Source: [Clostridium] aerotolerans DSM 5434
GTDB taxonomy: Bacteria; Bacillota; Clostridia; Lachnospirales; Lachnospiraceae
Assembly: GCF_000687555.1 (NCBI RefSeq)
Contig: NZ_JHWJ01000004.1
Coordinates: 124,001 to 188,000, forward strand
Length of the DNA stretch: 64,000 nucleotides
Direction of reading: 5' to 3'
The notes under the pieces are model-generated. The model had not been told where the DNA came from and made no database searches. It was given only the letters and a program-made list of their open reading frames with translations. The translations under genes and the position numbers were made by a program. Shown in pieces: positions 1-64,000 of the stretch (positions are counted from its first letter, which is position 1; the number at the start of each line of letters is the position of its first letter).

Positions 1-1020
1 TGTCCCTTTGGAGTCATTGGTGCCATCACTCCCACCACCAATCCAACGGAGACCATTATCAATAACTCCATTTCCATGATCGCAGGTGGAAACACCGTTC
101 TCTTCAGCCCTCATCCAAGAGCGAAAAAGGTGTCCAGACTTCTTGTTAAGATGTTAAATAAAGCATTAATAGAAGCGGGTGCTCCATCCAACTTAATTGC
201 TATGGTGGAAGAGCCATCTTTAGAGAATACGGAAAAGATGATAAGCAATCCCAAAGTTCGCCTTTTAGTTGCTACCGGCGGCCCTTCCATTGTAAAGAAA
301 GTTCTCTCCTCCGGAAAGAAAGCCATTGGAGCAGGTGCAGGCAATCCTCCTGTGGTCGTTGATGAAACCGCAGATATTAAAAAAGCAGCAAAGGATATTG
401 TAGATGGCTGCAGCTTTGACAATAACGTTCCTTGTATTGCAGAGAAAGAAGTATTTGCCGTAGACTCCATCTGTGATCACCTCATCCAGTATATGAAGGA
501 TAATGGTGCCTATCTGATGACGGATAGACAGCAGATCGAAGCATTAAAAGCTCTTGTAACCACAGAAAAAGGCGGTCCAAAGACTTCCTTCGTTGGAAAG
601 AGTGCAGTCTATATCCTGGATCAGCTGGGAGTAAAGGTACCAGATTCTGTTCGTGTGATCATCATGGAAGTACCAAAGGATGATTTATTTGTCCAGGAAG
701 AAATGATGATGCCCATTCTTCCAATTGTACGTGTTTCTGACGTGGATACTGCCATTGAATATGCCTATGAAGCAGAGCAGGGAAACCGCCATACCGCAAT
801 CATGCACTCTCAGAACGTAGAGAAATTAAGCAAGATGGCAAAAATATTAGAAACAACAATCTTTGTAAAAAATGCACCATCCTTTGCAGGAATCGGAGCA
901 GGCGGAGAAGGCCATACCACATTCACCATTGCAGGACCTACCGGAGAAGGCCTTACCTCAGCAAGATCTTTCTGCAGAAAACGGAAATGCGTTCTCGCCG
1001 ATGCATTCAGCATCCGGTAA
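1..1020 (+). CDS. CoA-acylating aldehyde dehydrogenase (EutE/PduP type), 5'-truncated by window edge
   Basis: The reading frame is open from base 1, so the gene starts upstream of the window; the first in-frame ATG (76) is internal. The visible 339 residues are the catalytic and C-terminal parts of an aldehyde dehydrogenase. They include the cysteine-nucleophile segment DNNVPCIAEKE (Cys codon 433-435) and the family C-terminus FAGIGAGGEGHTTFTIAGPT. EutE/PduP enzymes convert acetaldehyde or propionaldehyde plus CoA and NAD+ to acyl-CoA, usually inside a bacterial microcompartment. The next gene is a matching Fe-alcohol dehydrogenase, followed by a PocR-type sensor. The context therefore suggests the tail of a propanediol, ethanolamine or fucose/rhamnose microcompartment operon. 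The N-terminal targeting peptide, if any, lies outside the window. Confidence 0.9.
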   Translation, partial: CPFGVIGAITPTTNPTETIINNSISMIAGGNTVLFSPHPRAKKVSRLLVKMLNKALIEAGAPSNLIAMVEEPSLENTEKMISNPKVRLLVATGGPSIVKKVLSSGKKAIGAGAGNPPVVVDETADIKKAAKDIVDGCSFDNNVPCIAEKEVFAVDSICDHLIQYMKDNGAYLMTDRQQIEALKALVTTEKGGPKTSFVGKSAVYILDQLGVKVPDSVRVIIMEVPKDDLFVQEEMMMPILPIVRVSDVDTAIEYAYEAEQGNRHTAIMHSQNVEKLSKMAKILETTIFVKNAPSFAGIGAGGEGHTTFTIAGPTGEGLTSARSFCRKRKCVLADAFSIR

Positions 1021-1062
1021 AGCGGTTCGGCTTATATTCTTGGAAAAGAAGGAGAAACGCAT

Positions 1063-2205
1063 ATGTCAAATGTAACCATGAAGACCAGAATACAGGAAGG
1101 CAACCAGGCAAGAGAGTATTTAAAAGGTATAAAAAATAAGCGGATTTTAATTGTTTGTGATAAGTTCCTTTCAGAAAATGGAGCTGTTACATATTTAACA
1201 GACATTCTTTGTTCCGGCAATGCCGTAGAATTATTTGACAAAGCCATCCCTGATCCAACCATCCAGGTGGTAGGATCGGGACTTTGTATGATATTTCAGG
1301 TAAAACCGGATATTGTTATAGGTTTTGGTGGGGGATCTGCCATTGATACCGCAAAAGGAATCATTTATTTTTCCATGGTAAAAGAACTTGTTAAAAAGCC
1401 CCTCTTTATTGCAGTTCCAACAACCAGCGGAACTGGATCTGAGGTAACTCAAGCTTCTGTCATAACGGATCCTGACAACAAGAGCAAGCACCTGATCTCG
1501 TCGGAGGAAATCCTTCCTGATGTAGCAATCTTAGATCCAACACTGACCTTGTCAGTCCCTCAGGTCGTTACGGCGAATACGGGAATGGATGTACTGACCC
1601 ATGCATTAGAGGCTTATGTTGCCACCGGCGCCAACGCCTTCTCTGATGCTATGGCAGAAAAGTCAATTGAGCTTTTGTTAAAATCCCTGCTTGGCTGCTA
1701 CAAGGATGGCAATGATATAAAAGCCAGAACCAGGATGCAGGAAGCCTCAACCCTTGCAGGAATCGCATTTAATACGGCTGGTCTTGGTATCAATCACAGC
1801 ATAGCCCATCAACTTGGGGGAACCTTTCACATTCCCCATGGCCTGGCAAATGCTATATTGTTAAATCATGTAATAGAATATAATTGTACAAGCCAGGAAA
1901 TCATGAATAAGTATGCCGCACTTGCAGTAAAAGTACAGTTGGCAGAAGCAAAGGAAGACTCCAGGGATGCCGTAAAAGCAATCAAAGGGCTGGTCACAGC
2001 TCTCATGCGCTGCATGAAGATGCCGTCTTCTGTTATGGAACTTGGAATTGACCGGATGGAATATGAAAAGCAACTTAAAAATATGGTAGATAATGCTCTT
2101 ATGGATGCCTGTTTTGCCACCACCCCTACTAAAATCGCAGGTCCCGGGATACAGAAAATTCTGTTGGATATTTACGAGGGCAGGGAGAGTGGCAGAAAAG
2201 GATAA
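1063..2205 (+). CDS. Iron-containing alcohol dehydrogenase (EutG/PduQ-like)
   Basis: A 380-residue group III alcohol dehydrogenase. The N-terminal Rossmann half carries GFGGGSAIDTAKG and PTTSGTGSEVT (nucleotide binding). The C-terminal helical half has the metal-ligand histidines in GINHSIAHQLGG and HIPHGLANA. It probably reduces the aldehyde made in the compartment to the alcohol, regenerating NAD+ for the preceding acylating dehydrogenase. It begins 42 bases after that gene with an AAGGAGAAA ribosome-binding site and is followed by a terminator, so it looks like the last gene of the operon. The substrate (propanal or acetaldehyde) cannot be fixed from sequence. Confidence 0.88.
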   Translation: MSNVTMKTRIQEGNQAREYLKGIKNKRILIVCDKFLSENGAVTYLTDILCSGNAVELFDKAIPDPTIQVVGSGLCMIFQVKPDIVIGFGGGSAIDTAKGIIYFSMVKELVKKPLFIAVPTTSGTGSEVTQASVITDPDNKSKHLISSEEILPDVAILDPTLTLSVPQVVTANTGMDVLTHALEAYVATGANAFSDAMAEKSIELLLKSLLGCYKDGNDIKARTRMQEASTLAGIAFNTAGLGINHSIAHQLGGTFHIPHGLANAILLNHVIEYNCTSQEIMNKYAALAVKVQLAEAKEDSRDAVKAIKGLVTALMRCMKMPSSVMELGIDRMEYEKQLKNMVDNALMDACFATTPTKIAGPGIQKILLDIYEGRESGRKG

Positions 2206-2214
2206 TAATATCAT

Positions 2215-2248
2215 AAGACCGAGCTGTTTTATATGACAGCCCGGTCTT
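2215..2248 (+). terminator. Intrinsic terminator after the Fe-alcohol dehydrogenase
   Basis: Inverted repeat AAGACCGAGCTGT / ACAGCCCGGTCTT (12 of 13 paired) around an 8-base loop, followed by a short interrupted T-rich tail. It ends the aldehyde/alcohol dehydrogenase operon before the sensor gene. Confidence 0.7.
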
Positions 2249-2326
2249 CTTGTGTTATTCTGATATAGAAATAAATCATTTACAAGAAGATGACATAAAA
2301 CATAGCAGCAAGGAGAGGTTATAAGG

Positions 2327-3658
2327 ATGGAAGAATATCAGGAACTGCTTCATTTAGCCGAGATGCAGTCGGATTCCGCAGATGACTATTTCAGTATGGA
2401 TGAAGACGGTAACATGACAAAACTGGATATCATCCACTTGTTTGGAAAGGAAAAGCTGGAGAATATCCAAAAGAGTCTTTCAAAAGCTACCGGTGTGGCA
2501 TTTGTTACGGTGGATTTTAGAGGGGAACCTATTACGGATGCAACGTTTTTTTCCGGCTTCTGCAATCAGGTTCGAAACAGCAAAGAGGCCATAGAAGGCT
2601 GCAAATCTTCGGATGCCTTTGGCTCTATCCAAGCAGCAGTCACAAAAAAGGCCAATGTATATTTTTGCCCCTGCGGACTGTTAGAGATGGCAATCCCCAT
2701 CATTGTCAGAGGGCATTATCTGGGAGGCTTTATCGGGGGACAGGTCCAGTGTGTGGATGCCCCTGAATCCGTAAGCCGCCTGGCTTCTGTGATGCGTTCG
2801 GACCAATCAAAGGAGGTAAGAGAAAAGTGTGAGGAGTTTCGAAAGGAAATTCCTGTTTTTCCCTATGAAAAGTTTTTAGATATCGCCAATTTGGTTTTCC
2901 TTGTAATCAATCAGCTAAGTGAAAATGAAGTCAGCAAACATCTTCATGAAGACGCATTAAAGAAGAGGATAAAAGGAATTCAGGGAGCCAATCAGCTCCT
3001 AGTCAAGGAAATTGCAAAAAAGAACATGGAACTCCAGGAACTGAAGATGAATTTCAATCCCTGTGAGACCATGGATGTGATGACTTCTCTCATGAACCTA
3101 TCCATTATAGAAGATAAAGAACAATTTCAGGAATTTCTGGGTTCTTTTATTGAATATACGAAATATAAATGTATGGACAAGGGTACCTTTGTCCCAGTAT
3201 CAAAAGAGCTGGATCATGCAGAAAATTATCTGCTCATTCAAAAAAAGAAGCTGGGAGACCGGCTTAATTATTCCATTCAGGTGCCAAGAGAGATGCATAT
3301 GAGAAAGATGCCTTCCGGTATCTTACTGCCATTTGTTCAGGATGCCCTGTATAATGGAATCGCGTTAAAAAAACAGGGGGGAAAGATTTCCATAGGCGGG
3401 TCCATAAGGAATAACAACTTAGTCCTTGAGATCAGCGATGATGGGCCCAGTCTTTCAGAAGTGGAATTAGAAGCCAAATATGAGGCGTTTAAGGACAAGC
3501 ACGAAGGGTATTACATTAGCTTGGGGAAAGATTATGCCAGGGATAAGATGAGAAGGCTTTTTGGTGAAGAGTATAAAATCATATCAGAGGGCACTAGGAA
3601 TAAGGGGTGCAAAAACGTTCTGATCTGGCCTGAACATTACGAAGAAAGGACGGAATAA
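2327..3658 (+). CDS. PocR-domain sensor with degenerate LytS-type kinase core
   Basis: 443 residues. Residues about 30-185 form a PocR sensory domain (FGKEKLENIQKSLSKATG, Cys-rich SGFCNQVR and YFCPCGLLEMAIP), which in PocR-type regulators binds small hydrocarbon derivatives such as 1,2-propanediol. A coiled segment (about 195-235) leads into a LytS/YesM-like kinase region. The usual NPHFL phospho-acceptor motif reads NPCET (Cys246). The ATP-lid N box reads PFVQDALYNG, with Asp339 where Asn is expected, and no clear G2 glycine motif follows. By sequence it is a pseudokinase or strongly modified kinase. It sits 2 bases before its response regulator and directly downstream of the aldehyde/alcohol dehydrogenase genes, so it likely senses that pathway's substrate. 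Confidence 0.8.
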   Translation: MEEYQELLHLAEMQSDSADDYFSMDEDGNMTKLDIIHLFGKEKLENIQKSLSKATGVAFVTVDFRGEPITDATFFSGFCNQVRNSKEAIEGCKSSDAFGSIQAAVTKKANVYFCPCGLLEMAIPIIVRGHYLGGFIGGQVQCVDAPESVSRLASVMRSDQSKEVREKCEEFRKEIPVFPYEKFLDIANLVFLVINQLSENEVSKHLHEDALKKRIKGIQGANQLLVKEIAKKNMELQELKMNFNPCETMDVMTSLMNLSIIEDKEQFQEFLGSFIEYTKYKCMDKGTFVPVSKELDHAENYLLIQKKKLGDRLNYSIQVPREMHMRKMPSGILLPFVQDALYNGIALKKQGGKISIGGSIRNNNLVLEISDDGPSLSEVELEAKYEAFKDKHEGYYISLGKDYARDKMRRLFGEEYKIISEGTRNKGCKNVLIWPEHYEERTE

Positions 3659-3660
3659 TC

Positions 3661-4674
3661 ATGTATAGGGTTCTGATTGCAGATGATGATATTTTAATGC
3701 AGGAAGCCTTAAAGATTTTAATATCCCGAGATGAATCATTCCAAATAGTCCAGGTAGTAGGCGATGGAGAGAGCGCAGTAAGAGCATGCAATGAAGGTTC
3801 CATAGACATTGTATTTATGGATATGATGATGCCTGGCATGACAGGACTGGAAGCCAGCAGGATCATTCATCAGTCTGATCCGGAAATCACCATTTATATG
3901 CTTTCCGCCTTTTCAACTCATGTTTTTGTCCGTAGCATGGCAAGAGATGAAGTAAAGGATGTTTTGGAGAAACCCGTTACATGGGGCCACTTAAAAAAGA
4001 TACTGGAGAACTACAAGACCAATCATGAAGATACCGTTATGAATCATCATGAGGCACTTGCAATGCTTCTAAGGCAAAAAGACTTTGGAGAATTTTACAG
4101 AAGTCTTTCCGGAATCATTGACGGTATTTATGAGATGGCAGGCGGGGATTCCGTAAGACTGATTAAACTTTTCACTTATATCGGACAGAATCTTTTAGAC
4201 ACCAGAATGGTCTACGATGAGAATGTGCAGATCGGAGAGCTGTTTCCTATTAATGAAGCACTGATTCTTGAAAGAAAGACATCGGAGCTCTGGCTTTTCC
4301 GAGTGATGGATTATCTGTTTCAGCAAAACAGCATCAACCGTTATTCCCTGTTGGAAAATATATTTCTCTATATAGAAAATCATATCAAAGAAGATATTAC
4401 ACTTAATACCATTATAGAAAACTGTGCCATCAGCCAGGGATATCTAAGCCGTATTTTCCGTGAGCAGCTTAATGTAAGTGTCACAGAGTATATTCATATG
4501 AAAAAGATACATCTGGCAAAAGGGTATTTTTATTTTACCGAAGACAGCATTGCCGATGTAGCCTTTCGCCTTGGATATAATGAAAGCAGCTATTTTAGCA
4601 AGGTATTTAAGAAATATGAGAAGGTAACTGTGAAAGAATATAAAAGTGAGACGCGCAAGAAATCATCTCACTAA
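3661..4674 (+). CDS. Response regulator, REC + AraC-type DNA-binding domain
   Basis: 337 residues. The N-terminal receiver has acidic triad D8-D10, phosphorylatable Asp54 (VFMDMMMPG) and the lysine of LEKPV. A linker domain (about 120-230) precedes a C-terminal AraC/XylS double helix-turn-helix (QGYLSRIFREQLNVSVTEY, then SIADVAFRLGYNESSYFSKV). The gene follows the PocR sensor with a 2-base gap, so the two are translationally linked. The likely role is transcriptional activation of the upstream dehydrogenase/microcompartment genes. Because the sensor lacks the usual histidine, the regulator may be phosphorylated by another donor or controlled by protein contact. Confidence 0.88.
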   Translation: MYRVLIADDDILMQEALKILISRDESFQIVQVVGDGESAVRACNEGSIDIVFMDMMMPGMTGLEASRIIHQSDPEITIYMLSAFSTHVFVRSMARDEVKDVLEKPVTWGHLKKILENYKTNHEDTVMNHHEALAMLLRQKDFGEFYRSLSGIIDGIYEMAGGDSVRLIKLFTYIGQNLLDTRMVYDENVQIGELFPINEALILERKTSELWLFRVMDYLFQQNSINRYSLLENIFLYIENHIKEDITLNTIIENCAISQGYLSRIFREQLNVSVTEYIHMKKIHLAKGYFYFTEDSIADVAFRLGYNESSYFSKVFKKYEKVTVKEYKSETRKKSSH

Positions 4675-4682
4675 GTCGTGTC

Positions 4683-4713
4683 AAAAGCTTCCGCCCATGC
4701 CGGAAGCTTTTTT
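4683..4713 (+). terminator. Intrinsic terminator of the sensor-regulator pair
   Basis: Perfect 11-bp stem AAAAGCTTCCG / CGGAAGCTTTT with a 7-base loop, followed by TT. It lies 9 bases after the response-regulator stop codon. Confidence 0.85.
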
Positions 4714-4866
4714 ATGTAACAGGAAATCACTTTTTGGACAGACCGCCTGCAGATTATGCAGAAAAACTGACCAGTTATGGGAGGGACAACTTAAATGCTT
4801 CCTTTTTATGATAAAGTCTGATTACCACGAAAAGCTGTGGCAATCAGTATGGAGGAGGATGAAAAA

Positions 4867-7764
4867 ATGTTACAGATTAATATTGATGATGTCATGAATA
4901 TTGTCAAGCTCTGTGTGCCTTATTTAATCGGCCTTGGCATCGTACTTGCTGCCGTAATTGCCCTATTTATCGCATGCAGAAAGAAAACGGGGGCTAAAAA
5001 GTATCTGATCCGTAGTCAGGGAATTATGGCTATGGTCCTGGCTCTCATCATTACGGTAAATTTAATCTGCTGGGGGCCAATGGCAAGCCTTATTTCCCTT
5101 GCCACTGGAAGCGGAACCATTACCGAGGAAACATCAGGTAAAGCCACTGAGCTTTGTACAGAAATCGCAGAAGAAGGAATCGTACTGTTAAAAAATGATT
5201 CCAGCCTGCTTCCCTTAAAAGCGGACGCAAACTTAAATGTATTCGGTTGGGCTTCCACCAACCCATGCTATGGCGGAACCGGTTCCGGTTCACTCTCTGA
5301 TGCCTATGAAACGGTATCCCTCTTAAAGGGACTTGAAGATGCCGGATTTAAGTTAAACAACGCGTTGTCTGATTTTTATAAGGAATACCGGGCAGATCGT
5401 CCAAGTGTAGGGATGTGGGCCCAGGACTGGACGCTCCCCGAACCGGTAAAGACTTCTTACAGCCAGGAAATGCTGTCAGGCGCAAAGTCATTTTCAGACA
5501 CCGCCATGGTGGTCATCACCCGTGTGGGAGGGGAAGGAGCAGATCTTCCTTCCGATGTGAGCAAGGTTACTTATACGGATAATTCCAAGGATTATAAAGA
5601 TTTTGAAGCAGGAGACCATTATCTCCAGTTAAGCAAGACAGAAAAGGATCTGGTGGATCTGGTCTGCGCAAACTTTGACAATGTTATTCTGGTTTACAAT
5701 GGTGCCAATGCCATGGAGCTAGGATTCTTAAATGATTATAAGCAGATCAAAAGTGCCATCTGGTGTCCTGGAACCGGCCAGTCCGGATTTGAAGCTCTTG
5801 GAGAAATCGTAAGCGGAGCCGTCAATCCATCAGGAAAAACAAGTGACACCTTTGTGAAAGACTTAACAAAAACACCTCAATATAACAACTTCGGAAGCTT
5901 TTTCTATGAAAATATGAATGATTTCCCAGGAAAGGCAACAAAAGGAGAGGATAACTATCCAAGCTTTGTCAATTACGTAGATGGCATCTATGTAGGATAC
6001 CGTTTCTATGAGACAGCGGCAGAGGAAGGCTTAATTGACTATGATAATACCGTCGTCTACCCCTTTGGCTATGGACTTTCCTACACAGGATTTACCCAGA
6101 AGATGGGAGCAATGACCGAGGTAGACGGTAAGATTACCTTTGATGTAACGGTCACCAACACAGGGGAAGTGGCTGGAAAAGATGTAGTTCAGGTTTATTA
6201 TAATCCTCCTTATACCAACGGAGGAACTGAAAAAGCTTCAGCAAACCTCTCTGCATTCAAAAAAACCGGCCTGATAAAGCCAGGAGAATCCGAGACCGTG
6301 ACCATTTCCTTCCTGACGGAAGACATGGCCTCTTATGATTCCGCTGGAACCGGCGGTTACGTTCTGGATGCTGGAGATTACGGCATTTCCATTCGAAATG
6401 ATTCCCATAGGATCATAGAGGAAAAGACCATGAACGTTCCTTCCCAAATCATTTATAACGAATCGAATCCACGGTCTACCGACGAAGTGGCAGCTGTGAA
6501 TCAGTTTAAGGAAGCCAAAGGCGACTTAAAGGTCCTCTCCAGAGCAGATGGGTTCTCCAATTACAAAGAGGTAACGGCACCTCCAAAGACCAGGACCATG
6601 CCGGAGGAATATAAAAAGACCTTTGTGAACAACAAAAATTATGACCCTGAGGATCACAATGATCCGGCAGATGAGATGCCGGTAACTGGAGCAAAGAATG
6701 GCCTTAAACTAGCCAGTATGCGGGGACTTCCTTATGACGATCCCCAGTGGGAGAAGCTGCTTGACCAGCTTACGGTAACCGAGATGGATACCATGGTGGC
6801 CATCGGAGGCTATCAGACCTCTGCAGCCAAGAGCGTAAAAAAGGTAGGAACCGTGGATTGTGACGGACCGGCTTCCATTAACAATAACTTTACAGGGGTA
6901 GGCTCCATTGGCTTCCCTTCCGCCGTTATGATTGCCTGTACGTGGAATGAAGACATTGCCAAAGCCTTTGGTGAAAGCATTGGAGCCATGGCAGATGAAA
7001 TGGATGTGTCAGGCTGGTATGCGCCTGCCATGAATACCCACCGTTCCGCCTTTGGAGGACGTAACTTCGAGTATTACTCAGAGGACGGCCTGCTGGGAGG
7101 TAAAATGGCTGCCAGCGCTTTAAAAGGAGCCGAGGAGCATGGCGTTTACGGTTATATTAAGCACTTTGCATTAAACGATCAGGAAACCAACCGTTTAAGC
7201 ATGCTTTGCACCTGGTCAGAGGAGCAGGCAATCCGTGAGATTTACCTAAAGCCCTTTGAAATAGCGGTAAAAGAGGGCGGGGCAAAAGCTGTCATGTCAT
7301 CCTTTAACTATATCGGAACCGAGTATGCAGGCGCCTCCAGTGCCCTTCTTAAATCGGTTCTAAGAGGAGAATGGGGCTTTCAGGGCTTTGTGCTCACCGA
7401 TTATTTTGGTGGCTACGGTTACCAGAATGCGGACCAGGAAATCAGAAACGGAAACGATGCCATGCTGGTGGCTTATGAAACAGAAACAAACCATTTAAAG
7501 GATAAGGAAAGCGCCACCAGCGTAAAGGCCATGAGACAGTCTGCCAAAAACATTATGTATACCGTAGTCAACAGCAGGGCTTATGAAGGAAATAACGCAA
7601 ACGGCGGTCTGATGAGCTGGCAGATTTTAGCCATTGGAATTGACGTTATATTGGCTGCCGGTCTTGTCTATCTGGAGCTTTTCATGTGGAAGCGCTATAA
7701 AACCAAGCGGGAAACAGAAGTGACAGAAGAGGCAGCTATAGAAGGAAAAAATAATGAAGCATAA
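4867..7764 (+). CDS. Membrane-anchored GH3 glycosidase with reversed domain order
   Basis: Start chosen at ATG 4867 because GGAGGAGG (4851-4858) lies 8 bases upstream; a GTG 30 bases earlier has no such site. 965 residues. Two hydrophobic segments (about 10-32, 45-67) and a C-terminal one (about 925-948) bracket the enzyme. Between them the GH3 C-terminal domain comes first (EEGIVLLKNDSSLLPL; GGEGAD with probable acid/base Glu223), then an Fn3-like domain (FGYGLSYTGF). The (beta/alpha)8 domain comes last (DGPASINN, GRNFEYYSEDG, KHFALNDQE) with nucleophile Asp845 in VLTDYFGG. This is the permuted order also reported for some rumen beta-glucosidases. It overlaps the next GH3 gene by 11 bases. 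Substrate unknown; probably beta-glucosides or xylosides at the cell surface. Confidence 0.88.
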   Translation: MLQINIDDVMNIVKLCVPYLIGLGIVLAAVIALFIACRKKTGAKKYLIRSQGIMAMVLALIITVNLICWGPMASLISLATGSGTITEETSGKATELCTEIAEEGIVLLKNDSSLLPLKADANLNVFGWASTNPCYGGTGSGSLSDAYETVSLLKGLEDAGFKLNNALSDFYKEYRADRPSVGMWAQDWTLPEPVKTSYSQEMLSGAKSFSDTAMVVITRVGGEGADLPSDVSKVTYTDNSKDYKDFEAGDHYLQLSKTEKDLVDLVCANFDNVILVYNGANAMELGFLNDYKQIKSAIWCPGTGQSGFEALGEIVSGAVNPSGKTSDTFVKDLTKTPQYNNFGSFFYENMNDFPGKATKGEDNYPSFVNYVDGIYVGYRFYETAAEEGLIDYDNTVVYPFGYGLSYTGFTQKMGAMTEVDGKITFDVTVTNTGEVAGKDVVQVYYNPPYTNGGTEKASANLSAFKKTGLIKPGESETVTISFLTEDMASYDSAGTGGYVLDAGDYGISIRNDSHRIIEEKTMNVPSQIIYNESNPRSTDEVAAVNQFKEAKGDLKVLSRADGFSNYKEVTAPPKTRTMPEEYKKTFVNNKNYDPEDHNDPADEMPVTGAKNGLKLASMRGLPYDDPQWEKLLDQLTVTEMDTMVAIGGYQTSAAKSVKKVGTVDCDGPASINNNFTGVGSIGFPSAVMIACTWNEDIAKAFGESIGAMADEMDVSGWYAPAMNTHRSAFGGRNFEYYSEDGLLGGKMAASALKGAEEHGVYGYIKHFALNDQETNRLSMLCTWSEEQAIREIYLKPFEIAVKEGGAKAVMSSFNYIGTEYAGASSALLKSVLRGEWGFQGFVLTDYFGGYGYQNADQEIRNGNDAMLVAYETETNHLKDKESATSVKAMRQSAKNIMYTVVNSRAYEGNNANGGLMSWQILAIGIDVILAAGLVYLELFMWKRYKTKRETEVTEEAAIEGKNNEA

Positions 7765-10177
7765 AAATTTCTTAGATACCATGACACTGGAAGAAAAGGC
7801 GGCCATCCTAAGCGGAAAAAACGTATGGGAGACCCGTAACATTGACCGCCTGTCCATCCCTTCCATCTTCCTGGCTGACGGACCCCACGGGGTCCGGAGG
7901 CAGGCAAGTGAGGGAGACCATTTAGGACTGAATCCCTCCCTGCCTGCCACCTGTTTTCCAACGGCAGCCGCTGTTGCAAACAGCTGGGATGAGGCCCTTT
8001 GTGAGGAGATCGGCAATGCCCTTGGAGAGGAAGCAAACTCCCAGGGGGTGAATGTTCTCTTAGGACCGGGACTTAATATTAAGAGAAATCCCCTCTGCGG
8101 AAGAAACTTTGAGTATTTCTCCGAAGACCCTTATCATGGGGGAAAGCTGGCAGCCTCCTACGTCAGAGGAATCCAGAACCAGGGAGTATACGCCTGTCCC
8201 AAGCATTTTGCAGTCAATAATCAGGAGCTTCGGCGAATGGCGATGAATGCCGTAGTGGATGAGCGGACCTTAAGGGAAATCTACCTGGAAGGCTTTGAAA
8301 TTGCAGTAAAGGAAGGCAAGGCAAAGGCCATTATGACCAGCTACAATGAGGTAAATGGAACCTATGCCAATGAAAATAAGCATCTGTTAAAGGATATCTT
8401 AAGAGATGACTGGGGCTTTGATGGTCTTGTGGTCACGGATTGGGGCGGCTCTAACGACCATGTAAAAGGAGTGGCGGCTGGTTCCCATTTAGAAATGCCG
8501 TCTCCAGGGCTTGATTCGGCAAGAGGGCTTCTAAAAGCCATAGATGAGGGCAGTCTGACCATGGAAGAGCTGGATTCTTGCGTCGATAGTGTTCTAAGCG
8601 CTGTGTTTGATCTGACAAGGAAAAGCAGCGAACGGAAAGCCACCTTTGATCAGAAGGAGCATCACAGACTGGCGGAGAGGGCGGCAGAAGAAAGCATCGT
8701 ACTCCTTAAGAACCAGGAGTCCCTACTGCCCCTGCCATCAGGCTGTAAGGTGGCCCTGATTGGTGACTTTGCAGTGAAACCCAGGTATCAGGGAGCGGGT
8801 TCCTCTCTGGTAAATCCAATGGGACTGGAAACTATGGAAGGCGTTATCTCTAAGTATCCCTTACAGGTAGTGGGAGTGGCAAAAGGCTATGAAAGAAGCG
8901 GAAAGGAAAACAGCTCCCTGGAGTCCCAGGCAGTTGAGCTGGCAAAGCATGCGGACGTAGTTCTTTACTGCTTTGGACTCGATGAATTAAGCGAGACAGA
9001 AGGAATGGACCGAAGCCACATGAGAATCCCGGAAAACCAGATAAGGCTTCTTATGTCCCTGGAAGAGGTGAATCCATCCATTGTTGGTATTATCAGTGCA
9101 GGCTCCGCTATAGAGATGCCCTGGGAAGAGCATTGTAAGTCCATACTTCACGGCTATTTAAGCGGTGAAGCAGGTCCAGGGGCCATGCTTAATATCATCA
9201 CAGGGGCAGTCAACCCATCGGGACACTTAAATGAGACCTATCCCTTATCCTATGTGGATACTCCTTCTTTCCGGTATTTTCCGGGAAAAGGGCGTAACAG
9301 TGAATACCGGGAAGCCCTGTACGTAGGGTACCGTTATTACCAGACGGCAGGCGTTTCCGTCCGATATCCCTTTGGATATGGTCTTTCCTATACCACCTTT
9401 GAGTATTCAGAGCTGACGGTCACAAAGGAAGGTGTCAGCTTTATTCTGACCAATACGGGAAACGTCGACGGAAAAGAAGTGGCCCAGCTTTATGTGGGCG
9501 GTCCGAGGGAAACCATCTTCCGTCCGGAAAAAGAGTTAAAGGGCTTTGCAAAGATATTTTTAAAGGCAGGAGAAAGCAAAAAGATATCCATCTCCTTTGA
9601 TGATAAGACCTTCCGCTATTATAATACAGCAACCGGACAGTTTGAAGTGGAGGCCGGTAACTATAACCTGTATATTGGGGGGAATGCAGATGACGTGCGG
9701 TTAAGTGGGACGATAGAGGTCGTGGGGACGACAGAAACTCTTCCCTATGACCCGGAAAAAATGAAATCCTATTACACAGCAGCCGTAAGAGACGTAAAAA
9801 CGGAAGAATTTGAAGCCCTGTTAGGCCATACCGTACCAAGGGAAATCAGGTCAGAAGCTCTGAGCCTCAATGACGCTCTCTGCCAGATGCATGGGGCAAA
9901 AAGCCCTTTGGCAAGACTGGTTTATCGCATTCTGACAGGCTTAAAGAACAGAAGTGAAGCAAAGGGAAAGCCAAATCTAAACCTTATATTTATTTACAAT
10001 ATCCCATTTCGCGGCATAGCAAAAATGACGAACGGTGCAGTCAGTATGGAAATGGCAGAAGGAATGGTCTTGGCGGCAAATGGTCATTTCCTTAAAGGAA
10101 TCAAAAAGATCATCGGCGGATATTTTGCCAATGCAAAGGCGAACAAATTATATGAAAAGAAATTATCAGGAAAATAG
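7754..10177 (+). CDS. GH3 beta-glucosidase-like glycosidase, canonical domain order
   Basis: 807 residues without a signal peptide, so cytoplasmic. The order is the usual one: catalytic barrel (FLADGPHGVRRQ, GRNFEYFSEDP, KHFAVNNQE) with nucleophile Asp229 in LVVTDWGGSND; then the C-terminal alpha/beta domain (EESIVLLKNQESLLPL) with probable acid/base Glu416 in SETEGMDRS; then an Fn3-like domain after FGYGLSYTTF. A roughly 100-residue C-terminal extension follows, seen in related clostridial enzymes. It likely cleaves oligosaccharides imported into the cell and works with the surface GH3 encoded just upstream, whose coding end it overlaps. Confidence 0.9.
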   Translation: MKHKNFLDTMTLEEKAAILSGKNVWETRNIDRLSIPSIFLADGPHGVRRQASEGDHLGLNPSLPATCFPTAAAVANSWDEALCEEIGNALGEEANSQGVNVLLGPGLNIKRNPLCGRNFEYFSEDPYHGGKLAASYVRGIQNQGVYACPKHFAVNNQELRRMAMNAVVDERTLREIYLEGFEIAVKEGKAKAIMTSYNEVNGTYANENKHLLKDILRDDWGFDGLVVTDWGGSNDHVKGVAAGSHLEMPSPGLDSARGLLKAIDEGSLTMEELDSCVDSVLSAVFDLTRKSSERKATFDQKEHHRLAERAAEESIVLLKNQESLLPLPSGCKVALIGDFAVKPRYQGAGSSLVNPMGLETMEGVISKYPLQVVGVAKGYERSGKENSSLESQAVELAKHADVVLYCFGLDELSETEGMDRSHMRIPENQIRLLMSLEEVNPSIVGIISAGSAIEMPWEEHCKSILHGYLSGEAGPGAMLNIITGAVNPSGHLNETYPLSYVDTPSFRYFPGKGRNSEYREALYVGYRYYQTAGVSVRYPFGYGLSYTTFEYSELTVTKEGVSFILTNTGNVDGKEVAQLYVGGPRETIFRPEKELKGFAKIFLKAGESKKISISFDDKTFRYYNTATGQFEVEAGNYNLYIGGNADDVRLSGTIEVVGTTETLPYDPEKMKSYYTAAVRDVKTEEFEALLGHTVPREIRSEALSLNDALCQMHGAKSPLARLVYRILTGLKNRSEAKGKPNLNLIFIYNIPFRGIAKMTNGAVSMEMAEGMVLAANGHFLKGIKKIIGGYFANAKANKLYEKKLSGK

Positions 10178-10188
10178 GGGGTGATACC

Positions 10189-10779
10189 ATGCTGACCAGC
10201 ATAAAAACAGGTTGGAAGTCATTTGTTAAAAAGCACCCCACAGTCGCCCAGTTCTTAATCTTTTTTCTGGTATCCAACGGCGTGACCGTGCTTCAGATGA
10301 TATTAATGCCAGCGTTTAAGAGCATGTTTGGATTGACTCCTCTGGTGAATACGGATTTTCAGGTTTGGCATCTGGGAGCAAATCCCGATGGAACTCCTTA
10401 TTATATCTTTAACTATGGAGCCGGGGAGCTGTCAAAAGGCGGAGGAGGCGGTCTGGCCTACTTTCTGGCGGTGGAAATAACCATGGCAATCGCTCAGGTG
10501 ATTAACTTCTTCCTCCAGCGAAATGTAACCTTTAAGGCAAATAACAGTGCGTTAAAGGCTGCTATGTGGTATGTGATTGCATATGTAATCATAACCATAG
10601 GTGCGGCGGCACTTCAAGGAGTTTATAAGGCTCCTATCTATCATTTCTTTATAAATGGTATGGGAATGGGAGCAGGGGGAGAGGCAGTTGCAGATGTAAT
10701 TACCATGCTGATTAATTCAGCCATTTCATTCTGGGTGTTCTTCCCAATCTTTAAAATTATATTTAAAAATGAAGCTTAA
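10189..10779 (+). CDS. GtrA-like polytopic membrane protein
   Basis: 196 residues with about four hydrophobic segments (roughly 20-40, 90-110, 120-142, 165-190) and a glycine run (SKGGGGGLAYF). The arrangement and the FFLQRNVTFK signature between segments resemble the GtrA family, small membrane proteins linked to polysaccharide or glycolipid modification. It starts 11 bases after the GH3 gene with a GGGGGTGA ribosome-binding site and is the last gene before a strong terminator. Its role beside two GH3 enzymes is unknown. Confidence 0.65.
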   Translation: MLTSIKTGWKSFVKKHPTVAQFLIFFLVSNGVTVLQMILMPAFKSMFGLTPLVNTDFQVWHLGANPDGTPYYIFNYGAGELSKGGGGGLAYFLAVEITMAIAQVINFFLQRNVTFKANNSALKAAMWYVIAYVIITIGAAALQGVYKAPIYHFFINGMGMGAGGEAVADVITMLINSAISFWVFFPIFKIIFKNEA

Positions 10780-10802
10780 CGCTTATCGAAAGCAGAGAAA
10801 TT

Positions 10803-10867
10803 AAAAACACGCCTTAAATCGGAAATAATATAATTAAAATTATATTTCCGTTTTAAGGCGTGTTTTT
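10803..10867. terminator. Long bidirectional terminator between convergent genes
   Basis: A perfect 16-bp outer stem AAAAACACGCCTTAAA / TTTAAGGCGTGTTTTT continues as an AT-rich inner stem with a 3-base bulge. T runs on both strands fit termination of the GH3/GtrA operon from the left and the minus-strand kinase gene from the right. Confidence 0.88.
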
Positions 10868-10932
10868 GTTTATATCTTATATTATGATACTGTAAGCTGG
10901 TATGACACATACACAAAAATACAATCTATGGC

Positions 10933-12255
10933 TTATGTTACCTCTTCCGGGATGGGTATGAGTATCTTTAAAACAAACCATTGATCCCTTGAGGCAACTG
11001 TCATGGACCCGCCGTATTTATTCGCGGCGGCCTGAATGCTTTTTAACCCATAGCCATGAAATTTACTGTTATTCTTTGTGGTAGAAGGCAGACCACGGTC
11101 AGCCATAATGAGAGGACCATCGGAATAATTCTCACACTGAATGAGTAAAAATCCATTTTTCTTACCAACCGTAAGAGTGATCACACGCTTTTCCGGGTCA
11201 TCGTATTGGGAAACGCATTCAATGGCATTATCAAGCGCATTTCCGAAAATGGAGCAAATATCCTTTACATGGAGAAAGGAGACCGGCTTTCCATCTGCCA
11301 TACAGGTAAAGGAAATGTTATTCTGGCTGCAATACGTGCTTTTCGTAGTAAGAACTACATTAAGTACCTGATTTCCAGTGTTTAATAGAGACTCCTGCGT
11401 GAGGATCGCCTGTTCCATCTCCTTTAAATACTGCTCCTTTTTTAAGGGGTCAGACTCTGCCCGAATGGCAATCATGTAATGCTTTAAGTCGTGAAATTCT
11501 CTTCGTAAGAGCTCCATATTATCAAGAGCCATACGGTACTGATCGTACTGCCTTTGTAAAACCACGTTCATGGCATGATTTTCACTTCGGACCTGAAGCT
11601 CTTTTCTCCTGTTTTGCTGGGCATAGAGCATAATTACACCTCCAAAGTCAACCAGGGTCCGGACGTAGAGCAGAGAACTGGCTGCACTGGAAAATGGAGT
11701 ATTTGGCATGACAAAGCTGATGTTGCTTATTAAAAAAGCGCCAAGTCCCATGGAAGCAGTGCCAAGAAGTTCCTTTCTCTCCACCTCCATACCTTCCTCT
11801 TTTGGAATGTGCTCCCGTTCCAGAAAGTAATATCCCGTATAAATAAAAAGGTAGGTGACCGCCATGACGCCAAGGGAAATGGTTTTACTTTCCCTTTGAA
11901 ACATAATGGCCCACCACACATATAACTGCCACTGCAGGGATGCTGCGAACTCAGCCAGAACAAAGGCCCGGATACACAGGAACAAGGCATCATAAGAAGA
12001 TACCTGGCAGGATAAGTAGATGGTAAGATAAATCATCAGGATAGCAGTCATCATTCCCGGAAACCACAAAAATAAGGGAAGCATACCGGCAATGTGGTGA
12101 AATGTCAGGAATATCCCCAGCATGCCAGTCATAAAAGCAGCCAGCTTTACCCCCTTAAATTTCTTTTTCAGCATAAGAACATAGAGAAAGCAGGCCATCC
12201 ATTCTGCAAGGGCAGTATAGGGGCGGGGAGTGTTCATCAGATCAACAGCGTTCAT
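10933..12255 (-). CDS. GHKL-domain sensor kinase (AgrC/CitA-like)
   Basis: 440 residues. The first ~210 are hydrophobic, with about six to seven predicted membrane segments. A coiled linker follows, then the DHp-like segment RREFHDLKHYM (His acceptor) and a GHKL ATPase domain with N box FGNALDNAIE and glycine box HGYGLKSIQ. This is the architecture of peptide-sensing AgrC/BlpH-type kinases. It is translated 1 base after its LytTR regulator from a GGGAGG site. No AgrB/AgrD or other peptide gene is visible nearby, so the ligand is unknown. Confidence 0.85.
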   Translation of the reverse strand: MNAVDLMNTPRPYTALAEWMACFLYVLMLKKKFKGVKLAAFMTGMLGIFLTFHHIAGMLPLFLWFPGMMTAILMIYLTIYLSCQVSSYDALFLCIRAFVLAEFAASLQWQLYVWWAIMFQRESKTISLGVMAVTYLFIYTGYYFLEREHIPKEEGMEVERKELLGTASMGLGAFLISNISFVMPNTPFSSAASSLLYVRTLVDFGGVIMLYAQQNRRKELQVRSENHAMNVVLQRQYDQYRMALDNMELLRREFHDLKHYMIAIRAESDPLKKEQYLKEMEQAILTQESLLNTGNQVLNVVLTTKSTYCSQNNISFTCMADGKPVSFLHVKDICSIFGNALDNAIECVSQYDDPEKRVITLTVGKKNGFLLIQCENYSDGPLIMADRGLPSTTKNNSKFHGYGLKSIQAAANKYGGSMTVASRDQWFVLKILIPIPEEVT

Positions 12256-12256
12256 A

Positions 12257-12964
12257 TTAACCTCCCAGATATTCCGTCAGACAATCCATAAACTGCTTTT
12301 TCCTGGTACGGCTTAATGGCACCTTCTGGTCAGATGATAGCAGGACATGGTTGTTAAGTATCCCTGTTACATGGCTTAAGTTCACAAGATAAGCATGGTG
12401 GCATTTGGAAAATCCATAGGACATTAATGTTTCTTCCATCCGCTTCATGGGACCAGGAACCAAGTAATTCCCTTTATCCGTATGGATCAGAAGCTGATGG
12501 AGCTGGCTTTCCATATAAGAGACCGAATCCAGGCTGATTCGCATGGTGCCGCCGTCCACCACAACATTGATGTAATGAGTTTCCTTTTTCTTTTTTGTTC
12601 GTTCCACGGCCTTTTTAAGAAGCTTTGAAAAGGAAAGGTAAGGAACCGGCTTTAACACATACCCAAGGGCATCCACAAGGTAACCTTCCAGGGCGAACTG
12701 AGTGGAAGAGGTAATAAAAATAAAAATGACATCCTCATCAAATTCCCGTATCTTCTGAGCTGTTTTCATACCATTTAAGTGCTTCATCTGAATATCAAGC
12801 AAAATGATATCATAGCTTGCCGTATAATCCGTTATAATATCCAGACCATCGGAAAATACCTGTATCTGAAAATGCTCCCCGTTCTCTGTTTCGTACCGGT
12901 CAAGATAGCTTTTAAGTGTTTCTGCGTACTGGGCTTCGTCTTCTACAATTGCAAGTTTCATCAT
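12257..12964 (-). CDS. LytTR-family response regulator (AgrA-like)
   Basis: 235 residues. Receiver domain with acidic residues E8-D9-E10 and phospho-acceptor Asp57 (ILLDIQMK), then a LytTR DNA-binding domain (about 130-235: YINVVVDGGTMRISLDS, FSKCHHAYLVNLSHV, PLSRTRKKQF). First gene of a two-gene operon with the downstream GHKL kinase. LytTR regulators bind direct repeats near target promoters; no obvious target was located in the window. Confidence 0.88.
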   Translation of the reverse strand: MMKLAIVEDEAQYAETLKSYLDRYETENGEHFQIQVFSDGLDIITDYTASYDIILLDIQMKHLNGMKTAQKIREFDEDVIFIFITSSTQFALEGYLVDALGYVLKPVPYLSFSKLLKKAVERTKKKKETHYINVVVDGGTMRISLDSVSYMESQLHQLLIHTDKGNYLVPGPMKRMEETLMSYGFSKCHHAYLVNLSHVTGILNNHVLLSSDQKVPLSRTRKKQFMDCLTEYLGG

Positions 12965-13003
12965 AGATAATCCTCAATGGGTTCATAAAATTTTTCTTCC
13001 TTT

Positions 13004-13032
13004 AGTATACCATGAGACAGGGGAAAAACCAA
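13004..13032 (-). promoter_or_regulatory. Promoter of the LytTR/GHKL operon
   Basis: On the minus strand, TTGGTT (-35, weak) and TATACT (-10) are separated by 17 bases. A TGG just before the -10 makes it an extended -10 element. It lies about 40 bases upstream of the regulator's start. Confidence 0.5.
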
Positions 13033-13039
13033 GGCACGA

Positions 13040-13073
13040 AAAAACCGGCCGGGAAGGTTCCCAGCCGGTTTTT
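13040..13073 (-). terminator. Intrinsic terminator of the rubrerythrin operon
   Basis: A 16-bp stem with one mismatch, AAAAACCGGC... / ...GCCGGTTTTT, and a 2-base loop, followed on the minus strand by a T run. It starts 4 bases after the rubrerythrin stop codon. Confidence 0.82.
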
Positions 13074-13077
13074 CCTA

Positions 13078-13614
13078 TTAATAATTTTCCACTTTTCGTT
13101 CGAAATAAGCTTTCGGGTGTGCACAGGTCGGACAAATTTCCGGGGCATCAGGTCCTTCGTGGATATAACCGCAGTTGCGGCACTTCCAGCCAAGAGGTGC
13201 ATCTCCCTTAAAGGTCTTGTCATTCTTTAAGCTGTCAAGAAGCTTTAAGTAGCGTTTTTCATGGGCAGCTTCCACTTTTCCCACAAATTCGAATTTGAAT
13301 GCCAGCTCTTCAAATCCTTCCTCTCTGGCTTCTTTTGCCATACGCTTATACATATCGGTCCACTCGTAGTTTTCCCCTTCGGCAGCCGCCGCAAGGTTCT
13401 CTTCCATAGTACCGATTCCGTGAAGTTCCTTAAACCACATCTTAGCATGTTCCTTTTCCTGGTCAGCAGTTTCCAGATATAAGGCAGCCATTTGCTCATA
13501 TCCGGCTTTTTTTGCTGCGGAAGCGAAAAAGGTGTACTTGTTTCTTGCCATGGATTCCCCGGCAAATGCATCTTTTAAATTCTGTTCTGTTTTAGTACCC
13601 GCATATTTTGACAT
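13078..13614 (-). CDS. rbr: Rubrerythrin
   Basis: 178 residues in classical order. The N-terminal ferritin-like di-iron domain has the repeated Glu/His pattern ([35 protein letters not shown]). The C-terminal rubredoxin-like domain carries two CxxC pairs ([12 protein letters not shown] and [10 protein letters not shown]). Rubrerythrin reduces hydrogen peroxide to water with electrons from NADH through rubredoxin-type carriers. It lies 85 bases after the reverse rubrerythrin gene, with no separate promoter evident, and is probably co-transcribed from that PerR-type promoter. SD AGGAGGG precedes the ATG. Confidence 0.95.
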
Positions 13615-13699
13615 AAGTTAACCCTCCTGATTTTATACCTATTGGCTGATTTCGTATGTAAAATGGGAGAGCGGTAAGAAGCGCCGCCCCCTAAAAATA

Positions 13700-14242
13700 T
13701 TAACCGAAGTATCTCTCTAATAAGCCCTTGAATGCCTTACCGTGGCGAGCCTCGTCCTTAGCCATCTCATGAACAGTATCATGGATTGCATCAAGATTAA
13801 GTTCTTTTGCACGTTTTGCAAGATCAAACTTACCAGCAGTTGCACCGTTCTCAGCAGCAACTCTTAATTCAAGGTTCTTCTTTGTACTGGAGGTAACGAC
13901 CTCACCCAGTAACTCTGCGAATTTAGAAGCATGCTCAGCCTCTTCAAAAGCTGCCTTCTCATAATATAAGCCGATTTCCGGATAACCCTCTCTGTGAGCT
14001 GCTCTTGACATAGCAAGATACATACCAACCTCAGAGCACTCGCCCTCAAAGTTAGCTCTTAAATCCATCATGATATCTTCTGGAGAACCCTGAGCAACAC
14101 CGATTTCATGCTCGCAAGCCCAGGACATCTCAGCATCCTGTAATTTGAACTTCTCAGAACCAGCCTTACAGATTGGACAGAATTCCGGAGCTGCCTCTCC
14201 TTCGTGAACGTAACCGCATACAGTACAAACCCATTTCTTCAT
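13700..14242 (-). CDS. Reverse rubrerythrin (rubredoxin domain N-terminal)
   Basis: 180 residues with the domain order swapped relative to ordinary rubrerythrin. The rubredoxin-like module comes first ([23 protein letters not shown]) and the ferritin-like di-iron domain second ([38 protein letters not shown]). Clostridial reverse rubrerythrins are highly induced by oxygen and reduce peroxide and oxygen with NADH-derived electrons. The gene has a consensus promoter with a perfect 7-1-7 PerR-type palindrome just downstream of its -10. It probably forms an operon with rbr. Confidence 0.92.
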
Positions 14243-14298
14243 GATCTCATGTCTCCTTTATTTTAATTTTTAATTTATCTTTTTGTCGCAACCAATAA

Positions 14299-14347
14299 CA
14301 GTAATGATTACTGATATTAATTTAGCACAGCTTTTCTCTGATGTCAA
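14299..14347 (-). promoter_or_regulatory. Reverse-rubrerythrin promoter with PerR-type operator
   Basis: Minus strand: TTGACA (14342-14347), 17-base spacer, TAAATT (14319-14324). Five bases downstream is the perfect 7-1-7 palindrome CAGTAATGATTACTG (14299-14313), covering the expected transcription start. The core AGTAAT-N-RTTACT is shared with the palindrome in front of perR. The geometry fits repression by PerR. Binding by PerR itself is inferred. Confidence 0.8.
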
Positions 14348-14367
14348 GTCTTATTAAGAATTATTTC

Positions 14368-14754
14368 TCAATTCTTCAAACAATGATTGCAGGTTCCATA
14401 AAAGTAAATGGTATGGCTCTCGATCTGCCCATCCGCATGTTCCTGGGCAAGATGATTGATTTCTTCCATGGAGTCTAAACGCAGGTCCTTGACCTGCCCG
14501 CATGTTCTGCAAACAAAATGATAGTGGGGTGATGTGTCAGCATCAAAGTGGTCTGCCCCGTCTCCGCAAGTCAGCTTCTGTATCTCCCCAAGCTCAACAA
14601 GAAGATTTAAATTACGGTAAACCGTACCTAAGCTGATGTTTGGATATTCCTCTCGGATGGCGGTGTATAGAGCGTCGGCAGTGGGGTGGTCATGCCTTGC
14701 CATCAGACAAGCTTTAATGGATTCCCGTTGACGGCTATACTTTAATGTTTTCAT
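14368..14754 (-). CDS. perR: Peroxide-responsive Fur-family repressor PerR
   Basis: 128 residues. N-terminal winged helix (SRQRESIKACLM, SLGTVYRNLNLL) and C-terminal metal-binding dimer domain. Regulatory-site residues are visible in HFDADTSPHYHF and in QVKDL, where the Asp matches the PerR-type (rather than Fur-type Glu) ligand. Structural zinc cysteines are CRTC and CNHC. PerR-Fe/Mn represses peroxide-defence genes until its histidines are oxidised. The gene sits directly upstream of reverse rubrerythrin and rubrerythrin, and its own promoter carries a near-identical palindrome, implying autoregulation. Confidence 0.85.
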   Translation of the reverse strand: MKTLKYSRQRESIKACLMARHDHPTADALYTAIREEYPNISLGTVYRNLNLLVELGEIQKLTCGDGADHFDADTSPHYHFVCRTCGQVKDLRLDSMEEINHLAQEHADGQIESHTIYFYGTCNHCLKN

Positions 14755-14786
14755 GGCCGCTTCCTTCCTATAAATGATAATTATAT

Positions 14787-14834
14787 TAGTAATCGTTACT
14801 ATTTAATAATAGTAGATTCCCCACGCTTTGTCAA
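14787..14834 (-). promoter_or_regulatory. perR promoter with autoregulatory operator
   Basis: Minus strand: TTGACA (14829-14834), 17-base spacer, TATTAT (14806-14811). Four bases downstream is the palindrome TAGTAATCGTTACTA (14787-14801), 6 of 7 positions symmetric. The layout is the same as at the reverse-rubrerythrin promoter. Confidence 0.8.
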
Positions 14835-14852
14835 TGTATTGATAGAAAACTG

Positions 14853-15791
14853 TTATATGTTTTCTCTGGCAATTCTTATGAATTCTTTCGTCGCCTGAGA
14901 TAAGTATCGTCCCCTGTGGCATCCAAAGGCGAGAACCCCGTGACTGCGGTTATAATTTAAGGAGTAATAATTAAGTCCTGACTTTCTCACAGCCACATCT
15001 CCGTTGTCTGTACTGCCAGAAACGAACATTCTTGGATAAAAGGTGATTCCCATGCCTTTAGCCGCCAAAGCTAAGACGGTTTCGATGTTCTCTGTTTCAA
15101 GAAGAACGGTAGGAGCCAGCTGGGCATCCTCAAAAATCTCGTCCGCAATGGTTCTGACCCGGTTTCCCTTGTGAATGAGAAGATAAGGGCAGTCCTTTAA
15201 TAAAAGGATATCAGGATTTTCAGAAAGCTTCCGTTTGATCTCTTCCTGTTCTCCAGGAAAATACTGATCCAGAATCTGATCTGGAACCACCAAAAGAATC
15301 TCTTCCTCACAAATAGGAATGGATTCCACATTTTCTGCCTTAAAGGGCAGAAGGTCGATCATTAAATCAATCTCTCCATGAATGAGAGCCGTGCTCAGCT
15401 CCTGTGAATTTCCCTCCACCAGATTTAACTCAATGTTAGGAAACTTCTCCCGATAAGAAGGGAGAATGGCGGGAAGAAGAAAACGTCCTCTGGTATGGGA
15501 GACACCGATGGAAAGCTGTCCAGTAGTAAAATCTTTAATATCAGAAAGCTCCCGGTAAGTCTCATCCTTAAGATCCAAAAGCTGCTTGGCCCTTGTTTTT
15601 AAGGAACGCCCCGCATACGTTAAGGTCAGGGGCATGGTGCGGTTAAAAAGCTGAACTCCGAATTCCTTTTCCATATTGGAAATGTGATTGCTTAAGGACT
15701 GCTGAGAGATATAAAGTCTTTTTGCGGCCCTTGTAATATTTAATTCCTCTGCAACGGCTAGAAAGTATTCAAGATTCAGGAAGTTAATCAT
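14853..15791 (-). CDS. LysR-family transcriptional regulator
   Basis: 312 residues. N-terminal winged HTH (FLAVAEELNITRAAKRLYIS, QQSLSNHISNMEKEFG), then a LysR substrate-binding domain beginning near TGQLSIGVSHTRGRFLLPA. It overlaps the stop codon of the upstream PHP phosphatase gene by 4 bases (ATGA), so the two are translationally coupled. A TTCCATAG-N4-CTATAGAA inverted repeat in the divergent region before the PHP gene is a candidate binding site. Effector and targets unknown. Confidence 0.85.
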   Translation of the reverse strand: MINFLNLEYFLAVAEELNITRAAKRLYISQQSLSNHISNMEKEFGVQLFNRTMPLTLTYAGRSLKTRAKQLLDLKDETYRELSDIKDFTTGQLSIGVSHTRGRFLLPAILPSYREKFPNIELNLVEGNSQELSTALIHGEIDLMIDLLPFKAENVESIPICEEEILLVVPDQILDQYFPGEQEEIKRKLSENPDILLLKDCPYLLIHKGNRVRTIADEIFEDAQLAPTVLLETENIETVLALAAKGMGITFYPRMFVSGSTDNGDVAVRKSGLNYYSLNYNRSHGVLAFGCHRGRYLSQATKEFIRIARENI

Positions 15792-16513
15792 AGGTAAGCC
15801 TCCAGCTTGGGAATAAAGGGAAGAAGCTTATCAATAGAATCGTTAACGATCAGCTCTTTTGGAAAATTAACTTCCTCGATTAAGTCCCAGGCTCTTTTGT
15901 GATTTCCCACATCCGCCTCTACGTGGGCGTCGCTGTTGAGAATAATGTTTGTTTTATAATGTTTGCATCGTTCCAGTAACGTAACGTATTTTTCCCTGGC
16001 ATTTCCCCGGACGCTGTTTGGGTGAAGGGAGCTTGCATTGACTTCCAAAAGAGTATGGTTCTCAGCAGCAGCGGCCGCCAGGGTATCATAATCAACAGGA
16101 AAACGGCTGTCATCCGGATGTCCGATAATATGAATCAGCGGATTTTCCATGGCCCCAACGTAGGCACTGGTGTTCTGTGCCACGGTTCCGTTTTTATAAC
16201 ATGGCTCGTGAATGCTTGCAATCCCATAATCAAGTCTTTCCAAAAGTCCCCTTCTTAAATCCACTCTTCCTTTATAATCTATAATATTCAACTCTGCACC
16301 CATTAAAATGTTGATTCCATACAGCTTTCTGGGAATTACCTTGAAATTTATGAAATAAAACTCGTGGCATGTTCCAGGCATCTTAGGGGCATGGTCCGTG
16401 GAGCCAAAAAGGGCCAGGCCTTTTTCAGAAGCTGATTTTGCCATCTCATATAACGTGTTGTACGCATGTCCGCTGGCAATGGTATGGGTATGCAAATCCA
16501 TTATGTCGTTCAT
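15788..16513 (-). CDS. PHP-domain phosphatase (YcdX-like)
   Basis: 241 residues with the metal-binding pattern of PHP-fold phosphoesterases: DLHTHTIASGHA at the N-terminus, STDHAP, GAELNI, ASIHEP, IGHPDDSRFPVD, and C-terminal NSDAHVEADVGN. YcdX-type enzymes are trinuclear-metal phosphatases of uncertain substrate. It is the first gene of a two-gene operon with the LysR regulator and is divergent from the S1-domain gene. Confidence 0.82.
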   Translation of the reverse strand: MNDIMDLHTHTIASGHAYNTLYEMAKSASEKGLALFGSTDHAPKMPGTCHEFYFINFKVIPRKLYGINILMGAELNIIDYKGRVDLRRGLLERLDYGIASIHEPCYKNGTVAQNTSAYVGAMENPLIHIIGHPDDSRFPVDYDTLAAAAAENHTLLEVNASSLHPNSVRGNAREKYVTLLERCKHYKTNIILNSDAHVEADVGNHKRAWDLIEEVNFPKELIVNDSIDKLLPFIPKLEAYL

Positions 16514-16593
16514 GTTCTTGTCCTTTCTTTATCGGCACCCGGCATGAGACCGCCGGAAAAGTCATTGTCGATTACCTAAAATATATCACATAA

Positions 16594-16613
16594 TTCCATA
16601 GAAAACTATAGAA
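16594..16613. promoter_or_regulatory. Inverted repeat, candidate LysR operator
   Basis: TTCCATAG-AAAA-CTATAGAA is an 8-4-8 inverted repeat with one mismatch. It lies in the divergent region between the PHP/LysR operon and the S1-domain gene. Its location and size suit a LysR-type regulator. No experimental support. Confidence 0.4.
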
Positions 16614-16689
16614 ATATCGGGCTGGATGTGTTAAATATATAGTAAGATTTTACGCAAAAAATAAGGAATTATGAATGGAGGAAAACGAT

Positions 16690-17625
16690 ATGAGTCAGGA
16701 ACACAATGAGACCGATGTGGTGGAAGAGAAAGTAGAAACCATGGCAGACTACATGGAAGAGTTAGAGGCGTCCTTTCAAAGAGTGAGAAAAGGGGACGTG
16801 CTTACAGGAACCGTTGTCAGTGTAACAGAGGAAGCTGTGTTACTGGATTTAAAATATTTTGCCGGAGGAATCATTCATAAAGAGGATATAAACGGTGATC
16901 CGGACTACCATCTGGCTACAGAAATTCATCCTGGAGATGAAATCACTGCAACAGTCTTAAGACCAGATGACGGCGAAGGAAACGTTCTTTTATCCGCAAA
17001 GCTGTTAGGTGACCAGAAGGCATGGGAAACATGCAATACCCTGTTAAATGACAGAACCATCGTAACCGTAAAGGTCACAGAGATCGTAAAAGGCGGTGCT
17101 GTAGCTTATCTGGAAGGAATCCGCGGCTTTATTCCTGCTTCCAAGCTGGCAGCAGAATATGTAGAGGATTTGGAAACCTATCAGGGAAAAACCATTGAGG
17201 TTACTGTGGTTACCGCTGACGAGGAGAATAAAAAGCTCATCCTTTCCGGCAGAGAGCCTGCACTCTTAAAGCAGAAGGAAGAAAATAACATAAAAATTGC
17301 AAAGTGCCAGGTAGGGGCAGTCATGGAAGGAACCGTAGACAGCTTAAAAGACTACGGTGCATTTATAAACCTGGAAAATGGTCTGACCGGCCTTCTTCAC
17401 ATCTCCCAGATCAGCAGCCAGAGAATCAAGCATCCGGGCGCTGTATTAAAGGAAGGCCAGAAGGTAAAGGTGAAAATTCTTTCCACCGCGGATCACAAGA
17501 TTAGCTTAAGCATGAAGGCAGTCCAGGAAGATGAGGAAGCAGCGGAAGCAGTCACCTTTGATTATGAGGAAAATGGAAGTGCTTCTACAGACTTATCCGC
17601 ATTGTTAAAAGGATTAAAATTTTAG
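16690..17625 (+). CDS. Triple S1-domain RNA-binding protein (RpsA-like)
   Basis: Start set at ATG 16690 because GGAGG (16677-16681) lies 8 bases upstream; the ATG at 16675 would overlap this site. 311 residues with an acidic N-terminus and three S1 repeats: about 32-100 (GDVLTGTVVSVTEEAV), 115-185 (IRGFIPASKLAAEYVED), and 210-282 (GTVDSLKDYGAFINL, LTGLLHISQIS). Firmicute S1-like proteins of this size bind mRNA and may assist translation, though most are not true ribosomal S1. Monocistronic by spacing. Confidence 0.85.
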   Translation: MSQEHNETDVVEEKVETMADYMEELEASFQRVRKGDVLTGTVVSVTEEAVLLDLKYFAGGIIHKEDINGDPDYHLATEIHPGDEITATVLRPDDGEGNVLLSAKLLGDQKAWETCNTLLNDRTIVTVKVTEIVKGGAVAYLEGIRGFIPASKLAAEYVEDLETYQGKTIEVTVVTADEENKKLILSGREPALLKQKEENNIKIAKCQVGAVMEGTVDSLKDYGAFINLENGLTGLLHISQISSQRIKHPGAVLKEGQKVKVKILSTADHKISLSMKAVQEDEEAAEAVTFDYEENGSASTDLSALLKGLKF

Positions 17626-17664
17626 AAAGTCGGGAAAAATATATAAAATATCGGGTTTCTATGG

Positions 17665-17712
17665 TATAATATCTTTTATGAGCAGGGGCTGCCGGCGATG
17701 GCTTGCCCCTGT
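17665..17712 (+). promoter_or_regulatory. Extended -10 promoter and hairpin leader of the (p)ppGpp synthetase gene
   Basis: TGG-TATAAT (-10 at 17665-17670) gives a start near 17677. A hairpin GCAGGGGC / GCCCCTGT (17682-17712) forms close to the 5' end of the leader, ahead of the ribosome-binding site GGAGAGGGGG. No good -35 is seen. Confidence 0.5.
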
Positions 17713-17755
17713 CTCACTGACCCGTATTTCGGGCAAAGGAGAGGGGGAATGAGAA

Positions 17756-18448
17756 ATGAACGTTCCCAGTTCATTTAACCAGGTCGACCAATGGAAATCA
17801 GTGATGTTTTTGTATGACTCAGCACTAAAGGAAATCAGTACAAAAATAGAGATACTTAATAACGAGTTTGTTCATATCTATAGCTACAACCCCATCGAAC
17901 ACGTCAAATCAAGACTGAAGACGCCGGACAGCATTGTCAAGAAGCTAAAGCGCTACGGTTATGAGGTGACCATCGATAACATGGTGGAGAAGTTAAGCGA
18001 CATTGCAGGAATCAGGATTATCTGTTCCTTTACCTCGGACATATACCAGATAGCCCAGATGATCGCAAAGCAAAGTGATGTGACCGTGCTTTATGTCAAG
18101 GATTATATTAAAAGTCCAAAGCCAAACGGATACAAAAGCTATCACATGGTAGTGACCATACCCATTTATCTCACCGATGGGCCAGTGGATACCAAGGTAG
18201 AGATTCAGATCAGAACGGTAGCCATGGATTTTTGGGCAAGCCTTGAGCATAAGATTTATTATAAATTTGAAGGCAACGCCCCTGCGTATCTTCAGCAGGA
18301 GCTAAAGGCCTGTGCGGATGTGGTAAATATGCTGGACGCAAAGATGTTTTCCTTAAACCAGGCGATTCTTGAGCTGAGCGCCCAGACCCATGAAGATTCA
18401 GGGGGAGAGAAGCGGTTTAGAGAAGGGGAACTGGAAGAACAGCCATGA
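17756..18448 (+). CDS. Small alarmone synthetase (RelQ/YjbM-like GTP pyrophosphokinase)
   Basis: 230 residues, a single RelA/SpoT synthetase domain without the hydrolase or regulatory domains of long Rel proteins. Visible motifs are HVKSRLKTPDSIVKKLKRYG, DIAGIRIICSF, KPNGYKSYHM, and VEIQIRTVAMDFWASLEHK with the catalytic Glu. It makes (p)ppGpp from ATP and GDP/GTP, usually under cell-wall or stationary-phase stress. The next gene, a membrane GDPD, starts 31 bases downstream. Confidence 0.9.
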   Translation: MNVPSSFNQVDQWKSVMFLYDSALKEISTKIEILNNEFVHIYSYNPIEHVKSRLKTPDSIVKKLKRYGYEVTIDNMVEKLSDIAGIRIICSFTSDIYQIAQMIAKQSDVTVLYVKDYIKSPKPNGYKSYHMVVTIPIYLTDGPVDTKVEIQIRTVAMDFWASLEHKIYYKFEGNAPAYLQQELKACADVVNMLDAKMFSLNQAILELSAQTHEDSGGEKRFREGELEEQP

Positions 18449-18479
18449 CAGAACAATCCGCTGCAAAGAAGGTCATTCT

Positions 18480-20279
18480 ATGAGCACATTAACAAAAGAC
18501 ACCTTAAGGATTCTAAAATATAACAGGAAGAATGCGTTCTTTTTCACACTGGCATTCCGTCTGGTAACGACCACTCTATATTTATTTGCCCTGGACCGGG
18601 GCGTACTCCTGGCCCTTAATCTGGCGGGGTACAGTTATCTGACGGTTGCCAATATCAGAGATTTTCTCTTAAAGCCCTGGACCATTGTAATTCTGGCTGT
18701 TCTCATCTTTTTTGGCATCCTCATTCTCATATTTGAGACTGGCTGCTTTCTAACGCTTTTCCAGGGAATCTATTATACCAGAAAGCTAAAGCCGTGGGAG
18801 ATTTTAACAGGTGGTCTGATAAAGCTTTGGGATGAAATCAGGAAAAAGAACTGGAGACTGGGGCTTCTTATTCTGGCTAATGATACCCTGGCTAATTTAT
18901 ATCTGATCTACCGGTTCTTCACCCATATAAAGCCCGTTGATTTTGTCATGGACGAGATTCTTTCTGAGCCCCTGGGAAAGGTGATTTTAACGCTGGTCAT
19001 TATACTTCTTTTGATGGTAGTGATTCCTGGTCTTTACACCTTTCATGCCTGTATGGTGGAGCAGAAGAATTTTAAAGAAGGGTATCTTAGAAGCTGGTGG
19101 CTTTTAAGGCACAGGATTCCCAAGGTTGTATTTTTACTGTCGATCTATTACGGTGCCTTTGCGGTAATCTTAAAGCTGGTATACTCCTTCTGTGTTTTTA
19201 TTACAGCCGTGGGCGTGACCCTGTTTACGGATAACAGGCTGGCACTTGCTATTTTGCCGGCTGCCTGTGCACGGATTGACTTAGTTCTTCTTTTCTTAAG
19301 CAGCATGCTTCTTGCCCTGGGAAATTACGGGGCTTTAAGTGTCCAGTATTTCCAGTTCAGCAGCAGGGTAATGAAAAAATCAGGAAACATATCTGATTCC
19401 GGTACCCGTTTGGCAAACAGAAAGACGGCACTTATCTCCATTTCAGCGGCAACAATTTTCAGCCTGCTGACCCTGTTTCATGTAGTATATAACGGCTCAG
19501 CCATCGCTGGAGGAATTCTTGACACCGTTCAGATTACGGCCCATAGGGGAAGCTCTAAGGAGGCGCCGGAGAATACCATGGCTGCCATTAAACAGGCAGT
19601 TGCGGATTTATCTGATTACGCGGAGATCGATGTCCAGGAGACGAAGGACGGCGTTGTGGTGCTGGGACATGATTCCACACTAAGGCGGGTTGCCGGTGTT
19701 AACAGGACCATCGGTTCCTATACCTTTGAGGAGCTTCAGGCTCTTGATGTGGGTGGGTGGTTTTCCGATGAGTTTAAAGGTGAAAGGATACCATCCCTGG
19801 AAGAAGTGATGGAATACTGTAAGGGTAAGATTAACCTAAATATTGAAATCAAGGGAGCAGGAGATGACAGTCTCCTACCGGAAAAGGTGGCTCTTCTCAT
19901 AGACAAGTATCAGATGACAGAGCAGTGTGTGGTCACCTCATCAAGATTTACTTATCTTTCAAGGATTAAGAAGCTTGATGAAAAGATACGTACGGGGTAT
20001 ATCATTTCAGCCGCTTACGGCAACTATTATTCCAGTGACGACATTGATTTAATCAGCCTCCAGTCCAGCTTTGTCACGGAGCGTCTGGTGGAAGCCGCTC
20101 ACCAAAAGGGCAAGGCAGTCCATGCCTGGACGGTGAACTCGAAAAGCGAGATGGAGCGGATGAAGATGCTTTCCGTGGACAATATCATTACAGATCACCC
20201 GGTTCTTGCCAGAGAGATCATATACCGGGAGGAAGCAGCTGAGAATCTTTTGGAGTATTTAAGGCTGGTACTGAAATAG
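18480..20279 (+). CDS. Membrane-bound glycerophosphodiester phosphodiesterase
   Basis: Start at ATG 18480 (AAGAAGG 7 bases upstream) rather than an earlier ATG inside the previous gene. 599 residues. The first ~330 contain about seven to eight hydrophobic segments (the GDPD-associated membrane domain). The C-terminal ~255 form a GDPD TIM barrel: TAHRGSSKEAPENT, AEIDVQETKDG, GHDSTLRR, LNIEIKG, and VHAWTVNS near the end. Such enzymes release glycerol-3-phosphate from glycerophosphodiesters, in lipid or teichoic-acid turnover. The catalytic domain is probably extracellular, after the last membrane segment. Confidence 0.88.
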   Translation: MSTLTKDTLRILKYNRKNAFFFTLAFRLVTTTLYLFALDRGVLLALNLAGYSYLTVANIRDFLLKPWTIVILAVLIFFGILILIFETGCFLTLFQGIYYTRKLKPWEILTGGLIKLWDEIRKKNWRLGLLILANDTLANLYLIYRFFTHIKPVDFVMDEILSEPLGKVILTLVIILLLMVVIPGLYTFHACMVEQKNFKEGYLRSWWLLRHRIPKVVFLLSIYYGAFAVILKLVYSFCVFITAVGVTLFTDNRLALAILPAACARIDLVLLFLSSMLLALGNYGALSVQYFQFSSRVMKKSGNISDSGTRLANRKTALISISAATIFSLLTLFHVVYNGSAIAGGILDTVQITAHRGSSKEAPENTMAAIKQAVADLSDYAEIDVQETKDGVVVLGHDSTLRRVAGVNRTIGSYTFEELQALDVGGWFSDEFKGERIPSLEEVMEYCKGKINLNIEIKGAGDDSLLPEKVALLIDKYQMTEQCVVTSSRFTYLSRIKKLDEKIRTGYIISAAYGNYYSSDDIDLISLQSSFVTERLVEAAHQKGKAVHAWTVNSKSEMERMKMLSVDNIITDHPVLAREIIYREEAAENLLEYLRLVLK

Positions 20280-20292
20280 ACAGGAGAGAAAC

Positions 20293-20745
20293 ATGAAGGT
20301 TGTTTTACAGCGAGTAAAGAAGGCTTCCGTTACCGTAGAGGGGAGCGTTATCGGTGAGGTTAAGAAGGGCTTTCTGCTATTTATCGGCGTATCTCATACG
20401 GATACAGAAGACATTGCCAGAAAGATGGCAGATAAGATCAGTAAGCTTCGGATATTTGAAGACGGGGATGGAAAGACCAATTTATCCCTTTCCGATGTAT
20501 CAGGAGATATTTTGGCAGTGAGCCAGTTCACCCTGTATGCAGACTGCAAAAAGGGAAACCGGCCCAGCTTTACAAAGGCTGGAGGACCGGAGCATGCCAA
20601 CCACTTGTATGAATATATGGCAGAGCACTTAAAAACCAATGGCCACCGGGTGGAAAAAGGTATTTTCGGGGCGGATATGAAGGTGGAGCTTTTAAATGAC
20701 GGACCGTTTACACTGGTCCTTGACAGTGACGAGATCTGCAGTTAG
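20293..20745 (+). CDS. dtd: D-aminoacyl-tRNA deacylase
   Basis: 150 residues, full length for Dtd. Family motifs: MKVVLQRVKKASVTVEG at the N-terminus, the Ser-Gln motif in AVSQFTLYADCKKGNRP, and the Gly-cisPro-type loop near NDGPFTLVLDS. It hydrolyses D-amino acids (e.g. D-Tyr) from tRNA and recycles the tRNA. It lies 13 bases after the GDPD gene, so is probably co-transcribed. Confidence 0.94.
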   Translation: MKVVLQRVKKASVTVEGSVIGEVKKGFLLFIGVSHTDTEDIARKMADKISKLRIFEDGDGKTNLSLSDVSGDILAVSQFTLYADCKKGNRPSFTKAGGPEHANHLYEYMAEHLKTNGHRVEKGIFGADMKVELLNDGPFTLVLDSDEICS

Positions 20746-20797
20746 CAGTACGAAAAAAAACGGGCTTATGCCCCTAGAAAAGATGGAGGAATCAATC

Positions 20798-22192
20798 ATG
20801 GAGAAAACAAAGGGACAGCTATTACAGGAAGAACTGACATTTATGTTCCCTCACATTGGAAAAGTTGCACCTCAGCAGATGGAAGACGCTGAGATATTTT
20901 GTGAGGGCTACAAGCGGTTTTTAGACAATGGTAAAACAGAGCGTGAATGTGTAAGAGAAGCAATCGCAATGCTTGAGATGCAGGGCTATGTACCTTTTGC
21001 AACCGTTAAAAAATACAAAGCCGGAGACAAGGTGTATTATGTAAATCGTGGAAAGGCCATTATTGCGACCACGTTTGGAAAAGAGGGCGTGGATCAGGGT
21101 GTCCGTATCAATGGAGCCCATATCGATTCTCCAAGGCTTGACTTAAAGCCAAACCCCGTTTATGAGAAAAATGATCTGGCTTACTTTAAGACTCATTATT
21201 ACGGCGGTATCCGCAAATATCAGTGGGGAGTAACTCCTCTTGCCATGCACGGCGTAATCATTAAGAAAAATGGGGAAATCGTGGAAGTCAACATTGGCGA
21301 AAAGGAAGGTGACCCAGTTTTTTGCGTTACCGATCTTCTTCCTCATCTGGCAGCAGAGCAGAATGAGAGAAAATTAAGAGACGGATTAAAAGGAGAAGAG
21401 CTTAATATCTTAATCGGTTCCCTCCCTTATGTAGATGACGCAGATTTAAAGGATCCCGTTAAACTTCTGGCCTTAAAGCTTCTTCATGACCGTTATGGAA
21501 TTACAGAAGGAGATTTCTTACGGGCTGAGATCGAGCTGGTACCTGCTCAGAAGGCAAGTGACGTTGGATTTGACCGAAGCATGATCGGTGCCTACGGACA
21601 GGATGACAGAGTCTGCGCCTACACTGCACTCATGGCAGAAATCGATGCAGTCATGCCTCAATACACCACAGTAACCATTCTTTCAGACAAGGAAGAAATC
21701 GGTTCTGACGGAAATACAGGCTTAAACTCTGATTTCGTGCTTCATTTTATTGAGGATCTGGCTGAGATGGCAGACGTTCCGGCAAGAACTATTCTGCGCA
21801 ACTCCATGTGCTTATCCTCCGATGTGAACGCAGCCTATGACCCCACCTTCTCCCAGGTGTATGAAGAACGCAACGCCTGCTTTTTAAACAAGGGCTGTGT
21901 TCTTACCAAATATACCGGAGTAAGAGGAAAAGGCGGTTCCAACGATGCCAGCGCAGAGCTGATGGCAAAGGTAATCGCACTCATGGAAGAAGAAGGCGTA
22001 TACTGGCAGATCGGTGAGCTTGGAGCAGTTGACCAGGGCGGCGGCGGCACCATTGCCAAATACATCGCAGCCATGGATGTAGATGTTGTGGATCTGGGTG
22101 TTCCCATTCTTTCCATGCATTCCCCATTTGAGCTTTCCTCCAAACTTGATGTATACAATACATATAAGGCATTCCGAGCTTTTTACAAATAA
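20798..22192 (+). CDS. M18-family aminopeptidase
   Basis: Start at ATG 20798, 7 bases after GGAGGA (20785-20790). 464 residues with co-catalytic zinc ligands of the M18 family: GAHIDSPRLDLKPNP, YGQDDRVCAYTAL, SDKEEIGSDGNTG, SSDVNAAYDPTF and the C-terminal SMHSPFELSSK. M18 enzymes remove N-terminal (often acidic or hydrophobic) residues from cytoplasmic peptides as large oligomers. It follows dtd by 52 bases. Confidence 0.9.
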   Translation: MEKTKGQLLQEELTFMFPHIGKVAPQQMEDAEIFCEGYKRFLDNGKTERECVREAIAMLEMQGYVPFATVKKYKAGDKVYYVNRGKAIIATTFGKEGVDQGVRINGAHIDSPRLDLKPNPVYEKNDLAYFKTHYYGGIRKYQWGVTPLAMHGVIIKKNGEIVEVNIGEKEGDPVFCVTDLLPHLAAEQNERKLRDGLKGEELNILIGSLPYVDDADLKDPVKLLALKLLHDRYGITEGDFLRAEIELVPAQKASDVGFDRSMIGAYGQDDRVCAYTALMAEIDAVMPQYTTVTILSDKEEIGSDGNTGLNSDFVLHFIEDLAEMADVPARTILRNSMCLSSDVNAAYDPTFSQVYEERNACFLNKGCVLTKYTGVRGKGGSNDASAELMAKVIALMEEEGVYWQIGELGAVDQGGGGTIAKYIAAMDVDVVDLGVPILSMHSPFELSSKLDVYNTYKAFRAFYK

Positions 22193-22253
22193 CAGAATAA
22201 TTCTTGAAATTTTTGTTAATTTCTGCAAAATGCTTTTTTTCCCATGCCCAATA

Positions 22254-22262
22254 TGGTATAAC
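22254..22262 (+). promoter_or_regulatory. Extended -10 promoter of the foldase lipoprotein gene
   Basis: TGG-TATAAC, an extended -10, about 54 bases before the ATG. A T-rich stretch occupies the -35 position. Confidence 0.45.
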
Positions 22263-22315
22263 AAACAGGAAGTGTTTTTCCTGTTAATCATTAAAATAGA
22301 AAGAAAAAGGATTGT

Positions 22316-23413
22316 ATGATGAAGAAAATTTTTAAAGTATGCATGTGCGGTATGGTTGCCGCCACCCTTATTTCCGGCTGTTCCAAAAAAGATGTAAAAG
22401 AAACGACACAAGCAAGCACAGAAGCTACCGAGTCCTCTGCACAGGAAACCGTGGCAACACAGGACTTAACTAATATTGATAACGGTAAAGTAACTCTTGG
22501 AGAGTATAAAGGAATCGAGGTCAAAAAAGATCCTGTTGAAGTGACTGACGAAGAGATCCAGCAGGCCATTGACCAGGATCTGGCAGCTCATGAGAAAAAA
22601 GTTGATGTTGACCGTGAAGTTAAGGACGGAGATGTGGTCAATATCGATTATGCCGGCACCAAGGATGGCGTTGCATTTGACGGAGGCACAGCAAAAGGCT
22701 ATGACCTTACCATTGGCTCCAACCAGTTTATTGAAGGATTTGAATCCGGACTGATCGGCGCTAAAAAAGGAGACAAGGTATCCTTAAATGTAACATTCCC
22801 TGAAAACTATCAGAACAAGGACCTGGCAGGAAAGCCGGTTGTGTTCGAAGTTACTGTGAATTCCGTACAGGAGAAACAGCTCCCTGAATTAAATGATGCA
22901 TACGTACAGGAAAATACAAAATCAAAGACCGTGGACGAGTACAAGGAAGAGACAAAGCAGACTCTTTTAAAGAGCAAAAACGATGCAGCAGAGCAGAAGG
23001 TTAAGAATGACATTTATACAGCCATTTCAGCTAACTGCAAGGTGGAACCAGAGCAGAAGGCCATTGATGCCAATTATGATAACCTGATTGCAAGATACAC
23101 CAACCAGGCAGCTGCTTACGGTATGGATTTCACTACCTTTATCACCGCATTTACCGGCATGAAAGAGGAAGACTTTAAGACCGCTGCTAAGACACAGGCA
23201 GAAGAGATCGTAAAGCAGAGACTGATCGTCAATGCCATTGCTGAAAAAGAGAAACTCGCTGTGACCGATGATGACCGGAAAGAAGTTGCGACTGAGTTAG
23301 GATATGAGAGCCCAGAAGAGCTGATTAAGGCAGAAGGACAGTTTGAAGTAGACGATTATGTGATGAATAACAAGGTAATGGAATACTTAATGCAGAACGC
23401 AGTGATCAAATAA
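22316..23413 (+). CDS. Exported trigger-factor-like FKBP peptidyl-prolyl isomerase lipoprotein
   Basis: 365 residues. Lipoprotein signal with lipobox ISGC (Cys near residue 22), then a Thr/Glu-rich linker. An FKBP-type domain follows (about 95-185: DGDVVNIDYAGTKDG, IGSNQFIEGFESGLIG, DKVSLNVTFPENY). The helical C-terminal arm domain resembles that of trigger factor (LPELNDAYVQENTKSKTVDE; DFKTAAKTQAEEIVKQRLIV). The ribosome-binding N-terminal domain of trigger factor is absent and replaced by the export signal. It likely folds secreted proteins on the outer face of the membrane, comparable in role to PrsA. Confidence 0.85.
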   Translation: MMKKIFKVCMCGMVAATLISGCSKKDVKETTQASTEATESSAQETVATQDLTNIDNGKVTLGEYKGIEVKKDPVEVTDEEIQQAIDQDLAAHEKKVDVDREVKDGDVVNIDYAGTKDGVAFDGGTAKGYDLTIGSNQFIEGFESGLIGAKKGDKVSLNVTFPENYQNKDLAGKPVVFEVTVNSVQEKQLPELNDAYVQENTKSKTVDEYKEETKQTLLKSKNDAAEQKVKNDIYTAISANCKVEPEQKAIDANYDNLIARYTNQAAAYGMDFTTFITAFTGMKEEDFKTAAKTQAEEIVKQRLIVNAIAEKEKLAVTDDDRKEVATELGYESPEELIKAEGQFEVDDYVMNNKVMEYLMQNAVIK

Positions 23414-23437
23414 TTAAATTCAACAGGAGGAACCTTT

Positions 23438-24022
23438 ATGCAGCTGTTAAAGGACAGAATACGTAAGGATGGCAAGATTAAATCCGGTGACGTACTTAAG
23501 GTAGATAGTTTTTTAAATCACCAGATGGATATTAAGCTGTTTGTTGAGATCGGAAAAGAGTTTAAAAGACGCTTTGCTGATTGTGAAGTCAATAAAATCT
23601 TAACGATTGAGGCCTCTGGGATCGGAATCGCCTGTATCGTTGCCCAGTATTTTGAAGTGCCGGTAGTATTTGCCAAAAAATCAAAGACAAAGAATATCGC
23701 AGGTGACGTTTACACCACACAGGTGGAGTCCTTTACCCATGGAAGAACGTATGATGTCATGGTATCCAAGGAATTTCTTGGGGCAGGAGACAAGGTGCTT
23801 TTAATTGATGATTTCCTAGCCAACGGAAAAGCCCTGGAAGGACTGGCTGCTATTGTAAAGGATTCCGGCGCTGAGCTTATTGGCGCAGGTATCGTAATTG
23901 AAAAAGGCTTCCAGCCGGGAGGTGACCGGTTGAGAGCAGAAGGTGTTAAGGTGGAATCCCTTGCCATCGTTGAACGTATGGACGAGACCACCGGTACTAT
24001 TTGTTTCAGAGGTGACAAATGA
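23438..24022 (+). CDS. xpt: Xanthine phosphoribosyltransferase
   Basis: 194 residues. N-terminus MQLLKDRIRKDGKIKSGDVL and PRPP-binding loop VLLIDDFLANGKAL are typical of Xpt. LTIEASGIGIACIVAQYF and PVVFAKKSKTKN also match. It converts xanthine plus PRPP to XMP in purine salvage. The 24-base gap to the previous gene leaves no room for the purine riboswitch often found before xpt. It overlaps the HAD gene by 4 bases. Confidence 0.93.
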   Translation: MQLLKDRIRKDGKIKSGDVLKVDSFLNHQMDIKLFVEIGKEFKRRFADCEVNKILTIEASGIGIACIVAQYFEVPVVFAKKSKTKNIAGDVYTTQVESFTHGRTYDVMVSKEFLGAGDKVLLIDDFLANGKALEGLAAIVKDSGAELIGAGIVIEKGFQPGGDRLRAEGVKVESLAIVERMDETTGTICFRGDK

Positions 24023-24816
24023 ACGAAAGACAGAAGGCGCTGTTCTTTGACATAGACGGCACGCTGTTTTCTGAAATCAACCGGAATGTTCCGGTAAGCG
24101 CCAAGGAGGCCATTGATCAGGCCAGAAAGAATGGTCATCTGGTATTTATCAATACCGGAAGGACCTACAGCCTGATCGGCCCTGTAGCGCGTATGGTGGA
24201 AGTAGACGGCTATTGCTGCGGTTGTGGCACCAGAGTTGTGGCAGGGGAGGAGATTCTTTACTCCACTACCATACCCAGAAAAAGAGGCAGCGAAATTAAG
24301 CAGATCATCATGAGACATAAGCTTGACGGAGTACTGGAAGGAACGGAAGGCTGTTATTTCAGAAATGAAGATTCCTGGATGCCTGTAGTAGCCAAGATGA
24401 AAGACCAGATGATAAAGGAAGGGAAAGTTTCCTCCTTTGGCTGGGATGAGGATTGCTACGACTTTGACAAGTTCTTTGTCCTGTCAGATGAAAACAGCGA
24501 TATCAAAGGATTTCACCAGGCATTGGAAGATGATATTGATATCATTAACCGAGGGAATGGCTTCTATGAATGCGTTCCAACCGGACATACCAAGGCGACT
24601 GGCATTGAGCTGATTATGAAGCACTATGATATTGATCTATCCGATGTCTACGTGTTCGGTGACAGCACCAATGACCTTCCCATGTTCCAGTTTGCTAAAA
24701 ATTGCGTACTGATGGGACATCACAGCGTGGAGCTGGAGCCGTATGCTACCTTCTTTACAAAGAATGTGGAAGATGATGGCGTGGCTTATGCGATGAAGAA
24801 GCTTGGACTTATTTGA
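24019..24816 (+). CDS. Cof-type HAD-superfamily phosphatase
   Basis: 265 residues. HAD motif I FFDIDGTLF (nucleophile Asp), motif II FINTGRT, and motif IV VFGDSTNDLPMFQFAKN, with a C2-type cap between. Cof-type enzymes dephosphorylate sugar phosphates or nucleotides/PLP; the exact substrate is not predictable. Translationally coupled to xpt through ATGA, suggesting possible action on nucleotide metabolites (inference). Confidence 0.85.
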   Translation: MNERQKALFFDIDGTLFSEINRNVPVSAKEAIDQARKNGHLVFINTGRTYSLIGPVARMVEVDGYCCGCGTRVVAGEEILYSTTIPRKRGSEIKQIIMRHKLDGVLEGTEGCYFRNEDSWMPVVAKMKDQMIKEGKVSSFGWDEDCYDFDKFFVLSDENSDIKGFHQALEDDIDIINRGNGFYECVPTGHTKATGIELIMKHYDIDLSDVYVFGDSTNDLPMFQFAKNCVLMGHHSVELEPYATFFTKNVEDDGVAYAMKKLGLI

Positions 24817-24844
24817 GAATGTAAATTAGTTAACTTTAAGCGAT

Positions 24845-24897
24845 AAGGGGCTGTTTCGAAATAGATGAATCATCTATTTTGCAACAGCTCCTTTTTT
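24845..24897. terminator. Bidirectional terminator, copy A of a duplicated hairpin
   Basis: A 22-bp stem (19 paired) with left arm starting GGGGCTGTTTCGAAATAGAT and right arm ending GCAACAGCTCC, followed by TTTTTT. It separates the convergent HAD and DUF6323 genes. A close relative of this hairpin recurs at 25574-25626. Confidence 0.8.
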
Positions 24898-24928
24898 ATG
24901 ATACAATCCATATCCATATAGTCTCCCA

Positions 24929-25471
24929 TTAATCCCAAAAGATTTCTTTTAAGACCTCCAGATATAACTCCCTGTCCCAACGTGTTACCTCATCGAACTG
25001 GCTGAATTCTCCGCTGCCGCCAGTTTGTTTATAACCGCGGTAACCTGCTCTGATAGCTTCTGTGAATTTCTCCAGACAAGTACCGGCAAGATATTCTAAG
25101 TCACCGGTACAGACCTCTTCAAACTGCTCTTTCATAAAGGTAAACAGTTCATCGTCAGTTAAGTTATCCTCCGATTCATTCTTGAACTGATAAAAGATAT
25201 CCTGGAGTTCGGTCAGCGTCTGCATGTAATTATCCTGCGTAATATACTGGGAATCACAGAAGTGGTATATAAGCTTTGGAAGAATTCCTTCCCCGAATTC
25301 CACCCTCTGGGTATTCTTAAGACTGTCATTTCTAAGTGCCACTAATTCCTTAGCCTCTTCATAGGATAAAGACAGGCCGAAGCTTTCTGTTTTTTCATTC
25401 ACTGCCAGAACTGCGGTTATTTCAGCCTCCTGCTTTTTAAGCTGCATTAATTCGAGTAAATTGTCCTCCAT
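24929..25471 (-). CDS. DUF6323-like protein of unknown function
   Basis: Start set at the ATG at 25471 because AAGGAGG lies 7 bases upstream; an earlier in-frame ATG lacks a site. 180 acidic, mostly helical residues without membrane segments or recognised catalytic motifs. The segment FGLSLSYEEAKELVALRN followed by VEFGEGILPKLIYHFCDS resembles the DUF6323 family of Lachnospiraceae. Function unknown. Flanked on both sides by copies of a related hairpin. Confidence 0.6.
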   Translation of the reverse strand: MEDNLLELMQLKKQEAEITAVLAVNEKTESFGLSLSYEEAKELVALRNDSLKNTQRVEFGEGILPKLIYHFCDSQYITQDNYMQTLTELQDIFYQFKNESEDNLTDDELFTFMKEQFEEVCTGDLEYLAGTCLEKFTEAIRAGYRGYKQTGGSGEFSQFDEVTRWDRELYLEVLKEIFWD

Positions 25472-25531
25472 AAATAATCCTCCTTCAAGATGGTATCTCA
25501 TTATAGGGCAGCTTCCAACCTATTACAAGAC

Positions 25532-25560
25532 TTGAAAAAATCGAGATTTTATGGTAATAT
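25532..25560 (+). promoter_or_regulatory. Promoter reading into hairpin copy B
   Basis: TTGAAA (25532-25537), 17-base spacer ending TGG, TAATAT (25555-25560). Transcription would begin near 25567, only a few bases before the hairpin at 25574. Confidence 0.55.
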
Positions 25561-25573
25561 ATATATACAGGAA

Positions 25574-25626
25574 AGAGCTGTTGTTTCGATAGATGAATCA
25601 TTTATCAAAGCAACAGCTCTCTTTTT
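25574..25626 (+). terminator. Terminator-like leader hairpin, copy B of the duplicated hairpin
   Basis: A 23-bp stem (about 20 paired), left arm AGAGCTGTTGTTTCGATAGA, right arm ending AGCAACAGCTCT, followed by CTTTTTATGAT. It shares most bases with copy A at 24845. It lies between divergently oriented genes, so it does not end a known gene. It may act as an attenuator of the downstream membrane-protein gene. Confidence 0.6.
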
Positions 25627-25671
25627 ATGATTAAAAACCAAACATAATCTATCTAATAGGGGGGTATTTGT

Positions 25672-26049
25672 ATGAATATTATAACGTTAAAAAACAAAAT
25701 GAAATGGGCAATGGGAACGAGTCTTTTACTTTACCTGGTCTACTTTTTATGCAGATATATGTTCATTCATTTGCACGGAATGAAAGAATGGCCTTTTGAT
25801 CTGCTGGTGTTTGGATTGATTATCATAACTGTGGCTGCTTTTTTAAATGCCAGAAGAGTAATGGTGTTGACGGTCGTAGGCTATATTGGCGGCTTTGCTA
25901 TGGGGATTATGTTTGGTATCGATGGAGTTGACCCAGGTGGGGGCAAGACTAATAATAAATGGTTGATTTGGACCCTTTCTTTTATAATCATTATTTTAGT
26001 AGGGGTTATTTGGGAAATGTTAAATAAGTATTTTATTAAGAATAGATGA
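25672..26049 (+). CDS. Small polytopic membrane protein, unknown
   Basis: 125 residues with about four hydrophobic segments (about 14-32, 43-60, 62-82, 98-117) and a glycine/aspartate loop GIDGVDPGGGK between the third and fourth. No family recognised. It has a GGGGGGT ribosome-binding site and a promoter/hairpin leader upstream (25532-25626). Codon use and AT content look like the rest of the window. Confidence 0.6.
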   Translation: MNIITLKNKMKWAMGTSLLLYLVYFLCRYMFIHLHGMKEWPFDLLVFGLIIITVAAFLNARRVMVLTVVGYIGGFAMGIMFGIDGVDPGGGKTNNKWLIWTLSFIIIILVGVIWEMLNKYFIKNR

Positions 26050-26095
26050 TAGATCTAAGTTTTTACGGTTAATCTCTTGTATTAGATGCTTTTAA

Positions 26096-26260
26096 GACTT
26101 AACAGGCGCTTGCGCTTACTATCACGCCAATCCATTTCGTGCAGTTAACTTTAGGGCTGATAAGGACGGTATCCTAAGATGTCCGAATGAAAAAGCATTT
26201 TATTTGGCTTATGGAAAATCTGTACTTGGATAAAATTTATGTTTGTCTATGGGGTAGGGG
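26096..26260 (+). pseudogene. IS1182-type transposase remnant, left side of the carbohydrate locus
   Basis: In the 333-base stretch before the transporter genes, one frame (26096-26232) reads YHANPFRAVNFRADKDGILR then CPNEKAFYLAYGKSVLG and a stop. This matches the late zinc-ribbon-like region of IS1182-family DDE transposases (xxNPFRxxNF...CPNGKxF). Both the start and the end of the gene are missing. The fragment runs into GTTTGTCTATGGGGTAGGGG (26241-26260), which recurs inverted at 36649-36668. The remaining 26261-26383 shows nothing convincing apart from a probable leader for the next gene. Confidence 0.75.
26241..26260 (+). repeat. 20-bp inverted repeat, left copy
   Basis: GTTTGTCTATGGGGTAGGGG. 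Its exact reverse complement occurs at 36649-36668, so the two face each other across the 10.4-kb carbohydrate locus. Both copies sit immediately 3' of transposase remnants and may be the right-hand end of the parent insertion sequence. Confidence 0.85.
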
Positions 26261-26397
26261 AGTGTAAAATTGAGACAGATGCTCTTTTATTGTCCCGATA
26301 TCATCCTATTTTGAACATTTCACCATCAGATATTGCATTTACAGCGGTACTGCTTTTTCGTAAAATGTACTTATAAAGTGAATTGGGAGGTAGTGTT

Positions 26398-27843
26398 ATG
26401 AGATTAAAGAAAATTATGGGTATCACTTTGGCTGCTTTAATGTTGGCAGGATCTTTGGCAGGCTGCTCCGGTGGGGGAGCGGCAAACGCAACTGCGGCGT
26501 CTCAGGGGGGAGAGACGACGGTGCAGGCAGAAACAAAACAGTCCGAGACGAAGTCCGGAGAGAAAACCGTTATAAACGTCTGGTCCAAGGACCGGCACGA
26601 TGCCACTTATGCACAGGCCAAGGTGGACGAATACAATGCAAATAACACGGATAATATTCAGATCAATTACCAGCTTTATACGGATAACTATGTGCAGGCC
26701 ATAGACATGGCGGTACAGAGTGGGGAGCTTCCGGATATTTTGGTGCAGCAGGAGCAGATGTTTGACAAATATGTCAACGAAGGACAATGGGCAAACCTCT
26801 ACGATTACATGGATGAGGATATGAAAACGTATTTTAAATCCGTCATCTTTCCCGGATATAATGAGTTTGATGGAAAGCTGTATTTCATTCCGACTACGGG
26901 AACCACATGCCGTCTCTTCTATAATAAAGAAATATTTGAACGGGTAGGAATCAAAGAGCCACCTAAAACATTAGAAGAGGTGGTGGAAGATGCCAAACTT
27001 ATTAATTCACAATTATCCAAAGAAGGTATCTATGGGTTTGCAGAAAACATGAAGAGTGCAAGCTCCGGTTTGCAGCGTTCCATGTGCATCGGGCTGGAGC
27101 GGGAGACCGGTCTGGTGCGGGGCTATGACTTTGCAAAAGGAGAATATGATTTTACCCAGTGGGCAGATACCTTAAAGCTGTGGAAGGAGCTGCTGTCCGA
27201 TGAATGCGCATTTCCAGGCTGTGAATCTCTGGATATCGATCCTTTAAGAACCCAGTTTGCAGCAGGAAAGATTGGCATGTACATGTCCTACAGCCATGCG
27301 GAGCCAGGAGTATACCAGAACCAGTTTCCCATGGATTCTTCCAAATGGGACTGTGTCCCTATCCCAACGGTTGGAGGGAAGGCTACAGGAAAACAGTATT
27401 TTACAGGTACGGGAGGCTATGTGATCAATGCCAAGAGTCCGAACGCAGAAAAGGCGTTTAAGGTATATAAGGATGTTTTTGCGAATGAAGATTATCTGGT
27501 GGGCTACTACGAAGGCGGATTTGGCGTGAGCATCCTTCAGAGTGTTATTGATAAGGCAAAGCCCGGAGAAGACTTTCAGAAAAAAGAATGGCTTCTGATC
27601 AGCGATATAGACGCACTTCTTCCAAAGCCGCCTCACAGCGCGTTTGCTTCCGGTATGGTGGTAGAAGGGGAAGATATGTATAAAACCTGTGAGTCCATTT
27701 ATTATGGGGACGCGGATATTGAATCCACATTAAAGGATTTGACAGAGCGTTATAACAAGGCATATAAAGATGCGGTTAAAAATGGAACCGGACGTGAGAT
27801 CAAAATTGAAAATTACGATCCGATGAATCCTACTTTGAAATAA
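26398..27843 (+). CDS. Extracellular sugar-binding lipoprotein of an ABC importer
   Basis: Start at ATG 26398, 7 bases after GGGAGG. 481 residues: signal peptide with lipobox LAGC (Cys about 23), Gly/Ala/Gln-rich linker, then a family-1 solute-binding fold (TVINVWSKDRHDATYAQAKV, ELPDILVQQEQMFDKYV, TGTTCRLFYNKEIFERVG). It captures an oligosaccharide for the two permeases encoded next. No ATPase gene is present, as is usual for CUT1 importers that share an MsmX-type ATPase. The neighbouring lyase suggests the ligand is a uronic-acid-containing oligosaccharide. Confidence 0.9.
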   Translation: MRLKKIMGITLAALMLAGSLAGCSGGGAANATAASQGGETTVQAETKQSETKSGEKTVINVWSKDRHDATYAQAKVDEYNANNTDNIQINYQLYTDNYVQAIDMAVQSGELPDILVQQEQMFDKYVNEGQWANLYDYMDEDMKTYFKSVIFPGYNEFDGKLYFIPTTGTTCRLFYNKEIFERVGIKEPPKTLEEVVEDAKLINSQLSKEGIYGFAENMKSASSGLQRSMCIGLERETGLVRGYDFAKGEYDFTQWADTLKLWKELLSDECAFPGCESLDIDPLRTQFAAGKIGMYMSYSHAEPGVYQNQFPMDSSKWDCVPIPTVGGKATGKQYFTGTGGYVINAKSPNAEKAFKVYKDVFANEDYLVGYYEGGFGVSILQSVIDKAKPGEDFQKKEWLLISDIDALLPKPPHSAFASGMVVEGEDMYKTCESIYYGDADIESTLKDLTERYNKAYKDAVKNGTGREIKIENYDPMNPTLK

Positions 27844-27861
27844 TGGCTTAAGCAATATCTT

Positions 27862-27893
27862 AAAGAGAGGACAGCTTTAAAGGTCCTCTCTTT
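27862..27893 (+). terminator. Stem-loop between binding protein and permease genes
   Basis: Perfect 11-bp stem AAAGAGAGGAC / GTCCTCTCTTT with a 10-base loop, followed by CTTTG. It probably lowers read-through, or protects the upstream mRNA, so that binding protein is made in excess over permease, a common arrangement. Confidence 0.7.
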
Positions 27894-27917
27894 CTTTGAA
27901 AAGAAAGGAGTACGCAG

Positions 27918-28856
27918 ATGAAAGATCAGAAAAACAGAAGTATTCTGCAAAGAAAAAAGGCTGTGAAGCGGAATGTGCAGGCATATGCGTTCATGCTGCC
28001 CAACCTGATCTTATTTACGGTCTGTTCCTTATATCCGGTTGTCTGGACCTTAAAATATGTATTTTATCAGTACGGCGGATATGGAACAGGAGTGCCCCGC
28101 TTTGTGGGACTTGACAATCTGGCGCGGGTGTTTCGGGATAAGGTTTACTGGGAAAGCGTGATGCACACATTTACATACGGCTTTGGAAAGGTGCTTATTA
28201 TCATTCCTCTGGCATTCTTTCTGGCGTTTCTCTTAAACGGGCAGATACGGGGCAACGGGGTGGCACAGAGCATTGTATTTTTGCCTACCATCATGAGCTC
28301 CGCTGTTATGGGGCTTGTCTTTTATCTGTTATTCAATGCCTATAATGGAGAAGTCAATAAATATTTGATGGAGGCTGGGCTGGTAAGCCGGCCGGTCAAC
28401 TGGCTTGGAAAGGATCATGCCATGAAGACCCTGATTCTCACCGCAGTCTGGGGAGGCGTGGGGAATTATATGGTTTATTTTATCGCTGGGATCCAGCAGG
28501 TTTCGGAGGACGCCATTGAAAGCGCCAGAATCGATGGAGCGGGACGGCTGCAGACCATCTGGTACATCATCATTCCCATGCTGGGGCCCATCTTAAAAAT
28601 CATTCTCATGCTGGCAATTACCTCGGCTTTTCACGACATTACCAATGTTATGGTCTTAACGGAAGGCGGTCCCAACAATGCGACCATGGTTATGTCTCTA
28701 TATGGTTACCGCTATTTCTTTCCCATATCAGCGGCGGAGGCGACAGTACCCCAGTATGGCTACGGTGCCGCAGTCAGCGTGATTTCCGCAGTTATTGCAG
28801 GTGCGGTGACCCTGGGCTATTTAAAAATATCAAAGAAGCTGGACAGCATTTATTAA
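27918..28856 (+). CDS. ABC sugar permease, MalF/LacF-like
   Basis: 312 residues with about six membrane segments and the inner-loop EAA motif (DAIESARIDGAGRLQTIWYI) that contacts the ATPase. First of two permease subunits following the binding protein; starts with AAAGGAG. Forms the heterodimeric channel with the next gene product. Confidence 0.92.
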   Translation: MKDQKNRSILQRKKAVKRNVQAYAFMLPNLILFTVCSLYPVVWTLKYVFYQYGGYGTGVPRFVGLDNLARVFRDKVYWESVMHTFTYGFGKVLIIIPLAFFLAFLLNGQIRGNGVAQSIVFLPTIMSSAVMGLVFYLLFNAYNGEVNKYLMEAGLVSRPVNWLGKDHAMKTLILTAVWGGVGNYMVYFIAGIQQVSEDAIESARIDGAGRLQTIWYIIIPMLGPILKIILMLAITSAFHDITNVMVLTEGGPNNATMVMSLYGYRYFFPISAAEATVPQYGYGAAVSVISAVIAGAVTLGYLKISKKLDSIY

Positions 28857-28868
28857 GGAGGCGGCAGC

Positions 28869-29732
28869 ATGGCAGAAATGAATAAAAAACACTTATCAAA
28901 AACCGCGTGGGCCGCACTCATTGGAAAATGGCTTTTTCTTGGGATCATGATCATATTTACTCTCTATCCGGTGGTGTATACGGTACTTGGTTCCTTAAAA
29001 ACAAATGCAGAGCTGACTCAGGGAGGCGGATTTTTTCCGGCGGCCTGGCATTTTGAAAATTATTATCAGGCTTTTGTTCAGGCGGATTTCACCAAATATA
29101 CCATAAACAGCGTAATCGTCAGCGCTTCCGTAACCTTATTGGCGGCGGCTACCTGCTCCCTGGCCGGATTTATACTGGCAAGAAAGGATTTTGCAGGCAA
29201 GAAGGTGCTGATGGCCCTTTATTTATCCATGATGTTTGTGTCCCTGGGCTCTGTTACCTTGTACCCGATTTACGAGCTGCTGCGGGCCTTGAAGCTGAAC
29301 AAGACCATTTTCGCCCTTATCATTGCTCTTACCGGAGGTCAGGCGGCCAATGTATTTCTGGTCATGGGATTTACAAAGGGAATTCCAAGAGAACTTGATG
29401 AAGCAGCCATTATTGACGGATGCAGCTTGTATGGGGTATACTCCCGCATCATTCTTCCTCTGAGCAAACCGATTTTGGCTGTTGTGGCCCTGTTTTCGTT
29501 CCGAAATGCATGGAATGATTACATCACCAGTTTGATTATGACAATTTCCAAGCCAAAGCTTCAGACCCTTACGGTGGCTGTGGTACAGTTAAAGTATTCC
29601 GTCAATGCGGCGGCCGAGTGGCATATTATGCTGGCGGGTGCATCCATTGCCATCATTCCGATCCTGATCGTCTATTTGTTTGCCAATAAACAGTTCATAG
29701 CCGGGCTTACGGCAGGGGCAGTAAAAGGATAA
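28869..29732 (+). CDS. ABC sugar permease, MalG-like
   Basis: 287 residues, six predicted membrane segments, EAA motif ELDEAAIIDGCSLYGVYSRI, and the typical C-terminus KQFIAGLTAGAVKG. It begins 12 bases after the first permease gene with TAAGGAGG. Second half of the CUT1-type importer channel. Confidence 0.92.
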   Translation: MAEMNKKHLSKTAWAALIGKWLFLGIMIIFTLYPVVYTVLGSLKTNAELTQGGGFFPAAWHFENYYQAFVQADFTKYTINSVIVSASVTLLAAATCSLAGFILARKDFAGKKVLMALYLSMMFVSLGSVTLYPIYELLRALKLNKTIFALIIALTGGQAANVFLVMGFTKGIPRELDEAAIIDGCSLYGVYSRIILPLSKPILAVVALFSFRNAWNDYITSLIMTISKPKLQTLTVAVVQLKYSVNAAAEWHIMLAGASIAIIPILIVYLFANKQFIAGLTAGAVKG

Positions 29733-29794
29733 GGAAAAAGAACCGACGCTGTGATATACTGAAAAAAATGGAGTTGAACAGGGGGCGGGGTATC

Positions 29795-31618
29795 ATGAAA
29801 AGAGTCTGGAACAATCTTCGGTTCCGCAGCAAGATCATATGGCTGTTTGGAGTCATGTTTTTCTTTACCACGGTTATCAGCGGTCTGTCTTATTACCGGT
29901 ATACTTCCAATGATATAGAAGAAAATTTCCAGGTAGGAGCGGAAGATGTTCTTGTTCAGATCGCTGACACTCTAGGAATGCGCCTTGGAGTCATCAACCA
30001 GAGGGCAAAGGGAATGCTGGCCAACTACACGTTTATGGTGACTCTATCCGATTATTTAAACAACCCCAATGATATCAACCTGGTAAAGGCACTGGGGACG
30101 GTTCCCGACTTTATGAAGGATTTTGAAACAGGAGAGAGTCTCATTCATTCTACTTTCATTTACACCGATAAAGGCAGCTTCGATAATTTCGTCCGCATGC
30201 GGAACTGGGATTTTGATTTCCAGGAGTCTGTTTTCTACAAAAGCTATGAGGATAGTCCGGGTAAATCCATACGCTGGTTTCCGGTATGGACAGACCAAAT
30301 ATTTCAGGATAATGACCAGGTGATCCCCATCGTATGGCAGTTCAGCGTTCAGGGCTATGTGGGAGTGGAATATCTGGTGATTCAGCTGAAAAAAACGGAA
30401 CTGGAACGGCTTTTGGAAGGAAAATATGAGTTCTTTGACAAGATTCTGATATTGGATGAAACGGGAAACGTCCTGATCGGCTCCATGGGAATCGATTCGA
30501 AGGAGCTGATGAAGCTGTCCGAAACAAGAAAAGCAGGCAGCAACGTTATTACAAGTGATTACCGGTATGATGGAGACACCTACCTGGTCACCTACGAAAG
30601 CCTGAAAGAAAATGGCTGGCAGATATATGGCCTCAAATCCAGGCAGACCTTGCTTGGCAGCTTAAAGAATCTGCGGAATGTGATTTATGAGATCATGGGA
30701 ATCGCGTTCCTGTTCACAGTTGCCGCCATTCTTCTTTTATCCCACCAGTTAACGGATTCCCTGCGGCGGCTGGAGAAACGGATGAGCTGCGTGGAAAAAG
30801 GAGATTTAAGCGTCCGGTTTTTCTATCCTTATAAGGATGAGGTCGGGAGCCTTGCAAAAACATTTAACTACATGATTGGAGAAATCCAAAGTCTGGTGCA
30901 GAAGCAGGAGGAGACCATTGAGGAACTGAAACGGGAGCGGGATTATGTTTCAGAGGTGCAGAAACAGAAGCGGAAAGCGGAATTAAAGGCGCTTCAGGCC
31001 CAGATTAATCCTCATTTTCTTTATAATACCCTTAACGCTATTACCTGGCAGGCCGCGGACCAGGGAGCAGAAGAGATCAGCATCCTTTCCAACTCTTTGG
31101 GGAAGTTTTTCCGCATCAGCTTAAGCAAGGGAGCCGAGATTATTACTCTGGCAGAGGAATTGGAGCATGTGGCAAGTTACCTTAAAATCCAGAGCATCCG
31201 CTACCATTCCCGCTTGTCCTATGAGATAGATATGGATGAAAAATGGCTGGAGACCCGGCTGATCAAGCTGATTTTACAGCCGCTGGCGGAAAACGCCATT
31301 TATCATGGAATAAAGGAAACAAAGGGCGCCGGAAATATCAGGATCTACGGAAAAACCTACACTATATCCCAGCAGGTGGTTTTGGAACTTTCCGTTTGGG
31401 ATAACGGAGCCGGTATTCCGGAGGATAAGCTGGTTCAAATGAATGAAACTCTGGAAATGGGCGGGACGGACAGCAAGGCAGGCTATGGCATTTATAATGT
31501 AAACGAAAGAATCCGGTTATTTTACGGGGACGGCTATGGACTGCGCTATGAAAGCAGTTTTGGTCATTGGACGAGAGCCATATTAACAATTCCAACAAAA
31601 ACAGGCGAGGTGGAATGA
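29795..31618 (+). CDS. YesM-type sensor histidine kinase
   Basis: Start at ATG 29795, preceded by AGGGGGCGGGG; the ATG 27 bases earlier has no site. 607 residues: membrane segment near 18-38, a large extracellular sensor, a second membrane segment near 295-315, a HAMP linker (RRLEKRMSCVEKGDLSVRF), a coiled coil, the phospho-acceptor motif AQINPHFLYNTLNAI, and an ATPase domain (QPLAENAIYHG, DNGAGIP, GYGIYNVNERI). It probably detects the transported saccharide or its binding protein and signals to the AraC-type regulator encoded next. Confidence 0.92.
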   Translation: MKRVWNNLRFRSKIIWLFGVMFFFTTVISGLSYYRYTSNDIEENFQVGAEDVLVQIADTLGMRLGVINQRAKGMLANYTFMVTLSDYLNNPNDINLVKALGTVPDFMKDFETGESLIHSTFIYTDKGSFDNFVRMRNWDFDFQESVFYKSYEDSPGKSIRWFPVWTDQIFQDNDQVIPIVWQFSVQGYVGVEYLVIQLKKTELERLLEGKYEFFDKILILDETGNVLIGSMGIDSKELMKLSETRKAGSNVITSDYRYDGDTYLVTYESLKENGWQIYGLKSRQTLLGSLKNLRNVIYEIMGIAFLFTVAAILLLSHQLTDSLRRLEKRMSCVEKGDLSVRFFYPYKDEVGSLAKTFNYMIGEIQSLVQKQEETIEELKRERDYVSEVQKQKRKAELKALQAQINPHFLYNTLNAITWQAADQGAEEISILSNSLGKFFRISLSKGAEIITLAEELEHVASYLKIQSIRYHSRLSYEIDMDEKWLETRLIKLILQPLAENAIYHGIKETKGAGNIRIYGKTYTISQQVVLELSVWDNGAGIPEDKLVQMNETLEMGGTDSKAGYGIYNVNERIRLFYGDGYGLRYESSFGHWTRAILTIPTKTGEVE

Positions 31619-33213
31619 TGTACCGTGTGCTGATTATTGATGACGAAGACTATGTAAGAGATTTGCTGGTTAGAAACATCCATAGTTCTGACCTTGATGC
31701 AGAGGTGGTGGCTGTGGCTGGCGACGGAAGGGAGGGGTTGAAGGAAGCTCTTTCAAAGAAGCCGGATATTGTGATAACAGACATTGCCATGCCCTTTATG
31801 AACGGTCTGGAGTTGATAAAAGAGATGCAGAAGGCCGGCCTTCACAGCAAAAATGTGGTCATAAGCGGATACGATGAATTTGATTATGCAAAACAGGCCA
31901 TATCCCTGGGGGTAAAGGACTATTTATTAAAACCCTTTCTTCCAAAAGAGCTGACGGAGGTGTTAATGAAGCTGCTGAAAGAACTGGACAGTCAGAAAGC
32001 CTTGCAGCAGAATATGAGTCTTTTAAAGGAACAGGCCATAAGCCGGGAAGGGCTTGTACGGGAAAAGGCCTTAAGAGCGCTGCTGAAGGGGAAGGAGTGC
32101 CAGACAGAGACAGACATTTCTCTGGAAGGTAAATATTATGCAGCAGGGGTCATGCGGCTGGAAGGAAGTGCCTGGGATTTCAGCAGACAGGAGCAGGTGG
32201 AGGAATTCTTGATGCTGGTGAGAAACGGCTATCTCCTTCCCGATATGTTCATGTATGCGGTCAGCTTTGACGGCATACAGCTGGCTGTGATCTGGTGCGG
32301 AAGCGGAGAAAATGAAGATGGTTTCCTGAGAAACATTGGCCTTGTCCTGGAAAAAATCAATGTCAGTCTGGAAAAGTATTATCATTTTCAATTGAGCTGT
32401 GCGGTTGGAAAGGCTTACACCAGCCAGCTGGACTTAGAACATTCCTATCGTGAAGCCATGGCTATGTGGCGGGGGAATTTAGACGGAAACCGGCAGATCC
32501 TCTTTTATGGAGAGGATAATGGAAAGAAAGAAGAAATCACCAGCGGTCAGATCCGGGAATGGAAAAATCAGATTCGAATGTCCGTAAGGCGGGGACAAAA
32601 GGAAGATGCTCTTAAAAGCTTAGCCGGGCTGATGAAGTGCTATGCTTCCTATTCCAATAAGAAAAATGACTACGTCAGTGTATCTGTGGGGGAGCTGGTT
32701 TATGCCATTCAAAATGACATGGAACAGGAAGGCTATGACCGGGCAGATACAGAGCCTTTGACCTCCATGCAGGACCGGATTACATATGGAAGCCTTATGG
32801 ATATGAAAGATATGCTGGATTCCTATATCAGAAAATGCTGTCTGGTGGTCAGGGATAATTCAGAGGAAACAAAGGCGGATGCGGTGGTAAAGCTGATAAA
32901 GCTGATGATTGAAAATGATCTGCAAAATGTGGATCTGGATCTGGAATGGGTAGCTGCAAAGGTGCATTTCAGTTCCAGCTATGTAAGACAGATTTTTAAG
33001 CAGTATGTGGGGGAAAGTCTTGGAGAATATTTGATTCGGAAACGGATGGAACGGGCTGGTAAGCTTTTACAGAAAACCGGATTAAAGATTCAGGAAATTG
33101 CAGAAGAGTGCGGTTATGAGAATCAGAGGTATTTTGCCAGCAGCTTTAAAAAATTTTACGGGTGTACGCCTACGGAATTTAAAAAGGCGGTGGAAGAAGA
33201 GCATTTATATTAG
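31618..33213 (+). CDS. YesN-type response regulator (REC + AraC HTH)
   Basis: Start at ATG 31618, whose A is the last base of the kinase stop codon; GAGGTGG precedes it. 531 residues: receiver with D8-D9-E10 and Asp55 (IVITDIAMPF), a long central region (about 125-420) typical of YesN, and a C-terminal AraC double HTH (FSSSYVRQIFKQYVGESLGE; IQEIAEECGYENQRYFASSF). It likely activates the importer and lyase genes in response to the adjacent kinase. Confidence 0.92.
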   Translation: MYRVLIIDDEDYVRDLLVRNIHSSDLDAEVVAVAGDGREGLKEALSKKPDIVITDIAMPFMNGLELIKEMQKAGLHSKNVVISGYDEFDYAKQAISLGVKDYLLKPFLPKELTEVLMKLLKELDSQKALQQNMSLLKEQAISREGLVREKALRALLKGKECQTETDISLEGKYYAAGVMRLEGSAWDFSRQEQVEEFLMLVRNGYLLPDMFMYAVSFDGIQLAVIWCGSGENEDGFLRNIGLVLEKINVSLEKYYHFQLSCAVGKAYTSQLDLEHSYREAMAMWRGNLDGNRQILFYGEDNGKKEEITSGQIREWKNQIRMSVRRGQKEDALKSLAGLMKCYASYSNKKNDYVSVSVGELVYAIQNDMEQEGYDRADTEPLTSMQDRITYGSLMDMKDMLDSYIRKCCLVVRDNSEETKADAVVKLIKLMIENDLQNVDLDLEWVAAKVHFSSSYVRQIFKQYVGESLGEYLIRKRMERAGKLLQKTGLKIQEIAEECGYENQRYFASSFKKFYGCTPTEFKKAVEEEHLY

Positions 33214-33226
33214 GAGGGGACGGGAT

Positions 33227-35233
33227 ATGATTCAATTTACGGAACAGGAAATCCGGCATTTGCAGGAAAAAGGAAAAAGGCAGCCCCAGGCCATCTGGAA
33301 TTTAAAGAAAGCGACAAAAGAGATTATGGAGGATCCCATACGGGTTCCCAAGACGGGGATCGCCAACTGGACTCTTTATTATTACTGCCCCAATTGCTCC
33401 GTATCTTTAAGCTATGACCGAAGCGACGGTTTTCATCACCAGTGTCCGTCCTGCGGTCAGGTGTTTTCGGGTGAGCCCTATGACAGTGCCTGGTGGGGGA
33501 TAACCAACAACAAAAATTATACGGCGGCCTTCCAGATGGGCTTAATCAGCAGGATCACCGGGGAAATGGAGTATGCCAGAAAAGCAATTGATATCATGGC
33601 AGAGTATGCCAGGTATTATAACGGATATGAGGTTCATGGGAATATTCCGTATAACGGCCCTGGAAAGTCAGGGGCCCAGACCCTTGATGAAGCTAACTTT
33701 CTTCGCAGTTTTGCCATGGCCTATGATCTGTTATGGGATTTTATGACGGAGGAGGAAAGGGAGCATATAAAGAAAGAGATGTTTCTTCCGGGCGCGGAGT
33801 TTCTCATAGAGCACCGCCATAAACAGCTTCATAACCATGAGGTGATCATAAATTCTGCCATTGCTATTATCGGACTGATCTTTCATATAGATTCTTATAT
33901 CAGGTTTGCCGTTTATGAGCCTTATGGGCTTTTATATCAGCTGGAAAAGGGGATGCTTGCGGATCATATGTGGTTTGAAGGGGCTTTTGGATATCATTTT
34001 TATGCGCTGACCAGTTTCTTTGCTTATGAGAAATTCGCTCTTCATACGGAGCACAGCCATATCAGACATCCAAATTATAAGGCCATGATGGAGCTTCTGG
34101 TGTCTTATTTGGAGCCTGGATTTCGCATTCCCATGTTAAATGACACGAATTACGGGCATACATCTAAAAGCTTGTATCTCTATGAATTTGCTTACAGAGA
34201 AATGGGGGGAGATAAGCTTTTGTATGTGCTGAATCAGCTTTATAAAGAGGAGAAAAGGGACAATTCAGAGGCATTTATCTATGGCGTTGACCAGCTGCCC
34301 GCGCAGGAAACAGTTCTAGAGAATTATCATGGAAAGACAGGGGAGTCCGGCAGCACCATATTAAGGGGAACTAACGGCAGGTACTTACTGCTGAAGCATG
34401 ACCGGTATGGCGGGGAGCATGATCATTATGACCGCCTGGCAATCAGCTATCTGGGGTTTGGAAAACGGATTTCCCCGGATCTTGGAACCACAGGATATGG
34501 AGCTGTGATGCATTATGATTATTATAAGAATACAGGCTCCCATAATACGGTGAATATCGGAGAAGAAAACCAGTCTCCGGTCAATGCCAGACTCACAAGG
34601 TATGAAGAACGGGATGGCGTTGTGTATGTGGAGGCGGAAGCAGACTGGAGAGCTCCCTTTGAAATGCCGGACACATTTACCATTGAGCAGTGGAAGGAAG
34701 AGAATTACTGCGGAGTAAAGATGGAGAGAAAGATCGCCTGGGCGGAAGATTACTTTGCAGAGGTATTCGTGGTAAAAGGAGTCGGAAAAGATTTACCCAT
34801 AGACTGGGTGATGCATGTTTCCGGGGAAACTATTACTGCGCCGGAAGGAAAGAAAATAGAGTGCTTTTCTGACCGTAAACCCTACCGGCATCTGCATTCT
34901 ATGAAGAAAACAGATCGTTTAAATGAAGGAAAGGGGAATTCGGTATTCTCTTATATGGATGGAGAAATACGAACGGATGTGTTTACCTGGAATCTGGGCA
35001 AGGAACTATATTACGGGAAAGGACCGGATAATCCTTCGGTTTCAGATATTAATTATCAGATTGAGCGAGCGTATGGGCAGGAAGCGGTATTTGCCCATGT
35101 GATAACCAGCAGCAATGGTCCCTGCAGGATCGACCAGGTGGACTTTTCCTGGCAGTCAGGCACAATGTTGGTTATGGTGGAAGGGAAAGAGAATGGAAGC
35201 GGAAGGGTATGGAGCAAAGAGCTTAGAATGTAA
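33227..35233 (+). CDS. Heparinase II/III-like polysaccharide lyase with N-terminal zinc ribbon
   Basis: Start at ATG 33227, 7 bases after AGGAGGGG. 668 residues without a signal peptide, so probably cytoplasmic and acting on imported oligosaccharides. Residues about 50-80 hold two CxxC pairs (C54/C57 and C73/C76), a zinc-ribbon-like module. Next comes an alpha-helical toroid (TLDEANFLRSFAMAYDLLWD, KQLHNHEVIINSAIA with probable catalytic Asn/His). A beta-sheet domain follows (GGEHDHYDRLAISYLGFG, NTGSHNTVNIGEENQSP). The fold matches lyases that cleave uronic-acid polysaccharides by beta-elimination (heparin, alginate and similar). The exact polysaccharide-lyase family and substrate cannot be settled here; an exo-oligouronide lyase is my best guess. 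Confidence 0.75.
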   Translation: MIQFTEQEIRHLQEKGKRQPQAIWNLKKATKEIMEDPIRVPKTGIANWTLYYYCPNCSVSLSYDRSDGFHHQCPSCGQVFSGEPYDSAWWGITNNKNYTAAFQMGLISRITGEMEYARKAIDIMAEYARYYNGYEVHGNIPYNGPGKSGAQTLDEANFLRSFAMAYDLLWDFMTEEEREHIKKEMFLPGAEFLIEHRHKQLHNHEVIINSAIAIIGLIFHIDSYIRFAVYEPYGLLYQLEKGMLADHMWFEGAFGYHFYALTSFFAYEKFALHTEHSHIRHPNYKAMMELLVSYLEPGFRIPMLNDTNYGHTSKSLYLYEFAYREMGGDKLLYVLNQLYKEEKRDNSEAFIYGVDQLPAQETVLENYHGKTGESGSTILRGTNGRYLLLKHDRYGGEHDHYDRLAISYLGFGKRISPDLGTTGYGAVMHYDYYKNTGSHNTVNIGEENQSPVNARLTRYEERDGVVYVEAEADWRAPFEMPDTFTIEQWKEENYCGVKMERKIAWAEDYFAEVFVVKGVGKDLPIDWVMHVSGETITAPEGKKIECFSDRKPYRHLHSMKKTDRLNEGKGNSVFSYMDGEIRTDVFTWNLGKELYYGKGPDNPSVSDINYQIERAYGQEAVFAHVITSSNGPCRIDQVDFSWQSGTMLVMVEGKENGSGRVWSKELRM

Positions 35234-35271
35234 AAACAAAATATATGGGAGATAAGAAAGGAGGGAAGGAA

Positions 35272-36642
35272 TTGAAACAGGACATAAAACAGGTTTTAAA
35301 TTACGACGTAGTTATCATCGGCGGAGGTCCTGCTGGCACAGCAGCGGCCATTGCCAGTGCCAGAAACGGAGCCAGGACGCTTCTGGTGGAGCAATATGGC
35401 TGTCTGGGCGGAATGCTGACAATGGGCGGAACTGGTCCCCAGATGACCTTTCATGCCGGAAGCACACAGGTGGTCCGTGGGATTGCGGAGGAGATCGTGG
35501 AACGTATGGTAAAAGAAGGATTTTCTCCGGGCCATATGGAGGACTTTGTGGGTTACGCCAGTTCAGTAACTCCTTTTGATGCGGAAGGAATGAAGCTGAT
35601 ATTAGAAACCATGGTGAAGGAAGCGGGAGCTGATCTGCTGTATCATACCGTTTACACTGGATGTGAGCGGGAGGACCGCAGGATCAGTAAGGTGCATCTA
35701 TATGGAAAACAGGGATTTTTTGATGTGACTGGAACGATTTTCATCGACGCATCAGCAGATGGCGATCTCGCCGTACATGCGGGGATTGAAAGCGTATACG
35801 GAAGAGAAGAGGATCATCTTGCCCAGCCCATGACAATGAACGTCAAGGTACAGAATGTGGATAGGGAAAAGGTGATTGAATACGTAAAGCAGAATTCGGA
35901 TGACATGCTCTCAACCATTCCGTTTGACCGTCTGGAGCTGATTCCAAGAAGCGGAGTGCAGGGAGCATATTCTGTAATCAGAAAGGCAAAGGAATCAGGA
36001 GAATTCCCCATTGACAGGGATATGGTGCTGTGCTTTGAGACCAATAATCTGGGAGAATATATTCTTAACATGTCACGGATCAAGAGGAAAAGTCCGTTGA
36101 ATTCCTTTGATTTAACGGAGGCAGAAATAGAAGGAAGAAAACAGGCTCATATAATTGTAAACCTCATGAGAAAATATGTACCGGGATTTGAACAGGCGGT
36201 CATCGTGGCTACTGGACCCCATATTGGCGTGCGGGAAAGCCGAAAAATCAATGGCGCATATAAGCTTACCGCTTCCGATCTGCTTCAGAATAAGATGTTT
36301 GAAGATGCCATTGCTATGGGCGGTTATCCGATTGACCTCCATTCGCCTGACGGAGAGGAGACAAAGCATTATCATTTAAAACGGGGAAGCTGGTATTCCA
36401 TTCCATACCGCTGCCTGTATACCAATGAGCTGGATAATCTTCTGGTAACCGGCAGGTGTATGAGCGCCACTCATGAAGCCTGTGGGGCAGTCCGTGTGAC
36501 GCCCATACTAATGGCCATCAGCCAGGGGGCCGGAACTGCGGCAGCTCTTGCAGCCGGTCAGGAGTGTAGTGTGGCGGAAATTGATGTGGAACAGCTTAGA
36601 GAAATTTTAAAGACCCAGGGGGCATTTCTTGACCCTTATTAA
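35272..36642 (+). CDS. FAD-dependent oxidoreductase of the carbohydrate locus
   Basis: The likely start is TTG 35272, because AAAGGAGGG lies just upstream; the in-frame ATG at 35245 has no ribosome-binding site and would run through it. 456 residues with an N-terminal dinucleotide-binding motif VVIIGGGPAGTAAAIA and the C-terminal FAD motif NLLVTGRCMSATHEA followed by GAGTAAALAA. This matches the FAD_oxidored (PF12831-type) family often found in polysaccharide-use clusters. Substrate unknown; it may oxidise or reduce a lyase product. Last gene of the locus; its stop is 6 bases from the right-hand inverted repeat. Confidence 0.8.
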   Translation: MKQDIKQVLNYDVVIIGGGPAGTAAAIASARNGARTLLVEQYGCLGGMLTMGGTGPQMTFHAGSTQVVRGIAEEIVERMVKEGFSPGHMEDFVGYASSVTPFDAEGMKLILETMVKEAGADLLYHTVYTGCEREDRRISKVHLYGKQGFFDVTGTIFIDASADGDLAVHAGIESVYGREEDHLAQPMTMNVKVQNVDREKVIEYVKQNSDDMLSTIPFDRLELIPRSGVQGAYSVIRKAKESGEFPIDRDMVLCFETNNLGEYILNMSRIKRKSPLNSFDLTEAEIEGRKQAHIIVNLMRKYVPGFEQAVIVATGPHIGVRESRKINGAYKLTASDLLQNKMFEDAIAMGGYPIDLHSPDGEETKHYHLKRGSWYSIPYRCLYTNELDNLLVTGRCMSATHEACGAVRVTPILMAISQGAGTAAALAAGQECSVAEIDVEQLREILKTQGAFLDPY

Positions 36643-36648
36643 TGCAGT

Positions 36649-36668
36649 CCCCTACCCCATAGACAAAC
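36649..36668 (-). repeat. 20-bp inverted repeat, right copy
   Basis: Exact reverse complement of 26241-26260. It lies 6 bases after the FAD oxidoreductase stop codon and directly 3' (minus strand) of a transposase remnant. Confidence 0.85.
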
Positions 36669-36818
36669 TGATATTTACTTTGCAGTTGTCTTCAAGTTCC
36701 CGAAGTGACATATATCCGCTTGTCATAAAACCGGATCACAAATATCAAAAAAATCTGAAATAAACATTGGCAAAATACCCTGTTTTGTTCTATTGTAAGA
36801 TGTGGTTTGATTTTTCAT
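36649..36818 (-). pseudogene. IS1182-type transposase remnant, right side of the carbohydrate locus
   Basis: On the minus strand an ATG at 36818 opens SYNRTKQGILPMFISDFFDI then CDPVL and a stop. A frame shift and apparent deletion lead to GFMTSGYMSLRELEDNCKVN, then a stop. Both pieces match the N-terminus of Lachnospiraceae IS1182-family transposases, where about 40-50 residues normally lie between them. The catalytic domain is gone. With the flanking 20-mer this occupies about half of the 366-base gap before the next gene; the rest holds a terminator (36839-36886). Confidence 0.78.
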
Positions 36819-36838
36819 ATTCAGTTAAATATTACCAC

Positions 36839-36886
36839 AAAAGAGGAATTCCAACTCATTAACTATGAGTCGAAATTCCTCTTTTT
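36839..36886. terminator. Bidirectional terminator
   Basis: 12-bp stem AAAAGAGGAATT / AATTCCTCTTTT enclosing a second inverted repeat ACTCAT / ATGAGT, followed by TT. It can end transcripts from either side of the gap between the carbohydrate locus and the minus-strand dehydrogenase gene. Confidence 0.75.
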
Positions 36887-37008
36887 AATTTGGCTGTTTT
36901 TCACAGCCCCTTTTTCTATATCATCTACATTTTTATTCATTTAGTTCGTTTAAGTAATCTACAGCTTCAAGATTATTCAGTAACTTGATTCAGCTTTTAT
37001 GATTACTA

Positions 37009-38421
37009 TTAAGATACAATTTTATTAAGAATACTTCTAGCCACACTAATCCCATTAGCAGATGCCTGCTGTAACCCTCTGGTCACAGACGCTCCATCTC
37101 CAATGGCTCTAAGTCCTTCCACACTGGTCTCAAAGTCAGCATTCACAACAACCTTATTGGAATAGAACTTAACCTCAACTCCATATAATAAAGTCTCATC
37201 GCTGGCGATACCTGGAGTTACCTTATCAAGAGCTAAAAGCATCTCTTTTATGTCAACCATAATACGGTGAGGGAATACTAAGGATAAGTCTCCCGGTACG
37301 GCATCCTTTAAGGTAGGGATGATATTATTTCTGCATAATCTCTCCTCTGTGGTTCTTCTTCCTCTCTGGAAGTCGCCGAAGGTCTGAACCAGAATCTTGC
37401 CATCGCAGAGCATGTTGCTGAGCTGGGCGATGTGCTTGCCGTATTCAATTGGGGTCTTAAATGGTTTTGTAAAGTTCTTGGAAACAAGAATGGCGAAGTT
37501 TGTGTTGTTCGTCTTGAATTCCTGGGATTTATAAGCATGACCGTTGACAACGGCCAGTCCATTTTCATAATATTCTGTGGCTACCTCGCCGGAAGGGTTG
37601 GTACAGAAGGTACGCACCTTGTCGTCAAAGGTAGGAGTGTAATACACAAGCTTGGCTTCGTAAAGGTTCTTATTTAAAAACTCCATGACCTCGTCCCGGA
37701 CTTCTACCCGGACACCGATGTCTACGGTTCCAACCATTGTTTCAATGTTATGATGATTGCAGATGTGGCTGAACCAGTCAGAGCCTTCCCGTCCGATGGC
37801 AGACACGATTTCGTCTGCATAAATGGTCTCGTCCTTATCGGTAATAATGCCTTTTGCCTTATTATCTTCAATGATAATATCCTTTACCATGGTGTTAAAG
37901 GCCATCTCCACGCCCTGTTCCAGTAAATGCTCCTGAAGGCGGGTATAGATCTTATAGCCCTCTTCCGTACCCAAATGGCGGATAGGACACTCAATCAGCT
38001 TTAAATTGGCATTGATGGCACTTCGGCGGATTTCCTGGATCTCCTTTTGCTTGTCAACGCCGTAGACATTTTCATCTGCGCCGAATTTCAGATAGATATT
38101 ATCGGATTCTTTTAACAGCTCCACGGTTTTATCGTATCCTAAAATCTCCGGAAGATTGCCTCCCACATCAGGAGATAAAGAAAGCTTTCCGTCAGAGAAT
38201 GCTCCGGCTCCTGCAAAGCCTGTGGTAATGGAGCAAGGCTTACAGCCAACGCATGTCTTGGTGGTACGCTTTGGACACATCCGTTTTTCAATGGGGCGTC
38301 CCTTTTCAATCATAAGTATCTTAAGTTCCGGTTTCTTCTCAATCAGTTCATAGGCACAGAAAATGCCGGAGGGGCCTGCACCAATGATGATCACATCGTA
38401 TTTTTTGTTTGCATCCTTCAT
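37009..38421 (-). CDS. NAD(P)/FAD-dependent dehydrogenase (COG2509-like)
   Basis: Start set at the ATG at 38421, 8 bases after AAGGAG; upstream GTG/ATG codons overlap that site. 470 residues: FAD-binding YDVIIIGAGPSGIFCAYEL, a cysteine-rich insert CVGCKPC following KRTTKTC, GAGAFSDGKLSLSP, and the C-terminal motif LRAIGDGASVTRGLQQASANG. It belongs to a widespread, poorly characterised family of FAD-dependent dehydrogenases. The cysteine cluster could bind a metal or take part in redox chemistry (inference). Substrate unknown; monocistronic. Confidence 0.82.
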   Translation of the reverse strand: MKDANKKYDVIIIGAGPSGIFCAYELIEKKPELKILMIEKGRPIEKRMCPKRTTKTCVGCKPCSITTGFAGAGAFSDGKLSLSPDVGGNLPEILGYDKTVELLKESDNIYLKFGADENVYGVDKQKEIQEIRRSAINANLKLIECPIRHLGTEEGYKIYTRLQEHLLEQGVEMAFNTMVKDIIIEDNKAKGIITDKDETIYADEIVSAIGREGSDWFSHICNHHNIETMVGTVDIGVRVEVRDEVMEFLNKNLYEAKLVYYTPTFDDKVRTFCTNPSGEVATEYYENGLAVVNGHAYKSQEFKTNNTNFAILVSKNFTKPFKTPIEYGKHIAQLSNMLCDGKILVQTFGDFQRGRRTTEERLCRNNIIPTLKDAVPGDLSLVFPHRIMVDIKEMLLALDKVTPGIASDETLLYGVEVKFYSNKVVVNADFETSVEGLRAIGDGASVTRGLQQASANGISVARSILNKIVS

Positions 38422-38580
38422 GAACATCACTCCTTTTTCCTTCTAACCCTTAGAAACAGCCATCACGCAGCCGGCGGAAATAACAACCGAATTTGAACTT
38501 ATATAAGCGCAACGGTATCATTTTATCATAATGGAGACAGGAATTACAAGGGATAAGATATTAAATATTCATTGATAGCC

Positions 38581-38656
38581 TTTACATCTTTTTTTGAAAC
38601 TGTTAGAATAATAAATGCAGCGTTAGATCCCCCTATGGTGAAAATCTAGCGCTTTT
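38581..38656 (+). promoter_or_regulatory. pth-mfd promoter and 5' hairpin
   Basis: TTTACA (38581-38586), 17-base spacer, TAGAAT (38604-38609). Immediately at the predicted RNA 5' end is a 9-bp stem GCGTTAGAT / ATCTAGCGC (one G-U) followed by TTTTC (38620-38656). The hairpin could stabilise the transcript or act as a weak attenuator. Confidence 0.6.
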
Positions 38657-38728
38657 CGGGCGTTCCAAAGCCAGAAATGTCATGAATTAAAAATACCGTT
38701 AATATAGAGAATAATAAGGAGAATCATC

Positions 38729-39295
38729 ATGTATATCATCGCAGGATTAGGAAACCCATCGAGAGAATATGAAAAGACCAGACACAATGTCGGTTTTGAA
38801 GCCATTGATTTTCTGGCGGACAAACTGGGGATTTTAGTAACGGATAAAAAGCACCGGGCATTTAGCGGTATGGGAATGATTGGAACGGAAAAGGTGATTT
38901 TATCAAAACCCCAGACTTACATGAATTTAAGCGGAGAAAGCATTGGTTCCATGGCAGACTATTATAAGGTAGAGCCGGACCACATTATAGTCATCTGCGA
39001 TGACATCAATTTAGAAGAAGGACAGCTTAGAATTCGGGCCAAAGGAAGTGCCGGAGGCCATAATGGTCTTAAAAATATCATCAGCCATTTAGGAACCCAG
39101 GAGTTTTTAAGAATCCGGGTGGGAGTGGGAGAAAAGCCAAAGGAGATGGACCTGGCGGACTATGTTCTCGGACGTTTTCCAAAGGCTCAGGAAGCCATCA
39201 TGGAAGAAGCGTATGGGGCGGCAGCCGAAGCTTCCATTATGATAGTGTCAGACGGAGCAGATGCTGCGATGAATCAGTATAACAGAAAGAAATAA
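38729..39295 (+). CDS. pth: Peptidyl-tRNA hydrolase
   Basis: 188 residues, full length. Catalytic His in EKTRHNVGFEAIDFLA; conserved KPQTYMNLSGES, VICDDINLEEGQLRIR and KGSAGGHNGLKNI. It releases peptides from peptidyl-tRNA dropped by ribosomes. Directly upstream of mfd (9-base gap), the conserved pth-mfd order of Firmicutes. Confidence 0.96.
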   Translation: MYIIAGLGNPSREYEKTRHNVGFEAIDFLADKLGILVTDKKHRAFSGMGMIGTEKVILSKPQTYMNLSGESIGSMADYYKVEPDHIIVICDDINLEEGQLRIRAKGSAGGHNGLKNIISHLGTQEFLRIRVGVGEKPKEMDLADYVLGRFPKAQEAIMEEAYGAAAEASIMIVSDGADAAMNQYNRKK

Positions 39296-39304
39296 GGAGA
39301 CTTC

Positions 39305-42300
39305 ATGAGCGGATTATTTGAAAAACCATTGAGGGAGCTTAAGGACTTTGAAGACCTCTCAAAAGATCTGGAAAAAAAGGCCGGTCCCATAGGGGCGAGC
39401 GGCTGCATGGATTCCCAAAAGGTTCACTTGATGTACGAAGCAGCAAAGAATGCTGGAATGAAGCTGGTGGTGACCTATGATGATACCAGAGCCAGAGAGA
39501 TTTTTGAGGATTTAAGCTATTTTGATACAAATGTGTGGTTATATCCGGCCAGAGATCTTCTGTTTTTCAATGCCGATATCCATGGAAACCTTCTTACCAA
39601 GCAGCGTATGACCGTATTCCGCCGCCTGATGGAGGAAAACACCGGCTGGATCGTTACCACCATTGACGGACTTATGGATCATCTGCTTCCTTTAAAGTAT
39701 CTGAAAAATCAGGTGCTTTCCGTAAAGAGCGGCCAGACCATTGAGGTAGAGACCTGGAAAAAGCGTCTGGGAGAGCTTGGGTACGAGCGAATGGGACAGG
39801 TGGACGGTATGGGACAGTTCTCCATCCGAGGCGGTATCATCGATGTATTCCCGCTGACAGAAGAGCTTCCCGTCCGAATCGAGCTTTGGGATGACGAAGT
39901 GGATTCCATTCGTACCTTTGACTTGGAAAGCCAGAGATCCATTGACCAGCTGGAAGAAATTCAGATTTATCCTGCCACGGAGATGACACTGACAAAGACT
40001 CAGATCGAAGATGGAATTGAGGCAATCCAAAAGGAAATAAAAAAATATGAAAAAGACTTAAAAGCCCAGACAAAGGTGGAGGAAGCCCTGCGGATCCGCT
40101 CTATTATCAATGAGCTGTTAGAAGGGCTTAAGGAAGGCTTTAAGCAGCAGGGACTTGACGGCTATATCCATTATTTCTGCCCGGACAGCGTTTCTTTTTT
40201 TGACTATTTTGAAAAAGATAGTACCGCAGTGTTCTTAGATGAGCCGGAGCGGTTAAAGGAAAAAGGGGAAACCGTGGAAATGGAATTCAGGGAGAGCATG
40301 ATCCATCGTTTAAACAATGGATACCTACTTCCCGGACAGACCGGTCTCCTTTTTACGGCTAAGGAAATGCTTGCAAGAACCCAGACTGGAACCACAGTCT
40401 ATTTAACCGGTCTGGAACAAAAGCTCACTGGCTTCGCTGTCAGGAACCGTTACAGCTTTCAGGTGAAAAATGTAAGTGCCTACCAAAATGGCTTTGAGCT
40501 TTTAATCAAGGACTTAAGCAGATGGAAAAAGGAAGGCTACCGGGTCGTCCTTTTATCAGCCTCCAGAACCAGGGCAAGCCGCCTTGCCGGTGATTTAAGA
40601 GAGTATGATTTAAGAGCCTACTGCCCCGATGACAGCGGAGAAGACAGAGAGGTAAAGCCAGGAGAGATTCTGGTCACTTACGGTAAGCTTCACCGCGGCT
40701 TTGAGTATCCCATGATTAAATTCATCGTCATTACAGAAGGCGATATGTTTGGGGGAGAAAAAAAGAAGCGAAAGCGGAAAAAGACCACCTACGAAGGCAC
40801 CAAAATCCAGAACTTCTCCGAATTATCCGTAGGCGATTATGTAGTCCATGAGGATCACGGCCTTGGAGTTTACCGTGGAATTGAAAAAATTGAGCAGGAT
40901 GGCGTTATCAAGGACTACCTAAAGGTACAATATGCGGACAACGGAAACCTATATCTTCCTGCCACCAGACTGGACGGAATCCAGAAATACGCCGGAGCAG
41001 ATGCCAAAAAACCGAAGCTTAACCGCTTAGGCGGCGAGCAGTGGAACAAGACAAAGACAAGAGTCAAGAGCGCGGTCAAAGAGATCGCAAAGGACCTTGT
41101 CATGCTCTATGCAGCAAGACAGGAGACCCATGGCTTCCAGTACGGCGGAGATACGGTCTGGCAAAAGGAATTCGAAGAAATGTTTCCCTATGAGGAGACC
41201 GATGACCAGTGGGATGCCATTGAAGCCACCAAGGGCGACATGGAAAGTAAGAAGATCATGGATCGTCTTATTTGCGGTGACGTAGGCTACGGAAAGACAG
41301 AGATCGCCTTAAGAGCTGCATTTAAAGCCGTCCAGGATGGAAAACAGGTGGTCTATCTGGTTCCTACCACCATTTTGGCCCAGCAGCATTATAATACCTT
41401 TGCCCAGAGAATGAAGGACTTCCCCATCCGGGTGGACTTGATGTCAAGATTCCGTACCCCGGGACAGATAAAGAAGACCATCGAGGATTTAAAACGGGGC
41501 ATGGTAGACATTGTAGTGGGAACTCACCGGGTCCTGTCAAAGGATATACAGTTTAAAGACCTGGGACTTCTTATTATAGATGAGGAACAGCGCTTTGGAG
41601 TGACTCATAAAGAAAAGATCAAGCAGCTAAAGGAAAATATCGACGTTCTCACCTTGACAGCGACTCCTATTCCAAGAACACTGCACATGAGCCTGGTAGG
41701 AATCCGTGATATGAGCGTGTTAGAGGAACCGCCGGTAGACCGTATGCCCATTCAGACCTACGTCATGGAACACAACGATGAGATGGTCCGTGAAGCCATT
41801 CACCGGGAGCTTTCCAGAGACGGACAGGTGTATTATGTATACAATCGTGTCAGCAACATTGATGAGGTGGCGAACCACATCGCAAAGCTGGTGCCGGAAG
41901 CCAATGTGACCTTTGCCCATGGCCAGATGCATGAGCATGAGCTGGAAAAAATCATGTTTGATTTTGTAAATGGTGAAATTGATGTCCTGGTCTGCACCAC
42001 CATCATTGAAACAGGTCTCGATATCCCCAATGCCAATACCATGATCATACAGGATGCGGACCGTATGGGCTTATCCCAGCTCTATCAGCTCAGAGGCCGG
42101 GTCGGGCGCTCCAGCCGTATTTCCTATGCATTTTTAATGTATAAACGAGATAAGCTTTTAAAGGAAGAGGCGGAAAAGCGCCTCCAGGCCATTCGAGAAT
42201 TTACAGAGCTTGGCTCAGGAATCAAGATCGCCATGCGTGACTTAGAAATCCGTGGAGCCGGCAATGTGCTGGGCGCAGAACAGCACGGGCATATGGAAGC

Positions 42301-42844
42301 TGTTGGATATGACCTTTACTGTAAGCTCTTAAATCAGGCTGTATTGGAGTTAAAGGGAGAGCGAAAGGAAGAGGAAACCTACAATACTGTGGTGGACTGC
42401 GACATTGATGCCTACATCCCAACTTCCTATATTAAGAATGAATATCAGAAGCTTGATATCTATAAGCGCATTTCCGGCATTGAGAATGAAGAGGAATACA
42501 TGGATATGCAGGATGAGCTGATGGACCGTTTTGGAGATATCCCAAAGCCGGTTGAGAATCTATTAAAGGTTGCGGCCTTAAAAGCACTGGCTCACAGCGC
42601 CTTTGTAACAGAGGTGAATATAAACAGGCAGGAAGTCCGTCTTACCATGTACAAGAATGCCCGCCTGAAGGTAGAGGGAATTCCAAAGATCGTGGAGCAG
42701 TACCGTGGAGATTTAAAATTCCTCATGGGCGAAGAACCAAGGTTTACCTATTTGGATCGAAAGAAAAATCTGTCTTCAGATACCATGATAGGCCAAGCGG
42801 AAGTGTTATTGAAGCAGATTGGTGAGTTGTCTGAAAAAAACTAG
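39305..42844 (+). CDS. mfd: Transcription-repair coupling factor
   Basis: 1179 residues, normal length. UvrB-homology N-terminal region, RNA-polymerase-interacting domain (ELSVGDYVVHEDHGLGVYRG), then RecG-like translocase motors with Walker A GDVGYGKTEIALRAA, DEEQ box LIIDEEQRFG, TATPIPRTLHMS, and motif VI QLRGRVGRSSR, and a C-terminal regulatory domain. Mfd removes RNA polymerase stalled at DNA lesions and recruits UvrA. Probably co-transcribed with pth. Confidence 0.97.
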   Translation: MSGLFEKPLRELKDFEDLSKDLEKKAGPIGASGCMDSQKVHLMYEAAKNAGMKLVVTYDDTRAREIFEDLSYFDTNVWLYPARDLLFFNADIHGNLLTKQRMTVFRRLMEENTGWIVTTIDGLMDHLLPLKYLKNQVLSVKSGQTIEVETWKKRLGELGYERMGQVDGMGQFSIRGGIIDVFPLTEELPVRIELWDDEVDSIRTFDLESQRSIDQLEEIQIYPATEMTLTKTQIEDGIEAIQKEIKKYEKDLKAQTKVEEALRIRSIINELLEGLKEGFKQQGLDGYIHYFCPDSVSFFDYFEKDSTAVFLDEPERLKEKGETVEMEFRESMIHRLNNGYLLPGQTGLLFTAKEMLARTQTGTTVYLTGLEQKLTGFAVRNRYSFQVKNVSAYQNGFELLIKDLSRWKKEGYRVVLLSASRTRASRLAGDLREYDLRAYCPDDSGEDREVKPGEILVTYGKLHRGFEYPMIKFIVITEGDMFGGEKKKRKRKKTTYEGTKIQNFSELSVGDYVVHEDHGLGVYRGIEKIEQDGVIKDYLKVQYADNGNLYLPATRLDGIQKYAGADAKKPKLNRLGGEQWNKTKTRVKSAVKEIAKDLVMLYAARQETHGFQYGGDTVWQKEFEEMFPYEETDDQWDAIEATKGDMESKKIMDRLICGDVGYGKTEIALRAAFKAVQDGKQVVYLVPTTILAQQHYNTFAQRMKDFPIRVDLMSRFRTPGQIKKTIEDLKRGMVDIVVGTHRVLSKDIQFKDLGLLIIDEEQRFGVTHKEKIKQLKENIDVLTLTATPIPRTLHMSLVGIRDMSVLEEPPVDRMPIQTYVMEHNDEMVREAIHRELSRDGQVYYVYNRVSNIDEVANHIAKLVPEANVTFAHGQMHEHELEKIMFDFVNGEIDVLVCTTIIETGLDIPNANTMIIQDADRMGLSQLYQLRGRVGRSSRISYAFLMYKRDKLLKEEAEKRLQAIREFTELGSGIKIAMRDLEIRGAGNVLGAEQHGHMEAVGYDLYCKLLNQAVLELKGERKEEETYNTVVDCDIDAYIPTSYIKNEYQKLDIYKRISGIENEEEYMDMQDELMDRFGDIPKPVENLLKVAALKALAHSAFVTEVNINRQEVRLTMYKNARLKVEGIPKIVEQYRGDLKFLMGEEPRFTYLDRKKNLSSDTMIGQAEVLLKQIGELSEKN

Positions 42845-42883
42845 TAAAAACGAAAATTTACCTAAAAATAAAAAGGCGTTTGG

Positions 42884-42912
42884 TTGATTTTTTGGGTATT
42901 TTGTGATATACT
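42884..42912 (+). promoter_or_regulatory. Promoter of the 61-aa gene
   Basis: TTGATT (42884-42889), 17 bases, TATACT (42907-42912) with an upstream TG giving an extended -10. Confidence 0.6.
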
Positions 42913-42987
42913 AATAGTAGAAGAAGGGATTTAGTCCCAGATGCTTTCTTTACTTCAAGATGTTTGTTTCGGAGAAAGGTGGTAGCT

Positions 42988-43173
42988 ATGGACGTATTAA
43001 GTATGTATCTTCTACAAAGAGTATCGGATGAACTGACGATTCAGAGGAATGGTTCTTTTGAGAATCGATTTGTTTCTCCCATTCCTAATAATGCAGCAGC
43101 AAAAGTTGCGCATGAAGGTTATATTACTTCCTCGAAGGAAGTTTCAAACCATGTCAGACAAGGTGATTATTGA
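42988..43173 (+). CDS. Small orphan protein (61 aa), unknown
   Basis: ATG at 42988 is preceded by AAAGGTGG with a 5-base gap; a possible upstream TTG start is less likely. The product is soluble and lacks recognisable motifs. It has its own promoter (42884) and terminator (43233) and no neighbour within the transcript. These signals, rather than homology, support it as a gene. It lies between mfd and spoVT; role unknown. Confidence 0.55.
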   Translation: MDVLSMYLLQRVSDELTIQRNGSFENRFVSPIPNNAAAKVAHEGYITSSKEVSNHVRQGDY

Positions 43174-43232
43174 CCTGGAGCACTAAAAGTCTCTCTTCTA
43201 AAATCTTAAGATTTATAAAAAAATAGAGTAAG

Positions 43233-43273
43233 AATCAGGGTTTGGCCTACTTTTAGGTCCGAACCCTGATTTT
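43233..43273 (+). terminator. Terminator of the 61-aa gene
   Basis: 10-bp stem AATCAGGGTT / AACCCTGATT with a pyrimidine-rich loop, followed by TT. Confidence 0.75.
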
Positions 43274-43278
43274 AAATT

Positions 43279-43307
43279 TTGGGAAAAATGGCAGACTTAA
43301 GTATAAT
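43279..43307 (+). promoter_or_regulatory. spoVT promoter, sigma-A-like
   Basis: TTGGGA (43279-43284), 17 bases, TATAAT (43302-43307). A sigma-G promoter would be expected for spoVT in Bacillus; this looks like a housekeeping promoter, so expression may not be limited to the forespore. Confidence 0.5.
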
Positions 43308-43372
43308 CTTCCTAAATCGTAGCAAAATAATATCAGTGATATTAAAACGTACAAGATGGAGGAATTATAATC

Positions 43373-43921
43373 ATGAAAGCAACTGGCATAGTTAGAAGAA
43401 TTGATGACCTGGGAAGGGTGGTTATACCAAAAGAGATCAGAAGGACACTTCGCTTAAGAGAGGGAACTCCGCTTGAGATATTCACAGACAGAGAAGGAGA
43501 AATTATTCTTAAGAAATACTCCCCAATGGTAGAGCTGACCGCATTCGCTTCCCAGTATGCCGAGGCAATGGCACAGACTACGGGATTAACTGTTTGCATC
43601 AGCGACAGAGACCAGGTCATTGCTGTGGCAGGCGGTTCTAAAAAGGAACTGCTCCAGAAAACGATCAGCAAGCAGTTAGAGACTGTCATTAACGAGCGTA
43701 CCGTAGTACTTGCAGGAAAGGATGAAAAAGGTTTTATCCCCCTGACAGGAGAAGTACTGGAAGGTATTACAGCTCAGGTGATAGCTCCCATCATTTGTGA
43801 GGGAGATGCAATCGGTGCCGTAGCACTTTTAAGCAGAGAGCCAAGAGCACGTTTTGGTGATATGGAGACAAAGCTTGCAACCACGGCTGCCGGGTTCTTA
43901 GGCCGCCAGATGGAAGGATAA
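43373..43921 (+). CDS. spoVT: Stage V sporulation protein T
   Basis: 182 residues. N-terminal AbrB-type swapped-hairpin DNA-binding domain (GIVRRIDDLGRVVIPKEIRR) and a C-terminal GAF-like domain (about 55-178). SpoVT is a forespore transcription factor that modulates sigma-G genes and germination traits. ATG follows GGAGGA. In this strain a small acidic protein gene follows in the same direction, ahead of the terminator. Confidence 0.93.
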   Translation: MKATGIVRRIDDLGRVVIPKEIRRTLRLREGTPLEIFTDREGEIILKKYSPMVELTAFASQYAEAMAQTTGLTVCISDRDQVIAVAGGSKKELLQKTISKQLETVINERTVVLAGKDEKGFIPLTGEVLEGITAQVIAPIICEGDAIGAVALLSREPRARFGDMETKLATTAAGFLGRQMEG

Positions 43922-43957
43922 TAAAATCAGCGATTTAATAGTCAGGAGGTGAAAGAA

Positions 43958-44101
43958 ATGAAAGTATTTATGCCAGAAGAAGATAACTATGACGATGGTG
44001 ATATCCCAGAGGTTGATACGGAACCCTATGAAAATGGTTTTTATATAGAGCCCCTGCCGGAATCCGAGCGCCCCAGACGGGATGGTCCCGGGGGAAATTA
44101 A
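43958..44101 (+). CDS. Small acidic protein (47 aa), unknown
   Basis: An excellent ribosome-binding site (AGGAGGT, 43944-43950, 7 bases before the ATG) precedes a 47-codon frame. It encodes MKVFMPEEDNYDDGDIPEVD... ending ...RPRRDGPGGN. The product is very acidic in its first two thirds, with proline- and arginine-rich C-terminus, and is probably disordered. It lies 36 bases after spoVT and directly before a strong terminator, so it is likely co-transcribed with spoVT. No homologue recognised. Confidence 0.65.
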   Translation: MKVFMPEEDNYDDGDIPEVDTEPYENGFYIEPLPESERPRRDGPGGN

Positions 44102-44159
44102 TAAAAGACAGCCGCCGATGGACAGGATAATAACTGTACCAACCGGCGGCTGTCTTTTA
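44102..44159. terminator. Strong bidirectional terminator
   Basis: Perfect 15-bp stem AAAAGACAGCCGCCG / CGGCGGCTGTCTTTT separating the spoVT transcript from the convergent MBL-fold gene. Confidence 0.88.
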
Positions 44160-44166
44160 AGATTAT

Positions 44167-45147
44167 TTAATAGATGATCTGATCTCCATCTTTGATGCAG
44201 TAGTTAAGCTTTACTCCAAGCTCCTCCATCCATTGTCTTGTTTCAAGGGTCTTCCAGTCACCGCTTCCAATGCCGGAACCGCCGTCATTGTTCCACAGCC
44301 AGAGAGGACAGGGCCACAGAGCGATTTTTGGATTTATCACAGCGTATACATCCTTGTTTACGCCGTACTGACCATGGTGAGACATCTGAACGATATCGCT
44401 TTTTAAGTCTTCCTTGCTTGTTTGCTCAAGAAGAAGTTTTCCAGCCTCTGGACCCATATCTCCCAGTACCAGGGTGCTTACATTGTTTAAGGTAAATTTA
44501 TAGGCAACGGAACTGTTATTGACTGAGGTCACATCGAGAAGGTATGGATCATTTAAAACTTTTGCTTTAATCTGACCAATCTTTATCTCGTCACCCTTAT
44601 GGACCACATGAAGCCTGTCCGCAGGAAGAGTGGCAATTGCCGCTCTGAAGTTATTGACCAAATCGGATCTTGACGGTTCCACCTTATCGTACCAGGACTG
44701 GTCCGCCAGGTTATAATAGATGTTGTCAATGGTGATCTTTCTTCCTGGATTGTTAAGTATCTGCACCAGTGCTCCCGCGTGATCAGAGTGGGGATGAGTA
44801 ATGAACCAGGCAGAAACACGGCCGCCTTTTTGTTCAATGACCTCTGTTAAGTGATCCGCATCAATGTCCCAGCCTCCGTCAATGACGACCAGGTTGCCAC
44901 TTTTGTCCTGCAAGACCATGGAAAGCATCTGACGCTTGTCATAGTTGGCTAAAAGGGATAAGCTGCCGCCGTTAAAGATCTTGCTTCCAGGACCTACTGC
45001 AATAGAAGGACCAAATCCCATGGAGTTTGCCTTTAATGATCCCTCACCTGTGGTAGGAGAGATGGTCTGAATGTGAAAGGCTGAAAACACAATGTTTAGA
45101 AACAGCAGACCGGCTGCTATTTTTTTCCAGATATTAAATTCTTTCAT
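44167..45147 (-). CDS. Exported metallo-beta-lactamase-fold hydrolase (ComEC C-domain-like)
   Basis: 326 residues. An N-terminal hydrophobic segment (IAAGLLFLNIVFSAF) acts as signal or anchor, so the enzyme is probably extracytoplasmic. MBL motif ITHPHSDHAGALVQIL plus later LVLGDMG and MSHHGQYGVNKDVY give the five usual metal ligands. The domain resembles the nuclease-like MBL domain of ComEC and related secreted phosphodiesterases. Substrate unknown. SD GGAGG precedes the ATG. Confidence 0.82.
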   Translation of the reverse strand: MKEFNIWKKIAAGLLFLNIVFSAFHIQTISPTTGEGSLKANSMGFGPSIAVGPGSKIFNGGSLSLLANYDKRQMLSMVLQDKSGNLVVIDGGWDIDADHLTEVIEQKGGRVSAWFITHPHSDHAGALVQILNNPGRKITIDNIYYNLADQSWYDKVEPSRSDLVNNFRAAIATLPADRLHVVHKGDEIKIGQIKAKVLNDPYLLDVTSVNNSSVAYKFTLNNVSTLVLGDMGPEAGKLLLEQTSKEDLKSDIVQMSHHGQYGVNKDVYAVINPKIALWPCPLWLWNNDGGSGIGSGDWKTLETRQWMEELGVKLNYCIKDGDQIIY

Positions 45148-45273
45148 AGTTACCTCCGGTAATGAATAAATTATTTCTTATTATATCGGAATCCGCTCTA
45201 TTTTAACAGGGGCGGGAGACAAATGTCAGAAAATCTTCAGAATTGGAAAGTCCATCCAGTTTGTGCCTGCATA

Positions 45274-45282
45274 TGGTATAAT
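45274..45282 (+). promoter_or_regulatory. Extended -10 promoter of mazG
   Basis: TGG-TATAAT (-10 at 45277-45282). The start would fall near 45289, leaving a leader of about 16 bases containing the ribosome-binding site AAAGGAGG. Confidence 0.55.
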
Positions 45283-45304
45283 CTCAAAAAAGGAGGTTTC
45301 ATCA

Positions 45305-45697
45305 ATGCATACTTTCAGCGATTTAGTAAATATTACAAGTAAACTGCGTTCCAAAGATGGATGCCCCTGGGATAAGGAGCAGACCCACGAAAGCCTGAAG
45401 CAATATCTTTTGGAGGAAACCGGCGAGGTAATAGAAGCCATTGATCATAAGGATCAGGAAAATCTGTGCGAGGAACTGGGAGATCTTCTTTTCCAGGTCA
45501 TGATCCACAGCCAGATCGCAAAGGAGAATCAGGATTTCACCATTGATGATGTTGTAAATGGAATTTGTGAAAAAATGATACGCAGGCATCCACATGTTTT
45601 TGGCGATAAAAAGGTGAATTCGTCGGAAGAGGGAGAAGCCCTGTGGGAAGCAATAAAAATGCAGGAGAAAGCTCGTGAAAAGAGCGAAAAACCTTGA
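45305..45697 (+). CDS. mazG: MazG-family nucleotide pyrophosphohydrolase
   Basis: Start at ATG 45305 after AAAGGAGG. 130 residues, a single MazG domain: [31 protein letters not shown] and [12 protein letters not shown] supply the EExxE...ExxD magnesium ligands, and the C-terminus has RRHPHVFGD. It hydrolyses NTPs/dNTPs to monophosphates. Shorter than the two-domain E. coli protein. Upstream of hup as in other Firmicutes. The hup promoter overlaps its stop codon. Confidence 0.9.
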
Positions 45698-45722
45698 CAA
45701 AAACAGGAGAAACAGCTATAAA
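45694..45722 (+). promoter_or_regulatory. hup promoter overlapping the mazG stop codon
   Basis: TTGACA (45694-45699), 17 bases, TATAAA (45717-45722), near-consensus. The -35 contains the TGA stop of mazG. Confidence 0.75.
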
Positions 45723-45789
45723 TGATATAGTAATCGTGTTAATGCGAAAAGTCGTAGCTAGAAGCTACATTTTTAGGAGGAAGATATCA

Positions 45790-46065
45790 ATGAACAAAGC
45801 AGAGTTAATCGCAGCAGTATCAGAAAAGGCAGAACTGTCCAAAAAGGATGCAGAGAAGGCAGTGAAAGCTCTGACAGATGTTATATCTGAAGAGTTAGTA
45901 AAAGGCGAGAAAATCCAGTTAGTAGGATTTGGTACATTTGAAGTATCTGAAAGAGCTGCCAGAGAAGGCAGAAATCCTAAGAGCGGTGAAGTTATGAACA
46001 TCCCTGCTTCCAAAACACCTAAGTTTAAAGCTGGTAAGGCTTTAAAGGATATGGTAAACGCTTAA
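45790..46065 (+). CDS. hup: HU-type DNA-binding protein
   Basis: 91 residues, canonical length. N-terminal helices [20 protein letters not shown] and DNA-clamping arm [20 protein letters not shown] followed by [16 protein letters not shown]. Abundant nucleoid-shaping protein. It has its own strong promoter and a TAGGAGG site, and is followed after 3 bases by the S4-domain gene. Confidence 0.96.
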
Positions 46066-46068
46066 TCC

Positions 46069-46308
46069 ATGCGGTTGGACAAGTTTCTTAAGGTTTCCCG
46101 CCTGATCAAGAGAAGGACCGTTGCCAACGATGCCTGTGATGCAGGCCGCGTGCTTGTCAATGACAAGCCGGCGAAAGCTTCTTTGAGCGTCAAGCAAGGC
46201 GACGTAATCGAGATACATTTTGGAACCAGTTCGGTTAAAGTTGAGGTTCTTGATGTAGCGGAAACGGTGAAAAAGGATGAGGCGAAGGAACTTTATCGTT
46301 ATCTTTAG
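46069..46308 (+). CDS. rqcP: S4-domain ribosome quality-control protein RqcP
   Basis: 79 residues, one S4 RNA-binding domain: MRLDKFLKVSRLIKRRTVAN, AGRVLVNDKPAKAS, VKQGDVIEIHFG. RqcP (YabO) stabilises tRNA on the obstructed 50S subunit during C-terminal alanine tailing. Its position after hup and before yabP matches the conserved gene order. It begins 3 bases after the hup stop, so is translated from the same transcript. Confidence 0.9.
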   Translation: MRLDKFLKVSRLIKRRTVANDACDAGRVLVNDKPAKASLSVKQGDVIEIHFGTSSVKVEVLDVAETVKKDEAKELYRYL

Positions 46309-46339
46309 CTTTGAATCTTATACGTATGATAAATTTCAG

Positions 46340-46389
46340 GAATATTGAAGCGTTCCTCCTAATATACTTAAGACAGGTATATTAGGAGG
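46340..46389 (+). promoter_or_regulatory. yabP control region: sigma-E-like promoter inside an SD-sequestering inverted repeat
   Basis: A perfect 12-bp inverted repeat CCTCCTAATATA (46355-46366) / TATATTAGGAGG (46378-46389) with an 11-base loop. The right arm contains the yabP ribosome-binding site and the left arm its exact complement. GAATATT (46340-46346) matches the sigma-E -35 consensus, and TATACTTA (46363-46370, 16 bases on) partly matches the -10. A transcript started there would lack the left arm. Confidence 0.55.
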
Positions 46390-46397
46390 TTTTTCTT

Positions 46398-46682
46398 ATG
46401 GAAGAGAAAGTGAATATTCGCCCTCACAGGCTGACGATAGAAAATCGTGCCTCCGGTACGTTAACAGGAATACGGGAAGTGGTGTCATTTGATGAGAATC
46501 AGGTGATTCTTGACACAGACCTGGGTCTGTTGACCCTGAAGGGAAAAGATCTTCACGTAAGCCGTCTGACTCTGGAAAAGGGAGAAGTGGATTTAAACGG
46601 GAGCATTGAAAGCTTAAATTATTCCTCTAACGAGGCACTTCGCCGGTCCGGCGAATCCCTGCTTTCCAGGCTGTTTAAATAA
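46398..46682 (+). CDS. yabP: Sporulation protein YabP
   Basis: 94 residues: RPHRLTIENRASGTLTGIRE, VVSFDENQVILDTDLGLLTL, KGKDLHVSRLTLEKGEVDL. This is the YabP/YqfC fold, a beta-rich mother-cell protein needed with YabQ for spore cortex or envelope development. AGGAGG lies 8 bases before the ATG but is the arm of a hairpin (see 46340-46389). First gene of the yabP-yabQ-divIC run. Confidence 0.9.
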   Translation: MEEKVNIRPHRLTIENRASGTLTGIREVVSFDENQVILDTDLGLLTLKGKDLHVSRLTLEKGEVDLNGSIESLNYSSNEALRRSGESLLSRLFK

Positions 46683-46699
46683 GGATCAGAAGGAGTCAT

Positions 46700-47056
46700 A
46701 TGAGCGTTCATATCGTATATGAAGTAAAACTTCTGCTCTACAGCTTTTTGACGGGAGCAGGGCTTATGATGACATATGACCTGTTGCGTGTATTTCGCAT
46801 TTTTGTTCCCCACTCCTATGTATTTGTTGGGATTGAGGACATGGTATTCTGGGTATATGCTTCTTTGACCACCTTTTCTCTTTTGTATGAACAAAATGAC
46901 GGCGGGTTAAGGGGCTATGTCATTGTCGGAGTCTTTCTCGGCATGTTCCTTTATGACAGGACCATAAGCAGGTTTTTTCTAAAGTTCTTGAAAAAATTTT
47001 GGAAATATCTTAAAATGAAAATACGTATAATTTTCCGCCGGAAAAAGCGGCAATAA
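46700..47056 (+). CDS. yabQ: Spore cortex biosynthesis protein YabQ
   Basis: 118 residues with about three membrane segments (YEVKLLLYSFLTGAGLMM, VGIEDMVFWVYASL, GYVIVGVFLGMFLYD) and a very basic tail ending RRKKRQ. YabQ is a mother-cell membrane protein of the outer forespore membrane required for cortex formation. It follows yabP with its own AAGGAG site. Confidence 0.88.
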   Translation: MSVHIVYEVKLLLYSFLTGAGLMMTYDLLRVFRIFVPHSYVFVGIEDMVFWVYASLTTFSLLYEQNDGGLRGYVIVGVFLGMFLYDRTISRFFLKFLKKFWKYLKMKIRIIFRRKKRQ

Positions 47057-47073
47057 GGACGACTGGTGAATGT

Positions 47074-47397
47074 ATGAGCGTGAGAGGAAAAACGAGAAGA
47101 AAAAGAAAAGACAAGTGGGGAAACCGAATGGCCCTCATTGGCATTACTTTTGTTGTGTTCAGCCTTGCCGTGACAGTTACAATCAAAGGCACATCTTTGA
47201 AGGAAAGAGAGAGGGAGTATCAAATCCGTCTTGAAAACCTTCAGGCCCAGGTGGACAAGGAAGAGGATCGTGCCAAGAAGCTGGAGGATTACCGCGTCTA
47301 TGTCCAGACAAAACAATACATAGAAGAGGTGGCAAAGCAGAAGCTTGGCCTAGTAAAGCCTGACGAAATTTTATTAAAGCCTTCCCAAAGGCAGTAA
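47074..47397 (+). CDS. divIC: Septum formation initiator DivIC (FtsB-like)
   Basis: 107 residues: basic cytoplasmic N-terminus (RGKTRRKRKDK), one membrane segment (ALIGITFVVFSLAVTVTI), an extracytoplasmic coiled coil (about 48-80), and the family end YIEEVAKQKLGLVKPDEILL. It stabilises the divisome with DivIB and FtsL. Conserved position after yabQ. Confidence 0.88.
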   Translation: MSVRGKTRRKRKDKWGNRMALIGITFVVFSLAVTVTIKGTSLKEREREYQIRLENLQAQVDKEEDRAKKLEDYRVYVQTKQYIEEVAKQKLGLVKPDEILLKPSQRQ

Positions 47398-47516
47398 GAA
47401 AAATTTATATCAAACAGGCCCTCCCTAAAAGTCCTAAAAATCGTGGGTTGTGAAAGAAAAGCACCCATCAGGTAGAACTTAATGTCCCTAAAATCATAGA
47501 TATTTAAGTGGAAAGC

Positions 47517-47583
47517 TGTCGCACGATTTTTCGTGGCGCATCAGCCATTTTGACAAAATATATTCCTTCTGTCTGTATATAAT
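47517..47583 (+). promoter_or_regulatory. spoIIE promoter with wide spacing and Spo0A-box-like sites
   Basis: TTGACA (47550-47555) and TATAAT (47578-47583) are 22 bases apart instead of 17. This is the atypical layout known for Spo0A-activated sigma-A promoters (spoIIG 22, spoIIE 21 in Bacillus). The -35 lies inside TTTTGACAAAA, whose complement matches the clostridial 0A box TTTGTCRAA. A second partial box TGTCGCA is at 47517-47523. The rest of the 47398-47595 gap shows no gene. Confidence 0.65.
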
Positions 47584-47619
47584 GTGGTCTAAAGCATGAA
47601 ACAGGCAGGAGGGATTTTT

Positions 47620-49035
47620 GTGTTCAGACGTAAGCCAGCACATTATGATATGGCGAATGTGAATGTATATACGGCTAAAAGATTAAATGACATGGCAAAT
47701 TCATTGGGTGAGCTTGCCAGGGCGTGCACAGATGAACTGTCCGCAGAACAGGGACTTACGAAGGAAGATGGTGTGGCAGCGCTTGAGACCGCTGCAGCCA
47801 TGGTATGCGCAGGTTGTAATAAATGCTTTGTGCATCCGGGAAAAGAACAGGACAATCAGTATTATCTGAATTATCTGATTCGTGCATTTGAACAGAAAGG
47901 AAACGTGGACTACGGGGACATGCCCCGTTTTTTTCTGGAGACCTGTAAAAGGAAAGACGATTACATGGTTCATTTGAACCGTAACCTGGGCAGAGCCACC
48001 ATGAATCTGGCGTGGAAGAACCGTTTTTTAGAGAGCCGGGATGCGGTCATCGTCCAGTTTAAGGAGCTGGCTGTCATTTTGGAGGAATTCTCCCATCAGG
48101 TGGAGCATGCCATGGACATCACTCCGGACTGGGAGGATGAAGTAAAGAAGGCATTTCGGCGAAACCATATCGTAATAGAAAAGATGCTTCTCCTGGAATA
48201 TGAAAATCACCAGAGAGAGGCATACTTGACCATGAGGACTTTAAATGGCCGCTGTGTCACCGTCAAGGAGGCAGCAGAGATTTTAGAAAATGCCATGGAG
48301 GATGGAGAATGGGCCGTGGCACCGGATGGCAGAAATCTGGTGACAAAGCAGCTGGATACCATCCGGTTTGTGGAAAAGGGAGAATACCGTGTCATCTACG
48401 GAGCCGCAAAGGCCGTAAAAAGCGGGGAAGAGGTATCTGGAGATAATTATACCTTTGGACAGGTTCAGCCTGGACAAGTCATTATAAGCCTTTCTGACGG
48501 CATGGGAAGCGGCAAGGCGGCAGAGGAAGAGAGCCGCCAGGTCATCGAGCTGACCCAAAGACTTTTAGAGGCGGGATTTTCCACCAGAGCAGCACTTAAG
48601 ATGGTGAATACCGTTCTTTTGCTGACCGGATTATCTCAACACCCAGCCACCTTGGACCTATGCTGCATTGACCTTAAAACTGGAATTTTAGAAGCTATGA
48701 AGCTGGGAGCGGCGGCGACCTATATTCTCAGTGAAAAAGGTGTGGAGCTGTTAGAGGCAGGGGAGGTGCCCATGGGAATTTTAAATCCGGTGGAGCCTGT
48801 GCTCCTTTCAAAAAAGCTATGGGATGACAACCGGATCATCATGGTAAGTGACGGGATACTGGATGCCCTTCCAGCCGACGATAAGGAGCTGATGTTAAAA
48901 GAGTTTATTTCCCGCATGCCGGTGAAAAATCCACAGGATATGGCAGATCGGATTCTTTTGTTCGCCAGATCCTTTACGGAGACGGCAGCTGACGATATGA
49001 CGGTGCTGACTGCCGGCATCTGGAAACGAAAATAA
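47620..49035 (+). CDS. spoIIE: SpoIIE-type PP2C phosphatase lacking the membrane domain
   Basis: GTG 47620 is preferred: AGGAGGG (47607-47613) is 6 bases upstream, while an ATG at 47596 would precede that site. 471 residues. N-terminal regulatory/oligomerisation region (about 1-255, with CAGCNKCFVH), then the PP2C domain with metal ligands in SLSDGMGSGKAAEEES, MVSDGILDALP and TAADDMTVL. SpoIIE dephosphorylates SpoIIAA-P to activate sigma-F. Bacillus SpoIIE (about 830 aa) has ten membrane helices before this region; here none are encoded. Gene order (divIC-spoIIE-tilS-hpt-ftsH) confirms identity. Confidence 0.88.
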   Translation: MFRRKPAHYDMANVNVYTAKRLNDMANSLGELARACTDELSAEQGLTKEDGVAALETAAAMVCAGCNKCFVHPGKEQDNQYYLNYLIRAFEQKGNVDYGDMPRFFLETCKRKDDYMVHLNRNLGRATMNLAWKNRFLESRDAVIVQFKELAVILEEFSHQVEHAMDITPDWEDEVKKAFRRNHIVIEKMLLLEYENHQREAYLTMRTLNGRCVTVKEAAEILENAMEDGEWAVAPDGRNLVTKQLDTIRFVEKGEYRVIYGAAKAVKSGEEVSGDNYTFGQVQPGQVIISLSDGMGSGKAAEEESRQVIELTQRLLEAGFSTRAALKMVNTVLLLTGLSQHPATLDLCCIDLKTGILEAMKLGAAATYILSEKGVELLEAGEVPMGILNPVEPVLLSKKLWDDNRIIMVSDGILDALPADDKELMLKEFISRMPVKNPQDMADRILLFARSFTETAADDMTVLTAGIWKRK

Positions 49036-49109
49036 TAATTGCAACAGACATGTTTTGAGGGTATATTTATAATAAAGAGGGGAGAGAATCAACTAAGGAA
49101 GGTGGCTTA

Positions 49110-50486
49110 ATGTACAAAACGATATTGGAATTTATCAGACGGAACCGGCTTTTTCTCCCGGGGGACCGCGTCATCGTGGCGCTTTCCGGAGGAGCCGATT
49201 CGGTCTGTCTTCTTGTAGTCTTAAATGAATGTAAGGATGAGCTGGGGATTTCCTTAAAGGCCGTCCACGTCCATCACGGGCTGAGGGGCCGGGAGGCCGA
49301 CAGAGACAGCGAGTATGCAAAGACGCTGTCCCAGTCCCTTTCCCTGCCTTTTTCCTGTGTCCATGTGGATGTCACAGGCTATGCCAGGGAACACAAGCTG
49401 TCGGTGGAAGAAGCGGGAAGGCTTCTTCGCTATGAAGTGCTTGAAAACGAACGCTTAAGCTTTGGGGGCAATAAAATTGCTGTGGCCCATCATAAGGATG
49501 ACCAGGCGGAGACCATTTTACACCATTTGTTCCGGGGGACCGGCTTAAAAGGGCTTGGAGGAATCCGACCGGAAAGAGACCGGATTGTCCGGCCACTCTT
49601 GTCTGTTGGCAAGACAGAAATTCTTGCATATCTGGAAGAAAAAGGGATATCATATTGTGAGGACTCCACCAATGCCCACACCGACTATGCCAGAAACCGG
49701 ATTCGGGGAATTTTACTTCCAGCCATTAAAAAAGAAATCAATGCCAGGGCAGAGGATAATATTATCCACGCCGGGGAAATGGCTGCAAAAGCCGATGAAT
49801 ATTTAGAGAAGCAGGCGGAAAAATTTCTAAAGGAATGTGCAGTCCTGGAACCGGATGAAAATGGGTCCGTTCATTCCATCGGAGTTAAAACGGAAGGGCT
49901 TATTTTAGAAGAGGATATTATAAAGACCTATGTCCTTCGGGCCATGATCCGTTCTGTTTCCGGCTCCATGAAGGATATTTCCATGACTCATGTGGAAAGT
50001 GCAAAGGCTCTCCTTTGGGCGCAGTCAGGCAAGCAGATTGATCTGCCAGGCGGACGGATCGCTCTTAGAAGTTCTGACTATTTGTGGATAAAGAATAAAA
50101 TGAAGAATGAAACTGTGGATAATCCCAATGATATCTTACTTCCCCAAGTTGATTTTCAAGTCTTTCCCTATAAAAAAGGTCAGGAAATTCCCAAAAACGG
50201 GTATACGAAATGGTTCGATTATGATAAAATCAAATGTGCACTCTCTGTGAGGTATCGGCAAACCGGAGATTACCTGACACTGACCGGAGGCGGCAGAAAG
50301 ACCGTCAAGGCATTTATGATAGATGAGAAGATTCCCAGAGAGGAACGTGGAAAAATTCCATTAATTGTGGATGGTTCCCATGTCCTGTGGGTCATCGGAT
50401 ACCGGATCAGTGAATACTATAAGATAACAGATGATACCCATACAGTAATACAAATGCAGTTAGACGGAGGAAAAGACAATGGATGA
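49110..50486 (+). CDS. tilS: tRNA(Ile)-lysidine synthetase
   Basis: 458 residues. PP-loop ATP pyrophosphatase motif VALSGGADSVCLLVVL, HVHHGLRG, AVAHHKDDQAETILHHLFRG, and FRGTGLKGLGGI typical of TilS, plus a C-terminal domain near 390-455. It converts C34 of the CAU-anticodon tRNA-Ile to lysidine, allowing AUA decoding. Overlaps hpt by 8 bases. Confidence 0.95.
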   Translation: MYKTILEFIRRNRLFLPGDRVIVALSGGADSVCLLVVLNECKDELGISLKAVHVHHGLRGREADRDSEYAKTLSQSLSLPFSCVHVDVTGYAREHKLSVEEAGRLLRYEVLENERLSFGGNKIAVAHHKDDQAETILHHLFRGTGLKGLGGIRPERDRIVRPLLSVGKTEILAYLEEKGISYCEDSTNAHTDYARNRIRGILLPAIKKEINARAEDNIIHAGEMAAKADEYLEKQAEKFLKECAVLEPDENGSVHSIGVKTEGLILEEDIIKTYVLRAMIRSVSGSMKDISMTHVESAKALLWAQSGKQIDLPGGRIALRSSDYLWIKNKMKNETVDNPNDILLPQVDFQVFPYKKGQEIPKNGYTKWFDYDKIKCALSVRYRQTGDYLTLTGGGRKTVKAFMIDEKIPREERGKIPLIVDGSHVLWVIGYRISEYYKITDDTHTVIQMQLDGGKDNG

Positions 50487-51006
50487 TAAGATACGTGTAA
50501 TGTTATCAGAGGAAGAGATCGCAGAAAGAATCAAGGAAGTTGCAGCGCAGATCAGTAAGGACTATGAAGGAAAAAAGCTTCATCTTATCTGTATCTTAAA
50601 GGGAGGAGTCTTCTTCACCTGTGAGCTTTCCAAACGAATCACTCTGCCCCTTACTTTGGATTTCATGTCCGTATCAAGCTACGGCTCTGGTACCGTATCA
50701 AGCGGTATTGTGAAGATTGTAAAGGATCTTGACGATCCGATTGAAGGAAAGGATGTTCTCATTGTTGAGGATATTATTGATTCTGGAAACACCTTATCCT
50801 ATTTGATTGAGGTATTAAAACAGAGAAATCCAAACAGCATTGAGCTTTGTACCCTGCTTGATAAACCGGAACGCCGGGTAAAGAAGCAGGTTCAGGTAAA
50901 GTATACCTGTTTCACCGTACCGGATCAGTTTATCATCGGATATGGTCTTGATTACGATCAGATATACAGGAATTTGCCATATATTGGAGTTATAGAACAG
51001 CAATAA
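50479..51006 (+). CDS. hpt: Hypoxanthine phosphoribosyltransferase
   Basis: 175 residues. PRPP-binding motif VLIVEDIIDSGNTLSYL, LICILKGGVFFTCELSKR and YGLDYDQIYRNLPYIG near the C-terminus. Salvages hypoxanthine/guanine to IMP/GMP. Overlaps tilS; ftsH follows after 9 bases, the conserved tilS-hpt-ftsH order. Confidence 0.95.
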   Translation: MDDKIRVMLSEEEIAERIKEVAAQISKDYEGKKLHLICILKGGVFFTCELSKRITLPLTLDFMSVSSYGSGTVSSGIVKIVKDLDDPIEGKDVLIVEDIIDSGNTLSYLIEVLKQRNPNSIELCTLLDKPERRVKKQVQVKYTCFTVPDQFIIGYGLDYDQIYRNLPYIGVIEQQ

Positions 51007-51015
51007 GGAGGCAGC

Positions 51016-52839
51016 ATGTTGAAACAACAGCAACCATTTAAAGGCTTAGGATTTCTGCTCCTTCTGGTTATCATGCTTATATTTGCCAGCAGGCTTCCCC
51101 AGAAAAGTGAGATCATCACAAACCAGGAGCTTATGCAGGCAATCGATAATGGAACCATAGCCTCGGCTACGATCCGGCAGAGCGACCCGCCGCCAACGGG
51201 AAAAATTGAGATGACAATGAACGACGGCACCTCAAAACAGGCCAACGTATCCAATGTACTTGGAATCCAGGACCGTTTAGACCGCAATGGAATTACCTAT
51301 ACGGTGGATGCAGTTCAGAAGGAAAACCTGTTTTTGACTATTACATTGCCGCTTATATTGACAGCAGTAGCCATGGTGTTTTTATTCATGGTCATGAATG
51401 CCAGGGCAGGAGCCGGAAGCGCCAACAGTAAGATGATGAATTTCGGAAGAAGCCGGGCACTCCTTGCAAAGGATGCCAACAAAGTGAATTTCAGCAAGGT
51501 AGCAGGGCTTGAGGAAGAGAAGGAAGAGCTGGAGGAAGTGGTGGATTTTCTTAAAAATCCCCAGAAGTACACCAGTGTAGGCGCCAGAATCCCCAAAGGA
51601 ATCCTGCTTGTAGGGCCTCCGGGAACCGGTAAGACGCTTCTTGGAAAGGCAGTAGCAGGAGAAGCCGGAGTACCGTTTTTCTCCATTTCAGGTTCTGACT
51701 TTGTGGAAATGTTCGTAGGTGTCGGTGCATCTCGTGTCAGAGATTTATTTGAAGAAGGTAAGAAACACGCCCCATGTATCATTTTCATTGATGAAATTGA
51801 TGCGGTTGCCCGCCGAAGAGGTACGGGAATGGGCGGTGGTCATGATGAAAGAGAGCAGACTCTAAACCAGCTTCTCGTTGAGATGGATGGATTTGGAATC
51901 AATGAAGGAATCATCGTAATGGCGGCCACCAACCGGGTGGATATTTTAGATCCTGCCATCCTTCGTCCCGGCCGTTTTGACCGGAAGGTAGGAGTAGGAA
52001 AACCGGATGTAAAGGGAAGAGAAGATATCCTAAAGGTTCACTCCAAGGAAAAACCATTGGGTGAAGATGTGGATTTAAAGAGAATTGCCCAGACAACATC
52101 TGGATTTACTGGCGCAGATCTTGAAAATCTTATGAATGAAGCAGCCATTTATACAGCCAGACACAGCAAGAAGTTCATCAGTCAGGCTGATATTGATAAA
52201 GCGTTTGTAAAGGTCGGCATTGGAGCCGAGAAAAAGAGCAAGATCATTACCGAAAAGGAAAAGAAGATCACAGCCTACCACGAGGCAGGCCATGCGATTT
52301 TATTCCATCTCCTTCCTGACGAGGGACCGGTTCATACCATTTCCATCATACCAACGGGAATGAGTGCAGCCGGATATACCATGCCTCTTCCGGAAAAGGA
52401 TCATATGTTCAACACCAGAGAAAAGATGCTGCAGGATATTATGGTAGATTTAGGCGGAAGAATCGCTGAGGAGCTTATTTTCGGTGATATCACGACCGGA
52501 GCTTCCCAGGATATCAAGCAGGCCACCGCATTGGCCCGCGCTATGGTGACCCAGTTCGGCATGTCCGATAAGGTGGGCATGATCAATTATGATAACGATG
52601 GTGATGAAGTATTCATTGGAAGGGATCTGGCACATACCAAGAACTATGGCGGTCAGGTTGCCAATACCATTGACAATGAAGTGAAACGAATCATTGATGA
52701 GTGCTATCAGAAGGCAAGGGAAATTCTCGTGAAACACGAAGATGTACTTCATGCCTGCTGTCAGCTGCTTATGGAAAAAGAAAAAATCGGTCAGCAGGAG
52801 TTTGAAGAACTTTTTAAGGTTCCCACAGAAGTGATATAA
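51016..52839 (+). CDS. ftsH: ATP-dependent zinc metalloprotease FtsH
   Basis: 607 residues: two membrane segments (about 8-28 and 106-128) flanking a small external domain, then the AAA+ module ([54 protein letters not shown]) and the M41 protease domain ([11 protein letters not shown], with a later Asp ligand near [16 protein letters not shown]). It degrades misfolded membrane proteins and some regulators. Last gene of the sporulation/division block, followed by a terminator. Confidence 0.97.
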
Positions 52840-52865
52840 ATAATGCTGGCTTAAACAAAATATTG

Positions 52866-52918
52866 GTGCAGAATCCGGAAAAGTATCCAAGTTTGCTTTC
52901 TGGAATCTGCACTTTTTT
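52866..52918 (+). terminator. ftsH terminator
   Basis: Imperfect stem GTGCAGA...CCGGAAA / TTTCTGG...TCTGCAC followed by TTTTTT, 27 bases after the ftsH stop codon. Confidence 0.78.
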
Positions 52919-53005
52919 GTAACCTATAGACGGAATAGGAAAATATGCATAAAAAATTATTTTGAAAAAAATGATGTTTGTGCACACTTATTTTCTCCAG
53001 CGTGG

Positions 53006-53116
53006 TATATTTATAAATGTAAACCCCCCCAATACATTATATAGTTTTTGCTACACCCCATAAGAAACGAAATACCTTCTCCGAAAAACGGTCAGCTACC
53101 CCGCTGACCGTTTTTT
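53006..53116 (+). ncRNA. Candidate small RNA with own promoter and terminator
   Basis: This sits in the 349-base gap between ftsH and the GH13 gene. An extended -10 TGG-TATATT (53006-53011) and a perfect intrinsic terminator AAAAACGGTCAGC / GCTGACCGTTTTT (53084-53116) bound about 100 bases without an ORF. The region has a run of seven C (53024-53030) and an ACACCCC segment, as found in sRNAs that pair with G-rich ribosome-binding sites. No -35 is clear. It could instead be an attenuated leader of the GH13 gene. Confidence 0.4.
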
Positions 53117-53188
53117 ATTTCATTTTTTTAGAGGTAAGGCAGGGTTGTATAATGGGGATCAATCGGATAAAATAGTATTAGAGTTAGG

Positions 53189-55270
53189 ATGAAAGGAAAG
53201 AAAGAACGTATGTGCTTTCAGGAAGAGGCTTTAAATAGAGAGGCATTATTTACCGACGAGACTGACAGCTTCCGGTTTCCCTGTGAACCAGAAGAAGGGG
53301 ACGAAGTAGTTCTTCTTTTCCGGACGGCTGTAAACAATATTGATTGGGTCAATTATATAGAAGCCGGCAGTGAACAAGCAACTGCCATGAAAAGAAGCAG
53401 CTCTGATGAAATGTTCGATTACTATGAGCACAGAATAAAAGCAGGCTGTGATCCCATTCGCTACTGCTTTCAGGTGGTAAAAGGGAATCAGGTCTGTTAT
53501 TACAGCCGTCTGGGAGTGGAAGATGAGATTCCGTCTGACAGCTGGTTCTTAATGGTCCCAGGCTTTTCCACACCAGACTGGGCAAAGGGTGCCGTCATGT
53601 ATCAGATTTTTGTGGACCGCTTCTGCAATGGAGATTCCGCCAATGATGTGGTAGATGACGAATATGTGTATTTAAAAAGGAAAGTAACCGGTATCAGGGA
53701 CTGGAATAAGTATCCCGACCAGCTTGATGTATGCAGCTTTTATGGCGGAGATTTGCAGGGGGTATGGGATAAGCTTGACTATCTGGAAAATCTGGGTGTG
53801 GAAGTAATTTATCTAAATCCCATTTTTGTATCGCCCTCCAATCATAAGTACGATTGTCAGGATTATGACCATATTGATCCCCATTACGGCGTCTTAGCCA
53901 TGGATGGGGGAGAGGTTTTAAACTCTGAAGATACCAGCAACCAGAATGCCACCAAATACATGATACGTACTACGGCAGAGGAAAACCTAAAAGAGAGCAA
54001 TGATTTTTTCTCCAGGTTTATAGAAGAAGTACACAAAAGAGGAATGAAGGTCATTCTGGACGGAGTATTTAATCACTGCGGTTCTTTCCACAAATGGCTG
54101 GATGGAGAACGGATTTATGAGCTTTCAGGAAATTATGAGCCAGGAGCTTATGTTTCAAAAGAAAGCCCTTATCATTCCTTTTTTAATTTCCAGTCTGAGA
54201 ACTGGCCTTACAATTCCTCTTATGATGGCTGGTGGGGTCATGCTACACTTCCAAAGCTTAATTATGAAGGCTCTGATACTCTTTACCAGTATATCCTTAA
54301 CATCGCTGCCAAATGGGTTTCTAAGCCATACAATGCCGACGGTTGGCGCCTTGACGTAGCTGCCGACTTAGGGCAAAGCAGTCAATTCAATCACAGCTTC
54401 TGGAAGGATTTCAGAAAGACAGTGAAGGCAGCCAATCAAGATGCCTTCATACTTGCGGAGCATTACGGTGACCCATCGGAATGGTTAAAGGGTGATGAGT
54501 GGGATACGGTGATGAATTACGATGCCTTTATGGAACCGGTATCCTGGTTTCTAACTGGTATGGAAAAGCATAGTGATGAGAAGGATGAAAAGCTCTTTGG
54601 AGACGGAACAGCCTTTTTTAAGGCCATGAATCACCATATGAGCCGTATGATGACGGGATCATTGTTTACTGCCATGAACCAGCTTTCCAATCACGACCAT
54701 TCCCGTTTCCTTACAAGGACCAATAAAAAAATAGGCCGTACGGCTACAGAAGGACCGGAGGGGGCTTCCGAAGGAATCAGTTACGGCATATTCCGTCAGG
54801 GCGTGATGCTCCAGATGACCTGGCCCGGTGCTCCCACCATCTATTATGGGGATGAGGCTGGTGTTTGCGGCTGGACAGATCCAGACAATCGTCGAACCTA
54901 CCCCTGGGGATATGAGAACATGGAACTGATAGAATTCCACCGGTATATGACTGATCTTCACCGGTCTATCAAAGCGCTCCGCCTTGGCTCCTTAAAGCAG
55001 CTTTTAGCAGGAGACCATCTCATTGCATTCGGCCGCTTTACAGGAGACAGCATCTGCGCTGTAGCAGTTAACAGCCATGAAAATGAACAGGAAATCCACA
55101 TACCGGTCTGGCAGCTTGGCTTAAAGGACGGCGAGACCATGTCCCGGGTCATGCTGACCTATGAGAGTGGTTATAATGTTGGTAAGCTGTCTTACTCTGT
55201 GATAGAGGGTAATGTGAAGGTTTTATTGCCTCCTGTAAGCTCTGTCCTACTGGTTGGCAATAGGGATTAG
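53189..55270 (+). CDS. GH13 alpha-glycosidase (neopullulanase/cyclomaltodextrinase-like)
   Basis: 693 residues, no signal peptide. N-terminal CBM34-like beta domain (about 10-130), then a GH13 barrel: MYQIFVDRFCNGD, the four conserved regions DGVFNHCG, GWRLDVAAD (nucleophile Asp), ILAEHYGD (acid/base Glu) and LSNHDHSR (transition-state Asp), then a C-terminal beta domain. Such enzymes cleave cyclodextrins, pullulan or maltodextrins in the cytoplasm. The start is ATG 53189; a second ATG 21 bases on is possible, and neither has a strong ribosome-binding site. Confidence 0.87.
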   Translation: MKGKKERMCFQEEALNREALFTDETDSFRFPCEPEEGDEVVLLFRTAVNNIDWVNYIEAGSEQATAMKRSSSDEMFDYYEHRIKAGCDPIRYCFQVVKGNQVCYYSRLGVEDEIPSDSWFLMVPGFSTPDWAKGAVMYQIFVDRFCNGDSANDVVDDEYVYLKRKVTGIRDWNKYPDQLDVCSFYGGDLQGVWDKLDYLENLGVEVIYLNPIFVSPSNHKYDCQDYDHIDPHYGVLAMDGGEVLNSEDTSNQNATKYMIRTTAEENLKESNDFFSRFIEEVHKRGMKVILDGVFNHCGSFHKWLDGERIYELSGNYEPGAYVSKESPYHSFFNFQSENWPYNSSYDGWWGHATLPKLNYEGSDTLYQYILNIAAKWVSKPYNADGWRLDVAADLGQSSQFNHSFWKDFRKTVKAANQDAFILAEHYGDPSEWLKGDEWDTVMNYDAFMEPVSWFLTGMEKHSDEKDEKLFGDGTAFFKAMNHHMSRMMTGSLFTAMNQLSNHDHSRFLTRTNKKIGRTATEGPEGASEGISYGIFRQGVMLQMTWPGAPTIYYGDEAGVCGWTDPDNRRTYPWGYENMELIEFHRYMTDLHRSIKALRLGSLKQLLAGDHLIAFGRFTGDSICAVAVNSHENEQEIHIPVWQLGLKDGETMSRVMLTYESGYNVGKLSYSVIEGNVKVLLPPVSSVLLVGNRD

Positions 55271-55293
55271 CATAATTTTCTATAAAAAACAGC

Positions 55294-55322
55294 TTGATTT
55301 TTTTAGGACAACATGTTAAAAT
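55294..55322 (+). promoter_or_regulatory. tRNA-Tyr promoter
   Basis: TTGATT (55294-55299), 17 bases, TAAAAT (55317-55322), 23 bases before the tRNA. Confidence 0.7.
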
Positions 55323-55345
55323 GATAATCGCTTGTTAAAAGGCAT

Positions 55346-55427
55346 GGGTGGGTTCCCGAGCGGCCAAAGGGGGCAGACTGTAAATCTGTTGTCGACGACT
55401 TCGAAGGTTCGAATCCTTCTCCACCCA
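55346..55427 (+). tRNA. tRNA-Tyr (anticodon GTA)
   Basis: 82 bases folding as a class II tRNA. Acceptor GGGTGGG / TCCACCC with discriminator A; anticodon stem CAGA/TCTG with loop CTGTAAA (GTA at 55380-55382); long variable arm; T arm GAAGG-TTCGAAT-CCTTC. CCA is not encoded. Own promoter upstream and terminator downstream. Confidence 0.95.
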
Positions 55428-55439
55428 GTTATTATTAAG

Positions 55440-55477
55440 AAAAAAGCCGGTATGATAATCATCATACCGGCTTTTTT
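55440..55477 (+). terminator. tRNA-Tyr terminator
   Basis: Perfect 17-bp stem AAAAAAGCCGGTATGAT / ATCATACCGGCTTTTTT with a 4-base loop. Confidence 0.9.
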
Positions 55478-55578
55478 GTGCTATTCTTTAATTGTCTCGT
55501 TGACAGGCAGCTTCTATTCTGTATTGATAAAAGAAGCTGCCTGTCAACCGAGTATTTGACTTTTGAGACTGGCCGCTG

Positions 55579-56913
55579 TTATTCTGCCATCAAAGCCGCC
55601 ATGGTGAAGTAATTATATGGCTTATTAAAGTGAGGCAGGAAGAAGATGTCAGTCAGCTTCAAGCGGTCAATGGTAACCTGTTCCTGAATGGCAAGAGAGA
55701 ACATATGGATTGCCATGGAAATATCGTATTCAGAACACATCTGAGCTCCTAAGATGATTCTGGTCTTTCTGTCATATACGATACGGATTTTTACCTTATA
55801 ATTATCATGCTGTATAAATGCAGGCTTCTGAGTGTCTTCGTAATCGGTGGCAACAGCGTCATAGCCCATTTTCTTTGCTTTTTCCAGTGTGATTCCGGTT
55901 GAGACCATCTTAAGGTCCCAAATACAGATACCATTTGAACCCTGAACGCCAATGGACTTCAATGGAGTTCCACAGGCATTATGAGCCGCTACGATTCCGG
56001 AACGCACTGCGTTGGTAGCCAGGGCGATGTAGTTGGTCTTTTGAATGGAATTATCATATATGGTCGCACAGTCGCCAATGGCATAAACGTCCGGCTGACT
56101 CGTCTGCTGATGTTCATTTACCAGATAAGCTCCGTTCTTAAACAGCTCCAGGACGTCTTTTCCCAGCTGGCTGTTGGGCTTAAAGCCGATTCCAAGCACC
56201 ACCATATCGGCTGGGTATTCATGTTTGTCTGTAACGATCTTCTCCACCTTGCCGGTACCCTTAATGCTGGTAACGGTTTCTTCGTAAGCCAGCTTGATTC
56301 CGTGGCTTTCTAAGTTCTTAGACATGATATCCGTAAATTCCTGGTCATAATATCCGGACAGACAGGTGCTTGCTGTATCAATGAGAGTTACCTTCTTTCC
56401 AATACGATTAAAGGCTTCTGCCAGCTCCACGCCGATGTATCCGGCACCGACTACGACTACATTGCGGATCATGTTTTCGTGAAGCTTATCAATTACTTCT
56501 TTTGCATTCTGATATAATTTCACGTACTGAACATTTTTTAAATCGGTTCCTTCAATGGTTGGAGTAACAGGGAGAGAGCCGGTGGCAAGAATAAGCTTGT
56601 CATATGGAGTCTGATAGCTCTGGCCGTCTTTTCCAGTGGCAAATACCAGCTTTTTATCAAAATCAATATGATAGACAATGGTTTCTAAATATACTTTTGC
56701 GCCCTTCTGCTCAAAAATCTCCTTGCTACAGTAAAACAATCCTTCGGAAGATGGAATCTGATTTCCAATCCATAAGGCCATACCGCACCCTAGAAAGCTG
56801 ATATTGTCATTGGAGTCAAAAATCGTGACTTCCTTGTCCTTGTAATTATCTAAAATAGTGTTAATTGCCGCAGTTCCAGCATGATTTGCTCCAATTACTA
56901 CGATACGCTCCAT
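55579..56913 (-). CDS. nox: NADH oxidase / CoA-disulfide-reductase-family flavoprotein
   Basis: Start at the ATG at 56913, 7 bases after AGGAGG. 444 residues: FAD motif [15 protein letters not shown] (His11), redox-active Cys43 in [14 protein letters not shown] motif [18 protein letters not shown], and second FAD motif [12 protein letters not shown], with a C-terminal dimerisation domain. A single active-site cysteine with His11 fits water-forming NADH oxidase; CoA-disulfide reductase is the main alternative. It removes oxygen at the expense of NADH and complements the rubrerythrins. Confidence 0.87.
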
Positions 56914-57309
56914 ATAATACCTCCTAAGTGGTTCATTTTTATATAATATTGTACAGGCGAAAAAACAATTTCTCCTTAAGGTGATTCTATCACTAATTTG
57001 CCCGGGGGACAATTGATTCTTTGTCTTTTTTTTATCATTAGTCGGATCTTGAGACTTGAACCTGTTTTTGTTGTAATAAAATAAAGAAATAGTATGGACA
57101 ACAATGATAGGATACCCAAAGAGTTCGGTTCATGGAACTATTAGTTTGAAAGCAATAGTAATGTTTTTTCATAATTGATTTTGATTTCTTGTTTTTCTTC
57201 TTTCATATATTTACGATTTGCGATATTTTCATAATCCATTGTTTCTATAGCTTATTTAAACAGTTGTAAGGGAAAATATAAATTGAAGAGCAAATGCAAT
57301 ATAAAACAG
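56914..57309. other. AT-rich intergenic region without a supported gene
   Basis: About 400 bases between nox and the tRNA-Leu promoter. The nox promoter must lie in the left part, but no convincing -35/-10 pair was found. A 32-codon minus-strand frame (57141-57239) has no ribosome-binding site and is not called. Nothing else is visible. Confidence 0.5.
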
Positions 57310-57338
57310 TTGACAAGAAAGGCTTGTTTTTGTATAAT
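57310..57338 (+). promoter_or_regulatory. tRNA-Leu promoter, full consensus
   Basis: TTGACA (57310-57315), 17 bases, TATAAT (57333-57338), 68 bases before the mature tRNA. Confidence 0.85.
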
Positions 57339-57406
57339 CAATATGTTGTTCATCGGTGAGCTTTTTTTGCTTGGTCAAAAGGGGCTGTACCTTGATTACA
57401 CTAGTT

Positions 57407-57492
57407 GCCGGCGTGGCGGAACTGGCAGACGCACAGGACTTAAAATCCTGCGGGCTTAATCGCCCGTACCGGTTCGATTCCGGTCGCCGGCA
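57407..57492 (+). tRNA. tRNA-Leu (anticodon TAA)
   Basis: 86-base class II tRNA. Acceptor GCCGGCG / CGCCGGC plus discriminator A; anticodon stem CAGGA/TCCTG with loop CTTAAAA (TAA at 57441-57443); variable arm CGGGC...GCCCG; T arm ACCGG-TTCGATT-CCGGT. No encoded CCA. Confidence 0.96.
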
Positions 57493-57503
57493 TGAATTGT
57501 GAG

Positions 57504-57537
57504 AAACCTTGTACTCGTTTGAGTACAAGGTTTTTTT
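57504..57537 (+). terminator. tRNA-Leu terminator
   Basis: 13-bp stem AAACCTTGTACTC / GAGTACAAGGTTT with a 4-base loop and TTTT. Confidence 0.88.
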
Positions 57538-57779
57538 GCGCCCTGTATTTACCTGCTTCCTGAATTGATATAGCATAAGGTTGATATAGGAAGTTATCAT
57601 CGGCTGGGTGATAACCAGGAGTATGAAGTATGATCTGGCTATGAGATTTGTAAAAGTTATGTATATTATTGTAAAACATTAGTAAAGTGTATATAGTTAT
57701 CTGAAAACTGTCCGATATATCTACTGAATCTCAAGTTGTACCTGAGACAAAGGCATAAATATATATTGGAGGTTGAAGC

Positions 57780-59762
57780 ATGAACAGACACCGCAAGGGG
57801 ATAAAAAAGGATTTGGTATTATTTACGTTGACCTGTATTGCCTGTATCGTATTTCTGTTGTCTGTAAGTTCTATTTATTTGATCTATGATACCGCTCACC
57901 GTTCGCTGGCAAAGAGTCTTAAGGAAACCTCACAGCTTGTCTCGGAAAAGATTACCCAGCAGTTAAAAGAATACTCTGTCATTGCGGAATCTATCGGCCT
58001 TTACGAAAAGGGGAATCGAGAGCGCGGGGGGAATATTGGTATATTCCTTACCATCTCAAGCTCTCAGTATGGGCTTAATAAGATTGATATCATTTCTTTA
58101 GACGGAACGTCCATGGTGAGTGGGAAGTCATATAAGGATAACGTTGCCTATGAAAAGGCAAAGGGCGGCACCCCCTTTCTATCAGACCCAATCGTGGGGA
58201 GTGATTCTGCCTCCTTTCAATACGCATATCCCTTTGGAGATCTGGTCATCATGCTGGATATTCCTTATTCCGTGCTGGAGGCTATCATAACCGAAGCCAG
58301 ACTTGGAGAGACGGGAAGTACCTACATATTAGACAGTAACGGGACTAAGGTAGCAGCCGATGATATTTCCCTTGTGCTTGGGCGGCAAAACAGCATTGAG
58401 GATGGAAGAAAGAATTCGTCAAAAAAGTCTGAGATTGTTTCTCTGGAAACGGACATGATTGGGGGAGGATCAGGATTTCGCTTTTATGAGGAGGGAGGAG
58501 TTCATAAGATAGGCTCTTATGCCTCCATTAAGGATACCAATGGCTGGTCGGTCAATGTAACGGCCCTTCAGTCTGAATTTATGTCAGGCATCAGGACCTC
58601 TGTCATCATGGCTGGTGTTCTGGGAATCTTATCCCTTATGGTCAGTGTATTTGCTGTTTTAAAGATTACAAACCGGATCACAAAGCCTATTGAAGCTGTG
58701 GTGGATTCTCTGAGCCGGTTTTCTGAAGGAGACCTTAATATGGAGCTTCCCATACTGCGGGACGATGAGGTGGGGAGTATATCCGGGAAAATCAATGAAA
58801 TGGCGGCAAAATATAAAGAAATCATACAGGATATCTCCGTATATCTCCATGAAATTTCCATTGGTAATCTGGCGGTGCAAAGCAGCTGTGACTATCCTGG
58901 AGAATTTCGTGACATCCGCTTAAGCATGGAGTCCATTTCCGTGGCTTTAAGCGATACCTTAAGAAAGATTCAAATCTCGGCTCATGGGGTGAACAATGGT
59001 GCAGGTCAGGTATCCGATGCCTCACAGGCCCTTGCATCAGGAAGCCAGGAGCAGGCAGCAGCCGTGGAAGAATTAAATGCTTCCATAGAAGCCGTCTGTC
59101 AGCAGGCGGAAAAAAATGTGGAGCATGTGAGAAAGGCGTCTGCCTATGCAAGCCAGTCAGGTCTTAACGTAGACCTGGGGAATCGGTATATGGAAAGTCT
59201 TAAAGAGGCCATAGAAGATATCAGCTTATCCTCAGGTAAAATCAGTAATATTACAAAGATCATTGAAGACATTGCATTTCAGACCAATATATTGGCTTTG
59301 AATGCAGCCGTAGAAGCTGCAAGAGCAGGAAGCGTGGGCAGCGGATTTGCGGTTGTTGCAGGAGAGGTGAGGAATCTGGCCGTTAAATCAGCGGAGGCGG
59401 CAAAACAGACCACTGAGCTCATTGAACACTCTGTAAAAGCTGTTTTAGAGGGCAAGAGGCTTACCGGGGAGACGGGTAAGGTACTTAAAGAAATTGCAGG
59501 CCAGGCAAGTCAGGTGGAAGAGTCCATGAGGGAAGTAGAGGCTTCATCTATGGAACAGGTACAAGCCATAGAGCAAATCAACGATGGCCTTTCCCAGGTT
59601 TCAGCTGTGATACAGGCCAATGCTTCTACAGCAGAGCAAAGCTCGGCAGCAGGAGAGGAGCTGGAGAGCCAGGCAAGAATGCTTTACGGTGAAGTGGACC
59701 GGTTCCGGTTGTGGGAAGAAGTCATTTCCCAGGAGCAAAGTGTAGAGGCGTGCATTTCATAA
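57780..59762 (+). CDS. Methyl-accepting chemotaxis protein
   Basis: 660 residues: N-terminal membrane segment (about 10-35), extracytoplasmic dCache-like sensor (about 40-270, with [15 protein letters not shown]), second membrane segment (about 275-300), HAMP (about 300-355) and a long signalling coiled coil. The tip resembles [20 protein letters not shown] followed by [10 protein letters not shown], the CheA/CheW contact site. It ends without a CheR-binding pentapeptide. Ligand unknown. GGAGG precedes the ATG. Confidence 0.95.
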
Positions 59763-59818
59763 AAAAGCTTCATTTATCTCATACTATTAAAATACCAGGA
59801 AAGAAATGAGGTAAGAAA

Positions 59819-60250
59819 ATGAACGCAGACGCAGAATTGCTTAATTTCATCCATCAAAACTCCCAGATGGGCGTGGAAACCATTGGACAGCTTCTTACGA
59901 TTTCAGAGGAAGAATCATTTAAAATCCACTTGGAGGAGGAGCTTAAGGAATACAGGCAGATTCATGAAAAGGCGAGAGAGCTTTTAAATCAACATGGCTT
60001 AGAGGAGAAGGATATCTCTGCCATGGAAAAGATCATGGCTTATATGGCAATCGATATGAAGACATTTGTGGATAAGTCCCCCTCTCATATGGCAGAGATG
60101 TTGATACTGGGAGGAACCAGAGGAATTATTGACTGCTTAAAGAGAATCCGCCAGTATAAGGGAGAGGCAAAGGAAGATATCATATCTCTCATGAATCATC
60201 TTTTAAAAGTGGAAGAAGATCATCTGGAACGGTTGAAGAAGATGGTTTGA
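59819..60250 (+). CDS. Small helical protein, unknown
   Basis: 143 residues, Glu/Lys-rich and predicted all-helical, with segments such as EEELKEYRQIHEKARELLNQ and a C-terminal KVEEDHLERLKKMV. The spacing of Glu and His is reminiscent of ferritin-like bundles, but a clear metal site is not demonstrable. It lies 56 bases after the chemoreceptor gene, same strand, and 42 bases before the DUF1848 gene. Function unknown. Confidence 0.6.
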   Translation: MNADAELLNFIHQNSQMGVETIGQLLTISEEESFKIHLEEELKEYRQIHEKARELLNQHGLEEKDISAMEKIMAYMAIDMKTFVDKSPSHMAEMLILGGTRGIIDCLKRIRQYKGEAKEDIISLMNHLLKVEEDHLERLKKMV

Positions 60251-60292
60251 CGTCGTATAATATAGGTATTTCTATGAAAGAGGAGGAGTCAG

Positions 60293-61210
60293 GTGATACT
60301 AAGTGTCAGCAGGCGGACCGATATTCCCCGGTTTTATTCCGACTGGTTTTTTGAGCGGATAAAGGAGGGGTTTCTCTATGTCAGAAATCCTATGAACAGC
60401 CGGCAGATCAGCAGGATTGATTTATCTCCGGAACAAGTGGAGCTTATTGTATTTTGGACAAAGGATCCCAGTCCAATGCTTGGACGCCTTTCAGAGCTTA
60501 ATTCCATACCCTGCTATCTCCAGTTTACATTAACCGGATATGGGCGTGATGTGGAACCGGGACTGCCGGATAAACAGGAATTGATTCGTGTTTTTAAAGA
60601 GTTTTCTAAGGTCTTAGGGCCGGATCGAATGGTGTGGCGCTATGATCCGATTTTTATAAATGACCGGTATGAGGAGGCCTATCACCTTCGGGCATTTGAA
60701 CAAATTGCCAGGGAGTTTAAGGGACATACGAATAAAGTGGTCATTTCTTTTCTTGACTGGTACGGAAAAACAGCCCGTAACATGAAAGGGATAAAAGCAG
60801 AAGAGATGACGGAAGAAAGAATGCTTAACATCAGCCGGGCGATGGCGGAGATTGCAGGTTCCTTTGATATGCGAATGGAAGCGTGCGCAGAAACTGCTGA
60901 TTTAAGCCAGGCTGAAGTTTCTCGGGGCAGCTGTATCGATCCGGTCATGGTAGAAAAGATTCTTGGTGTACCGATCAAACAGAAAAAAGATAAAAACCAG
61001 AGGGCGGAATGCGGCTGCTTAGAAAGTGTGGAAGTGGGTGCATATGATACTTGTCTCATGGGGTGCAGATACTGTTATGCCAATGACAGTCAGCTTTCTG
61101 TGGAGAGAAAGACGGCTCTTTATGATGTTCACAGTCCTCTCCTATGCGGAAGGGTTGAAGACGGAGATAAGATAACAGAGCGGAAAGCAGCGCTTATAAG
61201 GAAGAAATGA
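60293..61210 (+). CDS. DUF1848 protein with C-terminal radical-SAM-like cysteine motif
   Basis: 305 residues starting at GTG 60293 (GAGGAGG site). N-terminus MILSVSRRTDIPRFYSDWF and WTKDPSPM, MVWRYDPIF, KVVISFLDWYGK are DUF1848 signatures. Near the C-terminus is CxxxCxxC: C254, C258, C261 in YDTCLMGCRYCYAND, preceded by ECGCLE. This spacing is that of the radical-SAM [4Fe-4S] site, which normally sits at the N-terminus of the barrel, so a circular permutation is possible. Reaction unknown. Confidence 0.78.
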   Translation: MILSVSRRTDIPRFYSDWFFERIKEGFLYVRNPMNSRQISRIDLSPEQVELIVFWTKDPSPMLGRLSELNSIPCYLQFTLTGYGRDVEPGLPDKQELIRVFKEFSKVLGPDRMVWRYDPIFINDRYEEAYHLRAFEQIAREFKGHTNKVVISFLDWYGKTARNMKGIKAEEMTEERMLNISRAMAEIAGSFDMRMEACAETADLSQAEVSRGSCIDPVMVEKILGVPIKQKKDKNQRAECGCLESVEVGAYDTCLMGCRYCYANDSQLSVERKTALYDVHSPLLCGRVEDGDKITERKAALIRKK

Positions 61211-61264
61211 AGAAGGAGCTTATGCATGACATGTAATTGTCATTTACGCATAAACTCCTTTTTC
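61207..61264. terminator. Bidirectional terminator
   Basis: Stem AAGGAG-c-TTATGC / GCATAA-a-CTCCTT with an inner repeat ATGACA / TGTCAT and T/A runs on both sides. It separates the convergent DUF1848 and superoxide reductase genes. Confidence 0.75.
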
Positions 61265-61657
61265 TTAAGCTTCTGTCTTCCAGAAACCATGAAGATTGCA
61301 ATAGGCATAAGCGGCTTTGGGAGAATCGCCCTCTTCTAAGGTGAAATAAGCCACAGGCTCACAATCCTTATCAAGGCTGACTCTCATCAGGCAGCCTGCT
61401 GTTGTGAAAAGACTGACCCATGCAATGCTGTGTTCCTCAGACATGGGATGGAAGATGCTTCCTACCTTGACGGTTACATGGTTTCCATCGGTCTCAATGA
61501 CTGGTGCATGCTTTTCTAGTGCACCGTCAGAGGTGTTTGGTTCCAGGATGTCAAAGGGCTTTAAGCTGTCAGGGATTGCAGCGTTTGGGGTTCCTAAAAT
61601 TGCTTCCATAATGATATTGTGGTTCTGGTCGGTCAAAAATACAGGTTCGTTCTTCAT
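61265..61657 (-). CDS. Superoxide reductase (desulfoferrodoxin family) with cysteine-free N-terminal domain
   Basis: 130 residues. The C-terminal SOR domain has the Fe(His4Cys) ligands in LEKHAPVIE, GSIFHPMSEEHSIAW and YAYCNLHGFW. The N-terminal ~40 residues align in length with the desulforedoxin module (ILEPNTSDGALEKH junction is intact), but all four iron-binding cysteines are missing. This is the class III-type architecture. It reduces superoxide to hydrogen peroxide, which the rubrerythrins then remove. GGAGG precedes the ATG. Monocistronic. Confidence 0.88.
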   Translation of the reverse strand: MKNEPVFLTDQNHNIIMEAILGTPNAAIPDSLKPFDILEPNTSDGALEKHAPVIETDGNHVTVKVGSIFHPMSEEHSIAWVSLFTTAGCLMRVSLDKDCEPVAYFTLEEGDSPKAAYAYCNLHGFWKTEA

Positions 61658-61760
61658 GGAAATCCTCCAATCTTCTTGATATCATTTATCAGAATTCCCA
61701 AAAGAAGGCAGAAACATAACACCAACTTTTTCCAATGACAGATCCTTAAATGGATTTACA

Positions 61761-63365
61761 TCAATTTTTTCTTCTGGCAAAATAAGAAGGGTACCAGGTC
61801 TGAAACCATTTTGTAAAAAGACCAAGGAGAACAGGCGTTATCGTATTTATGAGTATTAGAAAAATAGTCATCTTTGTAACGAGTAAAAAGTAGGTCCATA
61901 TGGGGGTAGCAAGGTATAAAGCTCCCCAGCATGCAGTTAGAATCCGGTTGGTTTTAAGAAAGAGAGGATTGTTCAGAGCTTTATCTCCTCCGTATCCATT
62001 CTTGGAATAACTGGCAGTCAGAGGTTCTTTTAAGAATACGGTGATGGTCCACATGAGACCAAATAGCAGGTAAGAGGCGGGAACCAAGATAGAGATGGAT
62101 ACGCCCATGATAGCCAGGATACCGATGATTGCTGCAAAAAGTCCGGAGAGACATTCATAAATGGTGGTTTTATAATAGAAGGACAAAAAGGGGATGCCCA
62201 CTCCCGCTAAAATTCCAAGTGCACCTCCGAGGGCCGGATTTGCTGCCATGAAAAACCAGATGGGAAACCATGGGAGCAGCATTAACAGCATAAAACTTTT
62301 CTTTTCTGGTGCCTTTGGCTTTGTGGGAACTCCAAAGAAATCATCCCAATGAATCATCAATTGAAAGTCACCCTCTACACGGTATTTTTGCTCCATCAGG
62401 GCTTTTTGACCGTCCGTTTCTCCTTTTGCGATACTCATCCATAGAGACAGTGGGGTTTCGATTTTAGTTGTATAAGGAACAAAATCCTCTGTCAGTACCT
62501 TTGCCCCAGTACCAGTCATTAAAATCTGGTATGTTTTATTGACATCACTGTAATTCATCTCCAGTACACGGTCTTTTAGAGACCAGGATTTGGGATTATA
62601 AAGAGCTGCCATTTGTTTTGTAAAAGTAAGAGCGGGGTCAGAAAAAGGCTGTGTCTGATCTTTCGGGTCATCGTTTAATCCCCAGCTTTCGTTGGCCGCC
62701 TGTTCAAACATCTCTCTTGGAAGAATAAGCTGGCGAAGGCCCTGTTTTGTCTCTGGTGTAATATTTCCCAAGGCAAATTCTGAACCAGCGGACCGGACCA
62801 ATGAAAGGTACTCTTCCGTTCGATTCTTTAGTTCCGGAACCCGAAACAGCTCTCCCTGACCGCTGGTTATGGATTCGTAATTTCCCTTGCCTAGATAATG
62901 GTCGAATTGAAGGTACACGGAGTCGTAATTGCCCTGTGAGGTATAAAAGCCGCAGGTAGACATTAGGAGCCAGCGTTTGCCTGACATATCATATCTGGGT
63001 GGGTGGGAGCCGGTGTCGGAATCTTCTGTCATATAAGGAAGTGACATAGGAAGCTGCCGGTCCATTAAGGCCTTAAGCTTTGATGGGAGACCGTAATAGT
63101 AGAGAGGGAAGCTCCAGATAATTAAATCCGCAGCCAGTATTTTATCAATGACAGACGCCATATCATCAGAGATACAGCATTTTCCAGGAGTCTTGTTCCA
63201 GCAGCCAAAACAGCCGGTGCAAGGCTTAATATCCATCTTATATACGGGAAGTATTTCTTTGTTCATGGAGATGGCTTCAGACATGCCGTCTAAAAATGCA
63301 TTGGTAAGCCTCATGGTATTGCTCTTTTCGCCTCTTGGACTTCCGTTTAACACAAGTACATTCAT
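61761..63365 (-). CDS. NADPH-dependent FMN reductase-like flavoprotein fused to a membrane domain
   Basis: Start at the ATG at 63365 (GGAGG 7 bases upstream), overlapping the PadR stop codon by 4 bases. 534 residues. N-terminal flavodoxin-like domain (VLVLNGSPRGEKSNT; cysteine cluster CTGCFGCW; WSFPLYYYGLPSKLKALMDR), a middle segment of unknown fold (about 200-370), and about five hydrophobic segments from about 375 to the end. The fusion of an iron/flavin NADPH oxidoreductase with a polytopic membrane region is unusual. It may pass electrons to a membrane acceptor (inference). Confidence 0.75.
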   Translation of the reverse strand: MNVLVLNGSPRGEKSNTMRLTNAFLDGMSEAISMNKEILPVYKMDIKPCTGCFGCWNKTPGKCCISDDMASVIDKILAADLIIWSFPLYYYGLPSKLKALMDRQLPMSLPYMTEDSDTGSHPPRYDMSGKRWLLMSTCGFYTSQGNYDSVYLQFDHYLGKGNYESITSGQGELFRVPELKNRTEEYLSLVRSAGSEFALGNITPETKQGLRQLILPREMFEQAANESWGLNDDPKDQTQPFSDPALTFTKQMAALYNPKSWSLKDRVLEMNYSDVNKTYQILMTGTGAKVLTEDFVPYTTKIETPLSLWMSIAKGETDGQKALMEQKYRVEGDFQLMIHWDDFFGVPTKPKAPEKKSFMLLMLLPWFPIWFFMAANPALGGALGILAGVGIPFLSFYYKTTIYECLSGLFAAIIGILAIMGVSISILVPASYLLFGLMWTITVFLKEPLTASYSKNGYGGDKALNNPLFLKTNRILTACWGALYLATPIWTYFLLVTKMTIFLILINTITPVLLGLFTKWFQTWYPSYFARRKN

Positions 63366-63910
63366 TGGATTTCCTCCATTTTCTTTATGCTGCGGTTGGT
63401 CCAGTCTATGCACATCTTAATATAGCTGTTGCCGAAATCCGCAGTCAGCTGCCAGTACAGAGTTTCCCTTTTATCAACAAGTTCACCGTACTGCTCTGTA
63501 GTTTTCGGGACATGGCTCAGCTCGTCTGAGTACGCTTCACAGTCCCTGATAAATTCCTTTAGCATGGATATGTTCTCTTCTGGTGTCCGGCAGCCGGAAA
63601 AAAACACCTTCATTAAGAATGCATTCTTGGATCCTTTGTTAAATTCCTTATTTTCTTTGGAGAGCCAGGTCAAAAATTCTCGCTTTCCTTCTTCTGTAAT
63701 GGTATAAAGCTTTTTGCTGGGCTTGTCTGTCTGAACGATGATTTCACAGGTCACTAATTCCTTTTTTTCCAGCTTGTTTAATTCTAAGTATATGTGGCTG
63801 GCCTGAGCGTACCAGAAAAATCGTATGGATGAACTAAATGCTTTTGCTAATTCGTAGCCAGTCATGCTTCCGTAGGAAAGAAAGCCAAGAATGCTATGGG
63901 ACAGGGACAT
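63362..63910 (-). CDS. PadR-family transcriptional regulator
   Basis: 182 residues: N-terminal winged helix (HSILGFLSYGSMTGYELAKA, HIYLELNKLEKKELV, KLYTITEEGKREF) and C-terminal dimerisation helices, the long-form PadR/Vir-type architecture. First gene of a two-gene operon with the flavoprotein. A perfect 9-2-9 palindrome overlaps its -10 element. Probably an autorepressor released by an aromatic or antibiotic-like ligand (family knowledge; ligand unknown). Confidence 0.9.
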   Translation of the reverse strand: MSLSHSILGFLSYGSMTGYELAKAFSSSIRFFWYAQASHIYLELNKLEKKELVTCEIIVQTDKPSKKLYTITEEGKREFLTWLSKENKEFNKGSKNAFLMKVFFSGCRTPEENISMLKEFIRDCEAYSDELSHVPKTTEQYGELVDKRETLYWQLTADFGNSYIKMCIDWTNRSIKKMEEIQ

Positions 63911-63926
63911 ATGAACACCTCCATTT

Positions 63927-63968
63927 ATAGTATAAAATTATACTATGATAATATTATAATAAAGTCAA
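63927..63968 (-). promoter_or_regulatory. padR promoter with overlapping palindromic operator
   Basis: Minus strand: TTGACT (63963-63968), 17 bases, TAGTAT (63940-63945). The palindrome ATAGTATAAAATTATACTAT (63927-63946; 9-bp arms, 2-base centre) covers the -10 and extends toward the start site, ideal for autorepression. Confidence 0.72.
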
Positions 63969-64000
63969 GAATAATCTTATTAATTTTATTATATTTTTTA

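Follow-up and report, generated by a model that had tools for sequence, protein, structure and literature searches.

IS1272 and TnSha1 are reported to target hairpins and to delete stem-loops with no target duplication (PMC5678879, PMC4923244). TnSha2 is reported to make islands bordered by IS1272 and, for both TnSha1 and TnSha2, a cargo unit is described that is bounded by IS repeats and is present at many sites together with the same IS, with no target duplication reported (PMC4923244). The locus analysed here, which lies in a stretch of 64,000 nucleotides from [Clostridium] aerotolerans DSM 5434 (hereafter the window), is similar to these systems in associating metabolic cargo with an IS1182-family element and in forming an IS-bordered island (PMC4923244). 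It differs in that its two IS copies look different from each other and in that the bordered unit was found once. As regards the cargo, the closest operon kind is presumably that of the operons for the use of alginate-type uronate oligosaccharides that encode heparinase II/III-like lyases, in which importer, two-component regulator, lyase and oxidoreductase likewise occur together; the lyase of the window differs in scoring far below the cut-off of the curated oligoalginate lyase (64.9 versus 1400 bits), and the substrate and steps proposed below are deduced from protein families. The original prediction regarded the locus as a former composite transposon of a single IS, whereas the present data describe an accessory operon that has IS remnants at its borders and occupies an insertion hot spot, a genuine but unexceptional arrangement.

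Gene content and proposed function of the operon

The features of the locus, the operon of which has seven genes, are collected in Table 1. The importer, two-component system, lyase and oxidoreductase that had been predicted are all present, except that the operon block holds no gene for the ATP-binding subunit (ATPase) of the importer. Matches to seven alginate lyases of solved structure (E values between 6e-20 and 2e-13) cover parts of the lyase between residues 92 and 448, and no signal peptide was seen in it by eye. With as many as 2 mismatches allowed, the promoter/operator-like stretch has one site in the window, and its conservation up to the terminal GATATTGCATTTAC extends to all 14 distinct upstream sequences aligned, that of the window included; because this stretch lies inside the block, the operon probably brings its own promoter.

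Table 1. Features of the operon and of its borders, with positions in the window
Feature	Position	Strand	Basis
Left transposase remnant, late segment (residues 372-409)	26120..26233	+	E 2.3e-4; one stop
20-mer GTTTGTCTATGGGGTAGGGG, left copy	26241..26260	+	Exact match; ends with the 15 bases of the conserved IS1182 3'-end element
Promoter/operator-like stretch (ATTTTGAACAT...GATATTGCATTTAC)	26305..26342	+	Alignment of 14 distinct upstream sequences; putative function
Solute-binding protein of a carbohydrate ABC importer	26398..27843	+	NCBIfam sugar-binding matches far below cut-off; no Pfam match
ABC permease	27918..28856	+	PF00528
ABC permease	28869..29732	+	PF00528
Sensor histidine kinase	29768..31618	+	HAMP, His_kinase PF06580, HATPase
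Response regulator with AraC-type DNA-binding domain	31615..33213	+	Sequence and domain match
Heparinase II/III-like polysaccharide lyase	33227..35233	+	Nearest solved relatives are alginate lyases
FAD-dependent oxidoreductase	35245..36642	+	PF12831
20-mer, right copy	36649..36668	-	Exact match
Right transposase remnant, N-terminus with internal deletion	36664..36815	-	Protein search
Terminal inverted repeat AAGGGGCTGTGAAA (14/14), outer end of right element	36899..36912	-	Repeat search

Judging from these protein families, the operon probably imports and cuts an acidic sugar polymer. The sensor kinase and the AraC-type regulator would sense an oligosaccharide of acidic (uronate) type and activate the promoter within the block, and the ABC importer would take the oligosaccharide in, with an ATPase supplied from elsewhere in the genome. 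The lyase, putatively cytoplasmic, would then cleave the imported oligosaccharide, and the FAD enzyme may work on a cleavage product.

The insertion site and the operon in relatives

On the left of the locus is a gene, identified by eye as that of a HAD-type phosphatase, which ends at 24816; on the right is a gene for an FAD protein (37009-38430) on the opposite strand, so that the 3' ends of the two genes converge. A blast comparison of window positions 23400-38500 with the 24 other genomes of the genus found the two flanks adjacent in 14, with aligned ends 63-152 bp apart, and separated by other DNA of 1.5-5.3 kb in 9; in the remaining genome (G014) they are on separate contigs. Protein alignments were used to read 15 of the 24 sites (for G005, where the FAD gene alignment was truncated, the blast gap was used instead), and two more were inspected for content. 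An AbiLi/AbiLii-like pair occupies the site in G003, ATPase genes resembling those of G003 were recognized by eye in G013, G015, G021 and G024, and a terminator-like hairpin is present between the flank genes in all three empty sites that were folded (G017, G020 and G018). The site, being empty in some relatives and differently filled in others, is a hot spot of insertion that lies between convergent genes, and the operon block is accessory. This identifies a Lacrimispora site where sugar-use, defence-type and other genes replace one another. The empty site that had been named as support for mobility was found in relatives for the site as a whole, with the difference that the empty site lacks about 12.2 kb relative to the window, which is more than the 26.1-36.8 kb interval that had been delimited, and that no site lacking just the operon was seen among the relatives.

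The closest relative of the operon is found at a different genomic site in another genome of the genus (G001), with 91% identity. This homology spans window positions 26262-36650 in two pieces (91% and 88%), which places the edges of the block at most 2 bases from the 20-mers. The operon is present at about 75-80% identity in G008, G005, G020, G019, G004 and G007, where homology begins at 26298-26308, and is more diverged in further genomes, so that the operon or a diverged form of it occurs in many of the 24; for G022 and G023, whose flanks are 96-97% identical, no operon-length match was found among the blast matches listed. When compared with G001, the operon genes have identities of 88.7-92.7% (median 91.3%), against a median of 83.4% for 28 other window genes, namely those matched in the G001 stretches retrieved (p 4e-5), although 5 of the 28 equal or exceed the lowest identity among the operon genes. 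The base composition of the operon is not unusual. This higher identity suggests that the operon was acquired by horizontal transfer, and the block was probably acquired at its present site, in agreement with the acquisition originally proposed.

Origin of the 20-mer pair

The two borders carry, as had been noticed, a perfect 20-bp match in inverted orientation. Even with 3 mismatches allowed, the window holds no further copy of the 20-mer, and with 2 allowed the pair is the only one in the 4.73-Mb own genome; 100 shuffles of the sequence yielded 0 matches. A search that tolerated 1 mismatch found the 20-mer in none of the 24 other genomes of the genus, and it had no exact match in a wider contig collection, from which near records may be missing; the left border sequence matched no plasmid. 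At up to 3 mismatches it occurs in 48 of 397 genomes of the family, many of these matches probably being due to chance, since a reversed control also matched many.

A clearer picture came from the exact 15-mer core, with 27 occurrences in 11 of the 397 family genomes (reversed control, 4). Among the 25 copies outside the window, 22 are IS1182-type 3' ends: 21 follow IS1182-type transposase sequence and one is in the same IS 3' end with no transposase found nearby. The other three (G313, G162 and G193:C66) have an unrelated context in common. The 15-mer is also present in 31 stretches of viral contigs. In the related IS copies, TCTATGGGGTAGGGG is located about 20 bp past the end of the transposase and is followed by about 95-110 bp more of the IS; a strict far-end pattern, looked for in 17 of the 22 copies, was found in 12, and variants were recognized by eye in 3 of the remaining five. 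In 22 of 25 copies the core is part of an IS 3' end, and the IS continues for about 95-110 bp beyond it; the 20-mer thus has as its core a segment from within the 3' end of an IS1182 group, and not a terminus. The original prediction was therefore right as to the IS derivation of the 20-mer and wrong in taking it for the terminal repeat of the parent IS. The data indicate a conserved 3'-end element for a group of IS1182-type elements, and show how a locus can mimic a composite transposon when the short identical sequences at its borders come from a conserved stretch inside the elements of an IS group.

Three other origins of the 20-mer were considered and rejected. A private dispersed repeat was discarded when the multi-copy matches pointed to IS1182 3' ends, as settled by the exact 15-mer; a derivation from the mid-transposase FVYGKG codons would give the left fragment a wrong order, and many IS copies match all 15 bases at their 3' ends; and an ancestral upstream element of the operon, suggested by a 5-mismatch match in G008, fits far less well than the 15/15 match to the IS element.

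Another way of obtaining the pair would be a templated duplication, in which 20-25 bp were copied in inverted orientation to the other border during break repair, as the operon was joined. The four neighbours of the 20-mers all differ (a late transposase segment, an N-terminus and the two operon ends), and the 20/20 identity is kept despite the divergence of the fragments from known IS copies, as such copying would produce. Each copy, however, adjoins a piece of the very IS family from which the core comes, so that no copy event is needed for the 15 bases, and this origin is considered very improbable.

The border remnants: one IS element or two

A protein search with a 525-aa IS1182-type transposase from G024 across 25 genomes of the genus, the own genome included, recovered both of the predicted decayed, inward-facing fragments, the late segment on the left and the N-terminus on the right, and the homology to the G024 element agrees with their predicted type; the "IS1182" family name is one that we take to apply to the two fragments. 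The right remnant is made of two pieces on the minus strand (36711-36815, residues 3-37, and 36664-36753, residues 65-94), with E values of 1.4e-6 and 7.7e-6 and with stops inside. The remnants are arranged tail to tail, with their 3' ends toward the operon, and at both inner junctions the IS stops about 95-110 bp short of its 3' terminus. Compared with the IS1182-type copies of other Lachnospiraceae (G024, G151, G209, G112, G410 and G345), the window copies have transposase homology, and the right one has the same terminal repeat AAGGGGCTGTGAAA, but both have undergone extensive deletion and have lost the final 95-110 bp of the IS. The 15-base 3'-end element is present in the copies of G151, G209, G112, G410 and G345, and its last 11-12 bases in those of G024, which have the terminal repeat AAGGGGCTGTGAAATAA at both ends and of which one, out of four, was matched at full length without a stop. 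The own genome contains one further transposase fragment, at C9, and a PF13751 profile search of it gave no match.

The two remnants differ in their affinities. The left one has a nucleotide identity of about 70% to L190 and L195, 68% to L199 and 61% to L197 (and 62% amino acid identity to the L190 transposase), whereas the right one has 87-88% to the G106 copy, its first part having 87% to that copy, 84% to L197 and 66% to L190. At diagnostic sites, defined as the positions where L190 and L197 differ, the left remnant favours L190 over L197 by 20:10, which is not significant alone (p 0.10), while the L190:L197 counts of the right remnant are 3:36 in its first part, 6:5 in its second, which is neutral, and 9:41 together. 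The contrast between left and right is strong by Fisher test (2.7e-7 with the right first part only, 2.6e-5 with both parts), bearing in mind that the left stretch compared is 109 bp long and that different transposase regions are set against each other. On these differing affinities the fragments look like parts of two different IS elements, although a mosaic parent element is a possible source of the contrast.

This bears directly on the composite transposon of the original prediction, according to which two inverted copies of one IS1182 element brought in the operon and later decayed. Such an origin agrees with the inverted, inward-facing IS1182 pieces at both sides, with block edges that match the IS junctions, with the intact outer repeat of the right copy and with the cargo-bearing units that IS1272, of the IS1182 family, is described as building in staphylococci (PMC4923244). 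It is at odds with fragments that look like two different elements, the left one being short, and with the absence of a left outer repeat in 24817-26240 at up to 3 mismatches, where the best repeat-like site has 4 mismatches in 14 and lies within a hairpin at 24845. Moreover, the IS ends do not abut the cargo, given the 3'-end sequence gone from both inner junctions, and a transposase of the border type was found at none of 13 operon loci in relatives (at most 11 distinct places, with flanks mostly of about 1.5 kb or less), nor was the whole IS-operon-IS unit found at another place. A composite transposon is thus not supported and is regarded as unlikely.

Assembly of the locus

The explanation we favour, and hold to be reasonably probable, is that an accessory uptake-and-cleavage operon entered the hot spot and is bordered by remnants of two different IS1182-type elements. 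The operon would have arrived by horizontal transfer and entered between the convergent genes, and IS1182-type activity may have helped to open or rearrange the site. Against this explanation stand the shortness of the left fragment, the uninformative second part of the right one and the possibility that a mosaic parent mimics the contrast. In addition, the inner junctions of the two remnants coincide in IS position to about 5 bp, and the two 20-mer copies also have five bases (GTTTG) before the core in common, neither of which is predicted by independent decay. The transposase homology stops 15 bp before the core on the left and reaches it on the right, so that part of the common GTTTG may be transposase sequence there; two unrelated truncations would rarely coincide in this way.

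It is here that a capture at a hairpin centre has its appeal. The operon would have entered the centre of a palindrome formed by two tail-to-tail IS1182 ends, either by structure-targeted IS1182-type transposition or by break repair at the palindrome centre, so that the target hairpin would have the 20-mers as its arms and the operon as its loop. Because the 20-mers form an exact inverted repeat, they fold as a 20-bp stem once the operon is omitted, and such an entry would account for symmetric inverted junctions derived from two different elements; the hairpin targeting reported for IS1272 and TnSha1 is a precedent (PMC5678879, PMC4923244). On the other hand, the block itself encodes no transposase, and such an entry does not account for the internal deletion that each remnant has, with an end near the 20-mer. 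No relative with an empty palindrome was found and, with no such intermediate, this capture is kept as a rival to the entry of the operon into a hot spot bordered by two IS remnants; we judge it quite unlikely. Its more specific form, in which the palindrome consisted of two different IS1182 3' ends and the conserved TCTATGGGGTAGGGG fixed the junction, is judged slightly less likely. If true, capture at a palindrome centre would represent a structure-guided building of IS-bordered metabolic islands, giving rise to IS-flanked cargo without a composite transposon.

Conserved 15-base element of IS1182-type copies

The last 15 bases of the border 20-mer, TCTATGGGGTAGGGG, are identical between IS1182-type copies (among L190-L195, L197, L204-L229) that share just ~65% identity in a transposase stretch. 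In predicted folds of L190-type copies, the element and the transposase gene's end would be base-paired. The same 15-mer is also found in an unrelated conserved region common to three genomes (L205, L211 and L215, from G313, G162 and G193, respectively), in which a short reading frame lies just downstream of it; this region is possibly another mobile element. Four IS1182-type copies are present in the Lacrimispora relative G024 (L096-L099), of which only L097 has a full-length transposase match, without a stop; in the remaining three the match is fragmented, with stops in some.

Left flank and chromosomal site of the operon

Left of the operon, the DUF6323 gene is flanked on either side by mutually similar hairpin repeats (see table). 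In G001, the genome with the operon's closest relative, a somewhat similar hairpin directly adjoins the operon's left edge (L042, about 2676-2724). The small gene of this flank has a 72% relative in G009, next to the same flank (L041 7118-7287), so the operon may have been inserted later than some of this flanking DNA was in place. In other Lacrimispora, this chromosomal site is occupied by an ATPase gene matching AbiLi/AbiLii, with a partner in G003 (L051, L052, L053, L267, L268); the match was tested in L051 and judged by eye in the others.

Features of the left flank and of the corresponding site in a relative
Feature	Location	Genome	Sequence or match
Hairpin repeat	window 24845-24893		GGGGCTGTT...AACAGCTCC
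DUF6323 gene	window 24929-25501		
Hairpin repeat	window 25574-25620		AGAGCTGTTG...CAACAGCTCT
Small gene	window 25672-26049		
ATPase gene and partner	L051 2505-4464	G003	AbiLi/AbiLii
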